Source: Fluviicoccus sp. (lineage in GTDB: Bacteria; Pseudomonadota; Gammaproteobacteria; Pseudomonadales; Moraxellaceae). Taken from it: a stretch of 64,000 nt of DNA. The notes beneath the pieces are model-generated. The model saw only the letters and a program-made list of their open reading frames with translations, searched no databases and was not told the origin of the DNA. Shown one piece after another: positions 1-64,000 of the stretch (the stretch's first letter is position 1; each line of letters starts with the position of its first letter). Position numbers and translations under genes: made by a program. The stretch spans positions 1 through 64,000 of the forward strand of contig NZ_JAUSMX010000009.1 in NCBI RefSeq assembly GCF_030646115.1, written 5' to 3'.

Positions 1-93
1 CCACCTGATCCCTTCCCGAACTCAGAAGTGAAACCACTCCGCGCCAATGGTAGTGTGGCATTCGCCATGTGAGAGTAGGTCATCGCCAGACAT
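1..93 (+). rRNA. rrf: 5S ribosomal RNA, 3' part
   Basis: The first 93 bases match the 3' three-quarters of a bacterial 5S rRNA. The conserved loop containing CCGAACTCAGAAGTGAAAC and the segment ATGGTAGTGTGG are both present, and the molecule ends near GCCAGACAT. The 5' end lies outside the window, so a ribosomal RNA operon ends here. A strong terminator follows within ten bases. Confidence 0.95.
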
Positions 94-101
94 CAAATAC
101 C

Positions 102-135
102 AAAAACCCCTTCAGGGTATCCTGAAGGGGTTTTT
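102..135 (+). terminator. Rho-independent terminator of the rRNA operon
   Basis: A perfect 15-bp inverted repeat (102-116 with 121-135) has a GTAT tetraloop. The 3' arm ends in five T residues that pair with five A residues of the 5' arm. It lies directly after 5S rRNA and would end the rrn transcript. Its symmetry means it could also work on the other strand. Confidence 0.92.
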
Positions 136-137
136 GA

Positions 138-166
138 TTTGCGGGAAAGAAAGAGGACGCTATAAG
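138..166 (+). promoter_or_regulatory. Possible promoter for birA-coaX
   Basis: TATAAG at 161-166 is a good -10 box. A poor -35 candidate, TTTGCG (138-143), lies 17 bases upstream. A second -35-like TTGACT at 171-176 has no convincing -10 partner. The site lies between the rrn terminator and birA. The call rests only on consensus matching. Confidence 0.35.
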
Positions 167-238
167 CAGGTTGACTTAAAGGAAAAATTCCGCAATATCA
201 TTCAATCATATATCTTAGTAAACAGGTGCGGTCATCAC

Positions 239-1207
239 ATGCAACTTCTCCGGCTATTGGCGGATGGTAAAACTCATTCTGGCGTCGAATTAGCATCGCA
301 ACTTTCCATAAGTCGAATGACTGTTTCGAACAGGGTGGCAGGGTGGGTCTCCAGTGGAGTTGCCATTGATGTCCTTCCTGGAAGGGGCTATCGCTTGGAG
401 CGATCAATACAGTTTTTGGATCAAGATAAGGTGATGGAGAGGGTCGAAAAAATTTGTAAAGGCAAGATGCCGTTTGTCTGTATTAAGGAATCAATAGGCT
501 CGACAAATGATATGGCGGCTCAATTAATGAGCACGTTTGGCTCACGAATTGTATGTTTGGCGGAATATCAGCAACAAGGTCGCGGACGCAGAGGAAGGGA
601 GTGGTACACAACGCCGGGAGGGGGCTTTTACGGTTCATTTGCTTGGCACATTCAGACAGGATTCCATGCGCTTGAGGGGCTTAGTTTGGCTGTGGGTGTG
701 GAATTAGTTGAGGTGCTGGAGCGTTTTGGAATAAACGGGGTCGGACTTAAGTGGCCTAATGACCTTGTAACTGAGTATGGAAAGCTGGGGGGGGTACTGA
801 TTGAGGTTAATGGGGAAGTTGAAGGGCCATGCGATGTAGTTGTCGGTATAGGTTTGAATATTCATATACCAGATCATGTTAAACAGAAGGTGCAGCAACC
901 TGTGGTTGATCTTGTTTCGTTGACTCGGGAATTGCCTGACAAAGATCATCTGTCTGCTGAAATTATCATTGCGATCACGTTGCTGCTGGATTCATTTACC
1001 AGTAAAGGGTTTGGTTATTGGCGCGAACGCTGGCTGAGGCGGGATGCATTCGCGGGTAAAGACATCGTGTTGACGGGTGGGCATGAGCCGCTCAATGGCG
1101 TAGGTGCAGGAGTGAATGAGCAGGGGGCTTTGTTAGTCATGACCCCGACAGGGTTAAATATTTGCTATGGTGGGGAATTAACGCTAAGACGGGCTGAAAC
1201 ACAATGA
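239..1207 (+). CDS. birA: BirA biotin-protein ligase and biotin operon repressor
   Basis: This 322-residue protein matches bifunctional BirA. An N-terminal winged helix-turn-helix (about residues 5-60) binds DNA. The ligase domain follows, with GSTND (87-91), the biotinyl-AMP loop GRGRRGR (114-120), KWPNDL (171-176) and KLGGVLIE (182-189). It makes biotinyl-AMP and transfers biotin to the acetyl-CoA carboxylase carrier protein. The start at 239 was chosen because the open frame runs back through the terminator into 5S rRNA, which cannot be coding, and the HTH begins directly at this ATG. The stop overlaps coaX by four bases. The gene is AT-richer than the rest of the window. Confidence 0.95.
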   Translation: MQLLRLLADGKTHSGVELASQLSISRMTVSNRVAGWVSSGVAIDVLPGRGYRLERSIQFLDQDKVMERVEKICKGKMPFVCIKESIGSTNDMAAQLMSTFGSRIVCLAEYQQQGRGRRGREWYTTPGGGFYGSFAWHIQTGFHALEGLSLAVGVELVEVLERFGINGVGLKWPNDLVTEYGKLGGVLIEVNGEVEGPCDVVVGIGLNIHIPDHVKQKVQQPVVDLVSLTRELPDKDHLSAEIIIAITLLLDSFTSKGFGYWRERWLRRDAFAGKDIVLTGGHEPLNGVGAGVNEQGALLVMTPTGLNICYGGELTLRRAETQ

Positions 1208-1962
1208 GCCTGCAGTGCTTTCTTGATTTTGGTAATTCTCGGGTTAAGGCTTGGTTGTGCCTGGATAATGTTGTTCTGGAAAAGATCAGCCATGTACATC
1301 GGCTTGATGTGCACTCCTTCTTTACTGAGATGCCGGATTTATTTCAGCAAAGAATGGATTTTGTAGGGGTTACTTCAGTACTGGACGCCAAGTCGAACCA
1401 TGAATTTGCTGTTCAGGCAGAACGCCAATGGGGAGTGCAGCCTCGCTTTGCTGAAAGTCAGGGGAACTGTTGTGGCGTCAGAAACGGGTATCGGCAACCG
1501 GAACAGTTGGGTGTTGATCGATGGATGAATATCCTGGCGGTTTCCGGGCAGGAAGGTGGGTGCTGCGTAGTCAGTTGCGGCACAGCAACGACCATTGACA
1601 TGATAGAAGATGGCTCACATACGGGCGGATTCATTTTGCCCGGGTTTCAACTGCAGTTGCAGTCCTTGATACAAGGTACACAAAAAGTGCGACCTGGTGT
1701 TTTGTCTGACTCTGCGGTTTCACCGGGATGCTCTACGACGGAAGCGGTCCATAACGGGATTCTTCTTGGTCAGCTCAGCATGATAGAGCGGTGTTTTAAT
1801 GACATGAGGCAACGTTTTGGAGGAGAGGGGCGGCTTGTTTTGACGGGTGGGGATGCAGACAAATTAGGCCCACACTTGGCATGCCCGCATGATATCATCC
1901 CCGAATTGGTCCTGGTTGGACTCAGGCGCTATTTCGATTTCGTTGTGTCTTCAGAAGAATAG
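1204..1962 (+). CDS. coaX: Type III pantothenate kinase
   Basis: The 252-residue protein has the ASKHA-fold motifs of type III pantothenate kinases: DFGNSR (8-13), GVDRW (103-107), CGTATTID (125-132) and GGFILPG (141-147), with TGGDAD near residue 217. It phosphorylates pantothenate in the first step of coenzyme A synthesis. The start overlaps the birA stop as ATGA, so the two are translationally coupled. The birA-coaX pair is common in gammaproteobacteria. Confidence 0.95.
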   Translation: MSLQCFLDFGNSRVKAWLCLDNVVLEKISHVHRLDVHSFFTEMPDLFQQRMDFVGVTSVLDAKSNHEFAVQAERQWGVQPRFAESQGNCCGVRNGYRQPEQLGVDRWMNILAVSGQEGGCCVVSCGTATTIDMIEDGSHTGGFILPGFQLQLQSLIQGTQKVRPGVLSDSAVSPGCSTTEAVHNGILLGQLSMIERCFNDMRQRFGGEGRLVLTGGDADKLGPHLACPHDIIPELVLVGLRRYFDFVVSSEE

Positions 1963-1973
1963 AGGTTAAGGAC

Positions 1974-2636
1974 ATGCCGCTGATTTTTGGATTACTGGTG
2001 ATCATAAATGCCGTTTTCCTGGCGTGGCAGTTTTATGAAAAACAGAATGCCGGCCAATCTGTAGTTGCTCAGGAGCAGATACCCGGAAAGCAGTTGCAAT
2101 TGTTGAGCGAGAAGAAATCCAATTCAGAAAAGCCCAATGATGAGCAAGTCAATACGCCTAGGCAGTCTGCAGCGTCGGGTACCAGTTGCTTTCGTATAGG
2201 TCCCCTGCAAGATGAACTTATGGCTGAGCGGTTACGAACTGCATTGGTAAATAATGGCTTTGAAGTTCGCGTTGAAAGTTTTTCTCAGGATCAGTCGGGC
2301 TATCTGGTCTATATTCCTCCACAAGCCACTCGTGAAAAGGCTCAACAGGTTGCATCCGAGCTTGCATCAAGAGGTCTGGATGCGTCCGTTGTCAGTGATC
2401 CCCAGTTTGCGAATGCCGTAGCTTTGGGAACCTATCAAAGTAGTGAGCAGGCAGGCAACTTGAGGGGTAAGCTGGCCGGGATGGGATACCAAGCTGAGAT
2501 TCGGCAGACTGGCAATGTTCGCAAGGAGCAATGGCTTAAGGTTGAAAGTGCGGGTAGCACCGCCAAATCACAAATTGAACGTTTGATTTCCGGCACCCCG
2601 AAAATACGGCGCGAGCCTGCTGCCTGTGAAAACTGA
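1974..2636 (+). CDS. SPOR-domain membrane protein
   Basis: This 220-residue protein begins with one transmembrane helix (about 4-20), followed by a charged, Gln- and Ser-rich linker. A SPOR-like domain follows (about 71-140, starting CFRIGPL), and a weaker second SPOR-like unit is seen at about 147-205. SPOR domains bind denuded glycan strands at division sites. The gene lies 11 bases after coaX, and a SPOR protein downstream of coaX is also found in Pseudomonas. The binding role is inferred from the family. The gene shares the lower GC of birA and coaX. Confidence 0.75.
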   Translation: MPLIFGLLVIINAVFLAWQFYEKQNAGQSVVAQEQIPGKQLQLLSEKKSNSEKPNDEQVNTPRQSAASGTSCFRIGPLQDELMAERLRTALVNNGFEVRVESFSQDQSGYLVYIPPQATREKAQQVASELASRGLDASVVSDPQFANAVALGTYQSSEQAGNLRGKLAGMGYQAEIRQTGNVRKEQWLKVESAGSTAKSQIERLISGTPKIRREPAACEN

Positions 2637-2643
2637 TAATCTC

Positions 2644-3444
2644 ATGCAGGAATCCCCCTCCCTTGTCTCGATTCGCGGGCTTTCGTTCAGTCGTGGTAGT
2701 CGCGTCATATTTGAAAATATTTCACTGGAAATCCCGCAAGGCAAAGTAACGGCCATCATGGGCCCTTCCGGATGCGGAAAGACTACGCTATTACGTTTTA
2801 TTGGCGGTCAGCTTCGGCCTGATCAGGGCGAGGTGCTGCTGAATGGCGCGAATGTTCCCCGCATGAGCCGGGGTGAGCTTTTCAGGGCAAGGGAAAAAAT
2901 AGGCATGCTGTTCCAGAGCGGTGCCTTGTTTACCGATTTGTCAGTGTATGAAAATGTGGCTTTCCCGTTACGGGCTCATACCCGGTTACCCGAAAACCTG
3001 ATTCGTGAACTGGTGTTGATGAAGCTGGAGGCGGTCGGGCTGCGCGGCGCGATCGATTTGATGCCGGCAGAGCTTTCGGGAGGCATGAATCGTCGGGCTG
3101 CTTTGGCCCGTGCGATAGCACTCGATCCTGAGCTCATCATGTATGACGAGCCTTTCGCCGGTCAGGACCCTATTGTTAAGGGTGTTCTGGTCAGTCTGAT
3201 CCGGACTTTGCGCGAGTCTTTGGGTTTGACCTCCATCATAGTTTCTCATGATGTGCCGGAAACACTTGAGATTGCGGACTATATTTATATTCTGGCCAAT
3301 CGTCAGATTATTGGCCAAGGTACTCCTGATGAGTTGGTAAAGTCTGACTCACCTCTAGTGAACCAGTTTCTGCATGGCCGTCACGACGGTCCGGTCAAGT
3401 TTCATTATCCAGCCAAAACATATCGTGAAGAAACAGGGGCCTGA
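2644..3444 (+). CDS. mlaF: MlaF, ATPase of the phospholipid transporter
   Basis: The 266-residue ABC ATPase has Walker [10 protein letters not shown] (40-48), the signature LSGGM and Walker B ELIMYDEP. It powers the MlaFEDB inner-membrane complex, which moves phospholipids between membranes and keeps the outer membrane asymmetric. The ATG at 2644 was chosen because the N-terminus then aligns with E. coli MlaF. A GTG at 2626, inside the SPOR gene, would add six residues. Neither start has a good Shine-Dalgarno sequence. It is the first gene of a five-gene mla operon. Confidence 0.95.
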
Positions 3445-3448
3445 TGGA

Positions 3449-4231
3449 ATGATCGAGTTCATTCGCCGGCTGGGAAGTGATGCTCTTGCTCGCCTCCAAT
3501 CGTTGGGTGCGGCGGGTATTTTTCTGTGGCACACCTTGGTCGCAATTCCCTCACCCAGAACAAGTTTTCCGCTTTTGATCAAGCAACTCTATGCTATCGG
3601 GGTCTTGTCGCTGGCCATTATTGTGGTGTCGGGTTTGTTTATTGGATTGGTTCTGGGGCTGCAAGGCTACAACATCCTGATTACATATGGCAGCGAGCAA
3701 GCTTTGGGCTCCATGGTGTCCCTGACCTTGGTCCGGGAATTGGGGCCTGTGGTGACGGCGCTGCTTTTTGCAGGCAGGGCCGGTTCGGCTTTAACGGCTG
3801 AAATCGGGCTGATGAAAGCTACGGAGCAGTTGGCCAGCATGGAAATGATCGGTGTCGACCCGCTGCGCCGCATTGTCGCGCCGAGGTTCTGGGCCGGTTT
3901 TATCAGCATGCCATTGCTAGCGGTTATTTTTTCTGCGGTTGGTATCCTGGGCGGCATGCTGGTAGGGGTTGAATGGCTTCATATCGATGCCAATTCATAT
4001 TGGTCGAATATGCAGCGATCAACAGACTTCATGGATGATGTCGTGAACGGGATCATCAAGAGTGTCGTTTTTGGTGTAGTAGTGACCTGGATTGCAGTTT
4101 TTCAGGGTTACGATTGTGAGCCCACATCCGAGGGCATTTCCCTGGCGACCACACAAACAGTGGTTTATGGTTCGCTGGCGGTGCTGGGTCTTGACTTCAT
4201 TCTTACCGCTGTGATGTTTGGAGGTTTTTGA
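3449..4231 (+). CDS. mlaE: MlaE, permease of the phospholipid transporter
   Basis: This 260-residue integral membrane protein matches MlaE in length and sequence, including [18 protein letters not shown] and the C-terminal SLAVLGLDF. It forms the transmembrane core of MlaFEDB. An upstream in-frame start at 3374 would overlap mlaF by 71 bases and add residues absent from the family, so the ATG at 3449, four bases after the mlaF stop, is preferred. The stop codon shares one base with the mlaD start. Confidence 0.95.
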
Positions 4232-4734
4232 TGCGTACGCGTTCACTGGAACTGGCAGTCGGAACTTTTCTGGTGGCAGCTGTCCTCGCCCTGTTCTTCC
4301 TCGCCATCAAGGTTAGCGGTCTCGGTGATGAAACAAGCAAGCCCAGTTACCGGGTTTACGCCCATTTCCAGAATATTGGCGGCTTGACGCTCCGGGCCAA
4401 GGTGACCATGGCCGGAGTGACCATTGGCCGTGTTACCAACATTGAACTTGATCACAAACGCTTGAATGCGAAAGTGACACTGGATATTCATAAGGATGTC
4501 AATGAAATCAGCACGGATGTGGTTGCCAGTATTCTCACGGCCGGCTTGCTGGGGGAGAAATATATCGGACTGGTGCCCGGGGCCGATGACACATATCTCA
4601 AGGAAGGTGACGAAATCGAACAGACACAGTCATCCCTTGTACTAGAAGATCTGATTGGTAAGTTCCTGTTCAACAAGGCGACCGAGCAAAAGCCAGCCGA
4701 GGCCGCCACGACCGGGAAAGACGAATTCCAGTGA
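4231..4734 (+). CDS. mlaD: MlaD, MCE-domain substrate-binding subunit
   Basis: This 167-residue protein has one N-terminal transmembrane helix (about 6-24) and an MCE domain (about 37-115), with the family pattern RAKVTMAGVTIGRV. MlaD hexamers sit on the periplasmic face of MlaE and pass lipid to or from MlaC. The start ATG overlaps the mlaE stop by one base (TGATG); the TTG one codon earlier is an unlikely start. The C-terminal tail is short and Ala/Glu-rich. Confidence 0.95.
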   Translation: MRTRSLELAVGTFLVAAVLALFFLAIKVSGLGDETSKPSYRVYAHFQNIGGLTLRAKVTMAGVTIGRVTNIELDHKRLNAKVTLDIHKDVNEISTDVVASILTAGLLGEKYIGLVPGADDTYLKEGDEIEQTQSSLVLEDLIGKFLFNKATEQKPAEAATTGKDEFQ

Positions 4735-4741
4735 GGTTTTT

Positions 4742-5374
4742 ATGAAGAGTGTCAAACACGGTGTCATCGGATATTTCATGGCGGTTTTGCTGCTGCTCAG
4801 TCCATGGGCATGGTCTGCGGAAAACCCTCGCGACATGTTGCAAAAGGCAGGTGACTCGCTCATTTCACGCCTGATCAAGGAAAAGGCTGCCTACAAAAAG
4901 GATCCGCAGATACTCTACGACATGGTGGAAGAGAATATCGAGCCATATGTCGATTTTGATGGGTTTTCCAAGGGGGTCATGGGGCAGTTCTATCGTCAGG
5001 CCACTGATAGCCAGAGGGCTCAGTTCAGTGCCACTTTCCGTAAAAGCCTGATCCGCACTTACGCCAACGGCATGGCCGCCTATGACAACCAGAAAATTGT
5101 CTTCAAGCCTTATGCCCCGGGTGATGACCCCAAGAAAGCGCAGGTTGATATGGATATCATGACCACCAGTAACGGCGCGGTTCCTGTTTCTTATCAATTG
5201 GTGCTGAATGGCAAAGGCGAGTGGAAAGTCAAAAATGTTATCATCAACGGCATGAATCTCGGTCTGACGTTCCGAAATCAGTTTGCGTCATCGGTTGAAA
5301 GCAGCCGGGGTAATCTGGATAAGGCTATTGTCAGCTTCATCCCTGCGGCGGAGTCCGCAAAAAAAGGCCCGTAA
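4742..5374 (+). CDS. mlaC: MlaC, periplasmic phospholipid carrier
   Basis: The 210-residue protein starts with a signal peptide that ends in WAWSA, with likely cleavage after residue 26. The MlaC/Ttg2D domain follows, including YVDFDGFSKGVMG and the C-terminal-half motif VKNVIINGMNLGLTFRNQF. It ferries phospholipid between the outer-membrane complex and MlaFEDB. The ATG at 4742 is chosen because the signal peptide begins there; upstream sequence in frame overlaps mlaD and looks non-coding. Confidence 0.95.
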   Translation: MKSVKHGVIGYFMAVLLLLSPWAWSAENPRDMLQKAGDSLISRLIKEKAAYKKDPQILYDMVEENIEPYVDFDGFSKGVMGQFYRQATDSQRAQFSATFRKSLIRTYANGMAAYDNQKIVFKPYAPGDDPKKAQVDMDIMTTSNGAVPVSYQLVLNGKGEWKVKNVIINGMNLGLTFRNQFASSVESSRGNLDKAIVSFIPAAESAKKGP

Positions 5375-5378
5375 TGGC

Positions 5379-5681
5379 ATGACAGTACAACTCCGTTTTC
5401 AGGAAGGGCGCCTCCAGTTGGGAGGCGTTGTCAATTTTGACAATGCTTCGGATGTCTGCAATCAGGGATTAGCGCACCTGCGCGATGCCGGGAGCCTGAT
5501 TATTGTGGATTTGCAGGGTTTGCAGAGCGGTGGCAGTATTGATGTCGCGGTGCTGTTGCAATGGGTTCGTGCGGCTGCCCGGGCAAAAAAACAGATACGG
5601 TTTGATCATGTGTCCGCAAAGTTGCAGGCCATAATCCGGGTAAGCGGCTTAAATGACGTCTTGCTCCTTGTAACTCCTTGA
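5379..5681 (+). CDS. mlaB: MlaB, STAS-domain subunit
   Basis: This small protein of 100 residues has the beta-alpha pattern of a STAS domain, with a hydrophobic strand LIIVDLQGLQSGGSIDVAVL in the middle. MlaB binds MlaF on the cytoplasmic side and supports ATPase activity. It starts four bases after the mlaC stop and its own stop overlaps ibaG by one base. Sequence identity to E. coli MlaB is low, so position in the operon is a large part of the call. Confidence 0.85.
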   Translation: MTVQLRFQEGRLQLGGVVNFDNASDVCNQGLAHLRDAGSLIIVDLQGLQSGGSIDVAVLLQWVRAAARAKKQIRFDHVSAKLQAIIRVSGLNDVLLLVTP

Positions 5682-5944
5682 TGGAAGTCGATATGAGTCC
5701 TGATGAAATACGATTACTGCTGACGGCATCCTTCCCGGACGCCCAGGAAGTCCAGGTCAGCGGAGAAGGTGGAAAGTTTCAGGTCATTGTTGTCAGTGAA
5801 ACTTTTGTCGGCATGCGTCCGGTTGCCAAGCAACAGAGGGTGTACGCCCCTCTGAACGCCCACATCGCTAGCGGTGCCATTCATGCCGTGACCATGCAGA
5901 CACTGACGCCGGAAGAGTGGCGGAAAATGCGGCTTTTCGGCTGA
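5681..5944 (+). CDS. ibaG: BolA-family protein IbaG
   Basis: This 87-residue BolA-like protein has the family core VQVSGEGGKFQVIVVSETF, then KQQRVYAPL and a C-terminal EEWRKM. BolA proteins pair with monothiol glutaredoxins and Fe-S clusters; IbaG is the acid-linked member encoded next to murA in enterobacteria and pseudomonads. The start ATG overlaps the mlaB stop. A second ATG at 5693 is also possible. Confidence 0.92.
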   Translation: MEVDMSPDEIRLLLTASFPDAQEVQVSGEGGKFQVIVVSETFVGMRPVAKQQRVYAPLNAHIASGAIHAVTMQTLTPEEWRKMRLFG

Positions 5945-7236
<1,292 letters not shown>

Positions 7237-7237
<1 letters not shown>

Positions 7238-7878
7238 TGCCCCGATTGACCATTGCCCTGTCCAAGGGGCGTATCCTCAAGGATACCTTGCCGCTGCTGA
7301 AGGAAGCCGGCATTGAGTTGCTGGAAGATCCGGAAAAAAGCCGCAAGTTGATTTTTCCGACCACGCATCCGGAAGTACAAATCGTCATTATCCGCGCAAC
7401 GGATGTGCCTACGTATGTCGAAAATGGTGCGGCTGATCTGGGTGTCGCCGGTAAGGATGTGTTGATGGAGCATGGCGCTGGCGGGGTTTACGAACCTCTG
7501 GATCTGGATATTGCCAAGTGTCGCTTGATGGTGGCCGGTCCGGTCAATGCGCCGGTCGTCGAGGGCCGTTTGCGGATAGCCACCAAGTTCGTCAATTTGA
7601 CCCGTCAGTATTATGCGGAAAAAGGCGAGCAGGTTGAGGTGATCAAGCTTTATGGCTCCATGGAACTGGCTCCGCTGATGGGCTTGGCTGATCGTATTGT
7701 GGATGTTGTTGATACTGGCAAGACCCTCAAGGAAAACGGTCTGGAACCGACCGAGCTGATTGCCCATGTCTCGTCGAGGCTGATTGTCAATAAGGCCAGC
7801 TTTAAGCGTAAGGCTGAAATTGTTCAGCCGCTGATCCGTCAATTGGCGGATGCGGTTGCCCGCAAGCGTGTCGGCTGA
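7237..7878 (+). CDS. hisG: ATP phosphoribosyltransferase, short form
   Basis: The 213-residue protein matches the short HisG form, with [15 protein letters not shown] and the phosphoribosyl-binding [13 protein letters not shown]. It carries out the first step of histidine synthesis. Short HisG lacks the C-terminal allosteric domain and normally needs the HisZ regulatory subunit, which is not encoded in this window. The gene is coupled to murA by a TGATG overlap. Confidence 0.95.
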
Positions 7879-7922
7879 ACGAAGCCGGCTGTTTTCGTCC
7901 GCCTATTGCAGGAATATCTCCG

Positions 7923-9230
7923 ATGATGATTCGCCGTCTTGATACCAAGGCTGAGAGCTTTGCGTCTGAACTGGATGCCTTGCTGGCATGGGAAGCCGTC
8001 AGTGACGGTCGCTTGCAATCGGCGGTGGACGCCATCGTACAAGAGGTACGGCATAACGGCGATGACGCGTTGCTGGATTATACGGCTCGCTTCGACCGGC
8101 TGCAGGTATCAGCGATGTCCGGGCTGACCATGACGCCCGGACAGTTACAGGCCGCCTATGAAAATTTGCCTGAAAGCGAGCGCCATGCCCTGAATGTGGC
8201 GGCTGAGCGCATTCGTCGTTACCACGAGCACCAGAAGGCCGTTTCCTGGGAGTACACCGAGGCCGATGGCACTCGTCTTGGTCAGCAGGTTACGCCGCTG
8301 GACCGGGTCGGCATTTATGTCCCCGGCGGAAAAGCCAGTTATCCTTCTTCCGTATTGATGAATGCCATACCGGCCCGGGTGGCGGGTGTTACGGAAATCA
8401 TCATGTGCGTGCCGACCCCAGGCGGTGAAACAAACATGTTGGTGATGGCGGCGGCCTGGTTGGCCGGTGTCAGCCGGGTATTCACGATTGGTGGCGCGCA
8501 GGCCGTGGCGGCGCTGGCGTATGGGACGGAAAGTGTGCCGCGCGTCGACAAGATAGTCGGCCCCGGCAACAGTTATGTTGCGACGGCCAAGCGTCAGGTT
8601 TTCGGGCAAGTCGGCATCGACATGATTGCCGGGCCTTCGGAAATACTGGTGTACTGTGATGGTAAGACTTCGCCGGACTGGATAGCCATGGATCTATTCT
8701 CCCAGGCCGAACATGACGAAATGGCCCAGTCCATCCTGATCAGTGAGGATGGTGCATTTCTGGATGCCGTGGAGGAGGCCTTGAGCCGGCTGTTGCCGAC
8801 GCTGGATCGGGAGGCCATCGCCCGCACCTCACTGTCCGGCCGTGGCGCCCTGATCCGGGTTCAAAACCGGGATGAGGCCTTGGCGTTGATCAACCGTATC
8901 GCTCCGGAGCATCTGGAACTGTCGGTAGAAGCCCCTGAGGAGTTGTTGCCCTCAATTCGCCATGCCGGCGCTATTTTCATGGGGCGGTTTACCCCCGAGG
9001 CGCTGGGGGATTATTGCGCTGGTCCCAATCATGTGTTGCCTACGTCCGGCACCGCCCGTTTCTCTTCCCCATTGGGTGTGTATGATTTTCAGAAACGTTC
9101 CAGTCTGATTTATTGCTCGGCAGCTGGAGCCAGTGAGCTGGCCAAGGTGGCTTCGGTGCTGGCGCGCGGAGAAGGATTGACTGCGCATGCCCGTTCCGCA
9201 GAGTACCGGATTTTGGACAGGGAGGACTGA
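7923..9230 (+). CDS. hisD: Histidinol dehydrogenase
   Basis: The 435-residue protein has the conserved blocks of histidinol dehydrogenase: GLYVPGG-like [40 protein letters not shown] and the metal/active-site region [14 protein letters not shown]. It oxidises histidinol to histidine in two NAD-dependent steps. Two ATG codons (7923, 7926) stand at the start; either may be used. The next small gene begins one base after its stop. Confidence 0.96.
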
Positions 9231-9231
9231 A

Positions 9232-9474
9232 ATGAGTCTAGCCGACCGTTTTGTGGCCTTTGCCGAGGCAGGAAACCAGCAGCGCCTGTCGCTGCGGGAT
9301 GGCAGCGTGCTTCAGGGCTGGATCATGGAAATTACCGAAGACGCCATGTTGGTCAGTACCGGAGCTGGTGAGTCCGGCAAGGATAACTGGGTGAAGTTAC
9401 AGGATATAGACGAGGCTACATTGGCTTATTGGGACGCCCGTCAGCAAGCGTGGCTGCGTTTTCTGCTGCCCTGA
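9232..9474 (+). CDS. Sm/Hfq-like small protein, unknown function
   Basis: This 80-residue protein starts one base after the hisD stop, with GGAGGA in the last hisD codons as a strong ribosome-binding site. Its middle, LSLRDGSVLQGWIMEITEDA followed by MLV, has the pattern of the Sm1 motif of LSm and Hfq proteins (strand, Asp/Asn-Gly turn, strand, Gly, hydrophobic strand). A later segment, WVKLQDIDEATL, could be an Sm2-like strand. The C-terminus is Trp-rich. The Sm fold is an inference from the pattern, and no function is known to me. Its place between hisD and hisC suggests co-expression with histidine genes. Confidence 0.8.
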   Translation: MSLADRFVAFAEAGNQQRLSLRDGSVLQGWIMEITEDAMLVSTGAGESGKDNWVKLQDIDEATLAYWDARQQAWLRFLLP

Positions 9475-9516
9475 TTCCAGCCGTTCATTGATCCATCCTT
9501 CCTGGAGCGCCAGACC

Positions 9517-10587
9517 ATGTCCGATTTGTTGTCCCTGATTCGCCCCGAAATTCGGGAGCTAAGCGCTTACCATGTGGCTGATGCTGCCGGGTTGGTCAAG
9601 CTGGATGCCATGGAAAACCCTTATGAATGGGATATGTCCCTCAGGAATGCATGGCTGGAACACCTGAAAAGCGTCAACCTGAATCGGTATCCGCACCCGC
9701 ATGCTCCCGCCGTCAAGGCCGGTCTGCGCGAAGTCATGGATATCCCACCCGGCATGGAAATCATGCTCGGCAACGGTTCCGACGAAATCCTGCAAATCCT
9801 GTTGATGGCCTTGGCCCGGCCCGGCGCCACGGTGCTGGCGGTGGAGCCGTGCTTCGTGATGTATCGCTTCGTCGCACGGTTTGCCGGTATGGAATACGTG
9901 GGCGTTCCGCTGAATGATGATTTCAGTTTGCATACGGAAGCGGTTTTGGCGGCAATTGCTGTGCATCGCCCGGCTGTCATTTTTCTGGCCGAGCCCAACA
10001 ATCCCACCGGAAACAAATATGACCCGCAAGCGGTGAGGGCGATCATCGAGGCATCGCCCGGTTTCGTGGTGCTCGATGAAGCGTATTTGCCGTTTACAGA
10101 CGGTGATGCCATGCCCTTGTTGCAGGTGTATCCGAATGTGCTGGTGATGCGGACGCTGTCGAAGGTGGGTTTGGCAGGGCTGAGGTTGGGGTTTCTGGTC
10201 GGCCGACCGGATGTGCTGGGTGAGCTGGAAAAAATCCGCCTGCCTTACAATATCAATATCCTGAGCCAGGCCAGTGCCGAGTTCGCACTGGCGCATTATG
10301 CCGTGTTTCAGGAACAGGCAACCCGGATTCGGGCGGAGCGTTCCCGGTTGTTTGAGGGGTTGTCGCGTTTGCCGGGATGGAGCATTTTTCCTTCTGAGGC
10401 CAATTTCATTCTGGCCAGAACACCGGGCGGTCAGGCCAAGGCGATATTTGCCGCGTTGAAGGCGAAAGGTATTCTGATCAAGATTCTGGATGGCGCACAC
10501 CCCTTGCTGGGCGACTGCCTGCGTTTTACGGTCGGTTTGCCGGAAGAAAACGATGCCGTGCTGAAAATCTTGCAAGAGTTGTCGTGA
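9517..10587 (+). CDS. hisC: Histidinol-phosphate aminotransferase
   Basis: This 356-residue fold-type I PLP aminotransferase has the PLP lysine in TLSKVGLAGLRLGF, the substrate motif EPNNPTGN and a C-terminal arginine region CLRFTVGLPEEN. It makes histidinol phosphate from imidazole acetol phosphate. The ATG at 9517 follows TGGAGCG. It closes the murA-hisGDC group and is followed by a convergent hairpin. Confidence 0.95.
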   Translation: MSDLLSLIRPEIRELSAYHVADAAGLVKLDAMENPYEWDMSLRNAWLEHLKSVNLNRYPHPHAPAVKAGLREVMDIPPGMEIMLGNGSDEILQILLMALARPGATVLAVEPCFVMYRFVARFAGMEYVGVPLNDDFSLHTEAVLAAIAVHRPAVIFLAEPNNPTGNKYDPQAVRAIIEASPGFVVLDEAYLPFTDGDAMPLLQVYPNVLVMRTLSKVGLAGLRLGFLVGRPDVLGELEKIRLPYNINILSQASAEFALAHYAVFQEQATRIRAERSRLFEGLSRLPGWSIFPSEANFILARTPGGQAKAIFAALKAKGILIKILDGAHPLLGDCLRFTVGLPEENDAVLKILQELS

Positions 10588-10590
10588 GCT

Positions 10591-10631
10591 TGCCGAAGGT
10601 AGTACAGCCGTGGGCTGTATCACCTTCGGCA
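10591..10631 (+). terminator. Hairpin between convergent hisC and degS-like gene
   Basis: A long dyad (TGCCGAAGGT at 10591-10600 with its complement at 10622-10631) contains an inner 7-bp stem (10603-10609 with 10613-10619). It fills the space between the converging genes and could stop transcription from both sides. No clear T-run follows on either strand, so factor-independent termination is not certain. Confidence 0.6.
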
Positions 10632-10638
10632 CGCGGTA

Positions 10639-11796
10639 TTACTCCTCTGTGCGTTGATCGGCCTGAGGTCGTTTGGCCACTGTGACGACGATGTCGATTC
10701 CCCGACGCTCCCGCTTGAGGCGCACAGTGACACGGGAGTCCGGCTTGATGGCGCCGATGCGGTTGATCAGTTGGCCGGCATCCGTAACTTTCTGACCGTC
10801 AATGGTCAGGATGATGTCGCCGGATTGAATGCCTGCCTCGTCAGCCGGTCCGCCATGCACCACCCCGGCTATCTCGACGCCTGCCGTAACTTCCCCGACA
10901 CCGGCACTGAAGTTGCTGTCACCTTGTTTGACCTCAACTCCCAGCCAGCCCCGAACCACTTGCCCGTGCTGGATGATTTCCAGCATCACTTGCTGCGCCA
11001 GTTTTGCCGGGATGGCAAAACCGATGCCCAGAGAGCCGCCCGAGCGGGAGTAAATGGCGGAGTTGATACCCACCAGATTGCCCGCGACATCAATCAGCGC
11101 GCCGCCGGAGTTGCCCGGATTGATGGCGGCGTCGGTCTGGATGAAATCCTCATAGGTATTGATGCCCAGGCCGTTTCTCCCCAGTGCTGAAATGATGCCT
11201 TGCGTGACAGTCTGGCCGACACCGAACGGGTTGCCGATGGCCAGCACGACATCGCCCACCTGGTTAGGCGAGGCTTTGAAGGGCAGGGCCGGCAAATTCT
11301 TCAGATCAATCCGGATGACGGCCAGGTCACTTTCCGGGTCGGTGCCGATGACCTTGGCTTTGGCCTTGCGGCCATCGTGCAGGGCAACGATGATCTCCCC
11401 GGCCTGGCTGACGACGTGGTTGTTGGTGAGAATATAGCCATCGGTCGAGACGATTACGCCGGAGCCCAGCCCGGCATTGGTGTTGGGCGGTGCATCCGGA
11501 ACATTCTGGTTCTCAAAAAAGCGCCGGAAAAAGGGGTCATCCATCAGCGGGTGGCGCCGAGGCTTGACGGTTTCAGTGGTGTAGATGTTGACGACAGCCG
11601 GAGCCGCCACTCTGACGGTGTCTGCGTAGGACACAACCACCCCCTGATTTGCCGGCAAGATGGCCGGGCGCTCCTGGCTGAGGGCAACGGGCGGTGGATT
11701 ACTTTCGTTTGCAGCTTTTTCCTTGGGCTGGCAGCCGGAAAGTACCAGGATCAATGCCGAGCCGGTCAATAGGAGTCGGGTGGGATGCTTATTCAT
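10639..11796 (-). CDS. degS: DegS/AlgW-like trypsin-PDZ protease with lipoprotein signal
   Basis: The 385-residue serine protease has the triad His127 (TNNHVV), Asp157 (SDLAVIRID) and Ser230 (NPGNSGGAL), and one PDZ domain (about 275-370). One PDZ and the neighbours (hisC, nif3) match DegS/AlgW, which cleaves RseA/MucA to release the envelope stress sigma factor. DegS normally has an uncleaved membrane anchor; here the N-terminus looks like a lipoprotein signal with lipobox LSGC at residues 19-22, then Gln-Pro-Lys. The ATG at 11796 has AGGA upstream; a TTG two codons earlier is less likely. Confidence 0.88.
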   Translation of the reverse strand: MNKHPTRLLLTGSALILVLSGCQPKEKAANESNPPPVALSQERPAILPANQGVVVSYADTVRVAAPAVVNIYTTETVKPRRHPLMDDPFFRRFFENQNVPDAPPNTNAGLGSGVIVSTDGYILTNNHVVSQAGEIIVALHDGRKAKAKVIGTDPESDLAVIRIDLKNLPALPFKASPNQVGDVVLAIGNPFGVGQTVTQGIISALGRNGLGINTYEDFIQTDAAINPGNSGGALIDVAGNLVGINSAIYSRSGGSLGIGFAIPAKLAQQVMLEIIQHGQVVRGWLGVEVKQGDSNFSAGVGEVTAGVEIAGVVHGGPADEAGIQSGDIILTIDGQKVTDAGQLINRIGAIKPDSRVTVRLKRERRGIDIVVTVAKRPQADQRTEE

Positions 11797-11879
11797 ACAC
11801 AAGTCCTGTCGGCGGAATGCTGGGTGAATTATATTTAGGGACGGATGTGATCAGTGCAAGGCCTCTATCAGGAAATCGT

Positions 11880-12638
11880 ATGGCAACGTTAACGCAGGTT
11901 GTGAATCTGTTACAGGACACCCTCCAGCCCGGTTTCTACCAGGACTATTGCCCCAATGGCTTGCAGGTGGGTGGGCGTGAGGAAGTCAGGCTGGTGGTGT
12001 CCGGCGTCACGGCCTGTCAGGCGCTGATTGACGAGGCTGTGTGTTTGGGAGCGGATGCCCTTCTGGTTCACCACGGTTATTTCTGGAAAGGCGAGAGTCC
12101 CTGCATCACCGGTATGAAGATGAACCGGCTGAAAACCTTGCTGGTCAACGATATTTCATTGTTGGCTTATCATCTGCCTCTGGATGGGCACCCTGAGTAC
12201 GGTAATAACGTCCAGTTGGCAGCCAGATTGGGCTTGCCAGTCAGTGGGCTGTTGTATCCGGACAATCCGCGTCAGGTTGGAAATATTGCTGAACTGGATG
12301 CGGCCATCAGTGCGGAGGTCTTATCCAGCCGGCTGCATCAGGCGCTGGGCCGTGCGCCACTCTGGATCAGTGGTGGCCCTGAGCACATCCGCCGGATCGG
12401 ATTTTGTACAGGCGGTGCGCAAAGCTTCATTGAGCAGGCAGTGCTGATGGGTTGTGATGCCTATATCAGCGGTGAAATTTCCGAACCCACGGTCCATTTC
12501 GCCAGGGAGACGGGCATTCATTATTTTGCGGCCGGCCATCATGCGACGGAGCGTTATGGGGTGCAGGCGCTTGGCGCGCTTTTGGCCGAAAGATTGGGCA
12601 TTGAACACAGGTTTGTGGATATCGCCAATCCGGTTTGA
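11880..12638 (+). CDS. Nif3-like dinuclear metal-centre protein
   Basis: The 252-residue protein has the metal-binding motifs of the Nif3/YbgI family: LLVHHGYFWKGE, AYHLPLDGHPEYGNN and the C-terminal AAGHHATERYG. YbgI forms hexameric rings with two metal ions per subunit and has been called a GTP cyclohydrolase type 1-like protein, but its role is not settled. It is transcribed away from the degS-like gene. Upstream in-frame sequence overlaps degS antisense and was left out. Length agrees with the family (about 247). Confidence 0.9.
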   Translation: MATLTQVVNLLQDTLQPGFYQDYCPNGLQVGGREEVRLVVSGVTACQALIDEAVCLGADALLVHHGYFWKGESPCITGMKMNRLKTLLVNDISLLAYHLPLDGHPEYGNNVQLAARLGLPVSGLLYPDNPRQVGNIAELDAAISAEVLSSRLHQALGRAPLWISGGPEHIRRIGFCTGGAQSFIEQAVLMGCDAYISGEISEPTVHFARETGIHYFAAGHHATERYGVQALGALLAERLGIEHRFVDIANPV

Positions 12639-12659
12639 TGATGGTCGTCAGGCCGCGAT

Positions 12660-13709
12660 TTACAGACGGATGAGAAAAGCCGTTACTTCCTCGCGGTCAT
12701 GATACAGCTGCTTCACCTGTAGCCGGTACTTCACGCGCCCGCGCGACAGGATATCGTCCATCAACTCCAGGCAGCGCTCCAGTTCCTCAAAGCGCTTCTT
12801 CATGGGCAGCTTGAGATTGAAGACGGCGCGCTGCGCATCGCCGTCCGCAATCCAGGCGGCAATGGTCTGCGCCACTCGCGCCGGGCTTTCAATCATGTCG
12901 CAAACCAGCCAGGTTACCGGGCGTTCCGGCCGGAAATGGAAGCCATCCACCCGCAGGTGTTCCACCTGGCCGCTTTGCATCAGCGTCTTGTCCATGGGTC
13001 CATTGTCGATAGCGGTGACTTGCAATCCCCGTTTGACCAACTGCCAGGTCCAGCCGCCCGGCGCCGCGCCGAGGTCAACCGCCGTCAAGCCTTCCCGCAG
13101 CCATTCATCGCGCTCGGCTTGATCCATGAATGTGAGAAACGCTTCTTCCAGCTTCAGGGTGGAACGGCTTGGCGCTTCACGGGGAAATTTCAGGCGCAGG
13201 ATGCCTTGGGGCCAAGGAGCCGAATTATCCGGCATTGAATAGCCGATATAGACGTTGGCGGAATCCAGGAAAAACAAATGCAGGGTGCGAGTGGCTTTAT
13301 TGCGCAGAATACCGCGCTTGTCGAGCACCGATTTCAGGGTGTTGCCAAACGCCTTGAAGAACCCGCTGAGGCCATTGCCGTCGTTGGTGTCCGGGCTTTC
13401 CAGCACCAGTTCGCGAAAAGCTTGGCCGCTTAGGCGCGTAACCAGCGGGGTGATGCGGTCCTGCGGGTCCAGGGTAAGCGGCTCGCTGTCAGGCAGGAAT
13501 ATCAATTGCCGGGCGAATACCAGATCGGTCCAGCGGGGAGCGGATGGGCCGTCCTGCGGTAATTCCTCTCCACAAAAGAGAACATGGGCGCTATCGGGCC
13601 GCCCTTTGGCGAAACCGTTCCAGCCCTTACGTGCGGCGTGATGCTGTAATTCGGAAGCGGCTTCTTTTTCGAAGCCCGGCCGGCAGTAAATCAGATAAGC
13701 GTTGGTCAT
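12660..13709 (-). CDS. rlmM: 23S rRNA (cytidine-2498-2'-O)-methyltransferase RlmM
   Basis: The 349-residue protein matches RlmM, with the S-adenosylmethionine motif DLGAAPGGWTWQLVKRG and the C-terminal catalytic region AVFNLKLPMKKRFEE. An N-terminal THUMP-like domain precedes the Rossmann domain. It methylates C2498 in the peptidyltransferase centre of 23S rRNA. It converges with the nif3-like gene, and the two stops are about 20 bases apart. The PLP-enzyme gene lies just upstream on the same strand. Confidence 0.93.
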   Translation of the reverse strand: MTNAYLIYCRPGFEKEAASELQHHAARKGWNGFAKGRPDSAHVLFCGEELPQDGPSAPRWTDLVFARQLIFLPDSEPLTLDPQDRITPLVTRLSGQAFRELVLESPDTNDGNGLSGFFKAFGNTLKSVLDKRGILRNKATRTLHLFFLDSANVYIGYSMPDNSAPWPQGILRLKFPREAPSRSTLKLEEAFLTFMDQAERDEWLREGLTAVDLGAAPGGWTWQLVKRGLQVTAIDNGPMDKTLMQSGQVEHLRVDGFHFRPERPVTWLVCDMIESPARVAQTIAAWIADGDAQRAVFNLKLPMKKRFEELERCLELMDDILSRGRVKYRLQVKQLYHDREEVTAFLIRL

Positions 13710-13721
13710 TGGGCTCTTTTG

Positions 13722-14765
13722 TCATGTTTGAAGGATGCGGGTCAGTGGCGGGCTGAGCGGGTGGCGGGTTGTCGCGGTCGGGAGGTTTCCCATGGGTCGG
13801 GAGTTAAAAGTATTCCAGAATAACACTGGACCCTGACAGGCATCCAAACGATCAAGGAAGCAGGCGGCAGCTTTGCCGGTATAGGTCTGTTCCAGTTTGA
13901 TATCATGATCATCGTCAAAGCGCCGGATGGCGGCCAAAGCTTCCGGCGTGGATTCGCCGTAGCCCGGTCCATAATACGTATCGAGCAGGACGGGGCGCGG
14001 GGGAGGGAAGGCTATACCCCCCGGCAGATGCTTGCTCAGGAACACATGAGCGGTGCGGATCTGGCTGAAAACCGTGTCCGGGGTGCAGGCCGGGATCAGG
14101 CCCAGGCGAGCGGGGGCAACGCGAACCCCGACAACCCGGGTTTGCATGCCGGCGAGTCGGCAGCCCAAAGTCAGTCCCGCCAAGGTTGAGCCGGAACCCA
14201 CTGGAATCACTATTTCCTCCGGTTCAGGTAACTGTCCTTCCGCAATCTGCGCCTTCAATTCAAACGCAGCATTGACATAGGCGTAAGTTGCCGCCGGATT
14301 GGCGCATCCCGCAAAGAGAAAGTAGTGATCCGGCAACAAGCGCCGGGGATGCAGGTAAAAGCGTAGGGCTGTCTGGAAAAGGCTGCCGCAATAATCAAGT
14401 TTGGCTCCCAACTGCTGCATGGCCAGCAGGTTGGCGCGAACAATGGCGCTGGGTGGCTGGTCGAACAACAGCACCCGGCAGCGTATACCTTCCTGATGGC
14501 AAGCGAGAGCCGTGGCCAAACCGGCGTTGGTGCCGACAGCGCCAAAAGTGATGACTTCGCGAACCTGCCGCTGCCGCCATTCGCCGATAATGAATTCCAG
14601 TTTGCGGATTTTGTTGCCGCCATAGAGCGGATGCGTCAGATCATCATGCTTGACCCAAGCCTGACCATGGCTGTCCAAGGCGCTAACCGGTGTTGGCAGG
14701 GCAGCAATACCGGCACAAGGCAAAACACCCTGAAGGGACGGGTATTGCTGGAGTAACGGGTGCAT
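13722..14765 (-). CDS. PLP enzyme of the ACC deaminase / D-cysteine desulfhydrase family
   Basis: The 347-residue fold-type II PLP enzyme has the Schiff-base lysine in HPLYGGNKIRKLEF, the asparagine region TFGAVGTNAGLATALA and the phosphate loop VPVGSGSTLAG. These place it with 1-aminocyclopropane-1-carboxylate deaminase and D-cysteine desulfhydrase. The substrate cannot be told from sequence alone; a desulfhydrase-type activity is more likely in a general housekeeping setting. It ends 13 bases before rlmM and may be co-transcribed with it. Confidence 0.8.
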   Translation of the reverse strand: MHPLLQQYPSLQGVLPCAGIAALPTPVSALDSHGQAWVKHDDLTHPLYGGNKIRKLEFIIGEWRQRQVREVITFGAVGTNAGLATALACHQEGIRCRVLLFDQPPSAIVRANLLAMQQLGAKLDYCGSLFQTALRFYLHPRRLLPDHYFLFAGCANPAATYAYVNAAFELKAQIAEGQLPEPEEIVIPVGSGSTLAGLTLGCRLAGMQTRVVGVRVAPARLGLIPACTPDTVFSQIRTAHVFLSKHLPGGIAFPPPRPVLLDTYYGPGYGESTPEALAAIRRFDDDHDIKLEQTYTGKAAACFLDRLDACQGPVLFWNTFNSRPMGNLPTATTRHPLSPPLTRILQT

Positions 14766-14784
14766 GCGGGCGGCTGCCTCCGGT

Positions 14785-15231
14785 TTATTTCAGGCCGAAC
14801 TCTTCGTCGAGTGTGCCTTTGTCCTCCGGACTCTTGGTGGCATAGTCGCGGGGAGGCATTACGCTGGCCAGAAACTTGTCGTCATTTAGCATGGCCGGGT
14901 GGGGAAAGGCGTCTTGCGGAGCTTCCAGGCCGATGAAGGCGTTGGCGGGATTAGCCCCGGCATGGCGCTGGTTGTCAGCGCAGAGGTCGCGGGCGCCACG
15001 TTGAAGGTGGTCATGGGTCTCGCGATAGGCGTTGGTCAGGTTGTTGACCAATTGTGCCGTATGGGCGAAGTGTCCGGTGACTGCCTGCTGGTAGCTTTCA
15101 TACTTGCCCTGCAGCGCCGTCAGATGGTTTTCCAGCTCACGCACCCGGTTATCGTTGTTCTTGTAGAACAGGAAAGCGTAGCCCAGCGCAAAGCCCAGCG
15201 CAAAAACGACCAGGTATCCCAGCCACACCAT
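14785..15231 (-). CDS. zapG: ZapG/YhcB-like membrane protein (DUF1043)
   Basis: This 148-residue protein has one N-terminal transmembrane helix (about 2-22), a coiled-coil segment (about 28-75) and a polar C-terminal tail, the layout of YhcB/ZapG. That family links cell envelope synthesis and division. The ATG at 15231 is preferred over one five codons earlier because GGAGGG lies six bases upstream of it. It runs divergently from the hydrolase-zapE pair, as yhcB does beside zapE in enterobacteria. Confidence 0.82.
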   Translation of the reverse strand: MVWLGYLVVFALGFALGYAFLFYKNNDNRVRELENHLTALQGKYESYQQAVTGHFAHTAQLVNNLTNAYRETHDHLQRGARDLCADNQRHAGANPANAFIGLEAPQDAFPHPAMLNDDKFLASVMPPRDYATKSPEDKGTLDEEFGLK

Positions 15232-15262
15232 GTTCCACCCTCCCATACTGCCCGTGCTGTAA

Positions 15263-15292
15263 TTGTTGGCGATTGGCTTGCCAGTCTATAAC
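15263..15292 (+). promoter_or_regulatory. Possible promoter for hydrolase-zapE
   Basis: TATAAC at 15287-15292 is a good -10 element. TTGTTG at 15263-15268 is a -35 candidate with an 18-base spacer. It lies in the gap between divergent zapG and the hydrolase, about 33 bases before the chosen start codon. Consensus matching only. Confidence 0.45.
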
Positions 15293-15324
15293 ATTCGCAC
15301 TGAAAATGATTGCCGAGTCCGCAA

Positions 15325-15942
15325 ATGTCTGTATCCAGTCATGTTCCGGGGCCAGTCGGTCCCCTGCAAGTCCGCTTCACCCTACCACCGAACCCCAAAG
15401 GCGGGCAAGTGGCGGTCATTTGTCACCCGCATCCGCTTCATGAAGGCAACATGAACAACAAGGTAGTGAGCACTCTGGAGCGCGCTTGCCGGGATTCCGG
15501 GCTGCCGGTTGCCGTGTTCAACTTCCGTGGGGTTGGCGAGAGCGCCGGAGTGCATGATCATGCGGTGGGTGAAATTGATGACTGTCTGGCGGTCATTGAC
15601 TGGGCTGTCAGGGAGGCCGGAGCGTCGTCGCTGGTGCTGGGAGGGTTTTCCTTCGGATCCTATGTGGCGGCGGCGGCATCCACGCGTCTGCAGCCGGGCC
15701 TGAAGCTTCGTCAATTGTTACTGATCGCGCCGCCGGTTCATCATTATCCGATGGCTTCGCTCGGTTTGACTCCGGATACGCTAGTGGTTCAGGGCGATGC
15801 AGACGAAATAGTGCCGCCGGAAGCGGTGTATGCCTGGGCGGGCCAGGCCGGGCTGCTGGTGGAGCGCCTGTCCGGCTGCTCGCATTTTTTTCATGGCCGA
15901 CTGCCTGAACTCAAGCAAATTGTGGTGAACCAACTGATATGA
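15325..15942 (+). CDS. Alpha/beta hydrolase (YcfP/dienelactone-type)
   Basis: The 205-residue protein is an alpha/beta hydrolase with oxyanion-region motif ICHPHPLHEG, FNFRGVGES, the nucleophile elbow GGFSFGSYVAA, a late acidic residue in QGDADEIVPP and a histidine in CSHFFHG. The substrate is unknown. The ATG at 15325 is taken; a TTG five codons earlier is possible. Its stop overlaps the zapE start as ATGA, so they are coupled. Confidence 0.85.
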   Translation: MSVSSHVPGPVGPLQVRFTLPPNPKGGQVAVICHPHPLHEGNMNNKVVSTLERACRDSGLPVAVFNFRGVGESAGVHDHAVGEIDDCLAVIDWAVREAGASSLVLGGFSFGSYVAAAASTRLQPGLKLRQLLLIAPPVHHYPMASLGLTPDTLVVQGDADEIVPPEAVYAWAGQAGLLVERLSGCSHFFHGRLPELKQIVVNQLI

Positions 15943-17051
15943 CCGATCCCTTGCTGAATCCGCGTCAAAAATACCTGAAGGATGTCGACAGCGGCGAATT
16001 CAAGCCCGATGAGGCCCAAGCGGCGGCGGTGGAGGCGTTGCAGCGTATCTGGGAGGCGCTGGAGGCTCGTTATCAGGCCTCGCAGACCAAGCGTGGGCTG
16101 GCGCGGCGCAAGCTGGCCAAGGAGTCCCTGTTGCCTGTGCAGGGGCTTTACCTGTGGGGCGGGGTTGGGCGCGGCAAAACCTATCTGATGGATTTGTTTT
16201 TTGATGCCTTGCCGTTCCGCCGTAAAATGCGCATGCATTTCCATCGCTTCATGCAGCGGGTGCATCAGGAGTTGCGGACTTTGTCCGGCGAGTCCGACCC
16301 TCTGGAAAAAGTGGCAGACCGGATTCGTGCGGAGGCCGTCGTGATTTGTTTCGACGAGTTCTTCGTCTCCAATATCACCGATGCCATGATTCTCAAGAAT
16401 CTGTTCGAGGCGCTGTTTGCGCGAGGTGTGACTCTGGTGGCAACCAGTAATATCGTGCCCGAAAGACTCTACGAGAACGGCCTGCAGCGTGACCGATTCC
16501 TGCCCGCCATTGCCATGGTGCAGCGGTTCTGCCAGGTGCTGAATGTGGATTCCGGCATCGATTACCGCCTGCGGGTGTTGACGCATGTCGAGTTGTATCA
16601 TTCGCCGCTGGATGCGCAAGCAAATGCCAGCCTGCAGCGCAGTTTCAGTGAGTTGTCTCATGGCGCCCATGTTTACGAAGGGGATTTCCTGGTGAATGAA
16701 CGGGTGGTCCGGGTGAAAGCGCGTACCGATGATGTGCTCTGGTGCGAGTTTGACGAGTTGTGCGAGATGCCGCGCAGCGCCCAGGACTACATTGAGTTGG
16801 CCCGGGAATATCACACGGTGCTGGTGAGTAATGTGCCGCAAATGGGGGAGTTGCGCGACAATGCCGCCCGCCGTTTCATCAACATGATTGATGAGTTTTA
16901 TGATCGCCAAGTGAAAGTGATTTTGTCGGCAGAAGCGCCGATTGCCGAGATCTACACCCGGGGACGGCTGAACTTTGAAATTCGCCGCACCCAAAGCCGG
17001 TTACAGGAAATGCAGTCACTGGAGTATCTGCAACTGCCCCATTTGCCGTAA
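15939..17051 (+). CDS. zapE: ZapE, AFG1-like division ATPase
   Basis: The 370-residue AFG1/ZapE family protein has Walker A GGVGRGKTYLMD (about 69-80), Walker B VVICFDEFFVSN and the C-terminal ATPase portion RFINMIDEFYDR. In E. coli ZapE acts on FtsZ rings during late constriction and at low oxygen. It is coupled to the upstream hydrolase. Length agrees with the family (about 375). Confidence 0.94.
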   Translation: MTDPLLNPRQKYLKDVDSGEFKPDEAQAAAVEALQRIWEALEARYQASQTKRGLARRKLAKESLLPVQGLYLWGGVGRGKTYLMDLFFDALPFRRKMRMHFHRFMQRVHQELRTLSGESDPLEKVADRIRAEAVVICFDEFFVSNITDAMILKNLFEALFARGVTLVATSNIVPERLYENGLQRDRFLPAIAMVQRFCQVLNVDSGIDYRLRVLTHVELYHSPLDAQANASLQRSFSELSHGAHVYEGDFLVNERVVRVKARTDDVLWCEFDELCEMPRSAQDYIELAREYHTVLVSNVPQMGELRDNAARRFINMIDEFYDRQVKVILSAEAPIAEIYTRGRLNFEIRRTQSRLQEMQSLEYLQLPHLP

Positions 17052-17081
17052 GGTAGAAGCAGCAAAGCATGGGGTGCAGCA

Positions 17082-17879
17082 ATGATGAGCTATGAAGATC
17101 AGCAGCGGCAGGCCGTTGCCGCCTGGAGTCGTCAATCACCGGGGCGTCTGACGGCGCTGATGTCCTCGGGCCTGGCGCCGGTGGCGTATCTGGTGGACAA
17201 GATTGTTCCCCCGGCTGCGATTCACTCAGCGCTGGAGGCTGCCTGCAGCCTGGGTGAGCGGCTGACGACTCCGTCAGTCATTCTTCAAAAGTCCGGCGTC
17301 AGCAAGATTGCGGATTTACAACAGGCCGGGCTGGAAATATGCGATGATCTCGCCGACAGCGTTCATGATCGCGCCATCGCCATGGCGGCGGCAGAAGGCG
17401 GATTGACAGGCGCCGCCGGTCTGGCCGGTATTGCTCTGGATATTCCGGGTTTGATGACGCTGTCGCTGCGCACAATTTACCAGACCGGGCTTTGTTACGG
17501 TTTTGAGTTAAAGGGAGAGGAAGGGCGGCACTTGGCTTTGAAGATTTTCAGCCTTGCCAGCGCCAATTCACTCAAGGAAAAAGAGGCCGCCTTAGTCAGT
17601 CTGGTGGCGATGCGGCAGATGCTGTTGCAGCAATCCTGGAGTCAGATCCAGAGCGCAGCCACGACCGCGCTCGGCAAGGAAGCGGTGGTGATTGCGTTGC
17701 GCGATGTCGCCCGCCAGCTGGGCGTCAACCTGACCAAACGCAAGGCGGTCAATGTGGTGCCTGTCATCGGCGCCGCCATTGGCGCCGCCATCAATGCGGG
17801 CTTTGTCAAGGATGTAGGATGGGCGGCCCGGCGTACTTTCCAGGAGATGCGGCTGGCGGACCCAGATATTCTGGCATGA
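17082..17879 (+). CDS. EcsC-family protein
   Basis: The 265-residue protein resembles the EcsC family: a central Gly/Ala-rich hydrophobic stretch (AAAEGGLTGAAGLAGIALDI), the segment RTIYQTGLCYGFE, and a C-terminal hydrophobic PVIGAAIGAAINAGFVKDVG. In Bacillus EcsC sits with an ABC exporter, but here there is no such transporter. Its role is unknown. Two ATGs (17082, 17085) stand at the start. It lies between zapE and the ribosomal protein operon. Confidence 0.75.
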   Translation: MMSYEDQQRQAVAAWSRQSPGRLTALMSSGLAPVAYLVDKIVPPAAIHSALEAACSLGERLTTPSVILQKSGVSKIADLQQAGLEICDDLADSVHDRAIAMAAAEGGLTGAAGLAGIALDIPGLMTLSLRTIYQTGLCYGFELKGEEGRHLALKIFSLASANSLKEKEAALVSLVAMRQMLLQQSWSQIQSAATTALGKEAVVIALRDVARQLGVNLTKRKAVNVVPVIGAAIGAAINAGFVKDVGWAARRTFQEMRLADPDILA

Positions 17880-17958
17880 CGGTACGTCCGTGACCGTCAT
17901 TTATTGACAGGGCCGGAATTTAAATTTGCGTTTTAATGAAATACCGGCCTGCGGGCTG

Positions 17959-17987
17959 TTGTCAAAGCGGCGGGCGTTGAGTAAGAT
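17959..17987 (+). promoter_or_regulatory. Promoter of rplM-rpsI
   Basis: TTGTCA (17959-17964) and TAAGAT (17982-17987) are separated by exactly 17 bases, a good sigma70-type promoter. It lies about 60 bases upstream of rplM, which leaves a leader that contains a hairpin. A GCGGCGGGCG tract in the spacer may act as a discriminator-like GC block. Confidence 0.65.
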
Positions 17988-18003
17988 TCACACCCTATTT
18001 TTG

Positions 18004-18021
18004 CAGGGCGATTTTGCCCTG
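18004..18021 (+). promoter_or_regulatory. Hairpin in the rplM leader
   Basis: CAGGGC (18004-18009) pairs with GCCCTG (18016-18021) around a GATTTT loop, about ten bases after the expected transcription start. The rplM-rpsI operon of E. coli is controlled by L13 binding its own leader. This stem may be the equivalent site, but that is inferred. Confidence 0.4.
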
Positions 18022-18048
18022 TGTACACTTGCATAAAGGCGTTGTAAC

Positions 18049-18477
18049 ATGAAAACGATCAGTGCCAAGCCAGAAACCGTCAAGCGCGACTGGTATGTGG
18101 TTGACGCATCCGGCAAGACGCTGGGTCGTCTGGCTTCCGAAATTGCCAGCCGTCTGCGCGGCAAGCACAAGCCCGTATACACACCGCATGTGGACACGGG
18201 CGACTACATCATTGTCGTGAATGCCGCCAAGGTTGCCGTGACCGGTAACAAGGGTGAAGACAAGATGTATTATCGTCACTCCGGTTACACGGGTGGCATC
18301 AAGAGCATCAACTTCAATAAGTTGATCGCCACCAAGCCTGAACTGGTTATCGAGAATGCTGTCAAGGGCATGCTGCCGAAAGGCCCTCTGGGTTATGCCA
18401 TGTTCAGCAAACTGAAAGTCTACGGCGGTGCCGAGCATCCGCATACCGCCCAGCAGCCTCAGGCTCTGGATATTTAA
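18049..18477 (+). CDS. rplM: 50S ribosomal protein L13
   Basis: The 142-residue protein matches L13 over its length: [20 protein letters not shown] at the start, [17 protein letters not shown] and the C-terminal [18 protein letters not shown]. It binds 23S rRNA early in large-subunit assembly. It is followed ten bases later by rpsI, the usual pairing. Upstream is a weak AAGG ribosome-binding site, as expected for a translationally regulated gene. Confidence 0.98.
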
Positions 18478-18487
18478 GGGGTAGTCC

Positions 18488-18883
18488 ATGACTGCAGCAG
18501 CAACGAATTATGGCACTGGCCGTCGCAAGACTGCGACTGCCCGCGTATTCCTGAAGCCCGGCACCGGTGCTATCACGATTAACAACCGCACCATTGATGT
18601 CTATTTCGGCCGCGAAACCGCCCGCATGATCGTGCGTCAGCCGCTGGAACTGATTGAAGGCGCCGACAAGTTTGATGTCTATGTCACCGTCAGCGGCGGC
18701 GGCATCGGCGGTCAAGCCGGTGCAATCCGCCACGGTATCACCCGTGCGCTGGTTGAATATGATGAGACCTTGAAGTCGGCCTTGCGCCAGGCTGGTTTCG
18801 TGACCCGCGACTCCCGCGAAGTCGAGCGCAAGAAGCTCGGTCTGCGCAAGGCGCGTAAACGTCCCCAGTACTCCAAGCGTTAA
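18488..18883 (+). CDS. rpsI: 30S ribosomal protein S9
   Basis: The 131-residue protein matches S9, with [20 protein letters not shown] near the start and the conserved C-terminal [12 protein letters not shown], which reaches the P-site tRNA. It is the second gene of the rplM operon and is followed by a terminator. Confidence 0.98.
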
Positions 18884-18903
18884 TTCGCTGGTTGTATGCT
18901 CAG

Positions 18904-18932
18904 TCCCCGGCTTGCCGGGGATTGTTGTTTTT
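18904..18932 (+). terminator. Terminator after rpsI
   Basis: A 7-bp GC stem (TCCCCGG with CCGGGGA, 18904-18910 and 18915-18921) has a CTTG loop and is followed by a T-rich run (TTGTTGTTTTT). It ends the rplM-rpsI transcript. Confidence 0.88.
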
Positions 18933-18988
18933 GCGGCAGGAAAGGCCGGCTGTGGGGCTAATTCCCTTGTAAGGCTATGGCTTTTCCC

Positions 18989-19017
18989 TTGTAACAACAC
19001 GTAAATTTATTTAGTAT
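18989..19017 (+). promoter_or_regulatory. Probable promoter of petABC
   Basis: TTGTAA (18989-18994) and TAGTAT (19012-19017) have a 17-base spacer that is AT-rich. They lie between the rpsI terminator and petA, leaving a leader of about 65 bases. Each hexamer matches consensus at four of six positions. Confidence 0.5.
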
Positions 19018-19089
19018 TGCGTGGCTTTTAGGTGGGCTTTGCGGCGACTGGCTGCACGGCCCTGTTGTGCTTGTTTGGGGAGTGCGTGA

Positions 19090-19674
19090 ATGAGTACTGA
19101 CGGCGTTAATCATGGCCGCCGAAGGATGCTGATCGGCGCCACCGCAGCCGTAGGGGCTGTCGGGGTGGTAGGGGCGGCTGTCCCGTTTGTGAAGTCCTGG
19201 AATCCCAGCGCCAAGGCGAAAGCCGCCGGTGCTCCGGTGACTGCGGATATCAGCCGACTGGAGCCGGGCCAGCAGATGACGGTGGAGTGGCGTGGCAAGC
19301 CGGTATGGGTGGTGCGGCGCACCCCCGAAAGTCTGGCTACCCTGAAGAAAGTGGCCGGAGACCTGCGTGATCCGGAGTCTGCAGAGTCGCTGCAGCCGGA
19401 TGCCGCCAAGAACGAGCATCGTTCCATCAAGCCCGAATTCCTGGTGCTAGTGGGCATTTGCACTCACTTGGGGTGTTCGCCGCTGTACCGTCCGGAAGTC
19501 GCTCCGGCGGATCTCGGGCCAACTTATCAAGGGGGCTTTTTCTGTCCGTGTCATGGCTCAACCTACGACATGGCGGGCCGTGTCTTCAAGGGTGTGCCCG
19601 CGCCGACGAACCTGGAAGTCCCGCCTTACCGGTACGATAGCGATGCTGTCATTACCATTGGGGAGTCTGCCTGA
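19090..19674 (+). CDS. petA: Rieske iron-sulfur subunit of cytochrome bc1
   Basis: The 194-residue protein has an N-terminal twin-arginine-like GRRRMLIGAT followed by a transmembrane segment, then the Rieske motifs CTHLGC and CPCHGSTYD, which bind the 2Fe-2S cluster. It takes electrons from ubiquinol and passes them to cytochrome c1. Its stop overlaps petB by one base, so petABC is a tightly coupled operon. Confidence 0.97.
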   Translation: MSTDGVNHGRRRMLIGATAAVGAVGVVGAAVPFVKSWNPSAKAKAAGAPVTADISRLEPGQQMTVEWRGKPVWVVRRTPESLATLKKVAGDLRDPESAESLQPDAAKNEHRSIKPEFLVLVGICTHLGCSPLYRPEVAPADLGPTYQGGFFCPCHGSTYDMAGRVFKGVPAPTNLEVPPYRYDSDAVITIGESA

Positions 19675-20906
19675 TGAACAAGTTGCTCTCTAACCTGATG
19701 GGCTGGGTGGATGCCCGGTTTCCGGCGACGGAAACCTATAAATACCACATGTCCGAATACTACGCGCCGAAGAACTTCAACTTCTGGTACTTCTTCGGTG
19801 TGCTGTCCATGGTGGTTCTGGTCAACCAGTTGCTCACCGGTTTCTGGCTGACCATGATGTACAGCCCCACCGCCGAAGGTGCGTTCGACTCCATCGAATA
19901 CATCATGCGGGATGTGGAATACGGCTGGGTAATCCGCTACATGCACTCCACGGGGGCCTCAGCGTTCTTTGTGGTGGTCTATCTGCACATGTTCCGGGGG
20001 CTGCTCTACGGCTCCTACCAGAAGCCTCGCGAGCTGGTCTGGGTCATTGGCATGGCAATTTACCTTTGTCTGATGGCGGAAGGTTTCTTCGGTTACCTGC
20101 TGCCTTGGGGCAACATGTCCTACTGGGGCGCCCAGGTGATTCTGAATCTGGTCGGTGCCATCCCTGTCGTGGGCGATGCTCTGGTGACCTGGGTTCGGGG
20201 TGACTTCCTGATTTCCGGCGCCACCCTGAACCGTTTCTTTGCGATACATGTGGCTGTGATCCCGTTGATTCTGTGCGCCTTGGTGTTCATCCACCTCGTT
20301 GCCTTGCATCATGTTGGTTCCAACAACCCGGACGGTGTGGATATCAAGAAGAACAAGGGTGCAGACGGCAAGCCGCTGGATGGCATACCCTTCCATCCGT
20401 ATTACACCGTGCATGACCTGGTCGGTATTGTGGTGTTCCTGGCCGTGTTCGCTACCGTGATTTTCTTCTTCCCGGATGGCGGCGGTTATTTCCTGGAAAA
20501 GCCGAACTATGAGCCGGCCAATCCCATGAAGACACCACCGCACATTGCACCGGTCTGGTATTACACGCCTTACTACGCCATCCTGCGCGCCGTGCCTTCC
20601 AAGCTGGGTGGTGTGATTGCCATGGGCGGCGCCATCGCCATCCTGTTTGTATTGCCGTGGCTGGATCGCAGCCCCGTGAAGTCCATCCGCTACAAGGGCT
20701 GGATGAGCAAGACCTGGCTGGCGCTTTTTGTCATCAGCTTCGTGGGTCTCGGCTACTTGGGTGCTGTTCCTTCCGATCCGGTCAAGACGATTATTTCCCG
20801 TGTCTTGACGGTGCTGTATTTCCTGTTCTTCCTGCTGATGCCGTTCTACACGTCGATTGAGACCTGCAAGCGGCCTCCGAAGCGTGTTACGGGGGGGGGT
20901 CACTGA
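19674..20906 (+). CDS. petB: Cytochrome b subunit of the bc1 complex
   Basis: The 410-residue multi-span protein matches cytochrome b. Heme-ligand histidines lie in helices containing RYMHSTGASAFFVVVYLHMF and RFFAIHVAVIPLILCALVFIHL-type segments. The Qo-site motif appears as PVWYYTPYYAILRA, the bacterial form of the PEWY region. It binds two b hemes and both quinone sites. The start overlaps the petA stop and the stop overlaps the petC start. Confidence 0.97.
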   Translation: MNKLLSNLMGWVDARFPATETYKYHMSEYYAPKNFNFWYFFGVLSMVVLVNQLLTGFWLTMMYSPTAEGAFDSIEYIMRDVEYGWVIRYMHSTGASAFFVVVYLHMFRGLLYGSYQKPRELVWVIGMAIYLCLMAEGFFGYLLPWGNMSYWGAQVILNLVGAIPVVGDALVTWVRGDFLISGATLNRFFAIHVAVIPLILCALVFIHLVALHHVGSNNPDGVDIKKNKGADGKPLDGIPFHPYYTVHDLVGIVVFLAVFATVIFFFPDGGGYFLEKPNYEPANPMKTPPHIAPVWYYTPYYAILRAVPSKLGGVIAMGGAIAILFVLPWLDRSPVKSIRYKGWMSKTWLALFVISFVGLGYLGAVPSDPVKTIISRVLTVLYFLFFLLMPFYTSIETCKRPPKRVTGGGH

Positions 20907-21571
20907 TGAAAAAACTGTTCATGATGCTGATGCTCATGCTGAGCCCGGCCCTTGTTCAGGCTGCGGGTGTCACATGCGGTGATATTCCGCATTGTCACAA
21001 GGCGCCGGTGGATTTGCACAACAAGGAGTCATTGCAGAATGGCGCCAAGTTGTTCATCAGCTACTGCATGGGATGCCACTCCGCCAAGTACCTGCGCTAT
21101 GAGCGCATGGCGCAGGATCTTGATATTGATCCGAAGCTGGTGGCCGAGTACATGATGTTCACTACCGACAAGGTGGGCGACGCCATGGACCCCAAGTTCA
21201 ACCAGAAGGACCAGGCGAAATGGTTTGGCAATGCACCGCCAGACCTGTCTCTGGAAACCCGCCTCCGGAGTCCGGACTGGGTTTACACCTATCTGCTGAA
21301 CTTCTATCCGGATGCCAAGCGCCCTTGGGGTGTTAACAACCGGGTGTTCAAGGATGTGGCCATGCCGCATGTGCTGGGTGATCTGGAAGAAGAGCTGGGT
21401 CCTGAAGGTTATGAAGAGGCTGTGGGCGACCTCACCAACTTCATGACGTATATGGCCGAGCCGATCCGCACCGAGCGTGAACGACTGGGTATCTTTGTCT
21501 TGCTGTTCCTGGCGCTGTTGTTCGTGCCGGTGTACCTGCTGAACAAAGAGTACTGGAAAGATGTAAAATAA
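20906..21571 (+). CDS. petC: Cytochrome c1
   Basis: The 221-residue protein begins with a signal peptide ending in VQAAG, carries one heme c motif CMGCH (about residues 50-54) and ends with a transmembrane anchor (about 196-213). It passes electrons from the Rieske protein to soluble or membrane cytochrome c. An additional pair of cysteines, CGDIPHC, lies near the mature N-terminus. The gene is followed by a terminator. Confidence 0.95.
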   Translation: MKKLFMMLMLMLSPALVQAAGVTCGDIPHCHKAPVDLHNKESLQNGAKLFISYCMGCHSAKYLRYERMAQDLDIDPKLVAEYMMFTTDKVGDAMDPKFNQKDQAKWFGNAPPDLSLETRLRSPDWVYTYLLNFYPDAKRPWGVNNRVFKDVAMPHVLGDLEEELGPEGYEEAVGDLTNFMTYMAEPIRTERERLGIFVLLFLALLFVPVYLLNKEYWKDVK

Positions 21572-21621
21572 GGCTGTTCACGGCGAGTTCGTGACGGGGT
21601 CAAGGCCCCGGAGCCTTCTGG

Positions 21622-21656
21622 AAAAGGGCAACGCCATCCCGGTGTCGCCCTTTTTT
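21622..21656 (+). terminator. Terminator after petC
   Basis: AAAAGGGC (21622-21629) pairs with GCCCTTTT (21647-21654), with an inner stem ACGCC/GGTGT, and six T residues follow the GC part. This separates petABC from sspA, although read-through is common in related operons. Confidence 0.88.
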
Positions 21657-21675
21657 CTTTTCTGCGGAGTACTGC

Positions 21676-22305
21676 ATGAGTGTTGCCAGTCACCGTTTTG
21701 CCCTGACCTTGTTTGTGGGTGCGGATATTCGGAGTCATTGGCTAAGGTTGGTTGTGGCTGAAAAGAAGTTGACGGCGGATATCCGGGAGTTGCCGGTCGA
21801 GGAGTTACCGGCGGATGTTCTGGCGCAAAACCCCTATGGCACCTTGCCGGTGCTGGTGGATCGGGATATATGCCTGCACGATGCCCGTGTCGCCATGGAA
21901 TATGTAGATGAGCGTTTTCCGCAGCCGCCTTTGCAGCCGTCAGGTCCGGTTGAGCGTGCGCGGCAACGCCAGTTGGCAGGACGAATTGAACGTGAGTGGT
22001 GCCGTCCCGCAGAGCTGATCCTGAACGGCTCCGGGGGGGCGGAGGCGATTCGGTTGCGGAAGCATTTGCGGGAAAGCCTGATGGCTGTCAGTCCGGTCTT
22101 TAATGACTTACCGTATTTCATGAGCCAGGATTTCACCTTGCTGGATTGCATGCTGGCGCCGATCATATGGCGTTTGCCGCAATTGGGCCTGGACCTGCCG
22201 GAGAAACCCTGCAAGGGATTGTTAAGATATCGCGAGCGCTTGATGGCAAGGCCGGGGTTTCAGCAAAGCATCCGCACCGTCGCTTCGCGCGAGGAGTGGT
22301 CTTGA
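21676..22305 (+). CDS. sspA: Stringent starvation protein A
   Basis: The 209-residue protein is a glutathione-S-transferase fold protein of the SspA type, with the thioredoxin-like N-terminal region (ELPADVLAQNPYGTLPVLVD, then the ER/DARVAMEYVDERFP segment) and an all-helical C-terminal half. SspA binds RNA polymerase and acts in stationary phase and acid stress; it is not an active GST. Normally sspB follows directly, but here a diguanylate cyclase gene lies between them. Confidence 0.93.
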   Translation: MSVASHRFALTLFVGADIRSHWLRLVVAEKKLTADIRELPVEELPADVLAQNPYGTLPVLVDRDICLHDARVAMEYVDERFPQPPLQPSGPVERARQRQLAGRIEREWCRPAELILNGSGGAEAIRLRKHLRESLMAVSPVFNDLPYFMSQDFTLLDCMLAPIIWRLPQLGLDLPEKPCKGLLRYRERLMARPGFQQSIRTVASREEWS

Positions 22306-22321
22306 ACGAGGGCGTCCGGAC

Positions 22322-23854
22322 GTGAGGCTGAGCGGCAACCGGCTGATTGATGGAGCATCACTCGCGACGGTGCTTGTGTCCTTGACGTTGCTGACGGCGG
22401 GATCAGCCGGATATTCCGTTTTCCCGGAATATGGCGTAATGCCAACGGTCACCGGGTTGTTGCTGGTAGTTCTGGCGCTGCTATTGGCAGCAGTTGAGCG
22501 CTTTCTTGCACTGTCAATTACGGTCGAGGTTCTGGGTGACACCCGGACTGCACAATGGCGGGAGAAAGATCTCGGTCTTCGTCTGCAAATTTCCAAGGTT
22601 TCGTTGCAGCAAGCACCCAAATATCTGATTCGATCCGTGTCTCTCACCGGTCTGCTCGTAGTCGGTTTAATGTTTGCCTGGATATCCGGTTGGACCAGCG
22701 TGGGCTCGGAACAGTCCCATGGCATGCAGTTACCTGCGCCGCATACTTTACTCTGCATGTTTTTACTTTTTCTGGCTGCGTTAGCCGCAACTTATCAGAA
22801 AGTCAGTTCCCTGCTCATAATCCAGTTGGCCGGCCTCGTAGTGATTGTGGTGGCGCTTTCCGCCCTGGTGGGGCATGTGTTCGGCACCCGGTCGCCGGTC
22901 ATGATGGGTTTTGGCGGGATGTCGGGGATGGCGGCTATGGCCCTGCCGACAGCCATGTGTTTGTTGTGTCTGGGCGGCGGATTTATGGTAAATGCGGGGC
23001 GGGATTATTTTCTGGCCGTGCCGGTTCGCCTGTTTTCGGCATTCAGCGCCATTGCCTTGCTTCTGCTGTCATTGGGCGGTTTGCCGTTGCTGCTGGGGTG
23101 GTTTATTGCCGGTCTGGACTGGGGCGGGCGATACGGACGCGACTCAGCGCTGGCGCTGCTGGTGGTGCTTAACATCCTGCTGCAATTGCCGGTGATCCTG
23201 CATGTGGCGCGAAAGCTGTTTTTCAGGGAGCACCAGTTACGACAGGCGGTGAACTCCCTTCAGGAGGCAGTCGCACAAAAGGATGATTTGACGGCCCGGT
23301 TACGGGAGCTTTCGCGGCGTGACCCACTGACCGGACTGTTCAATCGCCGCGCCTTTGAGGAAGAGCTGCGTAAAGTATGGCGCCGGAGTCAACGCGGCCG
23401 CCAAACGCTGTCATTACTTTATGTCGATATCGATTTTTTCAAAGCCTTCAATGACTTTTACGGGCACCCTGTCGGGGATGCCTGCCTGATCGCCGTGGCC
23501 GGCGTGTTGAACGCGGCTGTCAAGCGTGAAGGGGATATGGTGGCTAGGTTGGGGGGGGAGGAGTTTGTCGTATTGCTTCCGGACACGGGGCAGGATGGCG
23601 CGCTCGCTGTTGCTGCCCGGTTGCACCGGTTATTGCAGCTTGAGTCGATTGCCCATGACCAGTCGTCAATTGCGGCGAAGCTGACGGTCAGTATCGGCAT
23701 CAGCAGCCTGTTGCCGCGTCGGGGTGATGATCCCGGCATGCTGGTGGCGGAGGCAGACAAGGCGCTGTATCAGGCCAAGTCTGAGGGCCGCAACCGGACA
23801 TTCGTCGCACCGGTGGCCTCCATTCGACCGGATCAGCTACAATTACCGCATTAA
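22322..23854 (+). CDS. Membrane-anchored diguanylate cyclase (GGDEF)
   Basis: The 510-residue protein has about eight predicted transmembrane helices in residues 11-297, a short linking helix (about 300-330) and a GGDEF domain (about 333-495). The domain has DPLTGLFNRRAFEEEL, the active-site GGEEF at 411-415 and an inhibitory-site RxxD (REGD, 402-405) exactly five residues before it. It should make cyclic di-GMP under product inhibition. The membrane part is not a sensor type I recognise. The start is GTG, 16 bases after sspA. Its place between sspA and sspB is unusual. Confidence 0.9.
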   Translation: MRLSGNRLIDGASLATVLVSLTLLTAGSAGYSVFPEYGVMPTVTGLLLVVLALLLAAVERFLALSITVEVLGDTRTAQWREKDLGLRLQISKVSLQQAPKYLIRSVSLTGLLVVGLMFAWISGWTSVGSEQSHGMQLPAPHTLLCMFLLFLAALAATYQKVSSLLIIQLAGLVVIVVALSALVGHVFGTRSPVMMGFGGMSGMAAMALPTAMCLLCLGGGFMVNAGRDYFLAVPVRLFSAFSAIALLLLSLGGLPLLLGWFIAGLDWGGRYGRDSALALLVVLNILLQLPVILHVARKLFFREHQLRQAVNSLQEAVAQKDDLTARLRELSRRDPLTGLFNRRAFEEELRKVWRRSQRGRQTLSLLYVDIDFFKAFNDFYGHPVGDACLIAVAGVLNAAVKREGDMVARLGGEEFVVLLPDTGQDGALAVAARLHRLLQLESIAHDQSSIAAKLTVSIGISSLLPRRGDDPGMLVAEADKALYQAKSEGRNRTFVAPVASIRPDQLQLPH

Positions 23855-23875
23855 TCCGTTTTTTCCGAGGAAACC

Positions 23876-24364
23876 ATGACTCCGAGCAGGCCCTACCTGG
23901 TTCGCGCCATCTACGAATGGCTGGTGGATAACCAGGCAACCCCGTATTTGCTGCTGGATGCCAACGCCACCGGAGCGCGGGTGCCGGTTCAGTATGTCAA
24001 GGACGGCAAGATAGTGTTGAATATTGCCCCGCATGCGGTCAAGGACCTGTTTGTGCGAAATGACGGATTGTCTTTTTCCGCGCGCTTCAATGGCGCGTCG
24101 ATGACGGTGGAAGCCCCCATGTCGGCGGTGCTGGCGATTTATGCCAGGGAGAACGGGCAGGGTATGTTTTTTGACGCCAATGAGGAGTTTGAGGTTCAAG
24201 GTGACGCTGAGACAGAGCCGGAGTCATCTGTGATCTCCCAGGCGGCGCCAGTTCTGGCTTCGGTGCCTGCCGGTCGTGCGGAGGAGTCCGCCGATGTTGC
24301 CGGTGACGGTGATGACCGGCCCCGTCCCGGTGGCGGGCGGCCCAGCCTGCGTGTTGTCAAGTAA
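23876..24364 (+). CDS. sspB: ClpXP specificity-enhancing factor SspB
   Basis: The 162-residue protein has an SspB substrate-binding domain (about 1-110, with PYLVRAIYEWLVDNQATPYL at the start), a flexible acidic and Gly/Pro-rich linker, and the C-terminal ClpX-binding tail PSLRVVK. It tethers ssrA-tagged proteins to ClpXP. It lies 21 bases after the GGDEF gene and is convergent with the BON-domain gene. Confidence 0.95.
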   Translation: MTPSRPYLVRAIYEWLVDNQATPYLLLDANATGARVPVQYVKDGKIVLNIAPHAVKDLFVRNDGLSFSARFNGASMTVEAPMSAVLAIYARENGQGMFFDANEEFEVQGDAETEPESSVISQAAPVLASVPAGRAEESADVAGDGDDRPRPGGGRPSLRVVK

Positions 24365-24387
24365 ATCCGCCGTGTGCTGCCCGGCGC

Positions 24388-24969
24388 TCAGTCGGGCAGA
24401 TAATCAATCAGTTTGACAATGCGCTTGACCTCAGGGACTTGCCGTACCCTCTCAATGGCCTGATCCGCTTCGGCCTTCTTGAGTTTGGCCATCAGATAAA
24501 CGACCCCATCTTCCACCAGCACCTTGCACTGACTGCTGGGAAAACCCTTCGCGAACGTCAGGGCGCTGCGAATCCGGGCGGAAATCACGCTGTCGCGGGC
24601 CCGCGCCACCATGGGCGTGGCATTTTCTGAGACGACAAGCTCATTGTGCACAGTGCCTACTTCGCGCATGGACTTGAGGTTGTCGGCTGCTAATTTCTTG
24701 AGGGGCTCATTAGGAACCTGACCGACCAGCAGTACATTGCTGTAAAAGCTCATGACCAGCACCCGGGAGTTGGCAAAGTCCGGGTGCAGTTTGTACAGGT
24801 TGATGGCAAAGGTTCGCTCGATGCTCATGTCCTCCACCCGCTGGCTGAAGGTGCGCTCACCGTCGGCGGCGCCCACCGGCTCAGGGCCGGATACAGCGGC
24901 GACAAAACGGGCGCAGCCGGATAACATAAATAGCAGGATTAACAGGCTAGGAGCCAAAATTGTCTTCAT
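24388..24969 (-). CDS. dolP: DolP/YraP-like BON-domain lipoprotein
   Basis: The 193-residue protein has a lipoprotein signal with lipobox MLSGC (Cys at about residue 18) and two BON domains. These include VLVMSFYSNVLLVGQVPNE and VLVEDGVVYLMAKLKKAEAD. DolP supports outer-membrane integrity and the BAM machinery. The ATG at 24969 is preferred because GGAG lies six bases upstream; the frame extends back to an ATG at 24990. It overlaps the end of diaA by 23 bases. The order diaA-dolP matches E. coli. Confidence 0.88.
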   Translation of the reverse strand: MKTILAPSLLILLFMLSGCARFVAAVSGPEPVGAADGERTFSQRVEDMSIERTFAINLYKLHPDFANSRVLVMSFYSNVLLVGQVPNEPLKKLAADNLKSMREVGTVHNELVVSENATPMVARARDSVISARIRSALTFAKGFPSSQCKVLVEDGVVYLMAKLKKAEADQAIERVRQVPEVKRIVKLIDYLPD

Positions 24970-25543
24970 CATGGACTCCGAAAAGGGCATTGTCGATCAG
25001 GTCGCAACAACAGTGCAGCACGAACAGTTGCAGTTCGTGTATCAGGGCGGGCTCGGTGGCCGGCACCGCCAGCAGGGACTCCGAGGTGATGAAGTCCGGC
25101 CCGCGCAATCCTGATTCACTGGTCAGGATCAGCACTTGGCATTGCAGGTCGCGGGCCGTGCTGAAGGCCGATTGAAGGCTGGGGTGATCCGCCGACACCA
25201 CAAAAACGATAATGTCGCCGGGATTGGCCAGAGCCTGCAGGGGGCGGGCCAGCAAGTCTTCCGGATTCCCGGGCACAAAGGGGCTGACCAGTGCGCTGCC
25301 CGGCGTCAGGGCGATGGCAGGAAAGGCCGGTCGTTCACAATCAAAACGATCGATCATCCGGGCGACAAAGGCGGCGGCATTGGGTGCATGCGCCCCCAGT
25401 CCGCAGCAAAAGATCTTTTTTTCCTGCATCAGCGCGTCAATCAGGCGATTGGCGAAAAGGCTGATGGTTTCCCCGTGCAGTTCAATGAGCTGGTTGAGGG
25501 CGGTCAGGTGTGCTTCGGTACGTTGACTGATGATATCAATCAT
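24947..25543 (-). CDS. diaA: DiaA-like SIS-domain protein
   Basis: The 198-residue SIS-domain protein matches DiaA/GmhA. FCCGLGAHAPNAAAFVARM corresponds to the CCGNGTSAANAQHF-type sugar-phosphate loop, and ERPAFPAIAL and the C-terminal LHCCCDLIDNALF are conserved. DiaA binds DnaA and promotes initiation. The loop has lost the usual Asn and Ser, so isomerase activity is unlikely, in keeping with DiaA. The ATG at 25543, nine bases after the yraN stop, was chosen; an upstream frame to 25582 lies inside yraN. Confidence 0.88.
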   Translation of the reverse strand: MIDIISQRTEAHLTALNQLIELHGETISLFANRLIDALMQEKKIFCCGLGAHAPNAAAFVARMIDRFDCERPAFPAIALTPGSALVSPFVPGNPEDLLARPLQALANPGDIIVFVVSADHPSLQSAFSTARDLQCQVLILTSESGLRGPDFITSESLLAVPATEPALIHELQLFVLHCCCDLIDNALFGVHDEDNFGS

Positions 25544-25551
25544 GAATGGGC

Positions 25552-25929
25552 TTACTCGGCAAGAAAGGCGGCCGGAATCCACTGGAACATCCAGTTTCCG
25601 GGGTTCCCGCTCATGGCGATCACGTCGAACCTGACGGCATGATTCGCAAATCGCGGTCGATGGTGCAGAAAATAGCGGGCGGCCGCAATGATTTTTTGTT
25701 GCTTGCCGCGAGTGACAGACCCTATGGCGCCGCCAAAGTCCTCGCCGCCGCGATAGCGGACCTCCACAAAGACCAGCAGGTCGCCCTTGACGACGATCAG
25801 GTCGACCTCACCCCGGCGGCTGCGGAAATTGCGGCTAACCGGGTGGAAGCCCTGTTGAATGAGGTAGTGGCAGGCGGCGTCTTCAGCGGCTTGTCCGCAA
25901 ATTTGGCGTGAGGGGGCGAGGGGTTCCAT
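25552..25929 (-). CDS. yraN: UPF0102 protein YraN, endonuclease-like fold
   Basis: The protein (125 residues from the chosen ATG) has the YraN pattern: GQAAEDAACHYLIQQGF, RRGEVDLIVVKGDLLVFVEV and the downstream VRYRGGEDFGGAIGSVT. It resembles Holliday-junction resolvase-like nucleases, with conserved Glu and Asp; no activity is established. The ATG at 25929 sits inside the end of lpoA and gives a 47-base overlap in another frame; an ATG at 25968 would overlap more. It follows lpoA as in E. coli. Confidence 0.88.
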   Translation of the reverse strand: MEPLAPSRQICGQAAEDAACHYLIQQGFHPVSRNFRSRRGEVDLIVVKGDLLVFVEVRYRGGEDFGGAIGSVTRGKQQKIIAAARYFLHHRPRFANHAVRFDVIAMSGNPGNWMFQWIPAAFLAE

Positions 25930-26935
25930 CCAGTATCTCCATGCACACAGGGGTGCGTTGCAATCCATTGGCGTCGAGGGCGATGTTGCCGGTGCGCAGG
26001 CTCAGGGTCAGGGGCTTGCGGGCCGGAAGCAGCCGTTGCAGGCTCCAGGCATCGGCCCCGAAAGCCTGCAAACGGTTGAAGCTGCCAGAGTCGGGCGGTG
26101 AGGCGGCTGCGAGTAACGGTTGTTCAGGCCAGCGGTTCTCCATGGACCAGGGTGCACCGCAAAAGCGCAAACCGTTCAGGTCGCGCCGCTGCAGCGCCGG
26201 GGCGATTTCGTCAAAAGCAGGGGATGTGGTGTACACCTTCAGCGGTTGCTTCTGGTAAAAGGCCAGCAGCGGCATGACCTGGAGCGCCAGAGAGGGCGTG
26301 GCCAGGAAAAAGGCCTGGGTGCGGGCTGTGTCCGGGGACGCCAGCAATTGTCTCAGGCTGGCGCTGATGCCGCCCTGGCTGCTTTCCTGCAGCGCGAAGG
26401 CCGGCAGTAATTGTCCGTTGCGGGACTCCCAGGCCATTTCAAAGGCCTGGCGCAGGCGCTCACCGGACTCATCGGCCTGCATCAGGATGCGCACCCGCTG
26501 AATTCCGTCCTGTTTCATGGCCTCGGCGAGCGGGGCCATTTCATCGTCGGGAGACAAGGCAAACTCCCAAACACCGGGAACGGCCAGATGATCGACATCG
26601 TTCAGCGCCAGCACCGGTGCGGACGGCGGAGAGGCGAGTACGGCGGAGACCTGGTCCCGCAGCAGGGGGCCGATCACCAGCCGAGTATCCGGCGTCATGG
26701 CGCTATCGAGGATGGCTTTGATGTTGTTTTGGGAGCCGGTATCCCGGAAATTGAGGACAAGGCTGGCATTGCGGTGGCCGCCGGTCTGATAATAGCCGGC
26801 CAGCAAGCCGTCGCGCACGGCCGATCCGGCTTTGGCGGCGGGGCCGCTTTGCGGCAGCAGCACGACGATATCCTCGGCCAGGACGGGCGAGGCGATGAGG
26901 GCGGACAGCAACAGCCCGGTGCGAATAATCGACAT
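25883..26935 (-). CDS. lpoA: Short LpoA-like protein: C-terminal domain only
   Basis: The 350-residue protein matches the C-terminal, periplasmic-binding-protein-like half of LpoA (DIVVLLPQSGPAAKAGSAVR, GPLLRDQVSAVL), the activator of the peptidoglycan synthase PBP1A. E. coli LpoA is close to twice as long, with an N-terminal TPR-like domain and a lipid anchor. Both are absent here. The N-terminus is a plain signal peptide, with likely cleavage after PVLA (residue 20), and there is no lipobox cysteine. The gene order (rsmI divergent, yraN next) supports the identity. It would be a soluble periplasmic protein. Confidence 0.85.
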   Translation of the reverse strand: MSIIRTGLLLSALIASPVLAEDIVVLLPQSGPAAKAGSAVRDGLLAGYYQTGGHRNASLVLNFRDTGSQNNIKAILDSAMTPDTRLVIGPLLRDQVSAVLASPPSAPVLALNDVDHLAVPGVWEFALSPDDEMAPLAEAMKQDGIQRVRILMQADESGERLRQAFEMAWESRNGQLLPAFALQESSQGGISASLRQLLASPDTARTQAFFLATPSLALQVMPLLAFYQKQPLKVYTTSPAFDEIAPALQRRDLNGLRFCGAPWSMENRWPEQPLLAAASPPDSGSFNRLQAFGADAWSLQRLLPARKPLTLSLRTGNIALDANGLQRTPVCMEILDGTPRPLTPNLRTSR

Positions 26936-26951
26936 TCCCGAGTTCCTAGAT

Positions 26952-27806
26952 ATGACCGGCGTACTTTATGTGGTGGCGACCCCGATTGGCAACCTCGACG
27001 ACATCTCGTTGCGGGCCTGCGCGGTCTTGAAGCAGGTCAGCCTGATTGCGGCCGAGGATACACGGCATTCCTCGCGATTGTTGCAGCATCTGGGTATTTC
27101 CACCCCCAGCATGGCGCTGCACGACCATAACGAGCAGGCGCAGGCGGAATCCCTGCTGGCGCGCATCGTGTCTGGTGACAGTATCGCCTTGATTTCCGAT
27201 GCCGGAACTCCGCTGATATCCGATCCCGGCTATCGCTTGGTGGCGGCGGCCCAGGCGGCGGGAGTCAGGGTTTCACCGGTGCCTGGCGCCTGCGCCGCCA
27301 TTGCTGCTTTGTCTGCCGCCGGTTTGCCCAGCGATCGTTTTGTCTTTGAGGGTTTCCTGCCAGCCAAAACCACGGCGCGCCGGGGTCGTCTGGAGTCCTT
27401 GTCCGGCGAGAGTCGTACCCTGATTTTTTATGAGGCTCCACATCGCATTGTCGAGTGCCTGCAGGACATGCGTGATATTTTCGGAGCTGTCCGGCGTATT
27501 GCCTTAGGGCGGGAGATGACCAAGACCTTTGAGACCATCCGTCTGTTGCCGGCAGCCGAGCTATGTGCGTGGGTCGAGTCTGACGCCAATCAGCAGAAAG
27601 GCGAGTTCGTGCTGGTGGTGGAAGGGGCGCCGGCCACCGATCAACTGCCGGATGAGGCGGAAACGGACGCTTTGCTGGTGAAGTTGCTGAAGTATCTGCC
27701 GGTAAAACCGGCCTCGCAGCTGGCGGCTGAGTTGACCGGCCGCCGTAAAAACGCATTGTATGACCGGGCGCTGGCGCTGCATGCCGGTTCGGCCGGTGTT
27801 GACTGA
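26952..27806 (+). CDS. rsmI: 16S rRNA (cytidine-1402-2'-O)-methyltransferase RsmI
   Basis: The 284-residue protein has the tetrapyrrole-methylase fold motifs of RsmI: LYVVATPIGNLDDISLRA at the start, AEDTRHSSRLLQHL, LISDAGTPLISDPGYRLV and PVPGACAAIAALSAAGLP. It modifies C1402 in the decoding centre. It is divergent from lpoA, the standard arrangement. The ATG at 26952 is the conserved start; longer frames run into the lpoA gene on the other strand. Confidence 0.96.
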   Translation: MTGVLYVVATPIGNLDDISLRACAVLKQVSLIAAEDTRHSSRLLQHLGISTPSMALHDHNEQAQAESLLARIVSGDSIALISDAGTPLISDPGYRLVAAAQAAGVRVSPVPGACAAIAALSAAGLPSDRFVFEGFLPAKTTARRGRLESLSGESRTLIFYEAPHRIVECLQDMRDIFGAVRRIALGREMTKTFETIRLLPAAELCAWVESDANQQKGEFVLVVEGAPATDQLPDEAETDALLVKLLKYLPVKPASQLAAELTGRRKNALYDRALALHAGSAGVD

Positions 27807-27819
27807 GGGAGAAGCGGCT

Positions 27820-28125
27820 ATGGGCTTGCAGGACTGGATTCGCAACAGTTATTTCGCCAGGGCGGCGGCCTTGGCCGCCGCCCTGCTGGTGATGTGGTGG
27901 GGAGGGTTGCTGTCGCCAGCCGACGGTAAGATAGAAAAAAGCTACGTCACGGAAGCGCGGATTCTGGAGGTGCACGAGCAGGCATGGCTGGTACACTTGG
28001 CGGACGGGCGCCAGGCCCGGGTTTACGCACCCAGGGCACGGGATCATCACGTGGGGGATACGGTGCGCTTGCAGATTGTCCGTTATCAAAGCGGGCGCGA
28101 GGATGCAATGGTTTCAGGGAGGTGA
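27820..28125 (+). CDS. Small single-span membrane protein, unknown function
   Basis: This 101-residue protein has one transmembrane helix (about 13-31, Ala/Leu-rich with MWWGG). A short beta-rich domain follows, rich in charged residues (EARILEVHEQAWLVHLADGR, then VYAPRAR and GDTVRLQIV), which could be an OB- or SH3-like barrel. I do not recognise the family. It lies 13 bases after rsmI, with GAGGGA upstream, so it is probably co-transcribed. It sits close to where Pseudomonas has mraZ, but on the other side of rnpB, and does not resemble MraZ. Confidence 0.7.
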   Translation: MGLQDWIRNSYFARAAALAAALLVMWWGGLLSPADGKIEKSYVTEARILEVHEQAWLVHLADGRQARVYAPRARDHHVGDTVRLQIVRYQSGREDAMVSGR

Positions 28126-28145
28126 TTGCGAATCCCAAAAACTCC

Positions 28146-28173
28146 TTGCCATCGCCGCGCATCCTGATATCCT
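28146..28173 (+). promoter_or_regulatory. Promoter of rnpB
   Basis: TTGCCA (28146-28151) and TATCCT (28168-28173) have a 16-base spacer. The -10 box ends seven bases before the predicted first base of the RNase P RNA, which agrees well with the RNA start inferred from its P1 helix. Confidence 0.65.
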
Positions 28174-28180
28174 GCGCGTC

Positions 28181-28533
<353 letters not shown>

Positions 28534-28694
28534 TTATTTCAGGGACAAATTTCCCGAGACAAAAACCTGACAAACCGCTTTTCTTAAAGTGATTTCTCAG
28601 CATTGTGCGCCATGCATTTGTTTTTGGTCCGGGGTGGCTGATGTTTGTCCCATAAGTCGCTGAAAATTCAGCACAAAACTTGTGATGCAGCCGC

Positions 28695-28723
28695 TTGACG
28701 CTGTACGGGCGTCTCTCTATAGT
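28695..28723 (+). promoter_or_regulatory. Promoter of the division/cell wall cluster
   Basis: TTGACG (28695-28700) and TATAGT (28718-28723) are separated by exactly 17 bases; each matches the sigma70 consensus at five of six positions. It is the best promoter match in the window. Transcription would start near 28730, giving a leader of about 94 bases before rsmH. Confidence 0.75.
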
Positions 28724-28735
28724 TTCCCGCTTGTC

Positions 28736-28802
28736 GGAAAAAACCGTTCTTCTGGCGGGCAGTGGCCTTCCCGGAATGTTTTTTCCTTTTTTTGTGCCCG
28801 CC
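28736..28802 (+). promoter_or_regulatory. Leader of rsmH with two competing stems
   Basis: Stem A pairs GGAAAAAAC (28736-28744) with GTTTTTTCC (28778-28786), can be extended inwards by five weaker pairs, and is followed by seven T residues (28787-28793), like a terminator. Stem B pairs GGCGGGCA (28754-28761) with TGCCCGCC (28795-28802). The arms interleave, so A and B either exclude each other or form a pseudoknot. The pairing is visible in the sequence; a regulatory function is inferred. Confidence 0.45.
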
Positions 28803-28823
28803 TCCTGCATTCTTGGCGCAATT

Positions 28824-29756
28824 ATGAGCAGTCTTTTCGTACATCAGACCGTCTTGCTGGAAGAAACCGTACAGGCTGTCCTGGGGGCCGTAGACGGTAT
28901 CTACGTGGACGCAACCTTTGGTCGCGGCGGTCATTCCCGTGAGCTGCTTTCGCACCTTTCCCCCCAGGCATTGTTGATTGCTTTCGACAAGGATCCCGAG
29001 GCCATCGCCGCCGGTCAGGCTCTGGCTGACAGTGATCCCCGGGTCATCATGGTGCACGCCAGCTTTGCGGATCTGGCGGCCGTGCTGGCAGAGCGTCACT
29101 TGGCCGGCCGGGTGGATGGCATCATGGCCGATCTCGGCGTCTCTTCCCCGCAAATCGATGACGCTTCCCGGGGCTTCAGCTTCCAGAATGACGGTCCGCT
29201 GGACATGAGGATGAACCCCCGCGCCGGACTCTCGGCGGCGGAATGGATTGCCCGCGCCACGGAAGAACAATTGGCGGATGCTATCTTCCGTTATGGTGAA
29301 GAGCGTTTCAGTCGTCGCATAGCCAAGGCCATCAAACAGAATCCCGAGCCGATTCTCACCACCCGGCAGTTGTCGGAGGTGGTGGCCGCCGCGCATCCGG
29401 CTTGGGAGCGCAACAAGAATCCTGCCACCCGCACTTTTCAGGCGATCCGTATCGCGGTTAACGGCGAGTTGGATGACGTTGCCGGTTTCCTGCCTGACGC
29501 CATGGCCGCCCTGAAGCCGGGGGGGAAGTTGGCCGTGATCAGCTTTCACTCACTCGAAGACCGGATGGTGAAACAGTTTTTCCGGAAGCAGTCCCAGGGG
29601 GATGATCTGCCCCGGGATTTCCCCATTCGCGCCGCTGACCTCAAGCCTTTGGCCAAATCACTGGGCAAGATTGATCCTTCGCCCGATGAAATCAGCCGCA
29701 ACCCCCGCGCCCGCAGCGCCCACCTGCGCGTAGCGATGAAGCTGGAGTCCGCGTGA
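28824..29756 (+). CDS. rsmH: 16S rRNA (cytosine-1402-N4)-methyltransferase RsmH
   Basis: The 310-residue protein matches RsmH (MraW), with HQTVLLEETV, the SAM-binding DATFGRGGHSRELL, ADLGVSSPQIDDASRGFSF and the C-terminal VISFHSLEDRMVKQFF. It modifies the same base, C1402, as RsmI encoded just upstream. The ATG at 28824 aligns with the family start; no clear Shine-Dalgarno is seen. It is the first gene of the cluster because mraZ is absent. Its stop overlaps ftsL. Confidence 0.96.
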   Translation: MSSLFVHQTVLLEETVQAVLGAVDGIYVDATFGRGGHSRELLSHLSPQALLIAFDKDPEAIAAGQALADSDPRVIMVHASFADLAAVLAERHLAGRVDGIMADLGVSSPQIDDASRGFSFQNDGPLDMRMNPRAGLSAAEWIARATEEQLADAIFRYGEERFSRRIAKAIKQNPEPILTTRQLSEVVAAAHPAWERNKNPATRTFQAIRIAVNGELDDVAGFLPDAMAALKPGGKLAVISFHSLEDRMVKQFFRKQSQGDDLPRDFPIRAADLKPLAKSLGKIDPSPDEISRNPRARSAHLRVAMKLESA

Positions 29757-30055
29757 TGATCGAGTTGCTCAAAAAGAGCTTCAAACCCAGCCTGAGCGCC
29801 GGGGTCGTGGCCTTGCTGGTTGTCGGGCTGGTCGGTTCTGCTGTCGGCGTGGCCTATAGTGCGCATTTGGCACGGCTGAAGGTGCAGGAATTGCAACGGC
29901 TGGATGAGGAAAAGAACAATCTGGATGTTGAGTGGGGGCAGTTGTTGCTGGAGCAGCATGCCTGGGGGTCGTACGGACGCATAGGCAAGCTCGGTGCGGA
30001 GGAACTGCAAATGGTGCCTCCGCCACCCGAATCGGTGGTGATGGTGCAGCAATGA
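29756..30055 (+). CDS. ftsL: Cell division protein FtsL
   Basis: This 99-residue bitopic protein has a short cytoplasmic tail, one transmembrane helix (about 17-36) and a periplasmic coiled coil (about 37-70). It joins FtsQ and FtsB in the divisome core and activates FtsWI. Its ATG overlaps the rsmH stop by one base; a GTG one codon earlier is less likely. The protein ends in a Pro-rich tail. Its stop overlaps ftsI as ATGA. Confidence 0.92.
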   Translation: MIELLKKSFKPSLSAGVVALLVVGLVGSAVGVAYSAHLARLKVQELQRLDEEKNNLDVEWGQLLLEQHAWGSYGRIGKLGAEELQMVPPPPESVVMVQQ

Positions 30056-31839
30056 AGCAAGGCAAGACCGCGCGCCCGGTCAAAGCGGTGGCCCCCGGTT
30101 TTTCCGGGCGCCATAAAGCAGTCGCCATCCTGCTGGGACTCCTGTTCCTGGGCATGCTGGTGCGCGCCACGTATCTCCATGTCATCGATCATGAATTCCT
30201 GAAGCGGCAGGGTGACGCTCGCATGTTGCGCAAGGAAACGCTGCCTGCGCATCGCGGCATGATTCTGGACCGTAACGGCGTACCGCTGGCCGTCAGTACG
30301 CCGGTGGTGTCGCTTTGGGTCAACCCTAAGGAAGTACGTGAGTTGGGCCAACCGGCTAACCCCAAAGCAAAGCCCCGCGTGCTTGATGTCCCGGAACTGG
30401 CGCTGGCGATCGGGGTGGATCCAGCTGTGCTCGCGTCGCGCCTGAAACGCAGTGAGGGCAAGGAGTTTCTCTATCTGAAGCGTCATCTGGCGCCCGATAT
30501 CGCAAAAGTAGTGCTGGACCGGGAGTTCCCCGGGGTGTACGGCATTAATGAATACAAGCGGTATTACCCCGAAGGGGAAAGCGCGTCCCATATCATCGGT
30601 TTCACAGACTTGGATGATTACGGCAAGGAAGGCCTGGAGCTGGCATATGACCCGGAGTTGCGCGGCAAACCCGGCAAGATGCTGGTCATGCGCGATTTGA
30701 AGGGGCGCAAGGTCAAGGATGTGTCCCTGATCAAGGCGGCTACGCCTGGCAAGGAACTGAACCTCAGTTTTGATTCCCGTGTCCAGTATATTGCCTATCG
30801 TGAACTGGCGGCGGCGGTGGCCGAACATGGTGCGAAAGCCGGGCTGGTGGTGGCGCTGGATGTGGAAACCGGTGAAGTGCTGGCCATGGCCAACCAGCCC
30901 GGCTACAACCCCAACAATCGCATTGGCGTGCCGCTGGACAGCCTGCGCAACCGGGGCGCTGTCGATATGTTCGAGCCGGGTTCCACCATGAAAGTACTGA
31001 CGGTGGCGGCCGGGCTGGAGAGCGGGAAATACACCCCGGACAGTAAATTCAACACCAATCCGGGCTCCTATCAGGTTTACAACAAGACCATCACCGATCA
31101 CGAGAATTACGGGATCATTGATATGGGCACCATCATCACCAAGTCCAGTAACGTGGGGGCGGCGCAAATTGCCCTGTCCCTGCCGCCTGATGGCTTGCCG
31201 ACCTTTCTACAGCGCTTTGGTCTGGGGAAAGTAACTGGCAGCGGTTTCCCCGGCGAAACCCGCGGCCGCCTGCAGCCGCCGGAACGCTGGCGTCCGGTGG
31301 AGTTAGCCACAATGTCCTATGGTTATGGTTTGACGGTTAATGCCCTGCAACTGGCGCGTGCCTACGCCACGATTGCGGCGGGCGGCGTACAGCGTCCGGT
31401 CAGTTTCCTGAAGGTCAATGGCCCCGTGCAGGAAACACGCCTGATCAGTGAAAGGATTGCCCGGCAGTTGTTTCCCATGATGGAGTCGGTGGTTTCAGAA
31501 GATGGAACGGCCAAGAAGGCGGCAGTTCCCGGTTATCGCGTGGCGGGCAAAACCGGGACAGCGCACAAGGCGCAGGCTGGCGGTTATGCGGCCAATGACT
31601 ATATGTCACTTTTTGTCGGATTTGCCCCGGTTTCCAACCCCAAGGTGGTTATGGCGGTGGTGATAGACAATCCGTCCAAGGGCGGTTATTACGGCGGTCT
31701 TGTGGCTGCACCGGTTTTCTCGCGGGTCATGGCGGAAACGCTGCGCCTGATGAATGTACCAACTGACAAGCCTCTTGAACCACCTCCCCCGGTGCCGATG
31801 GAACGGGCAGTGCCGGCGCCTGCCGGAGGACGGACCTGA
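30052..31839 (+). CDS. ftsI: FtsI (PBP3), septal peptidoglycan transpeptidase
   Basis: The 595-residue class B penicillin-binding protein has a short cytoplasmic tail, a transmembrane helix (about 23-42), a pedestal domain starting at RGMILDRNGVPLA, and a transpeptidase domain with Ser311-Thr-Met-Lys314 (SxxK), SSN at 365-367 and KTG at 500-502. It crosslinks septal peptidoglycan with FtsW. The start overlaps the ftsL stop, and the stop overlaps murE by one base. Confidence 0.97.
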   Translation: MKQGKTARPVKAVAPGFSGRHKAVAILLGLLFLGMLVRATYLHVIDHEFLKRQGDARMLRKETLPAHRGMILDRNGVPLAVSTPVVSLWVNPKEVRELGQPANPKAKPRVLDVPELALAIGVDPAVLASRLKRSEGKEFLYLKRHLAPDIAKVVLDREFPGVYGINEYKRYYPEGESASHIIGFTDLDDYGKEGLELAYDPELRGKPGKMLVMRDLKGRKVKDVSLIKAATPGKELNLSFDSRVQYIAYRELAAAVAEHGAKAGLVVALDVETGEVLAMANQPGYNPNNRIGVPLDSLRNRGAVDMFEPGSTMKVLTVAAGLESGKYTPDSKFNTNPGSYQVYNKTITDHENYGIIDMGTIITKSSNVGAAQIALSLPPDGLPTFLQRFGLGKVTGSGFPGETRGRLQPPERWRPVELATMSYGYGLTVNALQLARAYATIAAGGVQRPVSFLKVNGPVQETRLISERIARQLFPMMESVVSEDGTAKKAAVPGYRVAGKTGTAHKAQAGGYAANDYMSLFVGFAPVSNPKVVMAVVIDNPSKGGYYGGLVAAPVFSRVMAETLRLMNVPTDKPLEPPPPVPMERAVPAPAGGRT

Positions 31840-33332
31840 TGCCGCGTCTGGGTGATTTTTATGCGGAGGCGCCCTCTGCATGGTCGGATCTTGAAGTGAC
31901 GGGGCTGACGGCAGACAGCCGCCAGGTAAGGCCGGGATCCCTGTTCCTGGCCCTGCGCGGCCGCACTCACGATGCCCGCGATTTCATTCCGCAGGCTGTA
32001 CTCAACGGCGCGGCAGCGGTGCTGGCGGAAGATGCCGGTAGCGAAGAAGTCGAAGGCGTACCGGTGATCGGGGTGCCCGGTCTGTCGTCGCTTTTGGGCG
32101 AAATTGCCTCCGGATTTTACGGGCAGCCCAGTCAGTCACTGCGGGTCGTGGCCGTAACCGGCACCAATGGCAAGACCAGCACCGCCCAGTTGCTGGCGCA
32201 TGCCTGTGAGTTTCTTGGTCGCCGCGCCGCAGTACTTGGAACCTTGGGCAACGGTCTGGTGGGTGAAGTACAACCTTCAACACATACCACGCTGGATGCT
32301 GTGCAGTTGCAGGCGAGGCTGGCCGAGTTCCGTGATGCCGGTGCGCAAGTGGTGGCGATGGAGGCCAGTTCGCACGGTCTGGAGCAGGGGCGGCTGAATG
32401 CCACCCGCATCGAAACGGCTGTTTTCACCAACCTGACCCGTGACCATCTGGATTATCACGGCGACATGGAAACCTACCGCGATGCGAAGGGCTTGCTGTT
32501 TCAGTGGCCGACGCTGAAGCAGGCGATCCTCAATGCGGATGACCCGGCCTCGGTGCATTTTCGACATCTGCTGGGCAAACAGGTTCGTTGCTGGTCGTAC
32601 AGCCAGCAGCCCGATTCCCGCGCCGATTTTGTGGCGCTGAGTGTCGCTCCCTCATTGCAGGGGTTGGTATTGCGGGTCAGAACCCCGATGGGGGACCGTG
32701 AGATCCGCAGCCGTTTGCTGGGCCGCTTCAATGTCAGCAACCTGCTGGCCGTGCTGGCCGGGTTGCTGGCGGTGGATATTCCGCTGGATGATGCCGTGCG
32801 GGCGCTGGAGGCCGTGCAGCCGGTGCGGGGCCGCATGGAGTGCTGGTCGAATGGAAACATGACGGCGGTGGTGGACTATGCTCACACGCCGGACGCACTG
32901 GAAAAAGTATTACAGACCCTGCGTGAGCATGTTCAGGGTCGCCTGTGGTGCGTGTTTGGCTGCGGTGGCGACCGCGACTCCGGCAAGCGTGCACTGATGG
33001 GGGCGATTGCTGCCCGTCTGGCGGACCGGGTGGTGGTGACGTCGGACAACCCGCGCAGCGAGGCGCCGGATCGCATCATTGCTGATGTGCTGTCAGGGCT
33101 GGGCGGTGAAGACAAGATGAGGGTGCAGGTTTGCACAGACCGTCGCGAAGCGATTGCGATGGCAATGAAAGAAGCGGCGCCCGGTGATCTGGTGCTGGTG
33201 GCGGGCAAGGGGCACGAGGACTATCAGGAAGTTCGCGGCGTGCGCTATGCCTTTGATGATGCGGAAGAAGTGCGACGTCATTTGGGGCTGATGCACGGGG
33301 TCGGCGTGGAGGGGACGTCAGATGCGATTTAG
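31839..33332 (+). CDS. murE: UDP-MurNAc-tripeptide synthetase MurE (mDAP-adding)
   Basis: The 497-residue Mur ligase has the ATP loop VTGTNGKTST, the carbamylated-lysine region and the motif DNPRSEAP, which marks the meso-diaminopimelate-adding type. It adds mDAP to UDP-MurNAc-Ala-Glu. The start overlaps the ftsI stop (TGATG), and its last 11 bases overlap murF. Confidence 0.97.
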   Translation: MPRLGDFYAEAPSAWSDLEVTGLTADSRQVRPGSLFLALRGRTHDARDFIPQAVLNGAAAVLAEDAGSEEVEGVPVIGVPGLSSLLGEIASGFYGQPSQSLRVVAVTGTNGKTSTAQLLAHACEFLGRRAAVLGTLGNGLVGEVQPSTHTTLDAVQLQARLAEFRDAGAQVVAMEASSHGLEQGRLNATRIETAVFTNLTRDHLDYHGDMETYRDAKGLLFQWPTLKQAILNADDPASVHFRHLLGKQVRCWSYSQQPDSRADFVALSVAPSLQGLVLRVRTPMGDREIRSRLLGRFNVSNLLAVLAGLLAVDIPLDDAVRALEAVQPVRGRMECWSNGNMTAVVDYAHTPDALEKVLQTLREHVQGRLWCVFGCGGDRDSGKRALMGAIAARLADRVVVTSDNPRSEAPDRIIADVLSGLGGEDKMRVQVCTDRREAIAMAMKEAAPGDLVLVAGKGHEDYQEVRGVRYAFDDAEEVRRHLGLMHGVGVEGTSDAI

Positions 33333-34668
33333 CAAGATTGCGGCGGTAACCGGCGGGCAGTTGCATGGGGCGGATGGAGAGGCGCTGACTTTCTCCACGG
33401 ACACCAGGCAGATCGCCGCCGGGGATTTCTTTGTTGCCCTCAGTGGTGAAAATTTTGACGCCAACGCCTTTGTTGCGAGGGCTGCAGAGGCGGGGGCTTG
33501 CGGGGCCATGGTCACCGTCCTGAATCCCGGTCTGCCCCTGCCGCAAGTGCTGGTTCCGGATACCCGCGTGGCGTTGCAGCAATTGGCGCTGGCCTGGCGA
33601 CTTCAGTTCAACCCGGTGCGGGTGGCGATTACCGGCAGCAGCGGCAAGACCACCGTCAAGGAAATGGCGGCCTCGATCTTCAGCAAGGCCGGTGAGACGC
33701 TGGCGACGCTGGGCAACAAGAATAACGAAATCGGCGTACCGCTGACCCTGTTACGGCTGGGCGCTCAGCACAAGTACGGGGTCTTTGAGTTGGGGGCGAA
33801 CCACAAGGGGGAAATTGCTTGCACCAGTGGTTTAGTGCAACCGCAAGCGGCGCTTATCAACAACGTAGGGGTTGCTCATCTGGAAGGGTTCGGCAGCCGA
33901 CAGGGTATTGCGGATGCCAAGGGAGAGATCTTCAGCGGCTTGACCGTTGACGGCGTGGCGGTGGTCAATCGGGATGACGATTACGCGGATTACCACCTGT
34001 CCCTGAATGCCGGTCGGCGGGTCATTACTTTTTCGGTCAACGGCCCGGCGGATGTGTCTGCGAAAAGCCTGATCCGGCAAGCCGGCGGCGCTTGGACCTT
34101 TGATTTGCAGTTGCCGGATGTGACGCTGCCCATCCACTTGCAGGTGCTGGGGCAGCATAATGTCAGCAACGCCCTGGCCGCCGCCGCACTGGCGCTGGCC
34201 TGCGATATTGCCCCCGGGCATATCCGTGACGGGCTGCAGGCTGCCAAACCGGCGCCGGGCCGACTGGAAAGGCATCGGTGTGGTGATCTGGTGGTAATAG
34301 ATGACACGTATAACGCCAATCCGGCATCCATGAAGGCCGCTCTGGATATGCTGGCCGGTTGTGAAGGGCGACGCATTGCCATTCTCGGCGGCATGGGCGA
34401 GTTGGGGGATGGTGCTGCAGAAATGCATGCCGAAGTCGGCGCCCATGCCGCCAGTCTGGGTATTGACCTGCTGCTGGCGGTGGGTAACTTCCATGAGGGC
34501 ACGGTTCTGGGGTTCGGGCCGGGCAATGTGTGCGGTTTTGCCACCCAGGACGAATTACTGGCGGTATTGCCGACATTGATTAAGGGCCCGGCCACGGTGC
34601 TGGTCAAGGGTTCCCGCAGCGCCCGCATGGAGCGGGTTGTCCAGAAACTGATTGAGGAGCAACGCTGA
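33322..34668 (+). CDS. murF: UDP-MurNAc-pentapeptide synthetase MurF
   Basis: The 448-residue Mur ligase has the ATP loop [36 protein letters not shown] and [16 protein letters not shown]. It adds D-Ala-D-Ala to the tripeptide precursor. It overlaps murE by 11 bases and its stop shares a base with the mraY start. Confidence 0.97.
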
Positions 34669-35750
34669 TGCTTGTCTGGCTGGCGGGAATACTCGCTGAA
34701 TACGTCAAGGCTTTCCGGGTGTTTGATTATCTCACCCTGCGCGCCATCCTGAGTGTGCTTACCGCCTTGGGCATATCCCTGTGGCTTGGCCCCTGGATGA
34801 TCGAGAAGCTGCGCCTCATGAAGTTTGGTCAGGCCGTCCGCACCGACGGACCGCAAACGCATCTGGTCAAGTCCGGCACGCCGACCATGGGCGGCGCGCT
34901 GATCCTGGTGGCGATTGCCGTCAGCACCTTGCTGTGGGGCAAATTGAACAACCCTTATATCTGGGTGGTCCTCGCGGTCATGGCGGTTTTTGGCGCGGTG
35001 GGCTGGGTGGATGACTACCGGAAAGTGGTTGAAAAGAATTCACGCGGCTTGCCGGCGCGCTGGAAGTATTTCTGGCAATCGCTCGGCGGCATCGGGGCGG
35101 CGGGGTTTCTGTATTACATTGCCAGCACGCCACAGGAAACAGCCTTGATTTTCCCGTTTTTCAAGGATTTTGTGATCCCGTTGGGGGTGTTTTATATTCT
35201 GCTGACCTATCTGGTGATTGTCGGCAGCAGTAATGCCGTCAATCTGACTGACGGATTGGACGGCCTGGCGATCATGCCTACGGTTATGGTTGCAGGCGCG
35301 TTGGCTATTTTTGCTTATGTTTCGGGTAATATTAAATTTGCGACCTACCTGCATATTCCGCATGTGGTGGGGGCAGGGGAGCTGATTGTCATTTGCGGAT
35401 CGATCATCGGGGCCGGGCTGGGTTTTCTCTGGTTCAATGCCTATCCGGCCCAGGTTTTCATGGGGGATGTCGGGGCATTGGCGCTAGGGGCGGTGCTGGG
35501 AGTGATTGCGGTTATTGTCCGCCAGGAAATCGTGCTGTTTGTCATGGGCGGTGTTTTTGTGCTGGAAACGGTTTCGGTGATGTTGCAGGTGGCCTCATTC
35601 AAACTGACCGGAAAACGCATTTTCCGCATGGCGCCGATTCATCACCATTATGAGTTGAAGGGCTGGCCTGAAACCAAGGTGGTGGTGCGGTTCTGGATTA
35701 TCAGCTTCATGCTGGTACTGCTGGGTTTGGCCACCCTGAAAATTCGCTAG
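34668..35750 (+). CDS. mraY: MraY, phospho-MurNAc-pentapeptide transferase
   Basis: The 360-residue protein with about ten transmembrane helices has the catalytic Asp motifs GWVDDYRK and [10 protein letters not shown] and the conserved [12 protein letters not shown] near the C-terminus. It transfers phospho-MurNAc-pentapeptide to undecaprenyl phosphate to make lipid I. It follows murF with an overlap of one base. Confidence 0.97.
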
Positions 35751-35759
35751 GAAACCGCC

Positions 35760-37121
35760 ATGGAAAACCGGATTCAGCAAGACAGATTAATGGTCGTGGT
35801 GGGGCTGGGCAAGACCGGTCTCTCCTGTGTGCGTTTTCTGCGTGGGCAGGGTTATACGGTCGCCGTCAACGACACCCGGAACAACCCTCCGGGGTTGGAG
35901 GAATTGCGTCGGGATTATCCGGAGGTTCATTGCAGTCTGGGCGGACTGGATGAAAGCCTGTTGTTGCAGGCCCGCGAAATCATTGCCAGTCCCGGTATTT
36001 CGATCAACGAACCGGCGATGCTGGCAGCCCGGCTCAAGGCCGGCATACCGGTAATCGGGGATATAGAACTGTTTTGCCGCGCCACAGACGCGCCGATCAT
36101 CGCCATTACCGGTTCCAACGCCAAAAGCACCGTGACAACGCTGGTGGGATTAATGGCGGATAATGCCGGGATAAAAGCCGGTGTCGGCGGTAATCTGGGT
36201 ATTCCGGTGTTGGACTTGCTGAATCCTGAAACCGGGCTGTATGTGCTCGAATTATCGAGTTTCCAGCTGGAAACTACACACGACTTGCGTGCCGCAGCCG
36301 CGGTGGTTCTCAATATCAGTGAAGACCACATGGATCGTTACAAAAATATGCAGGAATACCATCGCGCCAAGCATCGTATTTTCAGAAACTGCAGGTTTTA
36401 CGTAACTAATCGTCAGGACGACCTGACGGTGCCGCAATTGCCGGAATCCGTTCCGCATACCAGTTTTGGAACCGACATGCCTGACCATGATTCCTGGGGG
36501 GTAATCCGCGAGGCCGGTCAGGTCTGGCTTGCCCATGGGCATGAAAAACTGCTGGCGGCCAATGAGATGAAGATTTTCGGTGAGCACAATATCGCCAATG
36601 CGCTGGCGGCGCTGGCGCTGGGTTCAGCGGTCAATTTGCCCCTGCAAGTCATGCTGGACACCCTGCGCGAGTTCCCAGGATTGCCGCATCGCTGCCGGAT
36701 GGTCGCACGTTACAACGGCGTCAGTTGGTATAACGATTCCAAGGGCACCAATGTAGGGGCAACGCTGGCGGCATTGAACGGACTGGGGCCGGTCATCGAC
36801 GGCAAAGTTATCCTGATTGCCGGCGGCCAGGGCAAGGGTCAGGACTTTTCTCCCTTGACGCCCGCCCTGGAGCAGTTTGGCAAGTCTGTCATCCTGATCG
36901 GTGAGGATGCTGCCCGGATTGAGGCCGTCCTGACCCCCGGCATCGAGCGGCTTCATGCGGACAGTCTTCCCGACGCGATACGTCTGGCCGGTCGTTTGGC
37001 GGTTGCCGGTGATGCGGTGCTGCTGTCCCCGGCCTGCGCCAGCTTTGACATGTTCCAGAGTTATGAAGATCGCGGCAACCGCTTTGAGGCGGCTGTACAG
37101 GCGCTGACGGAGGCTGCATGA
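35760..37121 (+). CDS. murD: UDP-MurNAc-Ala:D-Glu ligase MurD
   Basis: The 453-residue Mur ligase has an N-terminal Rossmann GLGKTGLSCVRFL, the ATP loop ITGSNAKSTVTTLVG and YNDSKGTNVGATLAAL. The ATP loop has Ala where many Mur ligases have Gly; the same form occurs in pseudomonads. It adds D-glutamate to UDP-MurNAc-L-Ala. It starts nine bases after mraY and overlaps ftsW by four. Confidence 0.97.
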   Translation: MENRIQQDRLMVVVGLGKTGLSCVRFLRGQGYTVAVNDTRNNPPGLEELRRDYPEVHCSLGGLDESLLLQAREIIASPGISINEPAMLAARLKAGIPVIGDIELFCRATDAPIIAITGSNAKSTVTTLVGLMADNAGIKAGVGGNLGIPVLDLLNPETGLYVLELSSFQLETTHDLRAAAAVVLNISEDHMDRYKNMQEYHRAKHRIFRNCRFYVTNRQDDLTVPQLPESVPHTSFGTDMPDHDSWGVIREAGQVWLAHGHEKLLAANEMKIFGEHNIANALAALALGSAVNLPLQVMLDTLREFPGLPHRCRMVARYNGVSWYNDSKGTNVGATLAALNGLGPVIDGKVILIAGGQGKGQDFSPLTPALEQFGKSVILIGEDAARIEAVLTPGIERLHADSLPDAIRLAGRLAVAGDAVLLSPACASFDMFQSYEDRGNRFEAAVQALTEAA

Positions 37122-38308
37122 AGCTCGCCTTGCCCCGGATTTCCATTCCCCGGCACTGGGTTGTACCGAACTGGCGTGAGGAATTCACTCCGGCGCGCCT
37201 GTTGATGTTGTCGGCAGGCATGCTGGCCTGTATCGGCGTCATCATGGTCGCCTCGGCTTCGATGGGGGTGGCGGACGCCATCTTTGGCCATCCGTTCTAC
37301 TTCTTTTTCCGGCATTTGTTTTACATGCTGCTGGCGGTCTCGACTGCCGGAGTGGTGGTGAATGTGCCGATGCATTTCTGGCAGCGCTTCAGTTGGCATA
37401 TTCTCGCTTTTGCCTTTGTACTGCTGGTGATGGTGCTGATTCCTCATGTTGGAAAGCGTATCAACGGCAGCGCCCGCTGGCTGGGCGTGGGGCCGTTAAC
37501 CATTCAGCCCTCCGAGATCGGTAAATTCGCTGTGGTGCTGTTCATGGCGGGGTATTTGGTAAGACGTCAGGAAGAGGTCAGAACCACCTATATTTTGGGG
37601 TTTCTAAGGGCAATGGCGGTGATCGGCACCTTTATCGGCTTGTTCCTCAGTGAGCCCGATTTTGGCGCCAGCCTGGTGCTGATGACGGCTGTCATGGGCA
37701 TGCTGTTTTTAGCCGGTGCGCCAATGATCCAGTTCGGCGGTCTGGTGTTTTTTGTGCTGGCGGGCGGTATCGCTGCCATTATCCTGGAGCCTTACCGGTT
37801 GCGCCGGGTGATGTCGTTCATGGATCCCTGGGATGACCAGTATGGTTCCGACTACCAGTTGTCGCAGAGCCTGATTGCGTTCGGACGCGGGGACTGGTTT
37901 GGTGTCGGCCTCGGTCATAGCGTTCAGAAGCTGTTTTATTTGCCCGAAGCACATACCGACTTTGTATTTGCAGTGTATGCCGAGGAATTCGGGCTGGTCG
38001 GAGTTGTCCTGCTGATCAGCCTGTTCTGGGTGCTGATCACGTCGGCGCTGAAAATCGGCCGAAACGCCGAGGCGGCGGGTCGTCAGTTTGAAGGCTACCT
38101 GGCTTATGGTCTGGCCTTTTTGATCACGATGCAGGCGGTGATCAATATCGGGGTCAACACCGGCTTTTTCCCCACCAAGGGCTTGACGCTGCCCTTGGTC
38201 AGCTACGGCGGTAGTAGCCTGATGGTGGTGTTTGTGATGCTTGGCATCCTGTTGCGGATCGATGCGGAAACGCGGACGGGCTTCCGGGAGAAGAAAAATG
38301 GCCGTTAA
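37118..38308 (+). CDS. ftsW: FtsW, septal peptidoglycan polymerase
   Basis: The 396-residue SEDS protein with about ten transmembrane helices has GSARWLGVGPLTIQPSEIGK, the segment SEPDFGASLVLM that holds the catalytic Asp, and the C-terminal LPLVSYGGSSLM. It polymerises glycan strands at the septum with FtsI. It overlaps murD as ATGA and overlaps murG by 11 bases. Confidence 0.97.
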   Translation: MKLALPRISIPRHWVVPNWREEFTPARLLMLSAGMLACIGVIMVASASMGVADAIFGHPFYFFFRHLFYMLLAVSTAGVVVNVPMHFWQRFSWHILAFAFVLLVMVLIPHVGKRINGSARWLGVGPLTIQPSEIGKFAVVLFMAGYLVRRQEEVRTTYILGFLRAMAVIGTFIGLFLSEPDFGASLVLMTAVMGMLFLAGAPMIQFGGLVFFVLAGGIAAIILEPYRLRRVMSFMDPWDDQYGSDYQLSQSLIAFGRGDWFGVGLGHSVQKLFYLPEAHTDFVFAVYAEEFGLVGVVLLISLFWVLITSALKIGRNAEAAGRQFEGYLAYGLAFLITMQAVINIGVNTGFFPTKGLTLPLVSYGGSSLMVVFVMLGILLRIDAETRTGFREKKNGR

Positions 38309-39374
38309 GTCCGTGGTGGTGATGGCCGGGGGGACCGGAGGGCATGTTTTTCCGGCGTTGGCGGTTGCGCATCAGCTGGAAAGCCATGGCGTACGTATCC
38401 ATTGGCTGGGGACGGCGGCGGGTATTGAGGCGGATGTCGTGCCGAAAAACCGGTTGCCGATTACGTTCCTGGATGTCAGCGGCGTCCGGGGTCAGGGCAT
38501 CGGCCGCCTGCTGCGCGCGCCGTTCAAGGTGATGGCGGCAACGCTGGCGGCGATGCGGGTCATGCGCGCCGTGGAGGCGGATTGCGTCATTGGATTGGGC
38601 GGTTATGTGACCGGTCCGGGCGGGCTGGCGGCGCGCCTACTGGGCAAGCCGCTGATCATTCATGAGCAGAATGCCATTGCCGGATTCACCAACCGGATGC
38701 TGTCGCGTCTGGCCACGCAGGTGCTGCAGGCCTTTCCCGGCGCTTTCCCTGCAGATCCGAAGGTGGCCACCACCGGTAATCCGGTGCGGGCGGATATTTG
38801 CGCCGTACCGGCCCCCGAAGAGCGCTTTGCCGGCCGGAGCGGGCCGTTGCGGGTGCTGGTGCTGGGCGGCAGCCAGGGCGCTGTTGCGCTGAACGCGCTG
38901 CTGCCGAAAGCGTTGGCTCAGTTGTCCCCGGACATGCGTCCGGAGCTCCGGCACCAAACCGGCCGCAAGTCTGTGGAATCCACGCAAGCCAACTACGAGG
39001 CAGTGGGGGTTACGGCGGAAGTTGTGCCATTCATTGATGACATGGCGGCTGCATATGCCTGGGCGGATCTGGTTATCTGCCGGTCCGGAGCCTTGACGGT
39101 CAGCGAGCTGGCGGCGGTGGGGGCAGCCTCCATTCTGGTGCCTTATCCCTTTGCTGTGGATGATCATCAGACGGCCAATGCCCGTTATCTGTCGGAAGCC
39201 GGCGCGGCTTGCCTGTGCCCGCAGAAAATATTGACTCCGGAAGTGCTGGCGGCGGAGCTGCGTGCGGTCTGGAACCGCGACACCCTGCTGAACATGGCGG
39301 TCAAGGCCCGTCAGCAGGCCAAGCCTGAAGCCACTGCCACGGTGGCGGCCTTTTGTCTTCAACCCCGAGCATAA
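38298..39374 (+). CDS. murG: MurG, lipid II-forming GlcNAc transferase
   Basis: The 358-residue GT28 glycosyltransferase has the N-terminal glycine-rich [16 protein letters not shown] and the UDP-GlcNAc-binding region [15 protein letters not shown]. It adds GlcNAc to lipid I to form lipid II at the inner face of the membrane. The ATG at 38298 has GGGAGAAG upstream; a longer frame to 38241 lies within ftsW. Confidence 0.97.
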
Positions 39375-40843
39375 TGAGACAGCCCATGAGTCATGGCAAC
39401 GGACGTAGTCGATTGATTGAAATCCCCGAAATGCGCCGGGTAAAGCTGATTCATTTCGTCGGTATCGGCGGAGCGGGGATGTGCGGCATTGCGGAAGTGC
39501 TGCTGAACCAGGGCTACGCCATTTCCGGTTCCGACGCTAAGGCGGGCGAAACCACGGCGCGTCTGGCAAAGCTGGGCGCCCGGATCTTCATTGGCCATGA
39601 GGCTTCGCATATTGAAGGCGTGGATGTGCTGGTCGCCTCCACCGCGATTGATAACAGCAATCCTGAGGTGGTCGCCGCCCGGGAAGCGCGGATTCCCATC
39701 GTCCGCCGTGCGGAAATGCTGGGCGAGCTGATGCGTTGGCGGCATGGCATCGCCATTGCCGGAACGCATGGCAAGACGACAACGACCAGTCTGGTGACAT
39801 CGATCCTGGCGGAAGCGGGTATGGACCCGACATTTGTCATCGGCGGCTTGCTGAACAGCGCGGGGACCAATGCCAAGCTGGGCGGCAGCCGCTATCTGGT
39901 CGCCGAGGCCGATGAAAGCGATGCTTCGTTCCTGCATCTGCTGCCCATGGCTGCGGTGGTGACCAACATTGACGCTGATCATATGGACACCTATGGTGGC
40001 GATTTTGAGAAGCTGAAGGACACCTTCATCCAGTTCCTGCATAACCTGCCATTTTACGGACTGGCTGTAGTGTGCGGCGATGATCCGGTCATTAGGTCGT
40101 TGTTGGCGCGAATCGGGCGCTCTACCATCACCTACGGTTTTGCGGAAGAAAACGATGTCAGGGCGGTTGATATCGAACAGGCTGGTACACAGACCCGTTT
40201 TACCGTGTTGCGCCCCCACCGCGAACCGTTGAATGTCACGCTGAACCTGCCGGGCATGCATAATGTCCTGAACTCCCTGGCCGCCATCAGCATCGCGACC
40301 GATGAAGGCGTCAGCGATGAAGCGATCCGGGCCGCACTGATCCGTTTTCAGGGCGTCGGTCGCCGCTTCCAGCAATATGGCGAGTTTCCCTGCGATGACG
40401 GTAATGTCTGTCTGGTGGACGATTACGGGCATCATCCGCGCGAGGTGGAGGCCACGATCAAGGCCGCCCGCCAGAGCTACCCGGATCGTCGGCTGGTGCT
40501 GCTGTTCCAGCCGCACCGCTATACCCGCACCCGTGACTGCTTCGAGGATTTCGTCCGGGTCCTGTCGGATGTGGACCTGCTGGTGCTGCTGGATGTCTAT
40601 CCGGCCGGGGAAAAGCCGATACCGGGAGCGGACGGCCGCACACTGGCCCGTAGTGTTCGCCTGCTGGGACAAGTAAATCCTGTTTTTGTGCAGCAACACG
40701 AAGACCTGCCGACGGTACTGAAGGCAATATTGCAGTCCAATGACCTGCTGCTGACGCAAGGCGCCGGTAATGTCGGGGCGATTGCCTCGGATCTGGCCGC
40801 TCACAACCTTTATCTGCAAGCCGGCGAGCCACGCCAGGCTTAA
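39374..40843 (+). CDS. murC: UDP-MurNAc:L-alanine ligase MurC
   Basis: The 489-residue Mur ligase has the N-terminal [17 protein letters not shown], the ATP loop [13 protein letters not shown] and [14 protein letters not shown]. It adds L-alanine to UDP-MurNAc, starting the peptide stem. The ATG at 39374 overlaps the murG stop by one base; an ATG at 39386 is also possible because the first dozen residues are not conserved. Confidence 0.96.
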
Positions 40844-40868
40844 TCATCCCACGGGAGCAACAGGCAAC

Positions 40869-41801
40869 ATGACAGTGAAGCAAGAGCAATTCGGGCGGGT
40901 CGCGGTGCTGTTTGGCGGCACTTCGGCCGAACGGGAAATTTCCCTGATCAGCGGGCAGGCGGTTCTGGACGCCCTCAAGGCCGGCGGCATAGACGCCGAA
41001 GCTTTTGATCCGGCCCGGCGGCCGATTGCCGAAGTGGTTGCCTATGATCGCGCCTTCATTGTGCTGCATGGCCGTGGCGGTGAAGACGGCACCGTGCAGG
41101 GCGCGCTGGAGTTGCTGGGGGTGCCCTATACCGGTAGTGGTGTGCTGGCGTCGGCGCTGGGCATGGACAAGGCGCGCACCAAGCAGTTGTGGCTGGGTTG
41201 CGGCTTGCCAACGCCTTCGTACCGCCGGTTGTCGGCGGAAACCGATTTTGCCTCAGTCGTCGCCGAGCTGGGACTGCCGTTGATGATCAAGCCGGTTCGG
41301 GAAGGTTCCAGCATCGGCATGCGCAAGGTGGAGACCCTGGAGGATCTGCCCGGTGCCTATTCCTTTGCCGCGCAATATGACAGCGAAATCATTGCCGAAC
41401 GCTGGATTACCGGACGGGAATACACGATAGTGATTCTGGGCGGCCGCGCTTTGCCGGTCATCCGTCTGCAGCCACATCAGAGCCATGGTTTTTACGATTT
41501 CGAGGCCAAGTATCAGGCCAACGATACCCAGTACCTGTGTCCCTGCGGACTCTCCCCGGAAGATGAAGGGCGGTTGCAGGCCGTGGCGCTTGAGGCATTT
41601 ACCGCTGTCGGCGCCCGCGGCTGGGGGCGAATCGATGCCATGCAGGACCAGGACGGCCGTTTCTGGTTGCTGGAGGTGAATACGGTGCCGGGCATGACCG
41701 ATCATTCGCTGGTGCCGATGGCGGCACGTGCGGACGGGATGGATTTCGGGCAACTGGTAAGGACGATCCTGGCGCAAACCCTGGACGGGTCAAGAGGCTG
41801 A
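40869..41801 (+). CDS. ddlB: D-alanine:D-alanine ligase DdlB
   Basis: The 310-residue ATP-grasp enzyme has VLFGGTSAEREISL at the start, VLHGRGGEDGTVQG, KPVREGSSIGM and the C-terminal LEVNTVPGMTDHSLVP. It joins two D-alanines for MurF. It starts 25 bases after murC, with AGCAACAGG upstream. ftsQ begins five bases after its stop. Confidence 0.97.
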   Translation: MTVKQEQFGRVAVLFGGTSAEREISLISGQAVLDALKAGGIDAEAFDPARRPIAEVVAYDRAFIVLHGRGGEDGTVQGALELLGVPYTGSGVLASALGMDKARTKQLWLGCGLPTPSYRRLSAETDFASVVAELGLPLMIKPVREGSSIGMRKVETLEDLPGAYSFAAQYDSEIIAERWITGREYTIVILGGRALPVIRLQPHQSHGFYDFEAKYQANDTQYLCPCGLSPEDEGRLQAVALEAFTAVGARGWGRIDAMQDQDGRFWLLEVNTVPGMTDHSLVPMAARADGMDFGQLVRTILAQTLDGSRG

Positions 41802-41806
41802 GCAAC

Positions 41807-42634
41807 ATGCAAACCCAAGCGCCCGCCGGTCGTAACCTGTTCCGGAACCTGTCGTTCCGGAAACCGGCGCTGATGCTCGGTCGGTTTTTCAGCGTAATCT
41901 GGTTGTTATGCGGTTTCATGGCGCTGGCCTGGGGCTTTGTCGGCCTGTATGCGGAGTTGGTCCGCAAAGCGCCGCTGGCGATTATCCAGGTGGAAGGGGA
42001 CATCAGTCCGGCTGATCGTGATGAGTTGTCCGCTCGTTTGAAGCCAGTGGTCAAAGGCAGTTATTTCGGGACCGATCTGATGGCCATCCGTGACGCCGTC
42101 ATTGCGTCGCCCTGGGTGGAAAGCATGTCGGTGCAGCGTCGCTGGCCCGACGGCATCCGGGTGCGGGTGATTGAAAAAAAGGCGGTGGCGCGCTGGGGGG
42201 AAAAGAATTACCTTAGCGCCCGTGGCGAGATCTTCCAGCCCAAGCCTGGCGCTGCCGGCAGCGAACTGCCGTTGCTGTTCGGGCCGGAAGGCAAGACTGC
42301 ATTTGTCATGGAACAATACCGCAGCCTGAACGAACGTTTCAGGCCGACAGGGATGCACGTTGTGGAGTTGCACCTGACCGAACGCATGACCTGGTTTCTC
42401 AAGTTCAACTCCGGCATGGAGCTGATTCTGGACCAGCGTCAGTTCAACGACAAGCTGCAGCGATTTTTGTGGCTTTGGGATAAAGAGCTCCAACCCAACG
42501 CGGACCGCATCGCCCGCGTGGACCTGAGGTACCGGAACGGACTTGCTGTGGCCTGGAAAGCAGGCATGGAGGTCCCGGTAGTGAACAATCAATTGAGAAA
42601 GCTGGAACAGGTGACAAGGCAAGATGGCAGATAA
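41807..42634 (+). CDS. ftsQ: Cell division protein FtsQ
   Basis: The 275-residue protein has a cytoplasmic tail, one transmembrane helix (about 27-49), a POTRA domain starting near IIQVEGDISPADRDEL and a beta domain with SPWVESMSVQRRWPDGIRV. It bridges FtsL/B and earlier division proteins. Its last 11 bases overlap ftsA. Confidence 0.94.
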   Translation: MQTQAPAGRNLFRNLSFRKPALMLGRFFSVIWLLCGFMALAWGFVGLYAELVRKAPLAIIQVEGDISPADRDELSARLKPVVKGSYFGTDLMAIRDAVIASPWVESMSVQRRWPDGIRVRVIEKKAVARWGEKNYLSARGEIFQPKPGAAGSELPLLFGPEGKTAFVMEQYRSLNERFRPTGMHVVELHLTERMTWFLKFNSGMELILDQRQFNDKLQRFLWLWDKELQPNADRIARVDLRYRNGLAVAWKAGMEVPVVNNQLRKLEQVTRQDGR

Positions 42635-43871
42635 CCAGCAAGACCTGATCGTGGCGCTTGATGTCGGCACATCGAAGGTTGCGGCGCTGATTGCGCAGGT
42701 ATCCTCCGACGGGCTGCTCGAAGTAATCGGTGTCGGCAAAAAAGCCTCGCGGGGCTTGAAGCGCGGCATGGTCGTCAATATTGACCAGACTATCCAGGAT
42801 ATCCAGGCGGCTATCAGTGAAGCCGAAAGCATGGCTGACTGCAGCATCCATTCGGTTTATGTCGGCATCGCCGGTTCGCACATCCTCAGCCGCAACCTGC
42901 ATGGCGTGGTGGCTGTTCCCAACGGCGAGGTGACCCAGTCCGATATTGATCGAGTACTGGAGGCGGCGAAAACCGGGGCGGTAATGCCGGATCACAAGGT
43001 CCTGCACGTGCTGCCGCAGGAATTCATCGTCGATCATCAGGAAGATGTGCGCAATCCGCTGGGCATGTCCGGCGTTCGTCTGGAAGGGCATCATCATCTG
43101 GTGTCCTGTTCGCTGAATGCGTGGCAAAATCTGGAAAAGTGTGTGCGTGGTTGCGGCATCGGAATAGATGAAGTGGTACTGGAGCCGCTGGCGGCGGCGG
43201 ATGCAGTGTTGTCCGACGACGAGAAGCAATTGGGCGTGTGCCTGGTCGATATCGGCGCGGGCACCACGGATATCGCCGTCTACGCCCATGGAGCGTTGCG
43301 GCACACGGCTATTCTGCCGGTGGCGGGGGATCAGGTGACCAATGATGTCGCCATCACCCTGCATACCCCGACCCAGGAAGCTGAAGATCTGAAGGTGAAA
43401 CATGCCTGCGCCCAGGCCAGGCTTGTCAATCGCGAAGACATGATCAACGTTCCGGGCATGGGTGACCGGCCGCTGCGCAAGTTGCAACGGCATTTTCTGG
43501 CCTCGGTGGTTGAGGCTCGTTACGAAGAAATATTCCGCATGGTTCAGGAAGAACTGGTTCACGCCGGACTCATGGGCTACATGGGGGCGGGAATTGTGCT
43601 GACAGGCGGAGCCTCCCGGATTGAAGGTGCGGCCGCCCTGGCGGAGTCCGTGCTGGCAATGCCGGTGCGGGTGGGCGTCCCGAACGGAGTCAAGTCGGGC
43701 GGTATGGGCGACATTCTCAAAAATCCGGTCTACGCCACGGGCGTGGGCCTCCTGATGTATGGCAAGCAGCGCTTGCATGAAGTGCGCGAGGTGCTCCCTA
43801 CTCGTCGCAATCCGTCAGGAAACGGGGGTATGTTCCAGAAATTGCGTCAATGGCTTGAAACGCATTTCTGA
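42624..43871 (+). CDS. ftsA: Cell division protein FtsA
   Basis: The 415-residue actin-like protein has the phosphate-1 region ALDVGTSKVAALIAQ, DIGAGTTDIAVY, GIVLTGGASRIEG and a C-terminal amphipathic membrane-targeting helix (GMFQKLRQWLETHF). It anchors FtsZ to the membrane and recruits later proteins. It overlaps ftsQ and lies 52 bases before ftsZ. Confidence 0.97.
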   Translation: MADNQQDLIVALDVGTSKVAALIAQVSSDGLLEVIGVGKKASRGLKRGMVVNIDQTIQDIQAAISEAESMADCSIHSVYVGIAGSHILSRNLHGVVAVPNGEVTQSDIDRVLEAAKTGAVMPDHKVLHVLPQEFIVDHQEDVRNPLGMSGVRLEGHHHLVSCSLNAWQNLEKCVRGCGIGIDEVVLEPLAAADAVLSDDEKQLGVCLVDIGAGTTDIAVYAHGALRHTAILPVAGDQVTNDVAITLHTPTQEAEDLKVKHACAQARLVNREDMINVPGMGDRPLRKLQRHFLASVVEARYEEIFRMVQEELVHAGLMGYMGAGIVLTGGASRIEGAAALAESVLAMPVRVGVPNGVKSGGMGDILKNPVYATGVGLLMYGKQRLHEVREVLPTRRNPSGNGGMFQKLRQWLETHF

Positions 43872-43923
43872 ACGGCAGTCAGGGGCAGGCGTGGCATGAT
43901 AATTCCGGGGCAGGAGTAACAAA

Positions 43924-45144
43924 ATGAGTATTTTCCAGATGGCAGATGATCACGTCGACAGCTTCAACGGCAATGCTGTGATCAAGGTGTTCGGTATCGG
44001 CGGCGGCGGCGGCAATGCCGTCGATCATATGGTGCGTTCGGGTTTGAAGGGCGTGCAGTTCATCTGCGCCAATACCGACATGCAGGCATTGAAAAAAATG
44101 AGCGCGCCCACGTTGTTGCAGTTGGGGGGCGAGTTGACCCGCGGTCTGGGCGCAGGCGCTCAGCCGGAGGTTGGCCGTCAGGCGGCTCTGGAGGATCGTG
44201 ACCGGATCCGTGAGGCATTGAACGGTGCCGATATGGTGTTCATTACCGCCGGCATGGGCGGCGGCACCGGCACCGGCGGTGCACCGGTGGTGGCGGAAGT
44301 GGCCCGGGAAATGGGCATCCTCACCGTCGGGGTGGTAACCAAGCCCTTTCCGTTTGAAGGCAAGCGCATGAAGCTGGCGGAACACGGCATTGATGAACTT
44401 TCCCAGCATGTCGACTCGCTGATCACCATTCCCAATGCCAAGTTGCTGACCGTGCTTGGCAAGGTGTCGTTGCTGGATGCGTTCAAGGCCGCCAACAACG
44501 TGCTGCTCAACGCGGTGCAGGGCATTTCGGACATGATTACCCGGCCCGGCCTCATCAACGTTGATTTCGCCGACGTGCGTACGGTGATGTCCGAGCAGGG
44601 TCTGGCCATGATGGGAACCGGTTCCGCCAAGGGTGAAGACCGGGCCCGCATCGCTACCGAACTGGCCATTCACAGCCCGTTGCTGGACGACATCCAGCTG
44701 GAAGGCGCTCGTGGATTGCTGGTATCGGTGGCCGCCAACGAAAGCCTGGGACTGGATGACTTCAATACGGTGGGTGAAATTGTCAACCATCTGACGTCTT
44801 CTGAGGCTCATGTGGTCATCGGTACCATCCTTGATCCGGATCTTGGCGATGAAATCCGGGTCACGGTGGTAGCGACAGGCCTTAGCAAGACGGCGCCGCG
44901 CGCCTCCGCCGGCGCCCAGGCAACGGCTGCAACCGCACGCCCGCGCCCGGTCATGGGCGGCGCGGCGCCCTCCGTAACGCCGCAACCGGCCCCGCGTCCG
45001 GTTTATGATGACTATGAGCAGCCTGCCATCAACCGCCGTCCGCCTGCACCTGCGCCGGCTGCAGCGGCAAAACCGGCCGCGAAGAGCAGTGAATTGCTGA
45101 ATGTCCCGGCTTTCCTGCGTCGCCAGCAGAACTCCGACCAGTAA
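43924..45144 (+). CDS. ftsZ: Cell division protein FtsZ
   Basis: The 406-residue tubulin-like GTPase has [13 protein letters not shown] (24-36), the signature [11 protein letters not shown] (112-122) and the synergy-loop region. A Pro/Ala-rich linker follows (about 320-385), then the conserved C-terminal peptide [11 protein letters not shown], which binds FtsA and ZipA. It forms the Z ring. A GGAG Shine-Dalgarno lies before the ATG. It ends the division cluster. Confidence 0.98.
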
Positions 45145-45163
45145 TCACGGTTCGGAGACACCC

Positions 45164-45193
45164 AAAGGCGCTGGTGGAAACACCGGCGCCTTT
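45164..45193 (+). terminator. Terminator after ftsZ
   Basis: AAAGGCGC (45164-45171) and GCGCCTTT (45186-45193) form the outer stem, GGTG/CACC the inner one, closed by a GAAA tetraloop (45177-45180). Only a broken T-run (TTTGCATTTG) follows, so some read-through to lpxC is possible. Confidence 0.8.
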
Positions 45194-45229
45194 GCATTTG
45201 TGAGGCCGCCGGGCAAGGGCAATCAATCC

Positions 45230-45257
45230 TTGCAGAAAGCCGGAGAAGTGTTACTAT
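45230..45257 (+). promoter_or_regulatory. Probable promoter of lpxC
   Basis: TTGCAG (45230-45235) and TACTAT (45252-45257) have a 16-base spacer, directly after the ftsZ terminator and about 30 bases before the lpxC start. This would let lipid A synthesis be controlled apart from division genes. Confidence 0.55.
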
Positions 45258-45287
45258 GCCAATTTGGCCCTGAAACATTTTGACACA

Positions 45288-46208
45288 ATGCTTCGTCAAC
45301 GAACCCTGAAAAACACCATCCGCGCCACCGGCATCGGTCTGCATAGCGGCAACAAGGTCTATTTGACCCTGAAGCCCGGCAGTATTGATTCCGGTATTCG
45401 CTTCCGGAGAACGGACATTGATCCTCCGGTGGAGATCCCGGCCAACGCGCTGCTGGTGAACGATACCGTGATGTCCACCAATCTGGTGAGTGACGGGGTC
45501 AAGATCGGGACGGTGGAGCACCTGATGTCCGCACTGGCCGGGCTGGGAATTGATAATGCCGTGATCGAAGTCAGCGCGGCAGAAATCCCCATCATGGATG
45601 GAAGCGCCGGTCCTTTTGTGTTCCTGTTGCAAGCGGCCGGCATCATCGAGCAAACCGCTCCAAAGAAACTGGTTCGTATCCTCAAACCGATCGAGGTCCA
45701 TGAGGGTGACAAATATGCTGCCTTCATGCCCTATAACGGCTTTCGTGTTGCGTTTACCATTGATTTTGATCATCCCGCCTTTCACGAAGACCACAAGAGC
45801 GCCTGCGTTGACTTTTCAACCACGGCGTATGTGAAGGAGGTCAGCCGTGCACGGACCTTCGGCTTCATGCGTGATATTGAGTACCTGTGGTCCCGCAACC
45901 TGGCGCGTGGCGGCAGCATGGAAAACGCCATTGTCCTGAACGATGAAGGCGTGATGAATGTCGACGGCCTGCGCTACGAAGACGAGTTCGTCCGACACAA
46001 AATGCTGGACGCCATTGGTGATTTGTACCTGCTGGGCTACGGCATCATTGGTGAATACAAGGGCTACAAGTCGGGCCATGGACTCAACAATGCCTTGTTG
46101 AGAGCATTGCTGGAGCGGCCTGATGCTTGGGAAATTGTCACATTTGATGACGAAAATAGCGCCCCTATCGCCTACATTACCGCCCAGCCGCCGCGGGATG
46201 TCCATTAA
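45288..46208 (+). CDS. lpxC: LpxC, UDP-3-O-acyl-GlcNAc deacetylase
   Basis: The 306-residue zinc enzyme has [17 protein letters not shown] at the start, the zinc-binding [30 protein letters not shown] and the catalytic-histidine region [11 protein letters not shown]. It does the committed step of lipid A synthesis. The ATG at 45288 gives the family start (MLRQRTLKN); an upstream TTG would add eight unrelated residues. Confidence 0.97.
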
Positions 46209-46250
46209 TTCAACAGCTTATCCGCTTTTTGCTGTGCCATAATCTCTTGG

Positions 46251-46703
46251 TCACTCTGTCGGTTTGTCAGACGCGTGACTTGCCAAACGCCGAAAGGCTT
46301 CGCTAAGCTCCGCATCGTCCACCAGTTCCGCCGCCTCGCGCAACAGGTTACCCGTGGAAAACGACAGGGGAGGCAACGGTTGCCGTACGGTTTTTTTAAC
46401 CGGCGCGGGTTCGCAATTAATGACGCGGATTTGTTGCAAGGCTGAGAATTCCGGGCATTGGCGCAAATTGCCCAGCAATCCGGCCTGCATATAACGAATT
46501 TGTCCTGCCAAGGCGCTGTTGCTGGTGCTTAAGGTCAGCGTTCCGTCCTTGTAGGCGGCAACCCGGCAGGCGCTTTTCAGGAGGGTCAGGCGCTCGGCGA
46601 CAATTTTGTCGAGCCTGGCCAGTACACAGGCCTGCGCATGCAGTTGCCGCAGTAAGGGTGAGCTGAAAAGCTCTGCGCTGCTGGCAGCACGACCATATCG
46701 CAT
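46251..46703 (-). CDS. dciA: DciA-like DUF721 protein
   Basis: The 150-residue protein matches the DUF721/DciA family: an N-terminal helical region with ELFSSPLLRQLHAQA, then a KH-like core with LTLSTSNSALAGQIRYMQ. DciA loads or stimulates the replicative helicase DnaB in bacteria that lack DnaC. The gene lies on the minus strand between lpxC and an M23 peptidase, the same position as in Pseudomonas. The identity with functional DciA is inferred from family and place. Confidence 0.75.
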   Translation of the reverse strand: MRYGRAASSAELFSSPLLRQLHAQACVLARLDKIVAERLTLLKSACRVAAYKDGTLTLSTSNSALAGQIRYMQAGLLGNLRQCPEFSALQQIRVINCEPAPVKKTVRQPLPPLSFSTGNLLREAAELVDDAELSEAFRRLASHASDKPTE

Positions 46704-46806
46704 CGCAGTCCTCCCGGTGGTAAGTCTTGTGAAAGGCTACTCTGCCAAGTGTTGACAGGCAAGTTGTTCTGTCAGCAGCCATGCAATCAGTAGGAGATCA
46801 CGCACC

Positions 46807-47712
46807 GTGAAATTTCCATCCTGGCGTCGATATCGCGCTATCAAGCCGATGACCCTGCGGCTCACGCCCGCCACACTGGTGACTTATTTGGGTGTATTGG
46901 CGTTTTTGTGCCTGATTGGCGGCGCAATCGGTTATGCCGTTGGCGCCAACAAGCCGGAAGCCGCCGCTATCGCGGTCCGGACAACCCAGCCCCTCACGCT
47001 TCCGGTCACCAATGAGCAGCAATTGAAGGCCATGAATGCCCGTATTGCCGAATTGCAGGCGCGCATGATGCGGCTGGATGCCTTGGGTCAACACCTGGCG
47101 GAGTCCGCCAACCTCAAGGAAGGGGAATTCCGTTTTGACAGCAAGGGTCCTTCCGGTGGTCCGTTGCTCCAGGATTTGACCGTATTGGGCCAACAACCGG
47201 ATTTGCAACTGCGGCTGCAGGAACTAGGTCGTGAAATTGATTTGCGTGAGACCCAGTTGGAAGCGCTGGACAGCGTGCTGGCCGGCAAGCGGCAGCAGGA
47301 CGGACGGCAGTTGCTGGGCAATTTGCCGGTGCGCCAGGGCGCAATCACCTCAACCTACGGGTATCGTCATGACCCGTTTACCGGTCGGGCTGCGTTCCAT
47401 GCCGGTATGGATTTCTCGGGTCAGGAAGGCTCCGATATTTACAGTGTTGCCGCCGGTGTCGTGATTTTTGCCGGACAAAAGAGTGGTTATGGCAATGTAG
47501 TGGAAGTCGATCATGGCAACGGCTATGTCACCCGCTACGCCCATGCCCGCAGTCTGGCGGCCAAGGTTGGCGACCGCGTGGCGCGTGACCAGTTGATCGC
47601 CTATATGGGCAGCACCGGCCGCTCCACCGGCACCCACCTTCATTACGAAGTCTTGCTCGGCAATCGCCAGATAGATCCCGCCACCTTTGTCCATCTCGCC
47701 CTGAAGAAATAA
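46807..47712 (+). CDS. M23/LytM-domain peptidoglycan hydrolase, membrane-anchored
   Basis: The 301-residue protein has a cytoplasmic tail, one transmembrane helix (about 24-46), a coiled-coil region (about 65-165) and a LytM domain. The zinc ligands are present: His198 and Asp202 (FHAGMD) and His277/His279 (GTHLHYEV), so it should be an active endopeptidase, unlike EnvC or NlpD. The start is GTG at 46807. Its place just upstream of secA matches Pseudomonas. Confidence 0.92.
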   Translation: MKFPSWRRYRAIKPMTLRLTPATLVTYLGVLAFLCLIGGAIGYAVGANKPEAAAIAVRTTQPLTLPVTNEQQLKAMNARIAELQARMMRLDALGQHLAESANLKEGEFRFDSKGPSGGPLLQDLTVLGQQPDLQLRLQELGREIDLRETQLEALDSVLAGKRQQDGRQLLGNLPVRQGAITSTYGYRHDPFTGRAAFHAGMDFSGQEGSDIYSVAAGVVIFAGQKSGYGNVVEVDHGNGYVTRYAHARSLAAKVGDRVARDQLIAYMGSTGRSTGTHLHYEVLLGNRQIDPATFVHLALKK

Positions 47713-47725
47713 CGTCGTCAAGCCT

Positions 47726-47747
47726 GGCGGAACAGCCCTGTTCCGCC
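47726..47747 (+). terminator. Terminator after the M23 peptidase gene
   Basis: A perfect 9-bp stem (GGCGGAACA with TGTTCCGCC) has a GCCC loop and is followed by GTCTTTGTG. The T-run is poor. It separates the peptidase gene from secA. Confidence 0.65.
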
Positions 47748-47914
47748 GTCTTTGTGTGGTGTTTTGTCCATCCCCATTTTTTCCCCAGCCCGATTCAGGG
47801 TAGAATGCCCCTCGTTTTGGCCGGTCCCGCATCCGGGGCTTGTAAAGTGCCGCTAGTGTCCCCACAACAGCAAGATTCGCACTGCCTGCCTTATTGATAG
47901 ATTGAGTGGCTTTT

Positions 47915-50641
47915 ATGTTTTCACGCCTTTTAAGCGGAATTTTTGGAACGAAAAACGAGCGGGAACTGAAGCGCATGCAGAAGGTCGTCGAAACGATCAA
48001 TGCGCTGGAAGCAGGCTTGCAGGCTCTGGACGATGCGGCGTTGTCCGCCAAGACGATTGATTTCCGCGAGCGTTACCAGAAAGGGGAGACCCTGGACCAG
48101 TTGCTGCCGGAGGCCTTTGCTGTTTGTCGCGAGGCATCGCTCCGCGTCATGGGCATGCGTCACTTTGATGTGCAGTTGATTGGCGGCATGACCCTGCATG
48201 AAGGTCGCATTGCCGAAATGCGCACCGGGGAAGGCAAGACGCTGATGGCGACCCTGCCGTGTTACCTGAACGCCCTGTCTGGCGACGGCGTGCACGTGAT
48301 TACGGTCAATGATTATCTGGCCCAGCGTGACGCCGAGCTGAACCGCCCGCTGTTCGAGTTCCTGGGACTGGCGGTGGGCGTCATCCGCTCCATGCAGCCC
48401 TCCGACGAAAAGCATCAGGCCTATAATGCCGACATTACTTACGGCACCAACAACGAATTCGGTTTTGACTACCTGCGCGACAACATGGCCTTCCGCCTGG
48501 AAGACAAGTACCAGCGCGGTCTCACCTTCGCCATCATCGACGAAGTGGACTCGATCCTGATTGATGAAGCGCGGACGCCGTTGATTATTTCCGGAGCCAG
48601 CGAAGGCTCGTCGCGCCTGTACGAGATGGTGAACACCATTGCGCCGAAGCTGACCCGCCAGAAAGAGGAAAAGGTTCCGGACGGTTCTGATTTCTGGCTT
48701 GATGAAAAGCACCGCCAGATCGAACTGACGGAAAGCGGCTACGAAAACGTGGAGCAACTGTTGGGGGCCCTGGGCCTGCTGGGCGAGGGTGAAAGCCTGT
48801 ACTCCGCCAGCAAGCTGGCGCTGCTGCACCATGTGCTGGCAGCGCTGAAGGCGCATCACCTGTTCCAGCGCGATGTGCATTACATTGTGCAGAACGACGA
48901 AGTCATTATTGTTGACGAGCACACCGGCCGCACCATGCCGGGCCGCCGCTGGTCCGAAGGCCTGCACCAGGCCATTGAGGCCAAGGAGCGCGTGGAAATC
49001 CAGAACGAAAACCAGACGCTGGCCACCACAACGTTCCAGAACTATTTCCGCCTCTACAAGAAGCTGTCCGGGATGACCGGCACCGCCGATACCGAAGCCC
49101 CGGAATTCCGCCAGATCTACGGTCTGGACGTGGTGGTGATTCCCACGCACAAGCCCATGATCCGCAAGGATCTGGAAGACTTGGTGTACCTGAGCAAGGA
49201 CGAGAAGTTCGACGCGATCATCACCGACATCAAGGCCTGCCAGGACAAGAAGGCGCCGGTGCTGGTGGGTACGGCAACCATTGAGGCCAGCGAATACCTG
49301 TCGCAGCTGTTGACGCAGGAAAAGATTGAACACCGCGTGCTGAACGCCAAGTTCCACGCTCAGGAAGCCGAAATCATTGCCCAGGCCGGTCGACCCGGCA
49401 CCGTGACCATCGCCACCAACATGGCCGGTCGTGGTACGGACATCGTGCTGGGCGGCAACTGGAAGTCCGAAGCCGCCAAGCTGGACAATCCCAGCCAGTC
49501 ACAAATCGAAGCCCTGAAGGCGGAATGGGTGGCTAACCATGCCCAGGTGCTTGAATCGGGCGGCCTGCACATTATAGGCACCGAACGCCACGAATCGCGT
49601 CGTATCGACAACCAGTTGCGCGGCCGTTCCGGCCGTCAGGGCGATCCCGGCGTCAGCCGTTTTTACCTGTCGCTGGAAGATGACTTGATGCGTATTTTCG
49701 CCAGCGACCGCGTGCGCAACATGATGCGTTCCCTGGGCATGCAGCGTGGCGAGGCCATCGAGCACCGCTGGGTGACCCGTTCCATTGAAAATGCCCAGCG
49801 CAAGGTGGAGTCCCGCAACTTCGACATCCGCAAAAATTTGCTTAAGTATGATGATGTCGCCAACGAGCAGCGTCGCGCCATCTACGGCCAGCGCAACGAT
49901 ATCCTGTCTTCGACCACCCTGATCGATTACATGGAATACCTGCACGAAGAAGTGATGAACACGCTGATCACCGAGTTCATTCCACCGCAGAGCATTGAAG
50001 ACCAGTGGGATATTCCCGGTCTGGAACAGAACCTGAAGGCTGATTTTGGGCTGGATCTCCCGATTTCCGTCTGGCTCAAGGAGGACTCCCGCCTGGAAGA
50101 AACTGGCTTGCGCCAGCGGATTGCCGTGGCCTCCAAGGAACACTATCGTGAACGTCGCGCCCGCATGGGTGACGAGGTGGCGGATTCCATCGAGAAGCAA
50201 CTGCTGTTGCAAATTCTGGATCGTCACTGGAAGGAGCATTTGGCGGCCATGGATTACCTGCGTCAGGGCATCCACCTGCGGGGTTATGCGCAGAAGAACC
50301 CGGAGCAGGAGTACAAGAAGGAAGCCTTCCAGTTGTTCCAGTCGCTGTTGGGCGCCGTGAATCTGGAGATTGTGCAAACCCTGGCGCGCATTACCATTCC
50401 TACCGAGGAAGAAATTGCGGCCATGGAAGCCCAGCAAGCCGCCGAGGCAGCCGGTATCGACATGCACTTCGAGCATGCCCAAGTCGCGGGTATGCCCGAT
50501 GAAGACGGCAATCTGCCGATCCAGCCGGCCGAGGAGCCCAGCGCCTCCAACCCCTACGCCGATGCACGGGTCGGCCGTAACGATCCCTGTCCTTGCGGCT
50601 CCGGCAAGAAGTTCAAGCACTGCCACGGCCAGATCGCCTGA
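47915..50641 (+). CDS. secA: SecA preprotein translocase ATPase
   Basis: The 908-residue protein matches SecA across both helicase motor domains, with Walker A GEGKT at 105-109, the preprotein crosslinking and scaffold regions, and a C-terminal zinc-binding motif [14 protein letters not shown] that binds SecB. It drives proteins through SecYEG. The ATG at 47915 gives the conserved start [19 protein letters not shown]; a TTG three codons earlier is not needed. No secM-like gene is seen upstream. Confidence 0.98.
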
Positions 50642-50665
50642 GTTCGTGCCAGCGGTAACCCCTTG

Positions 50666-50693
50666 GGCCACCACCGGCTTGCCGGTGGTGGCC
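50666..50693 (+). terminator. Terminator after secA
   Basis: A 12-bp GC-rich perfect stem (50666-50677 with 50682-50693) has a CTTG loop and is followed by TTCTGTCATT. The hairpin is strong but the T-run is weak. Confidence 0.75.
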
Positions 50694-50725
50694 TTCTGTC
50701 ATTCTATCCAGGAGAGGAAGTCATC

Positions 50726-51946
50726 ATGGCTGTTGGCGATTTGACCATGCCGGTCATGCATCCGGTGAACGGGGTGCGTATCGGGATTACCGAAGCTTAT
50801 ATCCGCTACAAGAACCGTCGTGACCTGGTGGTTTTTGAGATTGCCGAAGGCGCGGAAACGGCCGCCGTTTTTACCACCAATGCCTTTTGCGCCGCCCCTG
50901 TCCAGGTGGCGCGCCAGAACCTGGCGGCTGCCAGGACCCGTTATCTGGTGATCAATACCGGCAACGCCAACGCCGGAACCGGTCCCATCGGGATGAGCAG
51001 CGCCTTGCGCAGTTGCGCCGCCCTGGGCGAACTGGCGAATGTGGCTGCCGAAGCCGTGCTGCCGTTCTCCACCGGCGTGATAGGCGAGCAATTGCCGATT
51101 GCCAAGCTGGAAGCCGGGCTGCCCGGCGCGCTGGCTGCATTGCAGGCCGATAACTGGCCCGCAGCGGCCACCGGCATCATGACCACCGATACGCTGCCCA
51201 AAGGCGCGTCCGAGCAGTTTACGGTGGATGGTGTCACTTACACCCTGACCGGTATTTCCAAGGGGGCAGGCATGATTCGCCCGAACATGGCGACCATGCT
51301 GGGCTTTGTGGCGACGGATGTGGCGGTAGAGCGCGGTTTGCTGCAGCAACTGCTGCGCGAAGTGACGGAAATGTCCTTCAACCGCGTGACCATTGACGGT
51401 GATACCTCCACCAACGACGCCTGTGTGCTGGTGGCTACCGGCGCTGCCGGTAATGCACCCTTGGCCGTTCGCAGCGGCGCCTTGTACGAGGCGTTCCACG
51501 CAGCACTGACGCGGGTATTGCTGCGTCTGGCGCAATTGATTGTGCGGGACGGCGAGGGCGCCACCAAGTTCATGACAGTGCGGGTGGAAGGCGGCGGCAA
51601 TACCCAGGAATGCTGTGATGTGGCCTATGCCGTGGCGCATTCGCCGTTGATCAAGACCGCATTCTTTGCATCCGATCCTAACTGGGGCCGCATTCTGGCC
51701 GCTATTGGCCGTTCCGGGGTGCCTGAGCTGGATGTCAGCAAGATCAATGTCTATCTGGATGATGTCTGCATCTGTGAAAACGGCGGTGCGGCGGCGAGTT
51801 ATCGGGAGGAGCTGGGTGCGGCGGTGATGAAGCAGGCCGAAATCACCATTCGCATCGTGCTGGGTCGCGGTGAGGCGGTGGATACGGTCTGGACTTGTGA
51901 TTTCTCGTATGATTACGTGAAGATCAATGCGGATTACCGCTCCTGA
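50726..51946 (+). CDS. argJ: ArgJ, ornithine/glutamate N-acetyltransferase
   Basis: The 406-residue protein has the ArgJ motifs: [35 protein letters not shown], which contains the autocleavage site before Thr, [10 protein letters not shown] and a C-terminal [12 protein letters not shown]. It recycles the acetyl group from acetylornithine to glutamate in arginine synthesis. The ATG at 50726 follows GGAGAGGAAG. Monofunctional or bifunctional activity cannot be told here. Confidence 0.95.
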
Positions 51947-51969
51947 TCCGGTCACGGTTATGAGTTGAC

Positions 51970-51998
51970 AACTCCCGCTCAGGCGGGAGTTTTGTTTT
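51970..51998 (+). terminator. Terminator after argJ
   Basis: AACTCCCGC (51970-51978) pairs perfectly with GCGGGAGTT (51983-51991) around TCAG, followed by TTGTTTTGT. A typical Rho-independent terminator. Confidence 0.88.
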
Positions 51999-52017
51999 GT
52001 GCTTGCAGGAATTCGTC

Positions 52018-52959
52018 ATGTTAAGAGTCGTTGCCGCCGTTATCCACAACCCGCAGGGAGAGATCCTGATTGCCCGCCGCCCGTTGCACAAGCATCAGGG
52101 CGGACTGTGGGAATTTCCTGGCGGCAAGATTGAGGAAGGCGAGTCCGCCGGGCACGCCTTGATCCGTGAATTGCAGGAGGAGTTGGGCATCACCCCGACG
52201 GAGTTCCGGCCGTTGCTGACGGTGGAGCATCACTATCCCGACAAGTCAGTGCGTCTGGAGGTCTGGCGCGTTACGGCATTTGACGGCCAGGCGCACGGGG
52301 CCGAAGGCCAGCCGGTGGCGTGGGTGCAAGCGGAACAACTGCGCGACTACGATTTTCCGGCGGCGAACACCCCGATTCTGAAAGCAGCCGTGTTGCCGGA
52401 GGTTTACCGGATTACCCCTGACCCGGCGGACGTGGGTGACTTGGCCGCCTGGATGACGCCGCGACTGGCCGCCGGTGAATGGTGGCTGTTACGGGCCAGA
52501 TCCTTGTCGCCGGAGGCGTATGCCGCGCTGGCCGCCGAAATCACTGACTTGTGCCGGGAAAAGGACGTCAGGCTGATGCTGCACGGGTTTTCATCGTTAG
52601 CGCTGGCTGCACGGGTGCATGGCATACACCTGACGGCTTCTGACCTGCGGGCGCTGCCGGACGGCTGGTGTCGGGATGAAGCCGGTTTATCCGCGCAGCA
52701 ATACTTGTCCTGTTCAACCCATGGGACTGAAGAGCTGGACAAGGCGTGGCGGCTGGGTGCGGACTTGGTGACCTTGTCACCGGTTCGGGAAACGCGGTCG
52801 CATCCGGGGATGCCGGGGATGGGCTGGGAGGTCTGGGAAAAGTTGGCGAAAGGATCCGGGCTGCCGGTTTACGCCTTGGGCGGTATGCAGCGTCAGGATC
52901 TTCCCCTTGCCCACCATCATGGTGCGCAAGGGGTTGCCGGTATCAGCGGCTTATTTTAA
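52018..52959 (+). CDS. Nudix hydrolase fused to a ThiE-like domain
   Basis: The 313-residue protein has an N-terminal Nudix domain (about 1-130), with the Nudix box from GGKIEEGE to RELQEELGI, as in MutT (8-oxo-dGTP hydrolase). A C-terminal TIM-barrel half (about 145-313) resembles thiamine phosphate synthase, ending in YALGGMQR and GAQGVAGISGLF. The fusion is common in gammaproteobacteria near argJ and secA. The Nudix half is likely an active nucleotide-sanitising enzyme; the role of the ThiE-like part is not established. It converges with pilH and overlaps its end by nine bases. Confidence 0.9.
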   Translation: MLRVVAAVIHNPQGEILIARRPLHKHQGGLWEFPGGKIEEGESAGHALIRELQEELGITPTEFRPLLTVEHHYPDKSVRLEVWRVTAFDGQAHGAEGQPVAWVQAEQLRDYDFPAANTPILKAAVLPEVYRITPDPADVGDLAAWMTPRLAAGEWWLLRARSLSPEAYAALAAEITDLCREKDVRLMLHGFSSLALAARVHGIHLTASDLRALPDGWCRDEAGLSAQQYLSCSTHGTEELDKAWRLGADLVTLSPVRETRSHPGMPGMGWEVWEKLAKGSGLPVYALGGMQRQDLPLAHHHGAQGVAGISGLF

Positions 52960-53313
52960 AACCGACTCAAGGGCAGCCATCAGAGCTGCCTCTTCAACCG
53001 GCTTGCTCAGATATTCCTTGGCGCCCTGACGCAAGCCCCAGACCCGGTCGGTGGGTTGGCTCTTGGTGCTGACGATGATGATGGGAATGTGCTTGGTTTC
53101 AGGGTCGGTGCTGATCTTGCGGGTGGCCTGATAGCCGTTGGTGTCCGGCATCACCACATCCATCAGGATCACATCCGGTTTGCCGGCTTTGGCGGCGTTG
53201 ATGCCGGCCGCGCCAGTGCTGGCAAAAGTGCAGCTATGACCGTGTTTATGGAGCATCTGGCTCAGGCCAACCTGTTCCGTGGGGGAGTCGTCAATAATCA
53301 GGACGTTTGCCAT
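52951..53313 (-). CDS. pilH: PilH-like response regulator (single receiver domain)
   Basis: The 120-residue stand-alone receiver domain has the acidic pair DD (residues 8-9), the phosphoacceptor Asp in VILMDVVMPDTNGYQ, and the conserved Thr/Ser (VSTKS) and Lys (YLSKP). The sequence is very like PilH, the twitching-motility regulator of the Pil-Chp system. None of pilG, pilI, pilJ or chpA is in the window, so it is away from that operon here. The 3' end overlaps the convergent Nudix gene. Confidence 0.85.
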   Translation of the reverse strand: MANVLIIDDSPTEQVGLSQMLHKHGHSCTFASTGAAGINAAKAGKPDVILMDVVMPDTNGYQATRKISTDPETKHIPIIIVSTKSQPTDRVWGLRQGAKEYLSKPVEEAALMAALESVLK

Positions 53314-53361
53314 GTTTGCCTCGTTGGGAGCCGCAGAAAAAATTATTATTCTTACCGGTTC

Positions 53362-53390
53362 ATATTAGTAATCCCTGAACAATTTCTCAA
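53362..53390 (-). promoter_or_regulatory. Promoter of pilH
   Basis: Read on the minus strand, TTGAGA (53390-53385) and TAATAT (53367-53362) have a 17-base spacer. Both match consensus well. It lies about 50 bases upstream of pilH in an AT-rich gap after dgt, so pilH probably has its own promoter. Confidence 0.6.
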
Positions 53391-53419
53391 TGGCGCAATC
53401 CAAAAAATAACCGCAATTA

Positions 53420-54757
53420 TCAGCCGCTTGCGGCGCTTTGCATGCCCTGGAGGCTTTGTGACAGCGTCAGTGCATGGTGGTCGGACAGGCTGGAGATAAA
53501 ATCCAGCATGTGCATCAGTCCCAGATACAGGTCGTCGTGCTCCAGCGAGTGCCCGCCCAGCAGTTGCTGCAGGCGTTGTTGCTTGAATGACAGCGGCTGC
53601 CGGCGGAAGGCGGAGGAGACCAGTTCGGAAAAGGAATCGAGCAGCGAGTGCAGGCTGGCATAGGCCGCCAGCTCCAGTTGCGCCTTTTGCGGGTGATTGA
53701 AGATGCGTTCCCGGGCCAGTTGTTTCGCGGTGTGAATGCCTTCAGACAATGCCGGTGAGCAGTAATCCAGCAGGCTGCCTTCCAGCCGTCCTTCCAGCAG
53801 CAGATCCTGATGGGTGGCGAAGGCATCGGTAACGGCATTGACCAGTTTTTCGATGGCCTTGCCGCGCAGTGCGGCGATTTTCTGGGGCTGGGCGCCGGGT
53901 TGGCGCAATTCCGGCGGCGACGGCAGGTCGTCCAGCAGTTGCAGAAACAGCGGCTCCACTTCTTCGTAACGGAGCATGCCCAGCGTGATGCCGTCTTCAA
54001 GATCGATCAGGGTGTAGCAAATGTCATCGGCGGCTTCCATCAGATAGGCCAGCGGATGGCGGCACCAGCGGTATTCGCCTTGCGGAATCAATCCCAGTTG
54101 CCCGGCAATGGTGGCCAGAATCTGTTTTTCGGTGTGGTAACAACCGAACTTGGCGCGCTTGTGGCTGGCCACACCGCCCGCCAGCGGTTGCGACAACCAC
54201 GGGTATTTCAGGTATGCGCCCAGTGTGGCATAGGTCAGGCGCATGCCGCCCTGACCGGGGTGGTATTCCAGTTGGGTAAGGATGCGCAGCCCCTGGGCGT
54301 TGCCCTCAAACTGGCAGAGATCGGCCGCCTGCGCCGGGGGCAGCCAGGCAATCAGGGAAGATTGCGCCGGGTGCAGGAACCAGTCACGGATGGCGTATTC
54401 CCCGGCATGGCCGAAAGGCGGGTTGCCGATGTCATGCGCGAGGCAGGCCGCCTGGATGATGGCCCCCATGTCAGCCGGACTGACCCAGGCAGGAAGGTCA
54501 TCACGGATCTTTTCCGCCGCCAGCATGCCCATGCTGCGGCCAACGCAGGAAACTTCCAGGCTGTGGGTAAGGCGGGTGTGGACGGTGTCGTGCAGTGACA
54601 GCGGGTGGACTTGTGTCTTGCGGTTCAGTTGCCGGAATGCGCCCGAGAAGACGATGCGGTCATAGTCCTTGTGGAAGGGACTGCGGGCGGTTTCTTCGTG
54701 GGCCTTGCGGCTGCCGAGGCGGGCGGGGTTAAGCAGGCGTTCCCACGACATGCGCAT
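53420..54757 (-). CDS. dgt: dGTP triphosphohydrolase family protein
   Basis: The 445-residue HD-domain protein has the start RLGSRKAHEETARSPFHKDY, the metal-binding LAHDIGNPPFGHAGE and a later conserved DDICYTLIDLEDG. It belongs to the dGTPase family, which cuts dNTPs to nucleoside and triphosphate. Length fits the deoxyguanosinetriphosphate triphosphohydrolase-like group; substrate range is not certain. Two ATGs (54757, 54751) are possible starts. Confidence 0.92.
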   Translation of the reverse strand: MRMSWERLLNPARLGSRKAHEETARSPFHKDYDRIVFSGAFRQLNRKTQVHPLSLHDTVHTRLTHSLEVSCVGRSMGMLAAEKIRDDLPAWVSPADMGAIIQAACLAHDIGNPPFGHAGEYAIRDWFLHPAQSSLIAWLPPAQAADLCQFEGNAQGLRILTQLEYHPGQGGMRLTYATLGAYLKYPWLSQPLAGGVASHKRAKFGCYHTEKQILATIAGQLGLIPQGEYRWCRHPLAYLMEAADDICYTLIDLEDGITLGMLRYEEVEPLFLQLLDDLPSPPELRQPGAQPQKIAALRGKAIEKLVNAVTDAFATHQDLLLEGRLEGSLLDYCSPALSEGIHTAKQLARERIFNHPQKAQLELAAYASLHSLLDSFSELVSSAFRRQPLSFKQQRLQQLLGGHSLEHDDLYLGLMHMLDFISSLSDHHALTLSQSLQGMQSAASG

Positions 54758-54792
54758 GGCGAGAAAAATCCGTAGAAAAGGGAGTAGCGTCT

Positions 54793-54820
54793 ATTCTGGG
54801 GATTTTTACGGCGCGTGCAA
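54793..54820 (-). promoter_or_regulatory. Possible promoter of dgt
   Basis: On the minus strand TTGCAC (54820-54815) and CAGAAT (54798-54793) are 16 bases apart, about 35 bases before the dgt start. Each matches four of six consensus positions or better. Confidence 0.4.
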
Positions 54821-54842
54821 GGGATGTGTGTGGCGGAAAGCA

Positions 54843-54879
54843 CACAGGAAGCCCCCTGATGAGCGGGGGGCTTCCTGTG
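54843..54879 (-). terminator. Terminator of the Asp-repeat lipoprotein gene
   Basis: A perfect 14-bp stem (54843-54856 with 54866-54879) has a nine-base loop, ten bases past the stop of the minus-strand lipoprotein gene. On that strand TGTGCTTTCC follows. The hairpin is strong although the T-run is short. Confidence 0.75.
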
Positions 54880-54888
54880 CAGGGGCAA

Positions 54889-55878
54889 TCAGTGGTTGTC
54901 GTGTTCCCCGTCATGGTTCAGGTCGTCGTCATGAAAACCGTCCTTGTTGACGTCGTCGTCATGGAGGCCGTCGCGATTACCGTCGTCATCGTGATAACCA
55001 TCCTTGTTGAGGTCGTCGTCATGCAAGCCGTCCCGATTGCTGTCATCGTCATGAAAGCCGTCATGGTTCAGGTCGTCATCCAGATAGCCGTCGCGATTGT
55101 TGTCGAACGCAATCCGGGTGGCGGAATCAGCATCAATGACATTGGGCAGGCCGTCGTGATCGCTGTCGCCATTGCTGTCGGTGTCATCAGCGTTGAGTAC
55201 GCCGTCGCCGTCAATATCCGTGTCGACCTTGTTGATCTGGCCGTCGTTGTCGCTGTCCTCATACAGGTTCGGAACGCCGTCATGGTCGGTATCCTGCGGG
55301 TCGTTGATCCCGTTGGCATAGGCATAGCTGCCGTGATCCTGATCGCTGTAATCCATGACGCCATCGCCATCAGCATCGGTTTTGGTCAGCGGATTGTTCG
55401 CTCCGGCATGATCCAGCACCAGCGGAGCGTCCAGCACGCCGTCGTTGTTCAGGTCGTCAGCGGCGGCGGCATTGCGGCTCATGGCCAGCGGGATGTTGCC
55501 CAGATCAACCACGACGCCGGGCTGGAATTGCAGGCGGGTTTGGGTGGCTCCGGTGGAGTCCAGGAAGCCGATAGGGGTGACCACCTCGTCTGCAGTGCCT
55601 TCGTTGGTAATCATGACCAGGCGGTAACCCATGCCCGAGGGCAGGTCCAGGCTGAACGGATGCCGGGCGGTGCCGTTGTTGGTGGAGTTGACGGTGTATT
55701 TCTGGCCATTGTCGGCATAAGCCTCAATGACCGTGCCGGGAACCGTGCCGCTGATCCGGCCGGTGGCTGCCGGAGCGGCAACCGCGTTGTTGGAGGGGCT
55801 TGAGCTCCCACCGCCATTGCATGCGGTCAATCCGATGACAAGCAGGGGGAGCAGGGTTGTGATTTTTATAAGGTTCAT
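54889..55878 (-). CDS. Lipoprotein with thrombospondin type 3-like and Asp-rich tandem repeats
   Basis: The 329-residue protein begins with a lipoprotein signal with lipobox LTAC (Cys at about residue 20) and a Gly/Ser-rich linker. A beta domain follows (about 40-135), starting GRISGTVPGTVIEAY. Residues 140-255 hold thrombospondin type 3-like calcium-binding repeats such as DADGDGVMD and DTDHDGVPN. Residues 261-329 are seven tandem 10-residue units of the form N-x-D-G-x-H-D-D-D-x. It is probably an outer-membrane or surface lipoprotein that binds many calcium ions. The function is unknown. It stands alone, with its own terminator. Confidence 0.85.
   Translation of the reverse strand: MNLIKITTLLPLLVIGLTACNGGGSSSPSNNAVAAPAATGRISGTVPGTVIEAYADNGQKYTVNSTNNGTARHPFSLDLPSGMGYRLVMITNEGTADEVVTPIGFLDSTGATQTRLQFQPGVVVDLGNIPLAMSRNAAAADDLNNDGVLDAPLVLDHAGANNPLTKTDADGDGVMDYSDQDHGSYAYANGINDPQDTDHDGVPNLYEDSDNDGQINKVDTDIDGDGVLNADDTDSNGDSDHDGLPNVIDADSATRIAFDNNRDGYLDDDLNHDGFHDDDSNRDGLHDDDLNKDGYHDDDGNRDGLHDDDVNKDGFHDDDLNHDGEHDNH
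54892..55098 (-). repeat. Seven tandem 30-bp units coding for N-x-D-G-x-H-D-D-D-x
   Basis: The 3' end of the lipoprotein gene is made of 30-base units, six full and one shortened, that differ mainly at the third, fifth, sixth and last codons of the unit. Such units can change in number by slippage or recombination. Confidence 0.9.
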
Positions 55879-55923
55879 GGCGGCTAACTCAAGTGAGGTG
55901 AGCCTTCATCATAGGAGCGCCAC

Positions 55924-56000
55924 CTTAAGTGCTTCTTATGTGTTTATTAAGCACAGCTTAAGTATGGTTATTGTCGCTGGCTTAGCGCCAGGCAATAACC
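55924..56000. other. Intergenic stretch with two dyads between crotonase and lipoprotein genes
   Basis: GTGCTT (55929-55934) pairs with AAGCAC (55949-55954), flanked by repeated CTTAAG at 55924 and 55957. GGTTATTG (55966-55973) pairs with CAATAACC (55993-56000) around an inner TGGC/GCCA stem. The second lies eight bases past the crotonase stop and may terminate it on the minus strand. The first lies in the region where the lipoprotein promoter should be, and could be an operator. Neither role is proved. Confidence 0.45.
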
Positions 56001-56007
56001 GTATTGC

Positions 56008-56883
56008 CTACTTCCACCACGGATAAACCGGCGGCATCTCACTGGCCTTGCCGGTGTATTGCGGATCGCGCTTTTCCAGGAAGGATTGCACACCTTCCTT
56101 GCCGTCGCCGAGGCTGGTGTAGAACATGGCCAGCGAGTCGATGCGGTGTGCCTCAATCGGATGTGATTGGGCCGAATTGCGGTACATCATCTGCCGGGCG
56201 AAGGCGATGGCCACTGGCGAACGGTTCTGGATGAACTTGCGGGCCAGGGCATAGGCTTCCGGCAGCAGTTGCTCCGGCGGCAGCACCGCCTTTACCAGCT
56301 TGCCGCGCAAGACTTCCTGCGCATCCAGGATTTCACCGCTGTACACCCATTCCAGCGCCTGCTGGATGCCGACAATGCGCGGCAGGAACCAGCTGGAACA
56401 CGCCTCTGGCACTACGCCGATCTTGCCGAAGACAAAGCCGATACGGGCCTTCTCGGAGGCGAGGCGGATGTCCATGGCCAGCGTCATGGTGGCGCCGATG
56501 CCGACTGCCGCGCCGTTGATGGCGCCGATGACCGGTTTCTTGCAGTCGAAGATGGCCAGTGTGACGCGGCCGCCGGTGTCACGCACGCCGTCATGAATGG
56601 CGGGATTGTCGAGGCGGGTGTGCATGTCGTTGATGGTGGGGCGCTGGCTTTCATCCAGCCCGAAGACATTGCCCGGCTTGCTGAGGTCCATGCCGGCGCA
56701 GAAGGCGCGACCGGCGCCGGTGACAACAATGGCCCCGACGTCATCATCCTCGCTGGCACGGCGGAAGGCATGCTCCAGTTCGTTGGCCATCTCCACGGTG
56801 AAGCTGTTGAGCTGGTCCGGGCGGTTGAGGGTCAGGGTGAGGATGCGGTCGGCGACTTCGTAGCGCAGCGTCTGGTAGTCCAT
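56008..56883 (-). CDS. Crotonase-family enzyme (enoyl-CoA hydratase/isomerase)
   Basis: The 291-residue protein has crotonase-fold motifs: NRPDQLNSFTVEM, the oxyanion-hole segments GAGRAFCAGMDLS and GAINGAAVGIGATMTLAMD, and a catalytic Glu in VVPEACSSWFLPR. The two Glu positions of a classic hydratase are not both evident; the single PEACSS glutamate is more like that of enoyl-CoA isomerases. It probably acts on a fatty acyl-CoA or related substrate. It ends in a Pro/Trp-rich tail. It is divergent from the quinone reductase gene. Confidence 0.85.
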   Translation of the reverse strand: MDYQTLRYEVADRILTLTLNRPDQLNSFTVEMANELEHAFRRASEDDDVGAIVVTGAGRAFCAGMDLSKPGNVFGLDESQRPTINDMHTRLDNPAIHDGVRDTGGRVTLAIFDCKKPVIGAINGAAVGIGATMTLAMDIRLASEKARIGFVFGKIGVVPEACSSWFLPRIVGIQQALEWVYSGEILDAQEVLRGKLVKAVLPPEQLLPEAYALARKFIQNRSPVAIAFARQMMYRNSAQSHPIEAHRIDSLAMFYTSLGDGKEGVQSFLEKRDPQYTGKASEMPPVYPWWK

Positions 56884-56987
56884 GATTTGCTTGTCTCGGG
56901 CTGGAAAAATCGGTGTTTCTGTTTAGCATTGTTGGCGGCGTCAGGAAATGGCTTTTGGAGCTGGACGCAAGGTCTTTTTGTTGGTGA

Positions 56988-57016
56988 TTGTCGGACAGAA
57001 TTATTTATGGTCAAAT
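56988..57016 (+). promoter_or_regulatory. Possible promoter of the quinone reductase gene
   Basis: TTGTCG (56988-56993) and TCAAAT (57011-57016) have a 17-base spacer in the AT-rich gap between the divergent crotonase and quinone reductase genes. Each matches consensus at four of six positions. Confidence 0.35.
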
Positions 57017-57053
57017 CCCTGCCATTATTCAATGTCATCATCGAGCCGAATCC

Positions 57054-57764
57054 ATGAATGTCCTGATTGTCCACGCCCATCCCGAACCCCAATCCTTCAA
57101 CACCGCGCTCAAGTCTCTGGCGGTGCAGGAACTGACGGCCGCCGGGCATACGGTTGAAGTTTCTGATTTGTATGCCATGAACTGGAACCCGGTGGCTTCC
57201 GATGCGGATTTCGACAGTCGCAAGAATCCGGACTACATGACATATGCGCTGGAACAACGGTATGGTTATGAGTCCGGCTCCATTGCGCCGGATATTGCCG
57301 CCGAGATCGAGAAGCTGAAGAAGGCCGATCTGGTGATCTTCAATTTCCCGCTGTTCTGGTTCTCGATGCCCGCAATCATGAAGGGCTGGTTTGACCGGGT
57401 GTTCGTGTCCGGGCTTTGCTATGGCGGTATGCGTTTTTATGACCAGGGTGGTTTGAAGGGCAAGAAGGCGTTGGTGACACTGACACTGGGCGGCCGTGAT
57501 CATATGTTCGGGCCGGAGGCGATTCACGGGGAACTGGTGGACGGGATGCTGCGGCCGTTGTTGCGGGGTACGCTGGCTTATACGGGGATGACGGTGCTGC
57601 CGCCGTTCATCGGCTATCACATTCCGTATTTGAAGCCGGAAGCGCGGGCCCGGATTCTGGAGGATTACAAGGCATATCTGGGCAAACTGGATGAGTTGCA
57701 GCCGTTGCGGTTTCCCAAGATGGAGGAGTTTGATGCCAGATTGTATCCCTTGCCGAAGGTGTAA
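57054..57764 (+). CDS. NAD(P)H:quinone oxidoreductase, flavodoxin-like
   Basis: The 236-residue protein matches the NQO1/MdaB-type flavodoxin-fold family: VLIVHAHPEPQSFNTALK at the FMN/FAD phosphate-binding site, NFPLFWFSMPAIMKGWFDRVF, and TLGGRDHMFG. It probably reduces quinones by two electrons, protecting from oxidative stress. The ATG at 57054 begins the first beta strand; upstream in-frame sequence is intergenic. Confidence 0.9.
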   Translation: MNVLIVHAHPEPQSFNTALKSLAVQELTAAGHTVEVSDLYAMNWNPVASDADFDSRKNPDYMTYALEQRYGYESGSIAPDIAAEIEKLKKADLVIFNFPLFWFSMPAIMKGWFDRVFVSGLCYGGMRFYDQGGLKGKKALVTLTLGGRDHMFGPEAIHGELVDGMLRPLLRGTLAYTGMTVLPPFIGYHIPYLKPEARARILEDYKAYLGKLDELQPLRFPKMEEFDARLYPLPKV

Positions 57765-57774
57765 GGGTTTCTAG

Positions 57775-57960
57775 TGAGGGCGTCCGCCTGCCGCGGGCCT
57801 TCTTGCGGCGGGGCGAAGCAGTGCTTCGCAGTTTCCCGCCTCATGTCTTGGCAAAAGTAACCAAAACCGTTTTCCTGCACCAAACTCGCGGGCCCGCGGT
57901 TCGCTGTCTAAGCGGTGCGATTTCTCGCTTTGTTTAAGGGCGTGTGGCTCAAACAGTGGC
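57775..57960. repeat. Intergenic element with a nested hairpin, possibly a dispersed repeat
   Basis: This non-coding 190-base stretch contains GGCGGG (57807-57812) paired with CCCGCC (57835-57840), enclosing GCGAAGC/GCTTCGC (57813-57819 with 57823-57829). The segment GGCAAAAGTAACCAAAACCG follows. From memory, similar AAAAGTAACCAAAA-containing intergenic elements recur in other proteobacterial genomes. Only one copy is present here, so repetition cannot be shown from the window. Confidence 0.4.
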
Positions 57961-57996
57961 AACGGACAGGAGTGTGAATGTATGCCAGCCGGGCGG

Positions 57997-59115
57997 CTAG
58001 GCCAGGCCTTGGGTTAACTCCTCATAAACCGCCAGGGTTTGTCCGCACATATCATCCAGCCGGAATTTCTCCACCGGCGGCACGGTCACCGGCGCTCTGA
58101 CCAGCGTTTCACAGGCGACAATCAAACCGTCCACATCATCCTTGGCAACGGCGCCCTGCGGATAACACGCGGCCAGAATTTCCCCCACTCCGCCATGATT
58201 CCAGCCGACGACCGGCGTGCCGATGCTGAGGGCTTCCAGAGTGGTGCGGCCGAAGGTTTCGGCTTTGCTGCTGAGGCTGAAGGCGATGTGGCTCTGGCTG
58301 AAGATATCCCGGATGTCGCTGCGGTGGCCGGTGAAGGTGATGTCGTTGCCCAGGCCACGTGCGCGAACGGCCCCCTCGATCTCATGCAGGTAGGCTTCTT
58401 TCTTGGCTTCCGCCCCGCCGACAATAAGGCCATGTACGGGCAGACCCTTGGCTTTCAGGGCTTCAATCAGAGTGATGAAGGCCTCATGTCCTTTCAGCCG
58501 CGTGATGCGGCCGGGCAAGGTCAGGACGGCTTTCCCGGCCAACTGCGGATAGTCTTGCTGCCACTTGGCCAACCAGTCCGGAGATGGTTGGTAGCCGTGC
58601 GGGAATTCATCGGGGCTGACACCCCGGTAAATCAGCTGGATATGGTCTTCTGGGCATTGCGGATAGTTCTTGCGGATGTAGTCGCGCACGGTTTCGGAAA
58701 CCGCAATGACCCGTTCCCCCTTGGTCATGATGGCGCTGTAGAAACTGACCGAGTACAAGCCGTGCACCGTCGTCACAAATCGCGGCCGGTTGTCCGCCGG
58801 CAGCTTGCGCCAGGCCAGCCAGGCAACCCAGGCCGGCACGCGGGAGCGGGCGTGCAGGATGTCGGGCTTGAGGGTTTCAAGCAGTTTGCGGAAGGCCCCG
58901 ACCTGCAACAGCGTGGTCAGCGACTTGCGGTCAACCGGCAGGGTGATGTGCTCACTGCCTTCAGCTTCCAGTTGCCCGACCAATCGCCCGCCCCGTGAAA
59001 TGACAATCGAACGGTGACCCGCGGCCACCAGCGCCCGGGCGATTTCAAGGGTGCCGCGCTCCACACCGCCGGAGTCTAGGGCGGGCAGGGTTTGCACCAC
59101 GGTCAGTCGGCTCAT
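57997..59115 (-). CDS. GT4-family glycosyltransferase
   Basis: The 372-residue protein has the two-Rossmann GT-B form, with an N-terminal LDSGGVERGTLEIARALVAA, the loop PGRITRLKGHEAFI and the EX7E motif KAETFGRTTLEALSIGTPVV. It resembles lipopolysaccharide core or capsule glycosyltransferases. The sugar and acceptor are unknown, but overlap with an LpxL-like acyltransferase gene (ATGA) and nearby waaA point to lipopolysaccharide. Confidence 0.88.
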   Translation of the reverse strand: MSRLTVVQTLPALDSGGVERGTLEIARALVAAGHRSIVISRGGRLVGQLEAEGSEHITLPVDRKSLTTLLQVGAFRKLLETLKPDILHARSRVPAWVAWLAWRKLPADNRPRFVTTVHGLYSVSFYSAIMTKGERVIAVSETVRDYIRKNYPQCPEDHIQLIYRGVSPDEFPHGYQPSPDWLAKWQQDYPQLAGKAVLTLPGRITRLKGHEAFITLIEALKAKGLPVHGLIVGGAEAKKEAYLHEIEGAVRARGLGNDITFTGHRSDIRDIFSQSHIAFSLSSKAETFGRTTLEALSIGTPVVGWNHGGVGEILAACYPQGAVAKDDVDGLIVACETLVRAPVTVPPVEKFRLDDMCGQTLAVYEELTQGLA

Positions 59116-60098
59116 TGGTCTTGCTCCTTGCGGCGGGCGGCTTCAGCCTTGGCCAGTTGCTTGAGGTGGCGGCGTTTGCGGGGGTAGGGCATGGTCTCAC
59201 CCGGCGGGCGCGTCTTGAAGCGGCGGTGATACCACATGTATTGCGTGGGGCTGCGGCGGATCAGCGTTTCCAGCACCTGGTTGATGCGGGTGGCGTCAGC
59301 GGTGATGTCTTCCGTGGGGAAATCTTCCAGCGGCGGTGTAATCAGCATTTCATAACGCTCGTCCAGCCCCGCGCGCCGGAAATGCACAAACAGCACCGGC
59401 GAGCGGTTGATCTTCTGCAAACGTCGCGGTGAGGTCAGGGTGGCGGCGTTGACGCCGAAAAACGGCGCGAAGACACCTTGTTTCAGCCCGAAGTCCTGAT
59501 CGGGTGTGTACCAGACGACATGGTTTTCCTTGAGGGCGCGAATCAGCAGCCGCATGTTGTCGTGGTCAATCTGGTATTGGTAGATGCGGCGGCGCAGGCG
59601 GACAATCAGCCATTCCAGCGCGGCGTTGTTTTGCGGGCGGTAAACCGTGTCGATGGGAAAGTAACGCATGGCGAGCAGGCCGCACAGATCCACGAAGCTG
59701 TAGTGAGCGCCCAGCAGCAGCACACCCCGGCCTTGCTGCAGCGCCTGTTGCAGGTGCGCCAGCCCTTCGATGGTGACGCGTCGGTCGTAATAACCGATGG
59801 GGCGCAGCCAGGCGTTGGCGGTTTCGAAAATGGAGATACCGGCGTTGCGGAAGATGTCGCGCACCATGTCCGCCTGTTCCTGGGGGGATTTTTCCGGGAA
59901 GCACAGGGCGATGTTGGTTTCGGTGTCGCGGCGGCGCTGGCCGATGACGCGCCACACCAGCCAGCCCAATCCCCGGCCCATGCGTTGCTGCACCGGCCAT
60001 GGCAGGCAGGCGGCCAGCACCAGCAGCGGCACGGCCAGCAGCCAGACGGGCCAGTATTTGGGGTGCAAGAGTTTCAGGCTGAAGGCGCTGGGGTTCAT
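59112..60098 (-). CDS. lpxL: LpxL/HtrB-family lipid A acyltransferase
   Basis: The 328-residue protein has an N-terminal membrane helix (about 17-35) and the catalytic HX4D motif at His132-Asp137 (GAHYSFVD). It matches the LpxL/LpxM family, which adds secondary acyl chains to Kdo-lipid A. The ATG at 60098 was chosen because the homologous N-terminus begins there; the frame extends back to 60188. It is coupled to the downstream glycosyltransferase. LpxL versus LpxM cannot be decided. Confidence 0.88.
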   Translation of the reverse strand: MNPSAFSLKLLHPKYWPVWLLAVPLLVLAACLPWPVQQRMGRGLGWLVWRVIGQRRRDTETNIALCFPEKSPQEQADMVRDIFRNAGISIFETANAWLRPIGYYDRRVTIEGLAHLQQALQQGRGVLLLGAHYSFVDLCGLLAMRYFPIDTVYRPQNNAALEWLIVRLRRRIYQYQIDHDNMRLLIRALKENHVVWYTPDQDFGLKQGVFAPFFGVNAATLTSPRRLQKINRSPVLFVHFRRAGLDERYEMLITPPLEDFPTEDITADATRINQVLETLIRRSPTQYMWYHRRFKTRPPGETMPYPRKRRHLKQLAKAEAARRKEQDQ

Positions 60099-60199
60099 GG
60101 GGCAGTCAGGCCGATATAAACGGTGCGGAATAGTAGCATGGGGCCGGGGCGCGTGGATGTCCCGGTTGACGGGGTATGGGAGGGGCAAGCATTAAGGGG

Positions 60200-60724
60200 T
60201 CAAAGCAAAACCTCCCACTTCAACCCCGTCCTCACCACCGGCCACCCCTCCGCCACCTCCCGGATAAAACCCTCCGGTTCCCCCTCAGGCAACGTTAACC
60301 AGAATAAACAATGCCCATCCCCCGCATGCAAAGCCACACCGCCATCCCCAAACGCCACATGGCAGCGCGACAAGGAGTCCCACTGAATCGGCAACTCAAC
60401 CTGCTCCACCAGCGCCAGCGGCGTGGGTTGGCGGAAGGGCCGCCAATACCAGGGAGCCGCTGTCATCAACGGCCGACTTAACAGTCGCGCCTCGCCCCAA
60501 CGGGAAAGCTTGGCCAGCAGCCGACGCAACAAAAATCCGGCGTTTTCATCCCAAACCACATCGTTATCCCCGAAATCACGAAATCCGGCTTCCTCAAAAC
60601 AGGCATCCGGATTGACGGGCGCCGGCCACAACGCCACCAGACAACAACCCTCCGGCGCGTAAGAGGCATCGGGCAGCGTAACAGCGGTGACGGGGCCCCA
60701 GTGCAGGGTAAAAGGGGATGACAT
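60200..60724 (-). CDS. Protein of unknown function
   Basis: I do not recognise this 174-residue protein. It has no signal peptide and no membrane helix. It is rich in Trp and Pro and in the pairs GF and GE. A possible core is PLALVEQVELPIQWDSLSRC followed by HVAFGDGGVALHAGDG, which looks like beta strands. The ATG at 60724 (MSSPFTLHWG) is more plausible than the one at 60763. It lies between lpxL and the flavoprotein gene on the same strand, with about 50 bases on its upstream side and about 100 on the other. Confidence 0.65.
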   Translation of the reverse strand: MSSPFTLHWGPVTAVTLPDASYAPEGCCLVALWPAPVNPDACFEEAGFRDFGDNDVVWDENAGFLLRRLLAKLSRWGEARLLSRPLMTAAPWYWRPFRQPTPLALVEQVELPIQWDSLSRCHVAFGDGGVALHAGDGHCLFWLTLPEGEPEGFIREVAEGWPVVRTGLKWEVLL

Positions 60725-60776
60725 GCAGTGACTCCGGAAAACAACCGTGTGGAACTTCAGCAATAATCAGCCGGAA

Positions 60777-61970
60777 TCAAACCTGGGTTTGCAGCATTTC
60801 CCAAAGCGGCCTGCCCGGAACCGGCTGCGCCATCGGCAAAGGACCCGGTTGGGGCAGCGACGGTGCAACCTGTTTCTGCGCCAACCCCGCCAGAATCTGA
60901 TGCCCGGCGTTGGGGGCCAGCGCCAACCGTGTCGGCCACACCAGCCAGTTGTTGCCGAACGGCTGCACACAGGCCCGCACCGGTTGCCAGGGCGAGCTGT
61001 CTGCCGGATAGATACGGTCAATCAGGAAACTGCGGAAGCGCGCCCCGTGCAGGTTCTGCCAGGGCAGCAGCGTTTGCAGTTCGTGTTTGACAGCCTGGAT
61101 TTGCAGGGTTTCATCACGGTCAACGCCGTCTTCAGCCACGGCACCCGCGATGTACCACATCTTGCCGGAACCGGACGGATGTGTGGTGATGGTCAGGCGG
61201 GGGCGGCGCTCGTGGTCATGGCAATGGCCGTAGAAGTCCGGCAGTTGCGCATGCTGCACGCAGACCATGTGGATGGGGCGACGGCGCATCAGCGGGCGGT
61301 TGATGCCGATGTCCTGCAACAGGGCTGCATTGCCCGCACCCGCCGCCAGGAACACCTGGCGCGGATGGATACGCAGCTGCACCTTGCCCTTGCGCACGAA
61401 GACGGCCTTGGTGGAGTGCAGGTCGCCGGTCTGGATATGTACATCCTGCTGGTCGGCCTGATAGATGCAGTCGGCATGCGGCTTGGCCAGCACGCGCAGC
61501 AGGGACACCGCATCCAGCACCGGTTGCTCCAGCGCATAGACGTGCCCCGTGAAGCCGGGGCTTTTCAGCAGGGAGGGAAAATGGTCACGGCCCAGATGTC
61601 GCACCTTGCCGACACTCAGCCGGGCATTCAACAGCAGGTTGGCGCGGGAGCGCAGGTCGCCCGGACACCACAGGTGCTGCTCCGGGGCCAGGATGCGCAC
61701 ATCCCGCAAATCCAGTTCACCGCTGCCGCGCAGGCAGTTTTCCCACAACGCGGGCATGTCCTGCAAATGTTCAGCCTTCGGAGTCAGGCCGGGGAGTTCA
61801 CGACGGCCGCCGTGGATCATGCCCGCGCTGTTCAGTGACTGGATGCCGCCCAGTTCGCGGCCGTCATGAATCAGCAGCGTGCTGTAACCGGCGCGGCGCA
61901 GCACGTTCAGCAGCCAGAGTCCGCTCAGGCCGCCTCCCAGAATCAGGCAATCTACAGCCACTGTATCCAT
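60777..61970 (-). CDS. FAD-dependent oxidoreductase (DAO-like)
   Basis: The 397-residue protein begins with a Rossmann FAD-binding motif CLILGGGLSGLWLLNVL (GxGxxG at about 12-17). It then has ELGGIQSLNSAGMIHGG and a C-terminal region with NAGHQILAGLAQ, which suggest the D-amino acid oxidase-like superfamily. The substrate is unknown. The frame is open for another 180 codons upstream, but that part is antisense to waaA and is not coding. It is divergent from waaA. Confidence 0.8.
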   Translation of the reverse strand: MDTVAVDCLILGGGLSGLWLLNVLRRAGYSTLLIHDGRELGGIQSLNSAGMIHGGRRELPGLTPKAEHLQDMPALWENCLRGSGELDLRDVRILAPEQHLWCPGDLRSRANLLLNARLSVGKVRHLGRDHFPSLLKSPGFTGHVYALEQPVLDAVSLLRVLAKPHADCIYQADQQDVHIQTGDLHSTKAVFVRKGKVQLRIHPRQVFLAAGAGNAALLQDIGINRPLMRRRPIHMVCVQHAQLPDFYGHCHDHERRPRLTITTHPSGSGKMWYIAGAVAEDGVDRDETLQIQAVKHELQTLLPWQNLHGARFRSFLIDRIYPADSSPWQPVRACVQPFGNNWLVWPTRLALAPNAGHQILAGLAQKQVAPSLPQPGPLPMAQPVPGRPLWEMLQTQV

Positions 61971-62075
61971 GAATGGGTTTCGGTCAGGCTTGTGAAAAGG
62001 AAGGAAGGGCGCACCGGTATCCCCCGGTATCGCGTTCAGGCTAGAATCATGCCCTCCTTTGCCGGGTTTCTCAAC

Positions 62076-63356
62076 ATGACACGCTGGTTTTACAACCTGG
62101 TTCTGCATTTGCTGCTGCCGTTCGTGATCTTGCGCCTGTTCTGGCGCGGACGGAAGTCTCCCGGTTACCGTGAAAACATAGGTCATCGCTTTGGGCGTCA
62201 AGCCGGATTGCCCGCCGGGGGGCTGGTGGTGCATGCCGTGTCGGTGGGGGAAACGCTGGCCTCGCAACCTTTGGTCAATGCGTTGCTCCAGGATTATCCC
62301 GAGCTGCCGCTGCTGGTCACCAACACCACTGCCACCGGGGCGGAACGCAGCCGCGCCTTGTGGGGAAACCGGATTGCCTGGTGTTATCTCCCCTACGATT
62401 ACCCCTGGGCGGTCAGCGCCTTTCTGGATCATGTCCGACCACGCCTGTTTGTGGTCATGGAAACCGAACTGTGGCCGAACCTGATGGCGGAATTGCAGCG
62501 ACGCCATATCCCGGTGCTGCTGGCCAACGCCCGTTTGTCAGAGCGCTCGGCGCGTGGCTATGCCAAAGTGGCCGGATTGACGAAACCCATGTTGCAAGCC
62601 TTGACCGCGTTGGCGGCACAGGATGCCGGGACGGCGCAGCGGTTTGCCTCACTCGGGATGCCCCAGGACAAGATCACGGTCACTGGCAGCCTCAAGTTTG
62701 ATTTGGCCCTGCCGCCGGAGCTGGAACAACGCGCCACGGCCCTGAAGGCGGAGTGGCAGCTGTCCGGGCGGCCGGTGTGGGTGGCCGCCAGCACCCATGA
62801 AGGTGAAGAGGCGGCCGTGCTGGAGATCTTCCGTCGGCTGCAGGCGCGTTTCCCGAATCTGCTGCTGGTGCTGGTGCCGCGTCATCCCGAGCGTTTCGAC
62901 CGCATTGCCGACCTGTTGCAGAAGCAGGGCTGGCGCTATGTGCGCCGCAGTTTGCAGCAGCCGGTCGCATTGGATACCCAGGTATTCCTCGGTGACAGCA
63001 TGGGTGAGTTGCTGCAGTGGCTGGCGCTGGCCGATGTCGCCTTTGTCGGCGGTTCGCTGGTGGATGTGGGCGGCCATAATCCGCTGGAGCCGGCGGCGCT
63101 GTCGGTGCCGGTGGTGACCGGGCCGGTGATGTTCAATTTCCAGCAGATCACCGACATCCTGATCACCGCCGGGGCGCTAGTGCAGGCGGCGGATACCGAC
63201 CGGATTGAGACCTGCCTGAGCCAGTGGCTGTTGCATCCGGAGCAGGCGAAACAGGCAGGGGCAGCCGGAGCCGCAGTCGTGGCAGCCAATCGCGGAGCTT
63301 TGTCACGCCATATGGCGCTGGTCAGCCGCCTGCTGTCGGAGTCGGAGGCGGCATGA
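62076..63356 (+). CDS. waaA: Kdo transferase WaaA
   Basis: The 426-residue GT30 glycosyltransferase begins with a membrane-anchor helix (about 5-22). It has the donor and acceptor regions VHAVSVGETLASQPLVNAL, METELWPNLMAEL and FVGGSLVDVGGHNPLEPAAL. It attaches Kdo residues to lipid IVA. The ATG at 62076 gives a length equal to E. coli WaaA (425); an ATG at 62049 would add nine residues. Its stop overlaps rsmE as ATGA. Confidence 0.95.
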   Translation: MTRWFYNLVLHLLLPFVILRLFWRGRKSPGYRENIGHRFGRQAGLPAGGLVVHAVSVGETLASQPLVNALLQDYPELPLLVTNTTATGAERSRALWGNRIAWCYLPYDYPWAVSAFLDHVRPRLFVVMETELWPNLMAELQRRHIPVLLANARLSERSARGYAKVAGLTKPMLQALTALAAQDAGTAQRFASLGMPQDKITVTGSLKFDLALPPELEQRATALKAEWQLSGRPVWVAASTHEGEEAAVLEIFRRLQARFPNLLLVLVPRHPERFDRIADLLQKQGWRYVRRSLQQPVALDTQVFLGDSMGELLQWLALADVAFVGGSLVDVGGHNPLEPAALSVPVVTGPVMFNFQQITDILITAGALVQAADTDRIETCLSQWLLHPEQAKQAGAAGAAVVAANRGALSRHMALVSRLLSESEAA

Positions 63357-64000
63357 ACCTGATCCTGCTGGAGCCGGAGGACTTTCTGCCGGACGGACGC
63401 GCAGCGCTCAGCGGCCGCCGGATGAAACATGTACTGGAAGTGCAGCAGGCGGAGCCGGGTCAAACCCTGCGCCTCGGACAGGTTAACGGCCTGATGGGGG
63501 AGGGGCTGTTGCTGGTCCGCGAGCCGGATCGTTTGTTGTTCGAAGTGTCGCTGAATATGCCGCCGCCCCCGCGATTGCCGGTGACGCTGCTGCTGGCCCT
63601 GCCGCGTCCGAAAATGCTGAAGCGCATCCTGCAGACGGTGGCGACGCTGGGGGTGCAGCGGCTGGTGCTGCTCAACAGTTACCGGGTGGAAAAGAGCTTC
63701 TGGGACAGTCCCTTCCTGCGTTCGGAGGCCATCCGCGAGGAGTTGGTGCTGGGGCTGGAACAGGGGCGCGATACCGTTCTGCCTGAAGTGTGGCTGGAAA
63801 AGCGCTTCAAGCCGTTTGTGGAGGACAGGCTGCCCGGCATCAGCGCCGGCAGCCGCTGTCTGGTGGCGCATCCGGGCGGGGAGAGCGCCTGCCCGGTCGC
63901 CGTCAATGCGCCGCTGACGCTGGCCATCGGGCCTGAAGGCGGCTTCATTCCCTATGAGGTGGATTCGCTGGTGTGTCAGGGATTTGAGCCGGTGCATCTG
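63353..64000 (+). CDS. rsmE: 16S rRNA (uracil-1498-N3)-methyltransferase RsmE, 3' end cut
   Basis: The first 216 codons of RsmE are present. They comprise a PUA-like N-terminal domain with SGRRMKHVLEV and the SPOUT catalytic domain with LALPRPKMLKRILQTVATLG and AIGPEGGFIPYEV, the knot that binds SAM. It methylates U1498 of 16S rRNA. The usual length is about 240, so about 25 residues lie beyond the window. It is coupled to waaA. Confidence 0.95.
   Translation, partial: MNLILLEPEDFLPDGRAALSGRRMKHVLEVQQAEPGQTLRLGQVNGLMGEGLLLVREPDRLLFEVSLNMPPPPRLPVTLLLALPRPKMLKRILQTVATLGVQRLVLLNSYRVEKSFWDSPFLRSEAIREELVLGLEQGRDTVLPEVWLEKRFKPFVEDRLPGISAGSRCLVAHPGGESACPVAVNAPLTLAIGPEGGFIPYEVDSLVCQGFEPVHL

Follow-up and report, generated by a model that had tools for sequence, protein, structure and literature searches.

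A conserved acidic protein of the Moraxellaceae with a predicted Hfq-like fold

INTRODUCTION

In the RNA chaperone Hfq, F/Y42 stacks uridine in the proximal pocket, R16, R17, and R19 make up a basic rim, and YKHAIS is the Sm2 motif. Rof (YaeO) is likewise Sm-like; it is monomeric and binds Rho, and its best DALI match is Hfq, at 4.9% identity (PMC11018607, PMC11018626). Its residues in contact with Rho in helix 1 are C10, Y13, D14, and E17 (PMC11018626), and where Rof is missing, Rho may come under the control of other factors, as has been suggested (PMC11018607). FlgV of Borrelia, formerly called Hfq, is an unrelated membrane protein and serves here as a caution only.

Here, we describe gene X, a small gene found within a 64,000-nucleotide stretch of Fluviicoccus sp. 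DNA, referred to as the window. The product of X is predicted to have an Sm-like fold, and we compare it with Hfq, Rof, and the C-terminal barrel of RimP.

RESULTS

Gene X and its conservation

Gene X is an open reading frame (ORF) of 80 codons on the forward strand, at positions 9232 to 9474, with the product MSLADRFVAFAEAGNQQRLSLRDGSVLQGWIMEITEDAMLVSTGAGESGKDNWVKLQDIDEATLAYWDARQQAWLRFLLP (80 residues). The ORF upstream was assigned to hisD in the preliminary description, from the sequence alone, and we take it to be that gene; its stop codon (9228 to 9230) is followed one base later by the ATG of X at 9232, and hisC starts at 9517, 42 bases 3′ of X (Table 1). The ribosome-binding site that had been described as excellent and overlapping the end of hisD is indeed there, as GGGAGG inside the last codons of that gene, and AGGA in the Acinetobacter homologues likewise overlaps or follows the stop of the preceding gene. 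An alternative in-frame ATG at 9187 would give a 95-aa product; the start at 9232 is favored because of the N termini of the homologues and the Shine-Dalgarno spacing.

Table 1 Coordinates in the window of gene X, its neighbors, and the predicted elements of its product
Feature	Position	Strand	Description and basis
hisD	7923..9230	+	Upstream neighbor; ORF
Shine-Dalgarno GGGAGG	9220..9225	+	Within hisD 3′ end, 6 nt 5′ of gene X ATG; read from sequence
Gene X	9232..9474	+	80-aa acidic protein with predicted Sm fold, pI 4.4, Moraxellaceae-restricted orphan family; ORF, homologues, structure model, pI, dN/dS
N-terminal alpha helix	9238..9270	+	Residues 3-13; DSSP on AlphaFold2 model
GNQQ motif	9271..9282	+	Residues 14-17, helix/strand 1 junction; G, N, Q invariant, fourth Q or H; alignment
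Strand 1	9280..9294	+	Residues 17-21; model
Strand 2	9307..9333	+	Residues 26-34, hallmark Q-G-W-I-M-E-I (Sm1-like); model, alignment
Strand 3	9343..9357	+	Residues 38-42; model
Strand 3/strand 4 loop	9358..9384	+	pLDDT about 76; ends in G-K/Q-D, residues 49-51, G and D invariant; model, alignment
Strand 4	9382..9396	+	Residues 51-55, then short helical turn 56-58; occupies place of Hfq YKHAIS; model
Strand 5	9406..9435	+	Residues 59-68; Y/F66, and W67 that is near-invariant; model, alignment
C-terminal strand 6, extra	9448..9459	+	Residues 73-76, W74 invariant; outside canonical Sm barrel; model, alignment
hisC	9517..10587	+	Downstream neighbor; ORF

X is a real, conserved gene and not a chance ORF, since it has homologues in other genera (44 to 62% identity), 12 invariant columns in the alignment of the 26 family members, a marked codon-position bias (among 25 Acinetobacter copies substitutions fall mostly at the third position, 8615 versus 1955 at position 2), and a low dN/dS (median about 0.08 for the Acinetobacter copies), which indicates strong purifying selection.

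The X profile matched 187 of 348 Moraxellaceae genomes, belonging to 6 of the 16 genera. Nearly every Acinetobacter genome examined carries the gene, A. baumannii records included; among the genomes listed, which leave out 141 non-matching genomes of the survey, two from Acinetobacter lack it, both of them fragmented drafts (93% and 80% complete). Outside the Moraxellaceae, sampling of about 390 genomes at the order level and 369 at the class level yielded no credible relatives. We take X to be a single-copy gene ancestral to part of the family, conserved most strongly in Acinetobacter. Some copies are in records filed as Acinetobacter plasmids or as “Acinetobacter phage MD-2021a” (NZ_CP076815.1 [L082], CP040042.1 [L083], CAKLQH020000008.1, and CAKLQF020000012.1). 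The two plasmid records that we opened contain the entire chromosomal mutY-M23-X-tag block, and these plasmid- and phage-filed records are likely mis-filed or mis-assembled pieces of chromosome, or captured DNA.

Genomic neighborhood

We examined 77 X loci, some of which are one contig seen in two collections. The usual order is mutY-M23-X-tag (63 loci), and mutY-M23-X(-tag) is common to several genera; M23-X, M23-X-recN, and argH-X are minor contexts of a few loci. The position between hisD and hisC, on which the idea of an RNA-based control tied to amino acid synthesis had been built, was found in only three of the 77. In the window genome, mutY is on a different contig, where X is not found. 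Whether it follows hisD or an M23 gene, X starts immediately behind the preceding stop codon, its ribosome-binding site lying at the junction, and it thus appears to be co-translated with whatever gene comes before it.

The hisD genes of loci L002 and L003, from a related genus, are 75% identical to that of the window, while the hisC genes adjoining X there (positions 1750 to 2793 and 222 to 1205, respectively) are about 31% identical to the window hisC and therefore do not represent the same gene lineage; judging from these identities, the aminotransferase gene 3′ of hisD-X was probably exchanged for one of another lineage. In genus g10 (locus L004), X is flanked by two different M23 peptidase-like genes (917 to 1513 and 1791 to 2396), in the order mutY-M23-X-M23.

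Near gene X, no Rfam element was matched and no clear promoter was found, and terminator-like sites in the region occur only in the number expected by chance. A histidine-linked RNA control was rejected on these grounds together with the lack of a conserved context, and a link of X to histidine control is not supported.

Sequence relationship to known families

Searches of Pfam, NCBIfam, PHROGs, and the PDB sequences with X gave no significant match, and Hfq and Rof (PF07073) were absent from the Pfam matches of all 26 members. The RimP C-terminal barrel (PF17384) gave sub-threshold matches in five of them (best E value, 0.037). The family is without match to any curated family, its members are annotated “hypothetical protein,” and open-access literature searches found no study of X.

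The Sm1-like pattern noticed at the outset was confirmed in the family as R/K-I-x-L-x-[DN]-G-x-x-L/Y-Q-G-W-I, with Q28, G29, and W30 invariant. We then compared the X family with 62 Hfq and 15 Rof sequences by profile alignment with hhalign, using 300 column shuffles as a control. The alignment pairs strand 2 of X, RLSLRDGSVLQGWIMEI, with the Sm1 strand of Hfq, SIFLVNGIKLQGQIESF; the real score was reached by 29 of the 300 column-shuffled Hfq alignments and, for Rof, by 76 of 300. Since shuffles match the real scores, sequence kinship of X with Hfq or Rof is unproven; no significant profile match to either family was seen, and X as a diverged Hfq or Rof was rejected at the level of sequence. 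The Rof-Hfq pair, too, escapes this method, which leaves room for a remote common ancestry.

Predicted fold

An AlphaFold2 model built on the 26-member alignment, which is shallow (Neff about 2.4), reached a pLDDT of 93 and a pTM of 0.81 (model 1). A second, independent model, built on an alignment of sequences from Acinetobacter and one Moraxellaceae MAG and leaving out the window protein, reached a pLDDT of 89 with the elements in the same order (model 2). Both have an N-terminal helix and a five-stranded Sm-like barrel, with a C-terminal strand in addition (Table 1, with secondary structure assigned by DSSP on model 1). The fold claimed from the sequence has thus held up: a model without a five-stranded Sm barrel had been named as the outcome that would speak against it, and the barrel is present in both models, with Hfq as the top matches.

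Among the Foldseek matches listed for model 1 against the PDB, most were Hfq chains and some were RimP chains, with weak E values (best 0.024), a probability near 1, and target-normalized TM-scores of roughly 0.55 to 0.7. In the structure alignment of model 1 nearly all matches listed were Hfq (best Hfq Z score, 8.1), and the Hfq-like protein of M. jannaschii (2qtx_D) superimposed with an rmsd of 1.7 Å over 56 residues; for model 2, all 50 of the 50 matches listed were Hfq (best Z score, 7.5). A Z score below 8 may mean no more than a commonly occurring arrangement, and the PDB contains a great many Hfq structures; these matches therefore speak for an Sm-like fold but not for shared ancestry. 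Rof structures were outside the 50 matches listed for either model, an absence that excludes nothing, and a viral fold library gave no match with an E value of ≤0.001, only generic small barrels.

Charge and RNA-contact residues

The X family is acidic in all 26 members (pI 4.05 to 4.87, net charge −4 to −10), whereas the Hfq cores of three Moraxellaceae, including the window organism, have a pI of 10.1 and a net charge of +5. By computed pI, Rof sequences are mostly acidic too. The window genome has a separate canonical Hfq gene. Across the Moraxellaceae Hfq loci (G000:C7:104227-104409, L046, among them), the C-terminal tails differ greatly in length: the whole protein has about 100 aa in some genera but reaches about 200 aa elsewhere.

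With the Hfq/X register taken from secondary structure and the weak profile alignment, the position of Hfq F42 would be D or E in all 26 members, that of Y25 mostly I, S, or V, and that of R19 a G, the rim being replaced by F-A-E-x-G, with the arginines absent. YKHAIS is replaced by W-[IL]-x-F-x-[DE]-[LI], and only the equivalents of a glycine, Gln33, and Gly34 (the last two Q28-G29 in X) appear to be kept. In this register, the proximal, distal, and rim RNA-contact residues of Hfq appear to be lost from the X family. An Hfq-type RNA chaperone is disfavored because of this apparent loss and the acidic pI, and X is unlikely to be one. The conserved Q28-G29 could be a partly retained distal-type site, and acidic Sm-fold proteins can in principle bind RNA as oligomers.

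DISCUSSION

Proposed role of X

We propose that X is a small, soluble, acidic Sm-fold protein, with an N-terminal helix, a five-stranded barrel, and an extra C-terminal strand, that would act as a regulator or adaptor by binding another protein through a conserved patch, and not as an Hfq-type RNA chaperone; we give this reading about an even chance of being right. The patch would be made up of GNQQ, QGW-ME, and GKD-W, the candidate residues being GNQQ (14-17), QGW-ME (28-33), S42, and G-x-D-x-W (49-53), with W67 and W74 as the probable anchors of the extra hairpin. X would be translated from the ribosome-binding site at the end of whichever gene stands upstream, and its placement between hisD and hisC probably reflects a local rearrangement that affected the genus of the window and Agitococcus-like relatives. 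Protein binding, a monomeric or non-canonical assembly, and a regulatory role are what we infer for X, for which Rof would be the closest working analogue.

In a wider version of this proposal, X would join Hfq and Rof as a third type of Sm-fold regulator in bacteria, limited to Acinetobacter and its relatives; it would have a binding surface of its own and govern some central process, for instance the termination of transcription or the turnover of RNA, where Rof is not found. This version is tentative, and we consider it rather unlikely.

That X forms an Hfq- or LSm-like RNA-binding ring regulating mRNAs, in its strict form tied to histidine synthesis, seems improbable. The predicted fold is closest to that of Hfq, the equivalent of Hfq Q33-G34 is invariant, and hisD and hisC adjoin X in three loci, but the family is strongly acidic, the uridine pocket, YKH, and basic rim appear to be absent, a canonical Hfq is already present in the window genome, the histidine context is rare, and neither an Rfam element nor a clear promoter accompanies the gene. 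Moreover, in the models, the extra strand after strand 5 might block ring closure.

X might instead help its usual neighbors, the M23 murein peptidase and the base-excision repair genes mutY and tag, or else the ribosome or RNA-processing machinery, as the RimP C-terminal barrel does, and we regard this too as unlikely. The gene order kept across several genera would fit the former, and the weak RimP profile matches of five members and the RimP chains found by Foldseek the latter. However, the RimP scores are not significant, and X has parted from these neighbors in the genus of the window and elsewhere, yet has stayed conserved. Besides, a lipoprotein-like signal can be read in the sequence of the M23 product but not in that of X, so the two are probably in different compartments.

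Least likely, and in our view doubtful, X is a diverged or analogous Rof that binds Rho, blocks its primary RNA site, and fills the niche in a lineage in which Rof has not been seen: size, fold class, and acidity are shared with Rof, the window genome has no match to the ROF family, and other Rho regulators have been suggested where Rof is missing (PMC11018607), but the profile score is not significant, conservation in X is mostly outside the helix, and C10, Y13, D14, and E17 have no visible conserved equivalents in its helix 1 (in an alignment that is not reliable there), so that Rho is just one possible, and improbable, target.

Comparison with known systems

The RimP C-terminal domain resembles X as a small SH3/Sm-like barrel, with sub-threshold profile and Foldseek matches, but X has 80 aa, is without the RimP N-terminal domain, and scores below the PF17384 cutoff. 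Hfq (PF17209) resembles X in the predicted N-terminal helix and five-stranded Sm barrel, provides the best PDB matches, and has the Sm1-like G-x-x-L-Q-G-x-I stretch in the equivalent position. On the other hand, the two show no significant sequence relationship, Hfq is basic and X acidic, and X has an extra C-terminal strand and appears to be without the F42 pocket, YKH motif, basic rim, and Y25; furthermore, a bona fide Hfq coexists with X in the window genome. The attractive notion that the histidine genes are governed by an RNA switch is not borne out here.

Rof/YaeO (PF07073) is, like X, a protein of about 80 residues, acidic and Sm-like, with an N-terminal helix. It differs from X in its taxonomic range, X being found in Moraxellaceae only, in giving no significant profile match, and in its helix 1 Rho-contact residues, which are not recognizable in X. 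Rof is structurally nearest to Hfq and yet is no RNA chaperone; it acts as an inhibitor of Rho, whose RNA site it blocks. Should X indeed be an Sm-fold factor that binds protein, it would be an unstudied conserved factor in the medically important genus Acinetobacter, and it would strengthen the case already made by Rof for the conversion of the Hfq fold from RNA chaperone to protein regulator.
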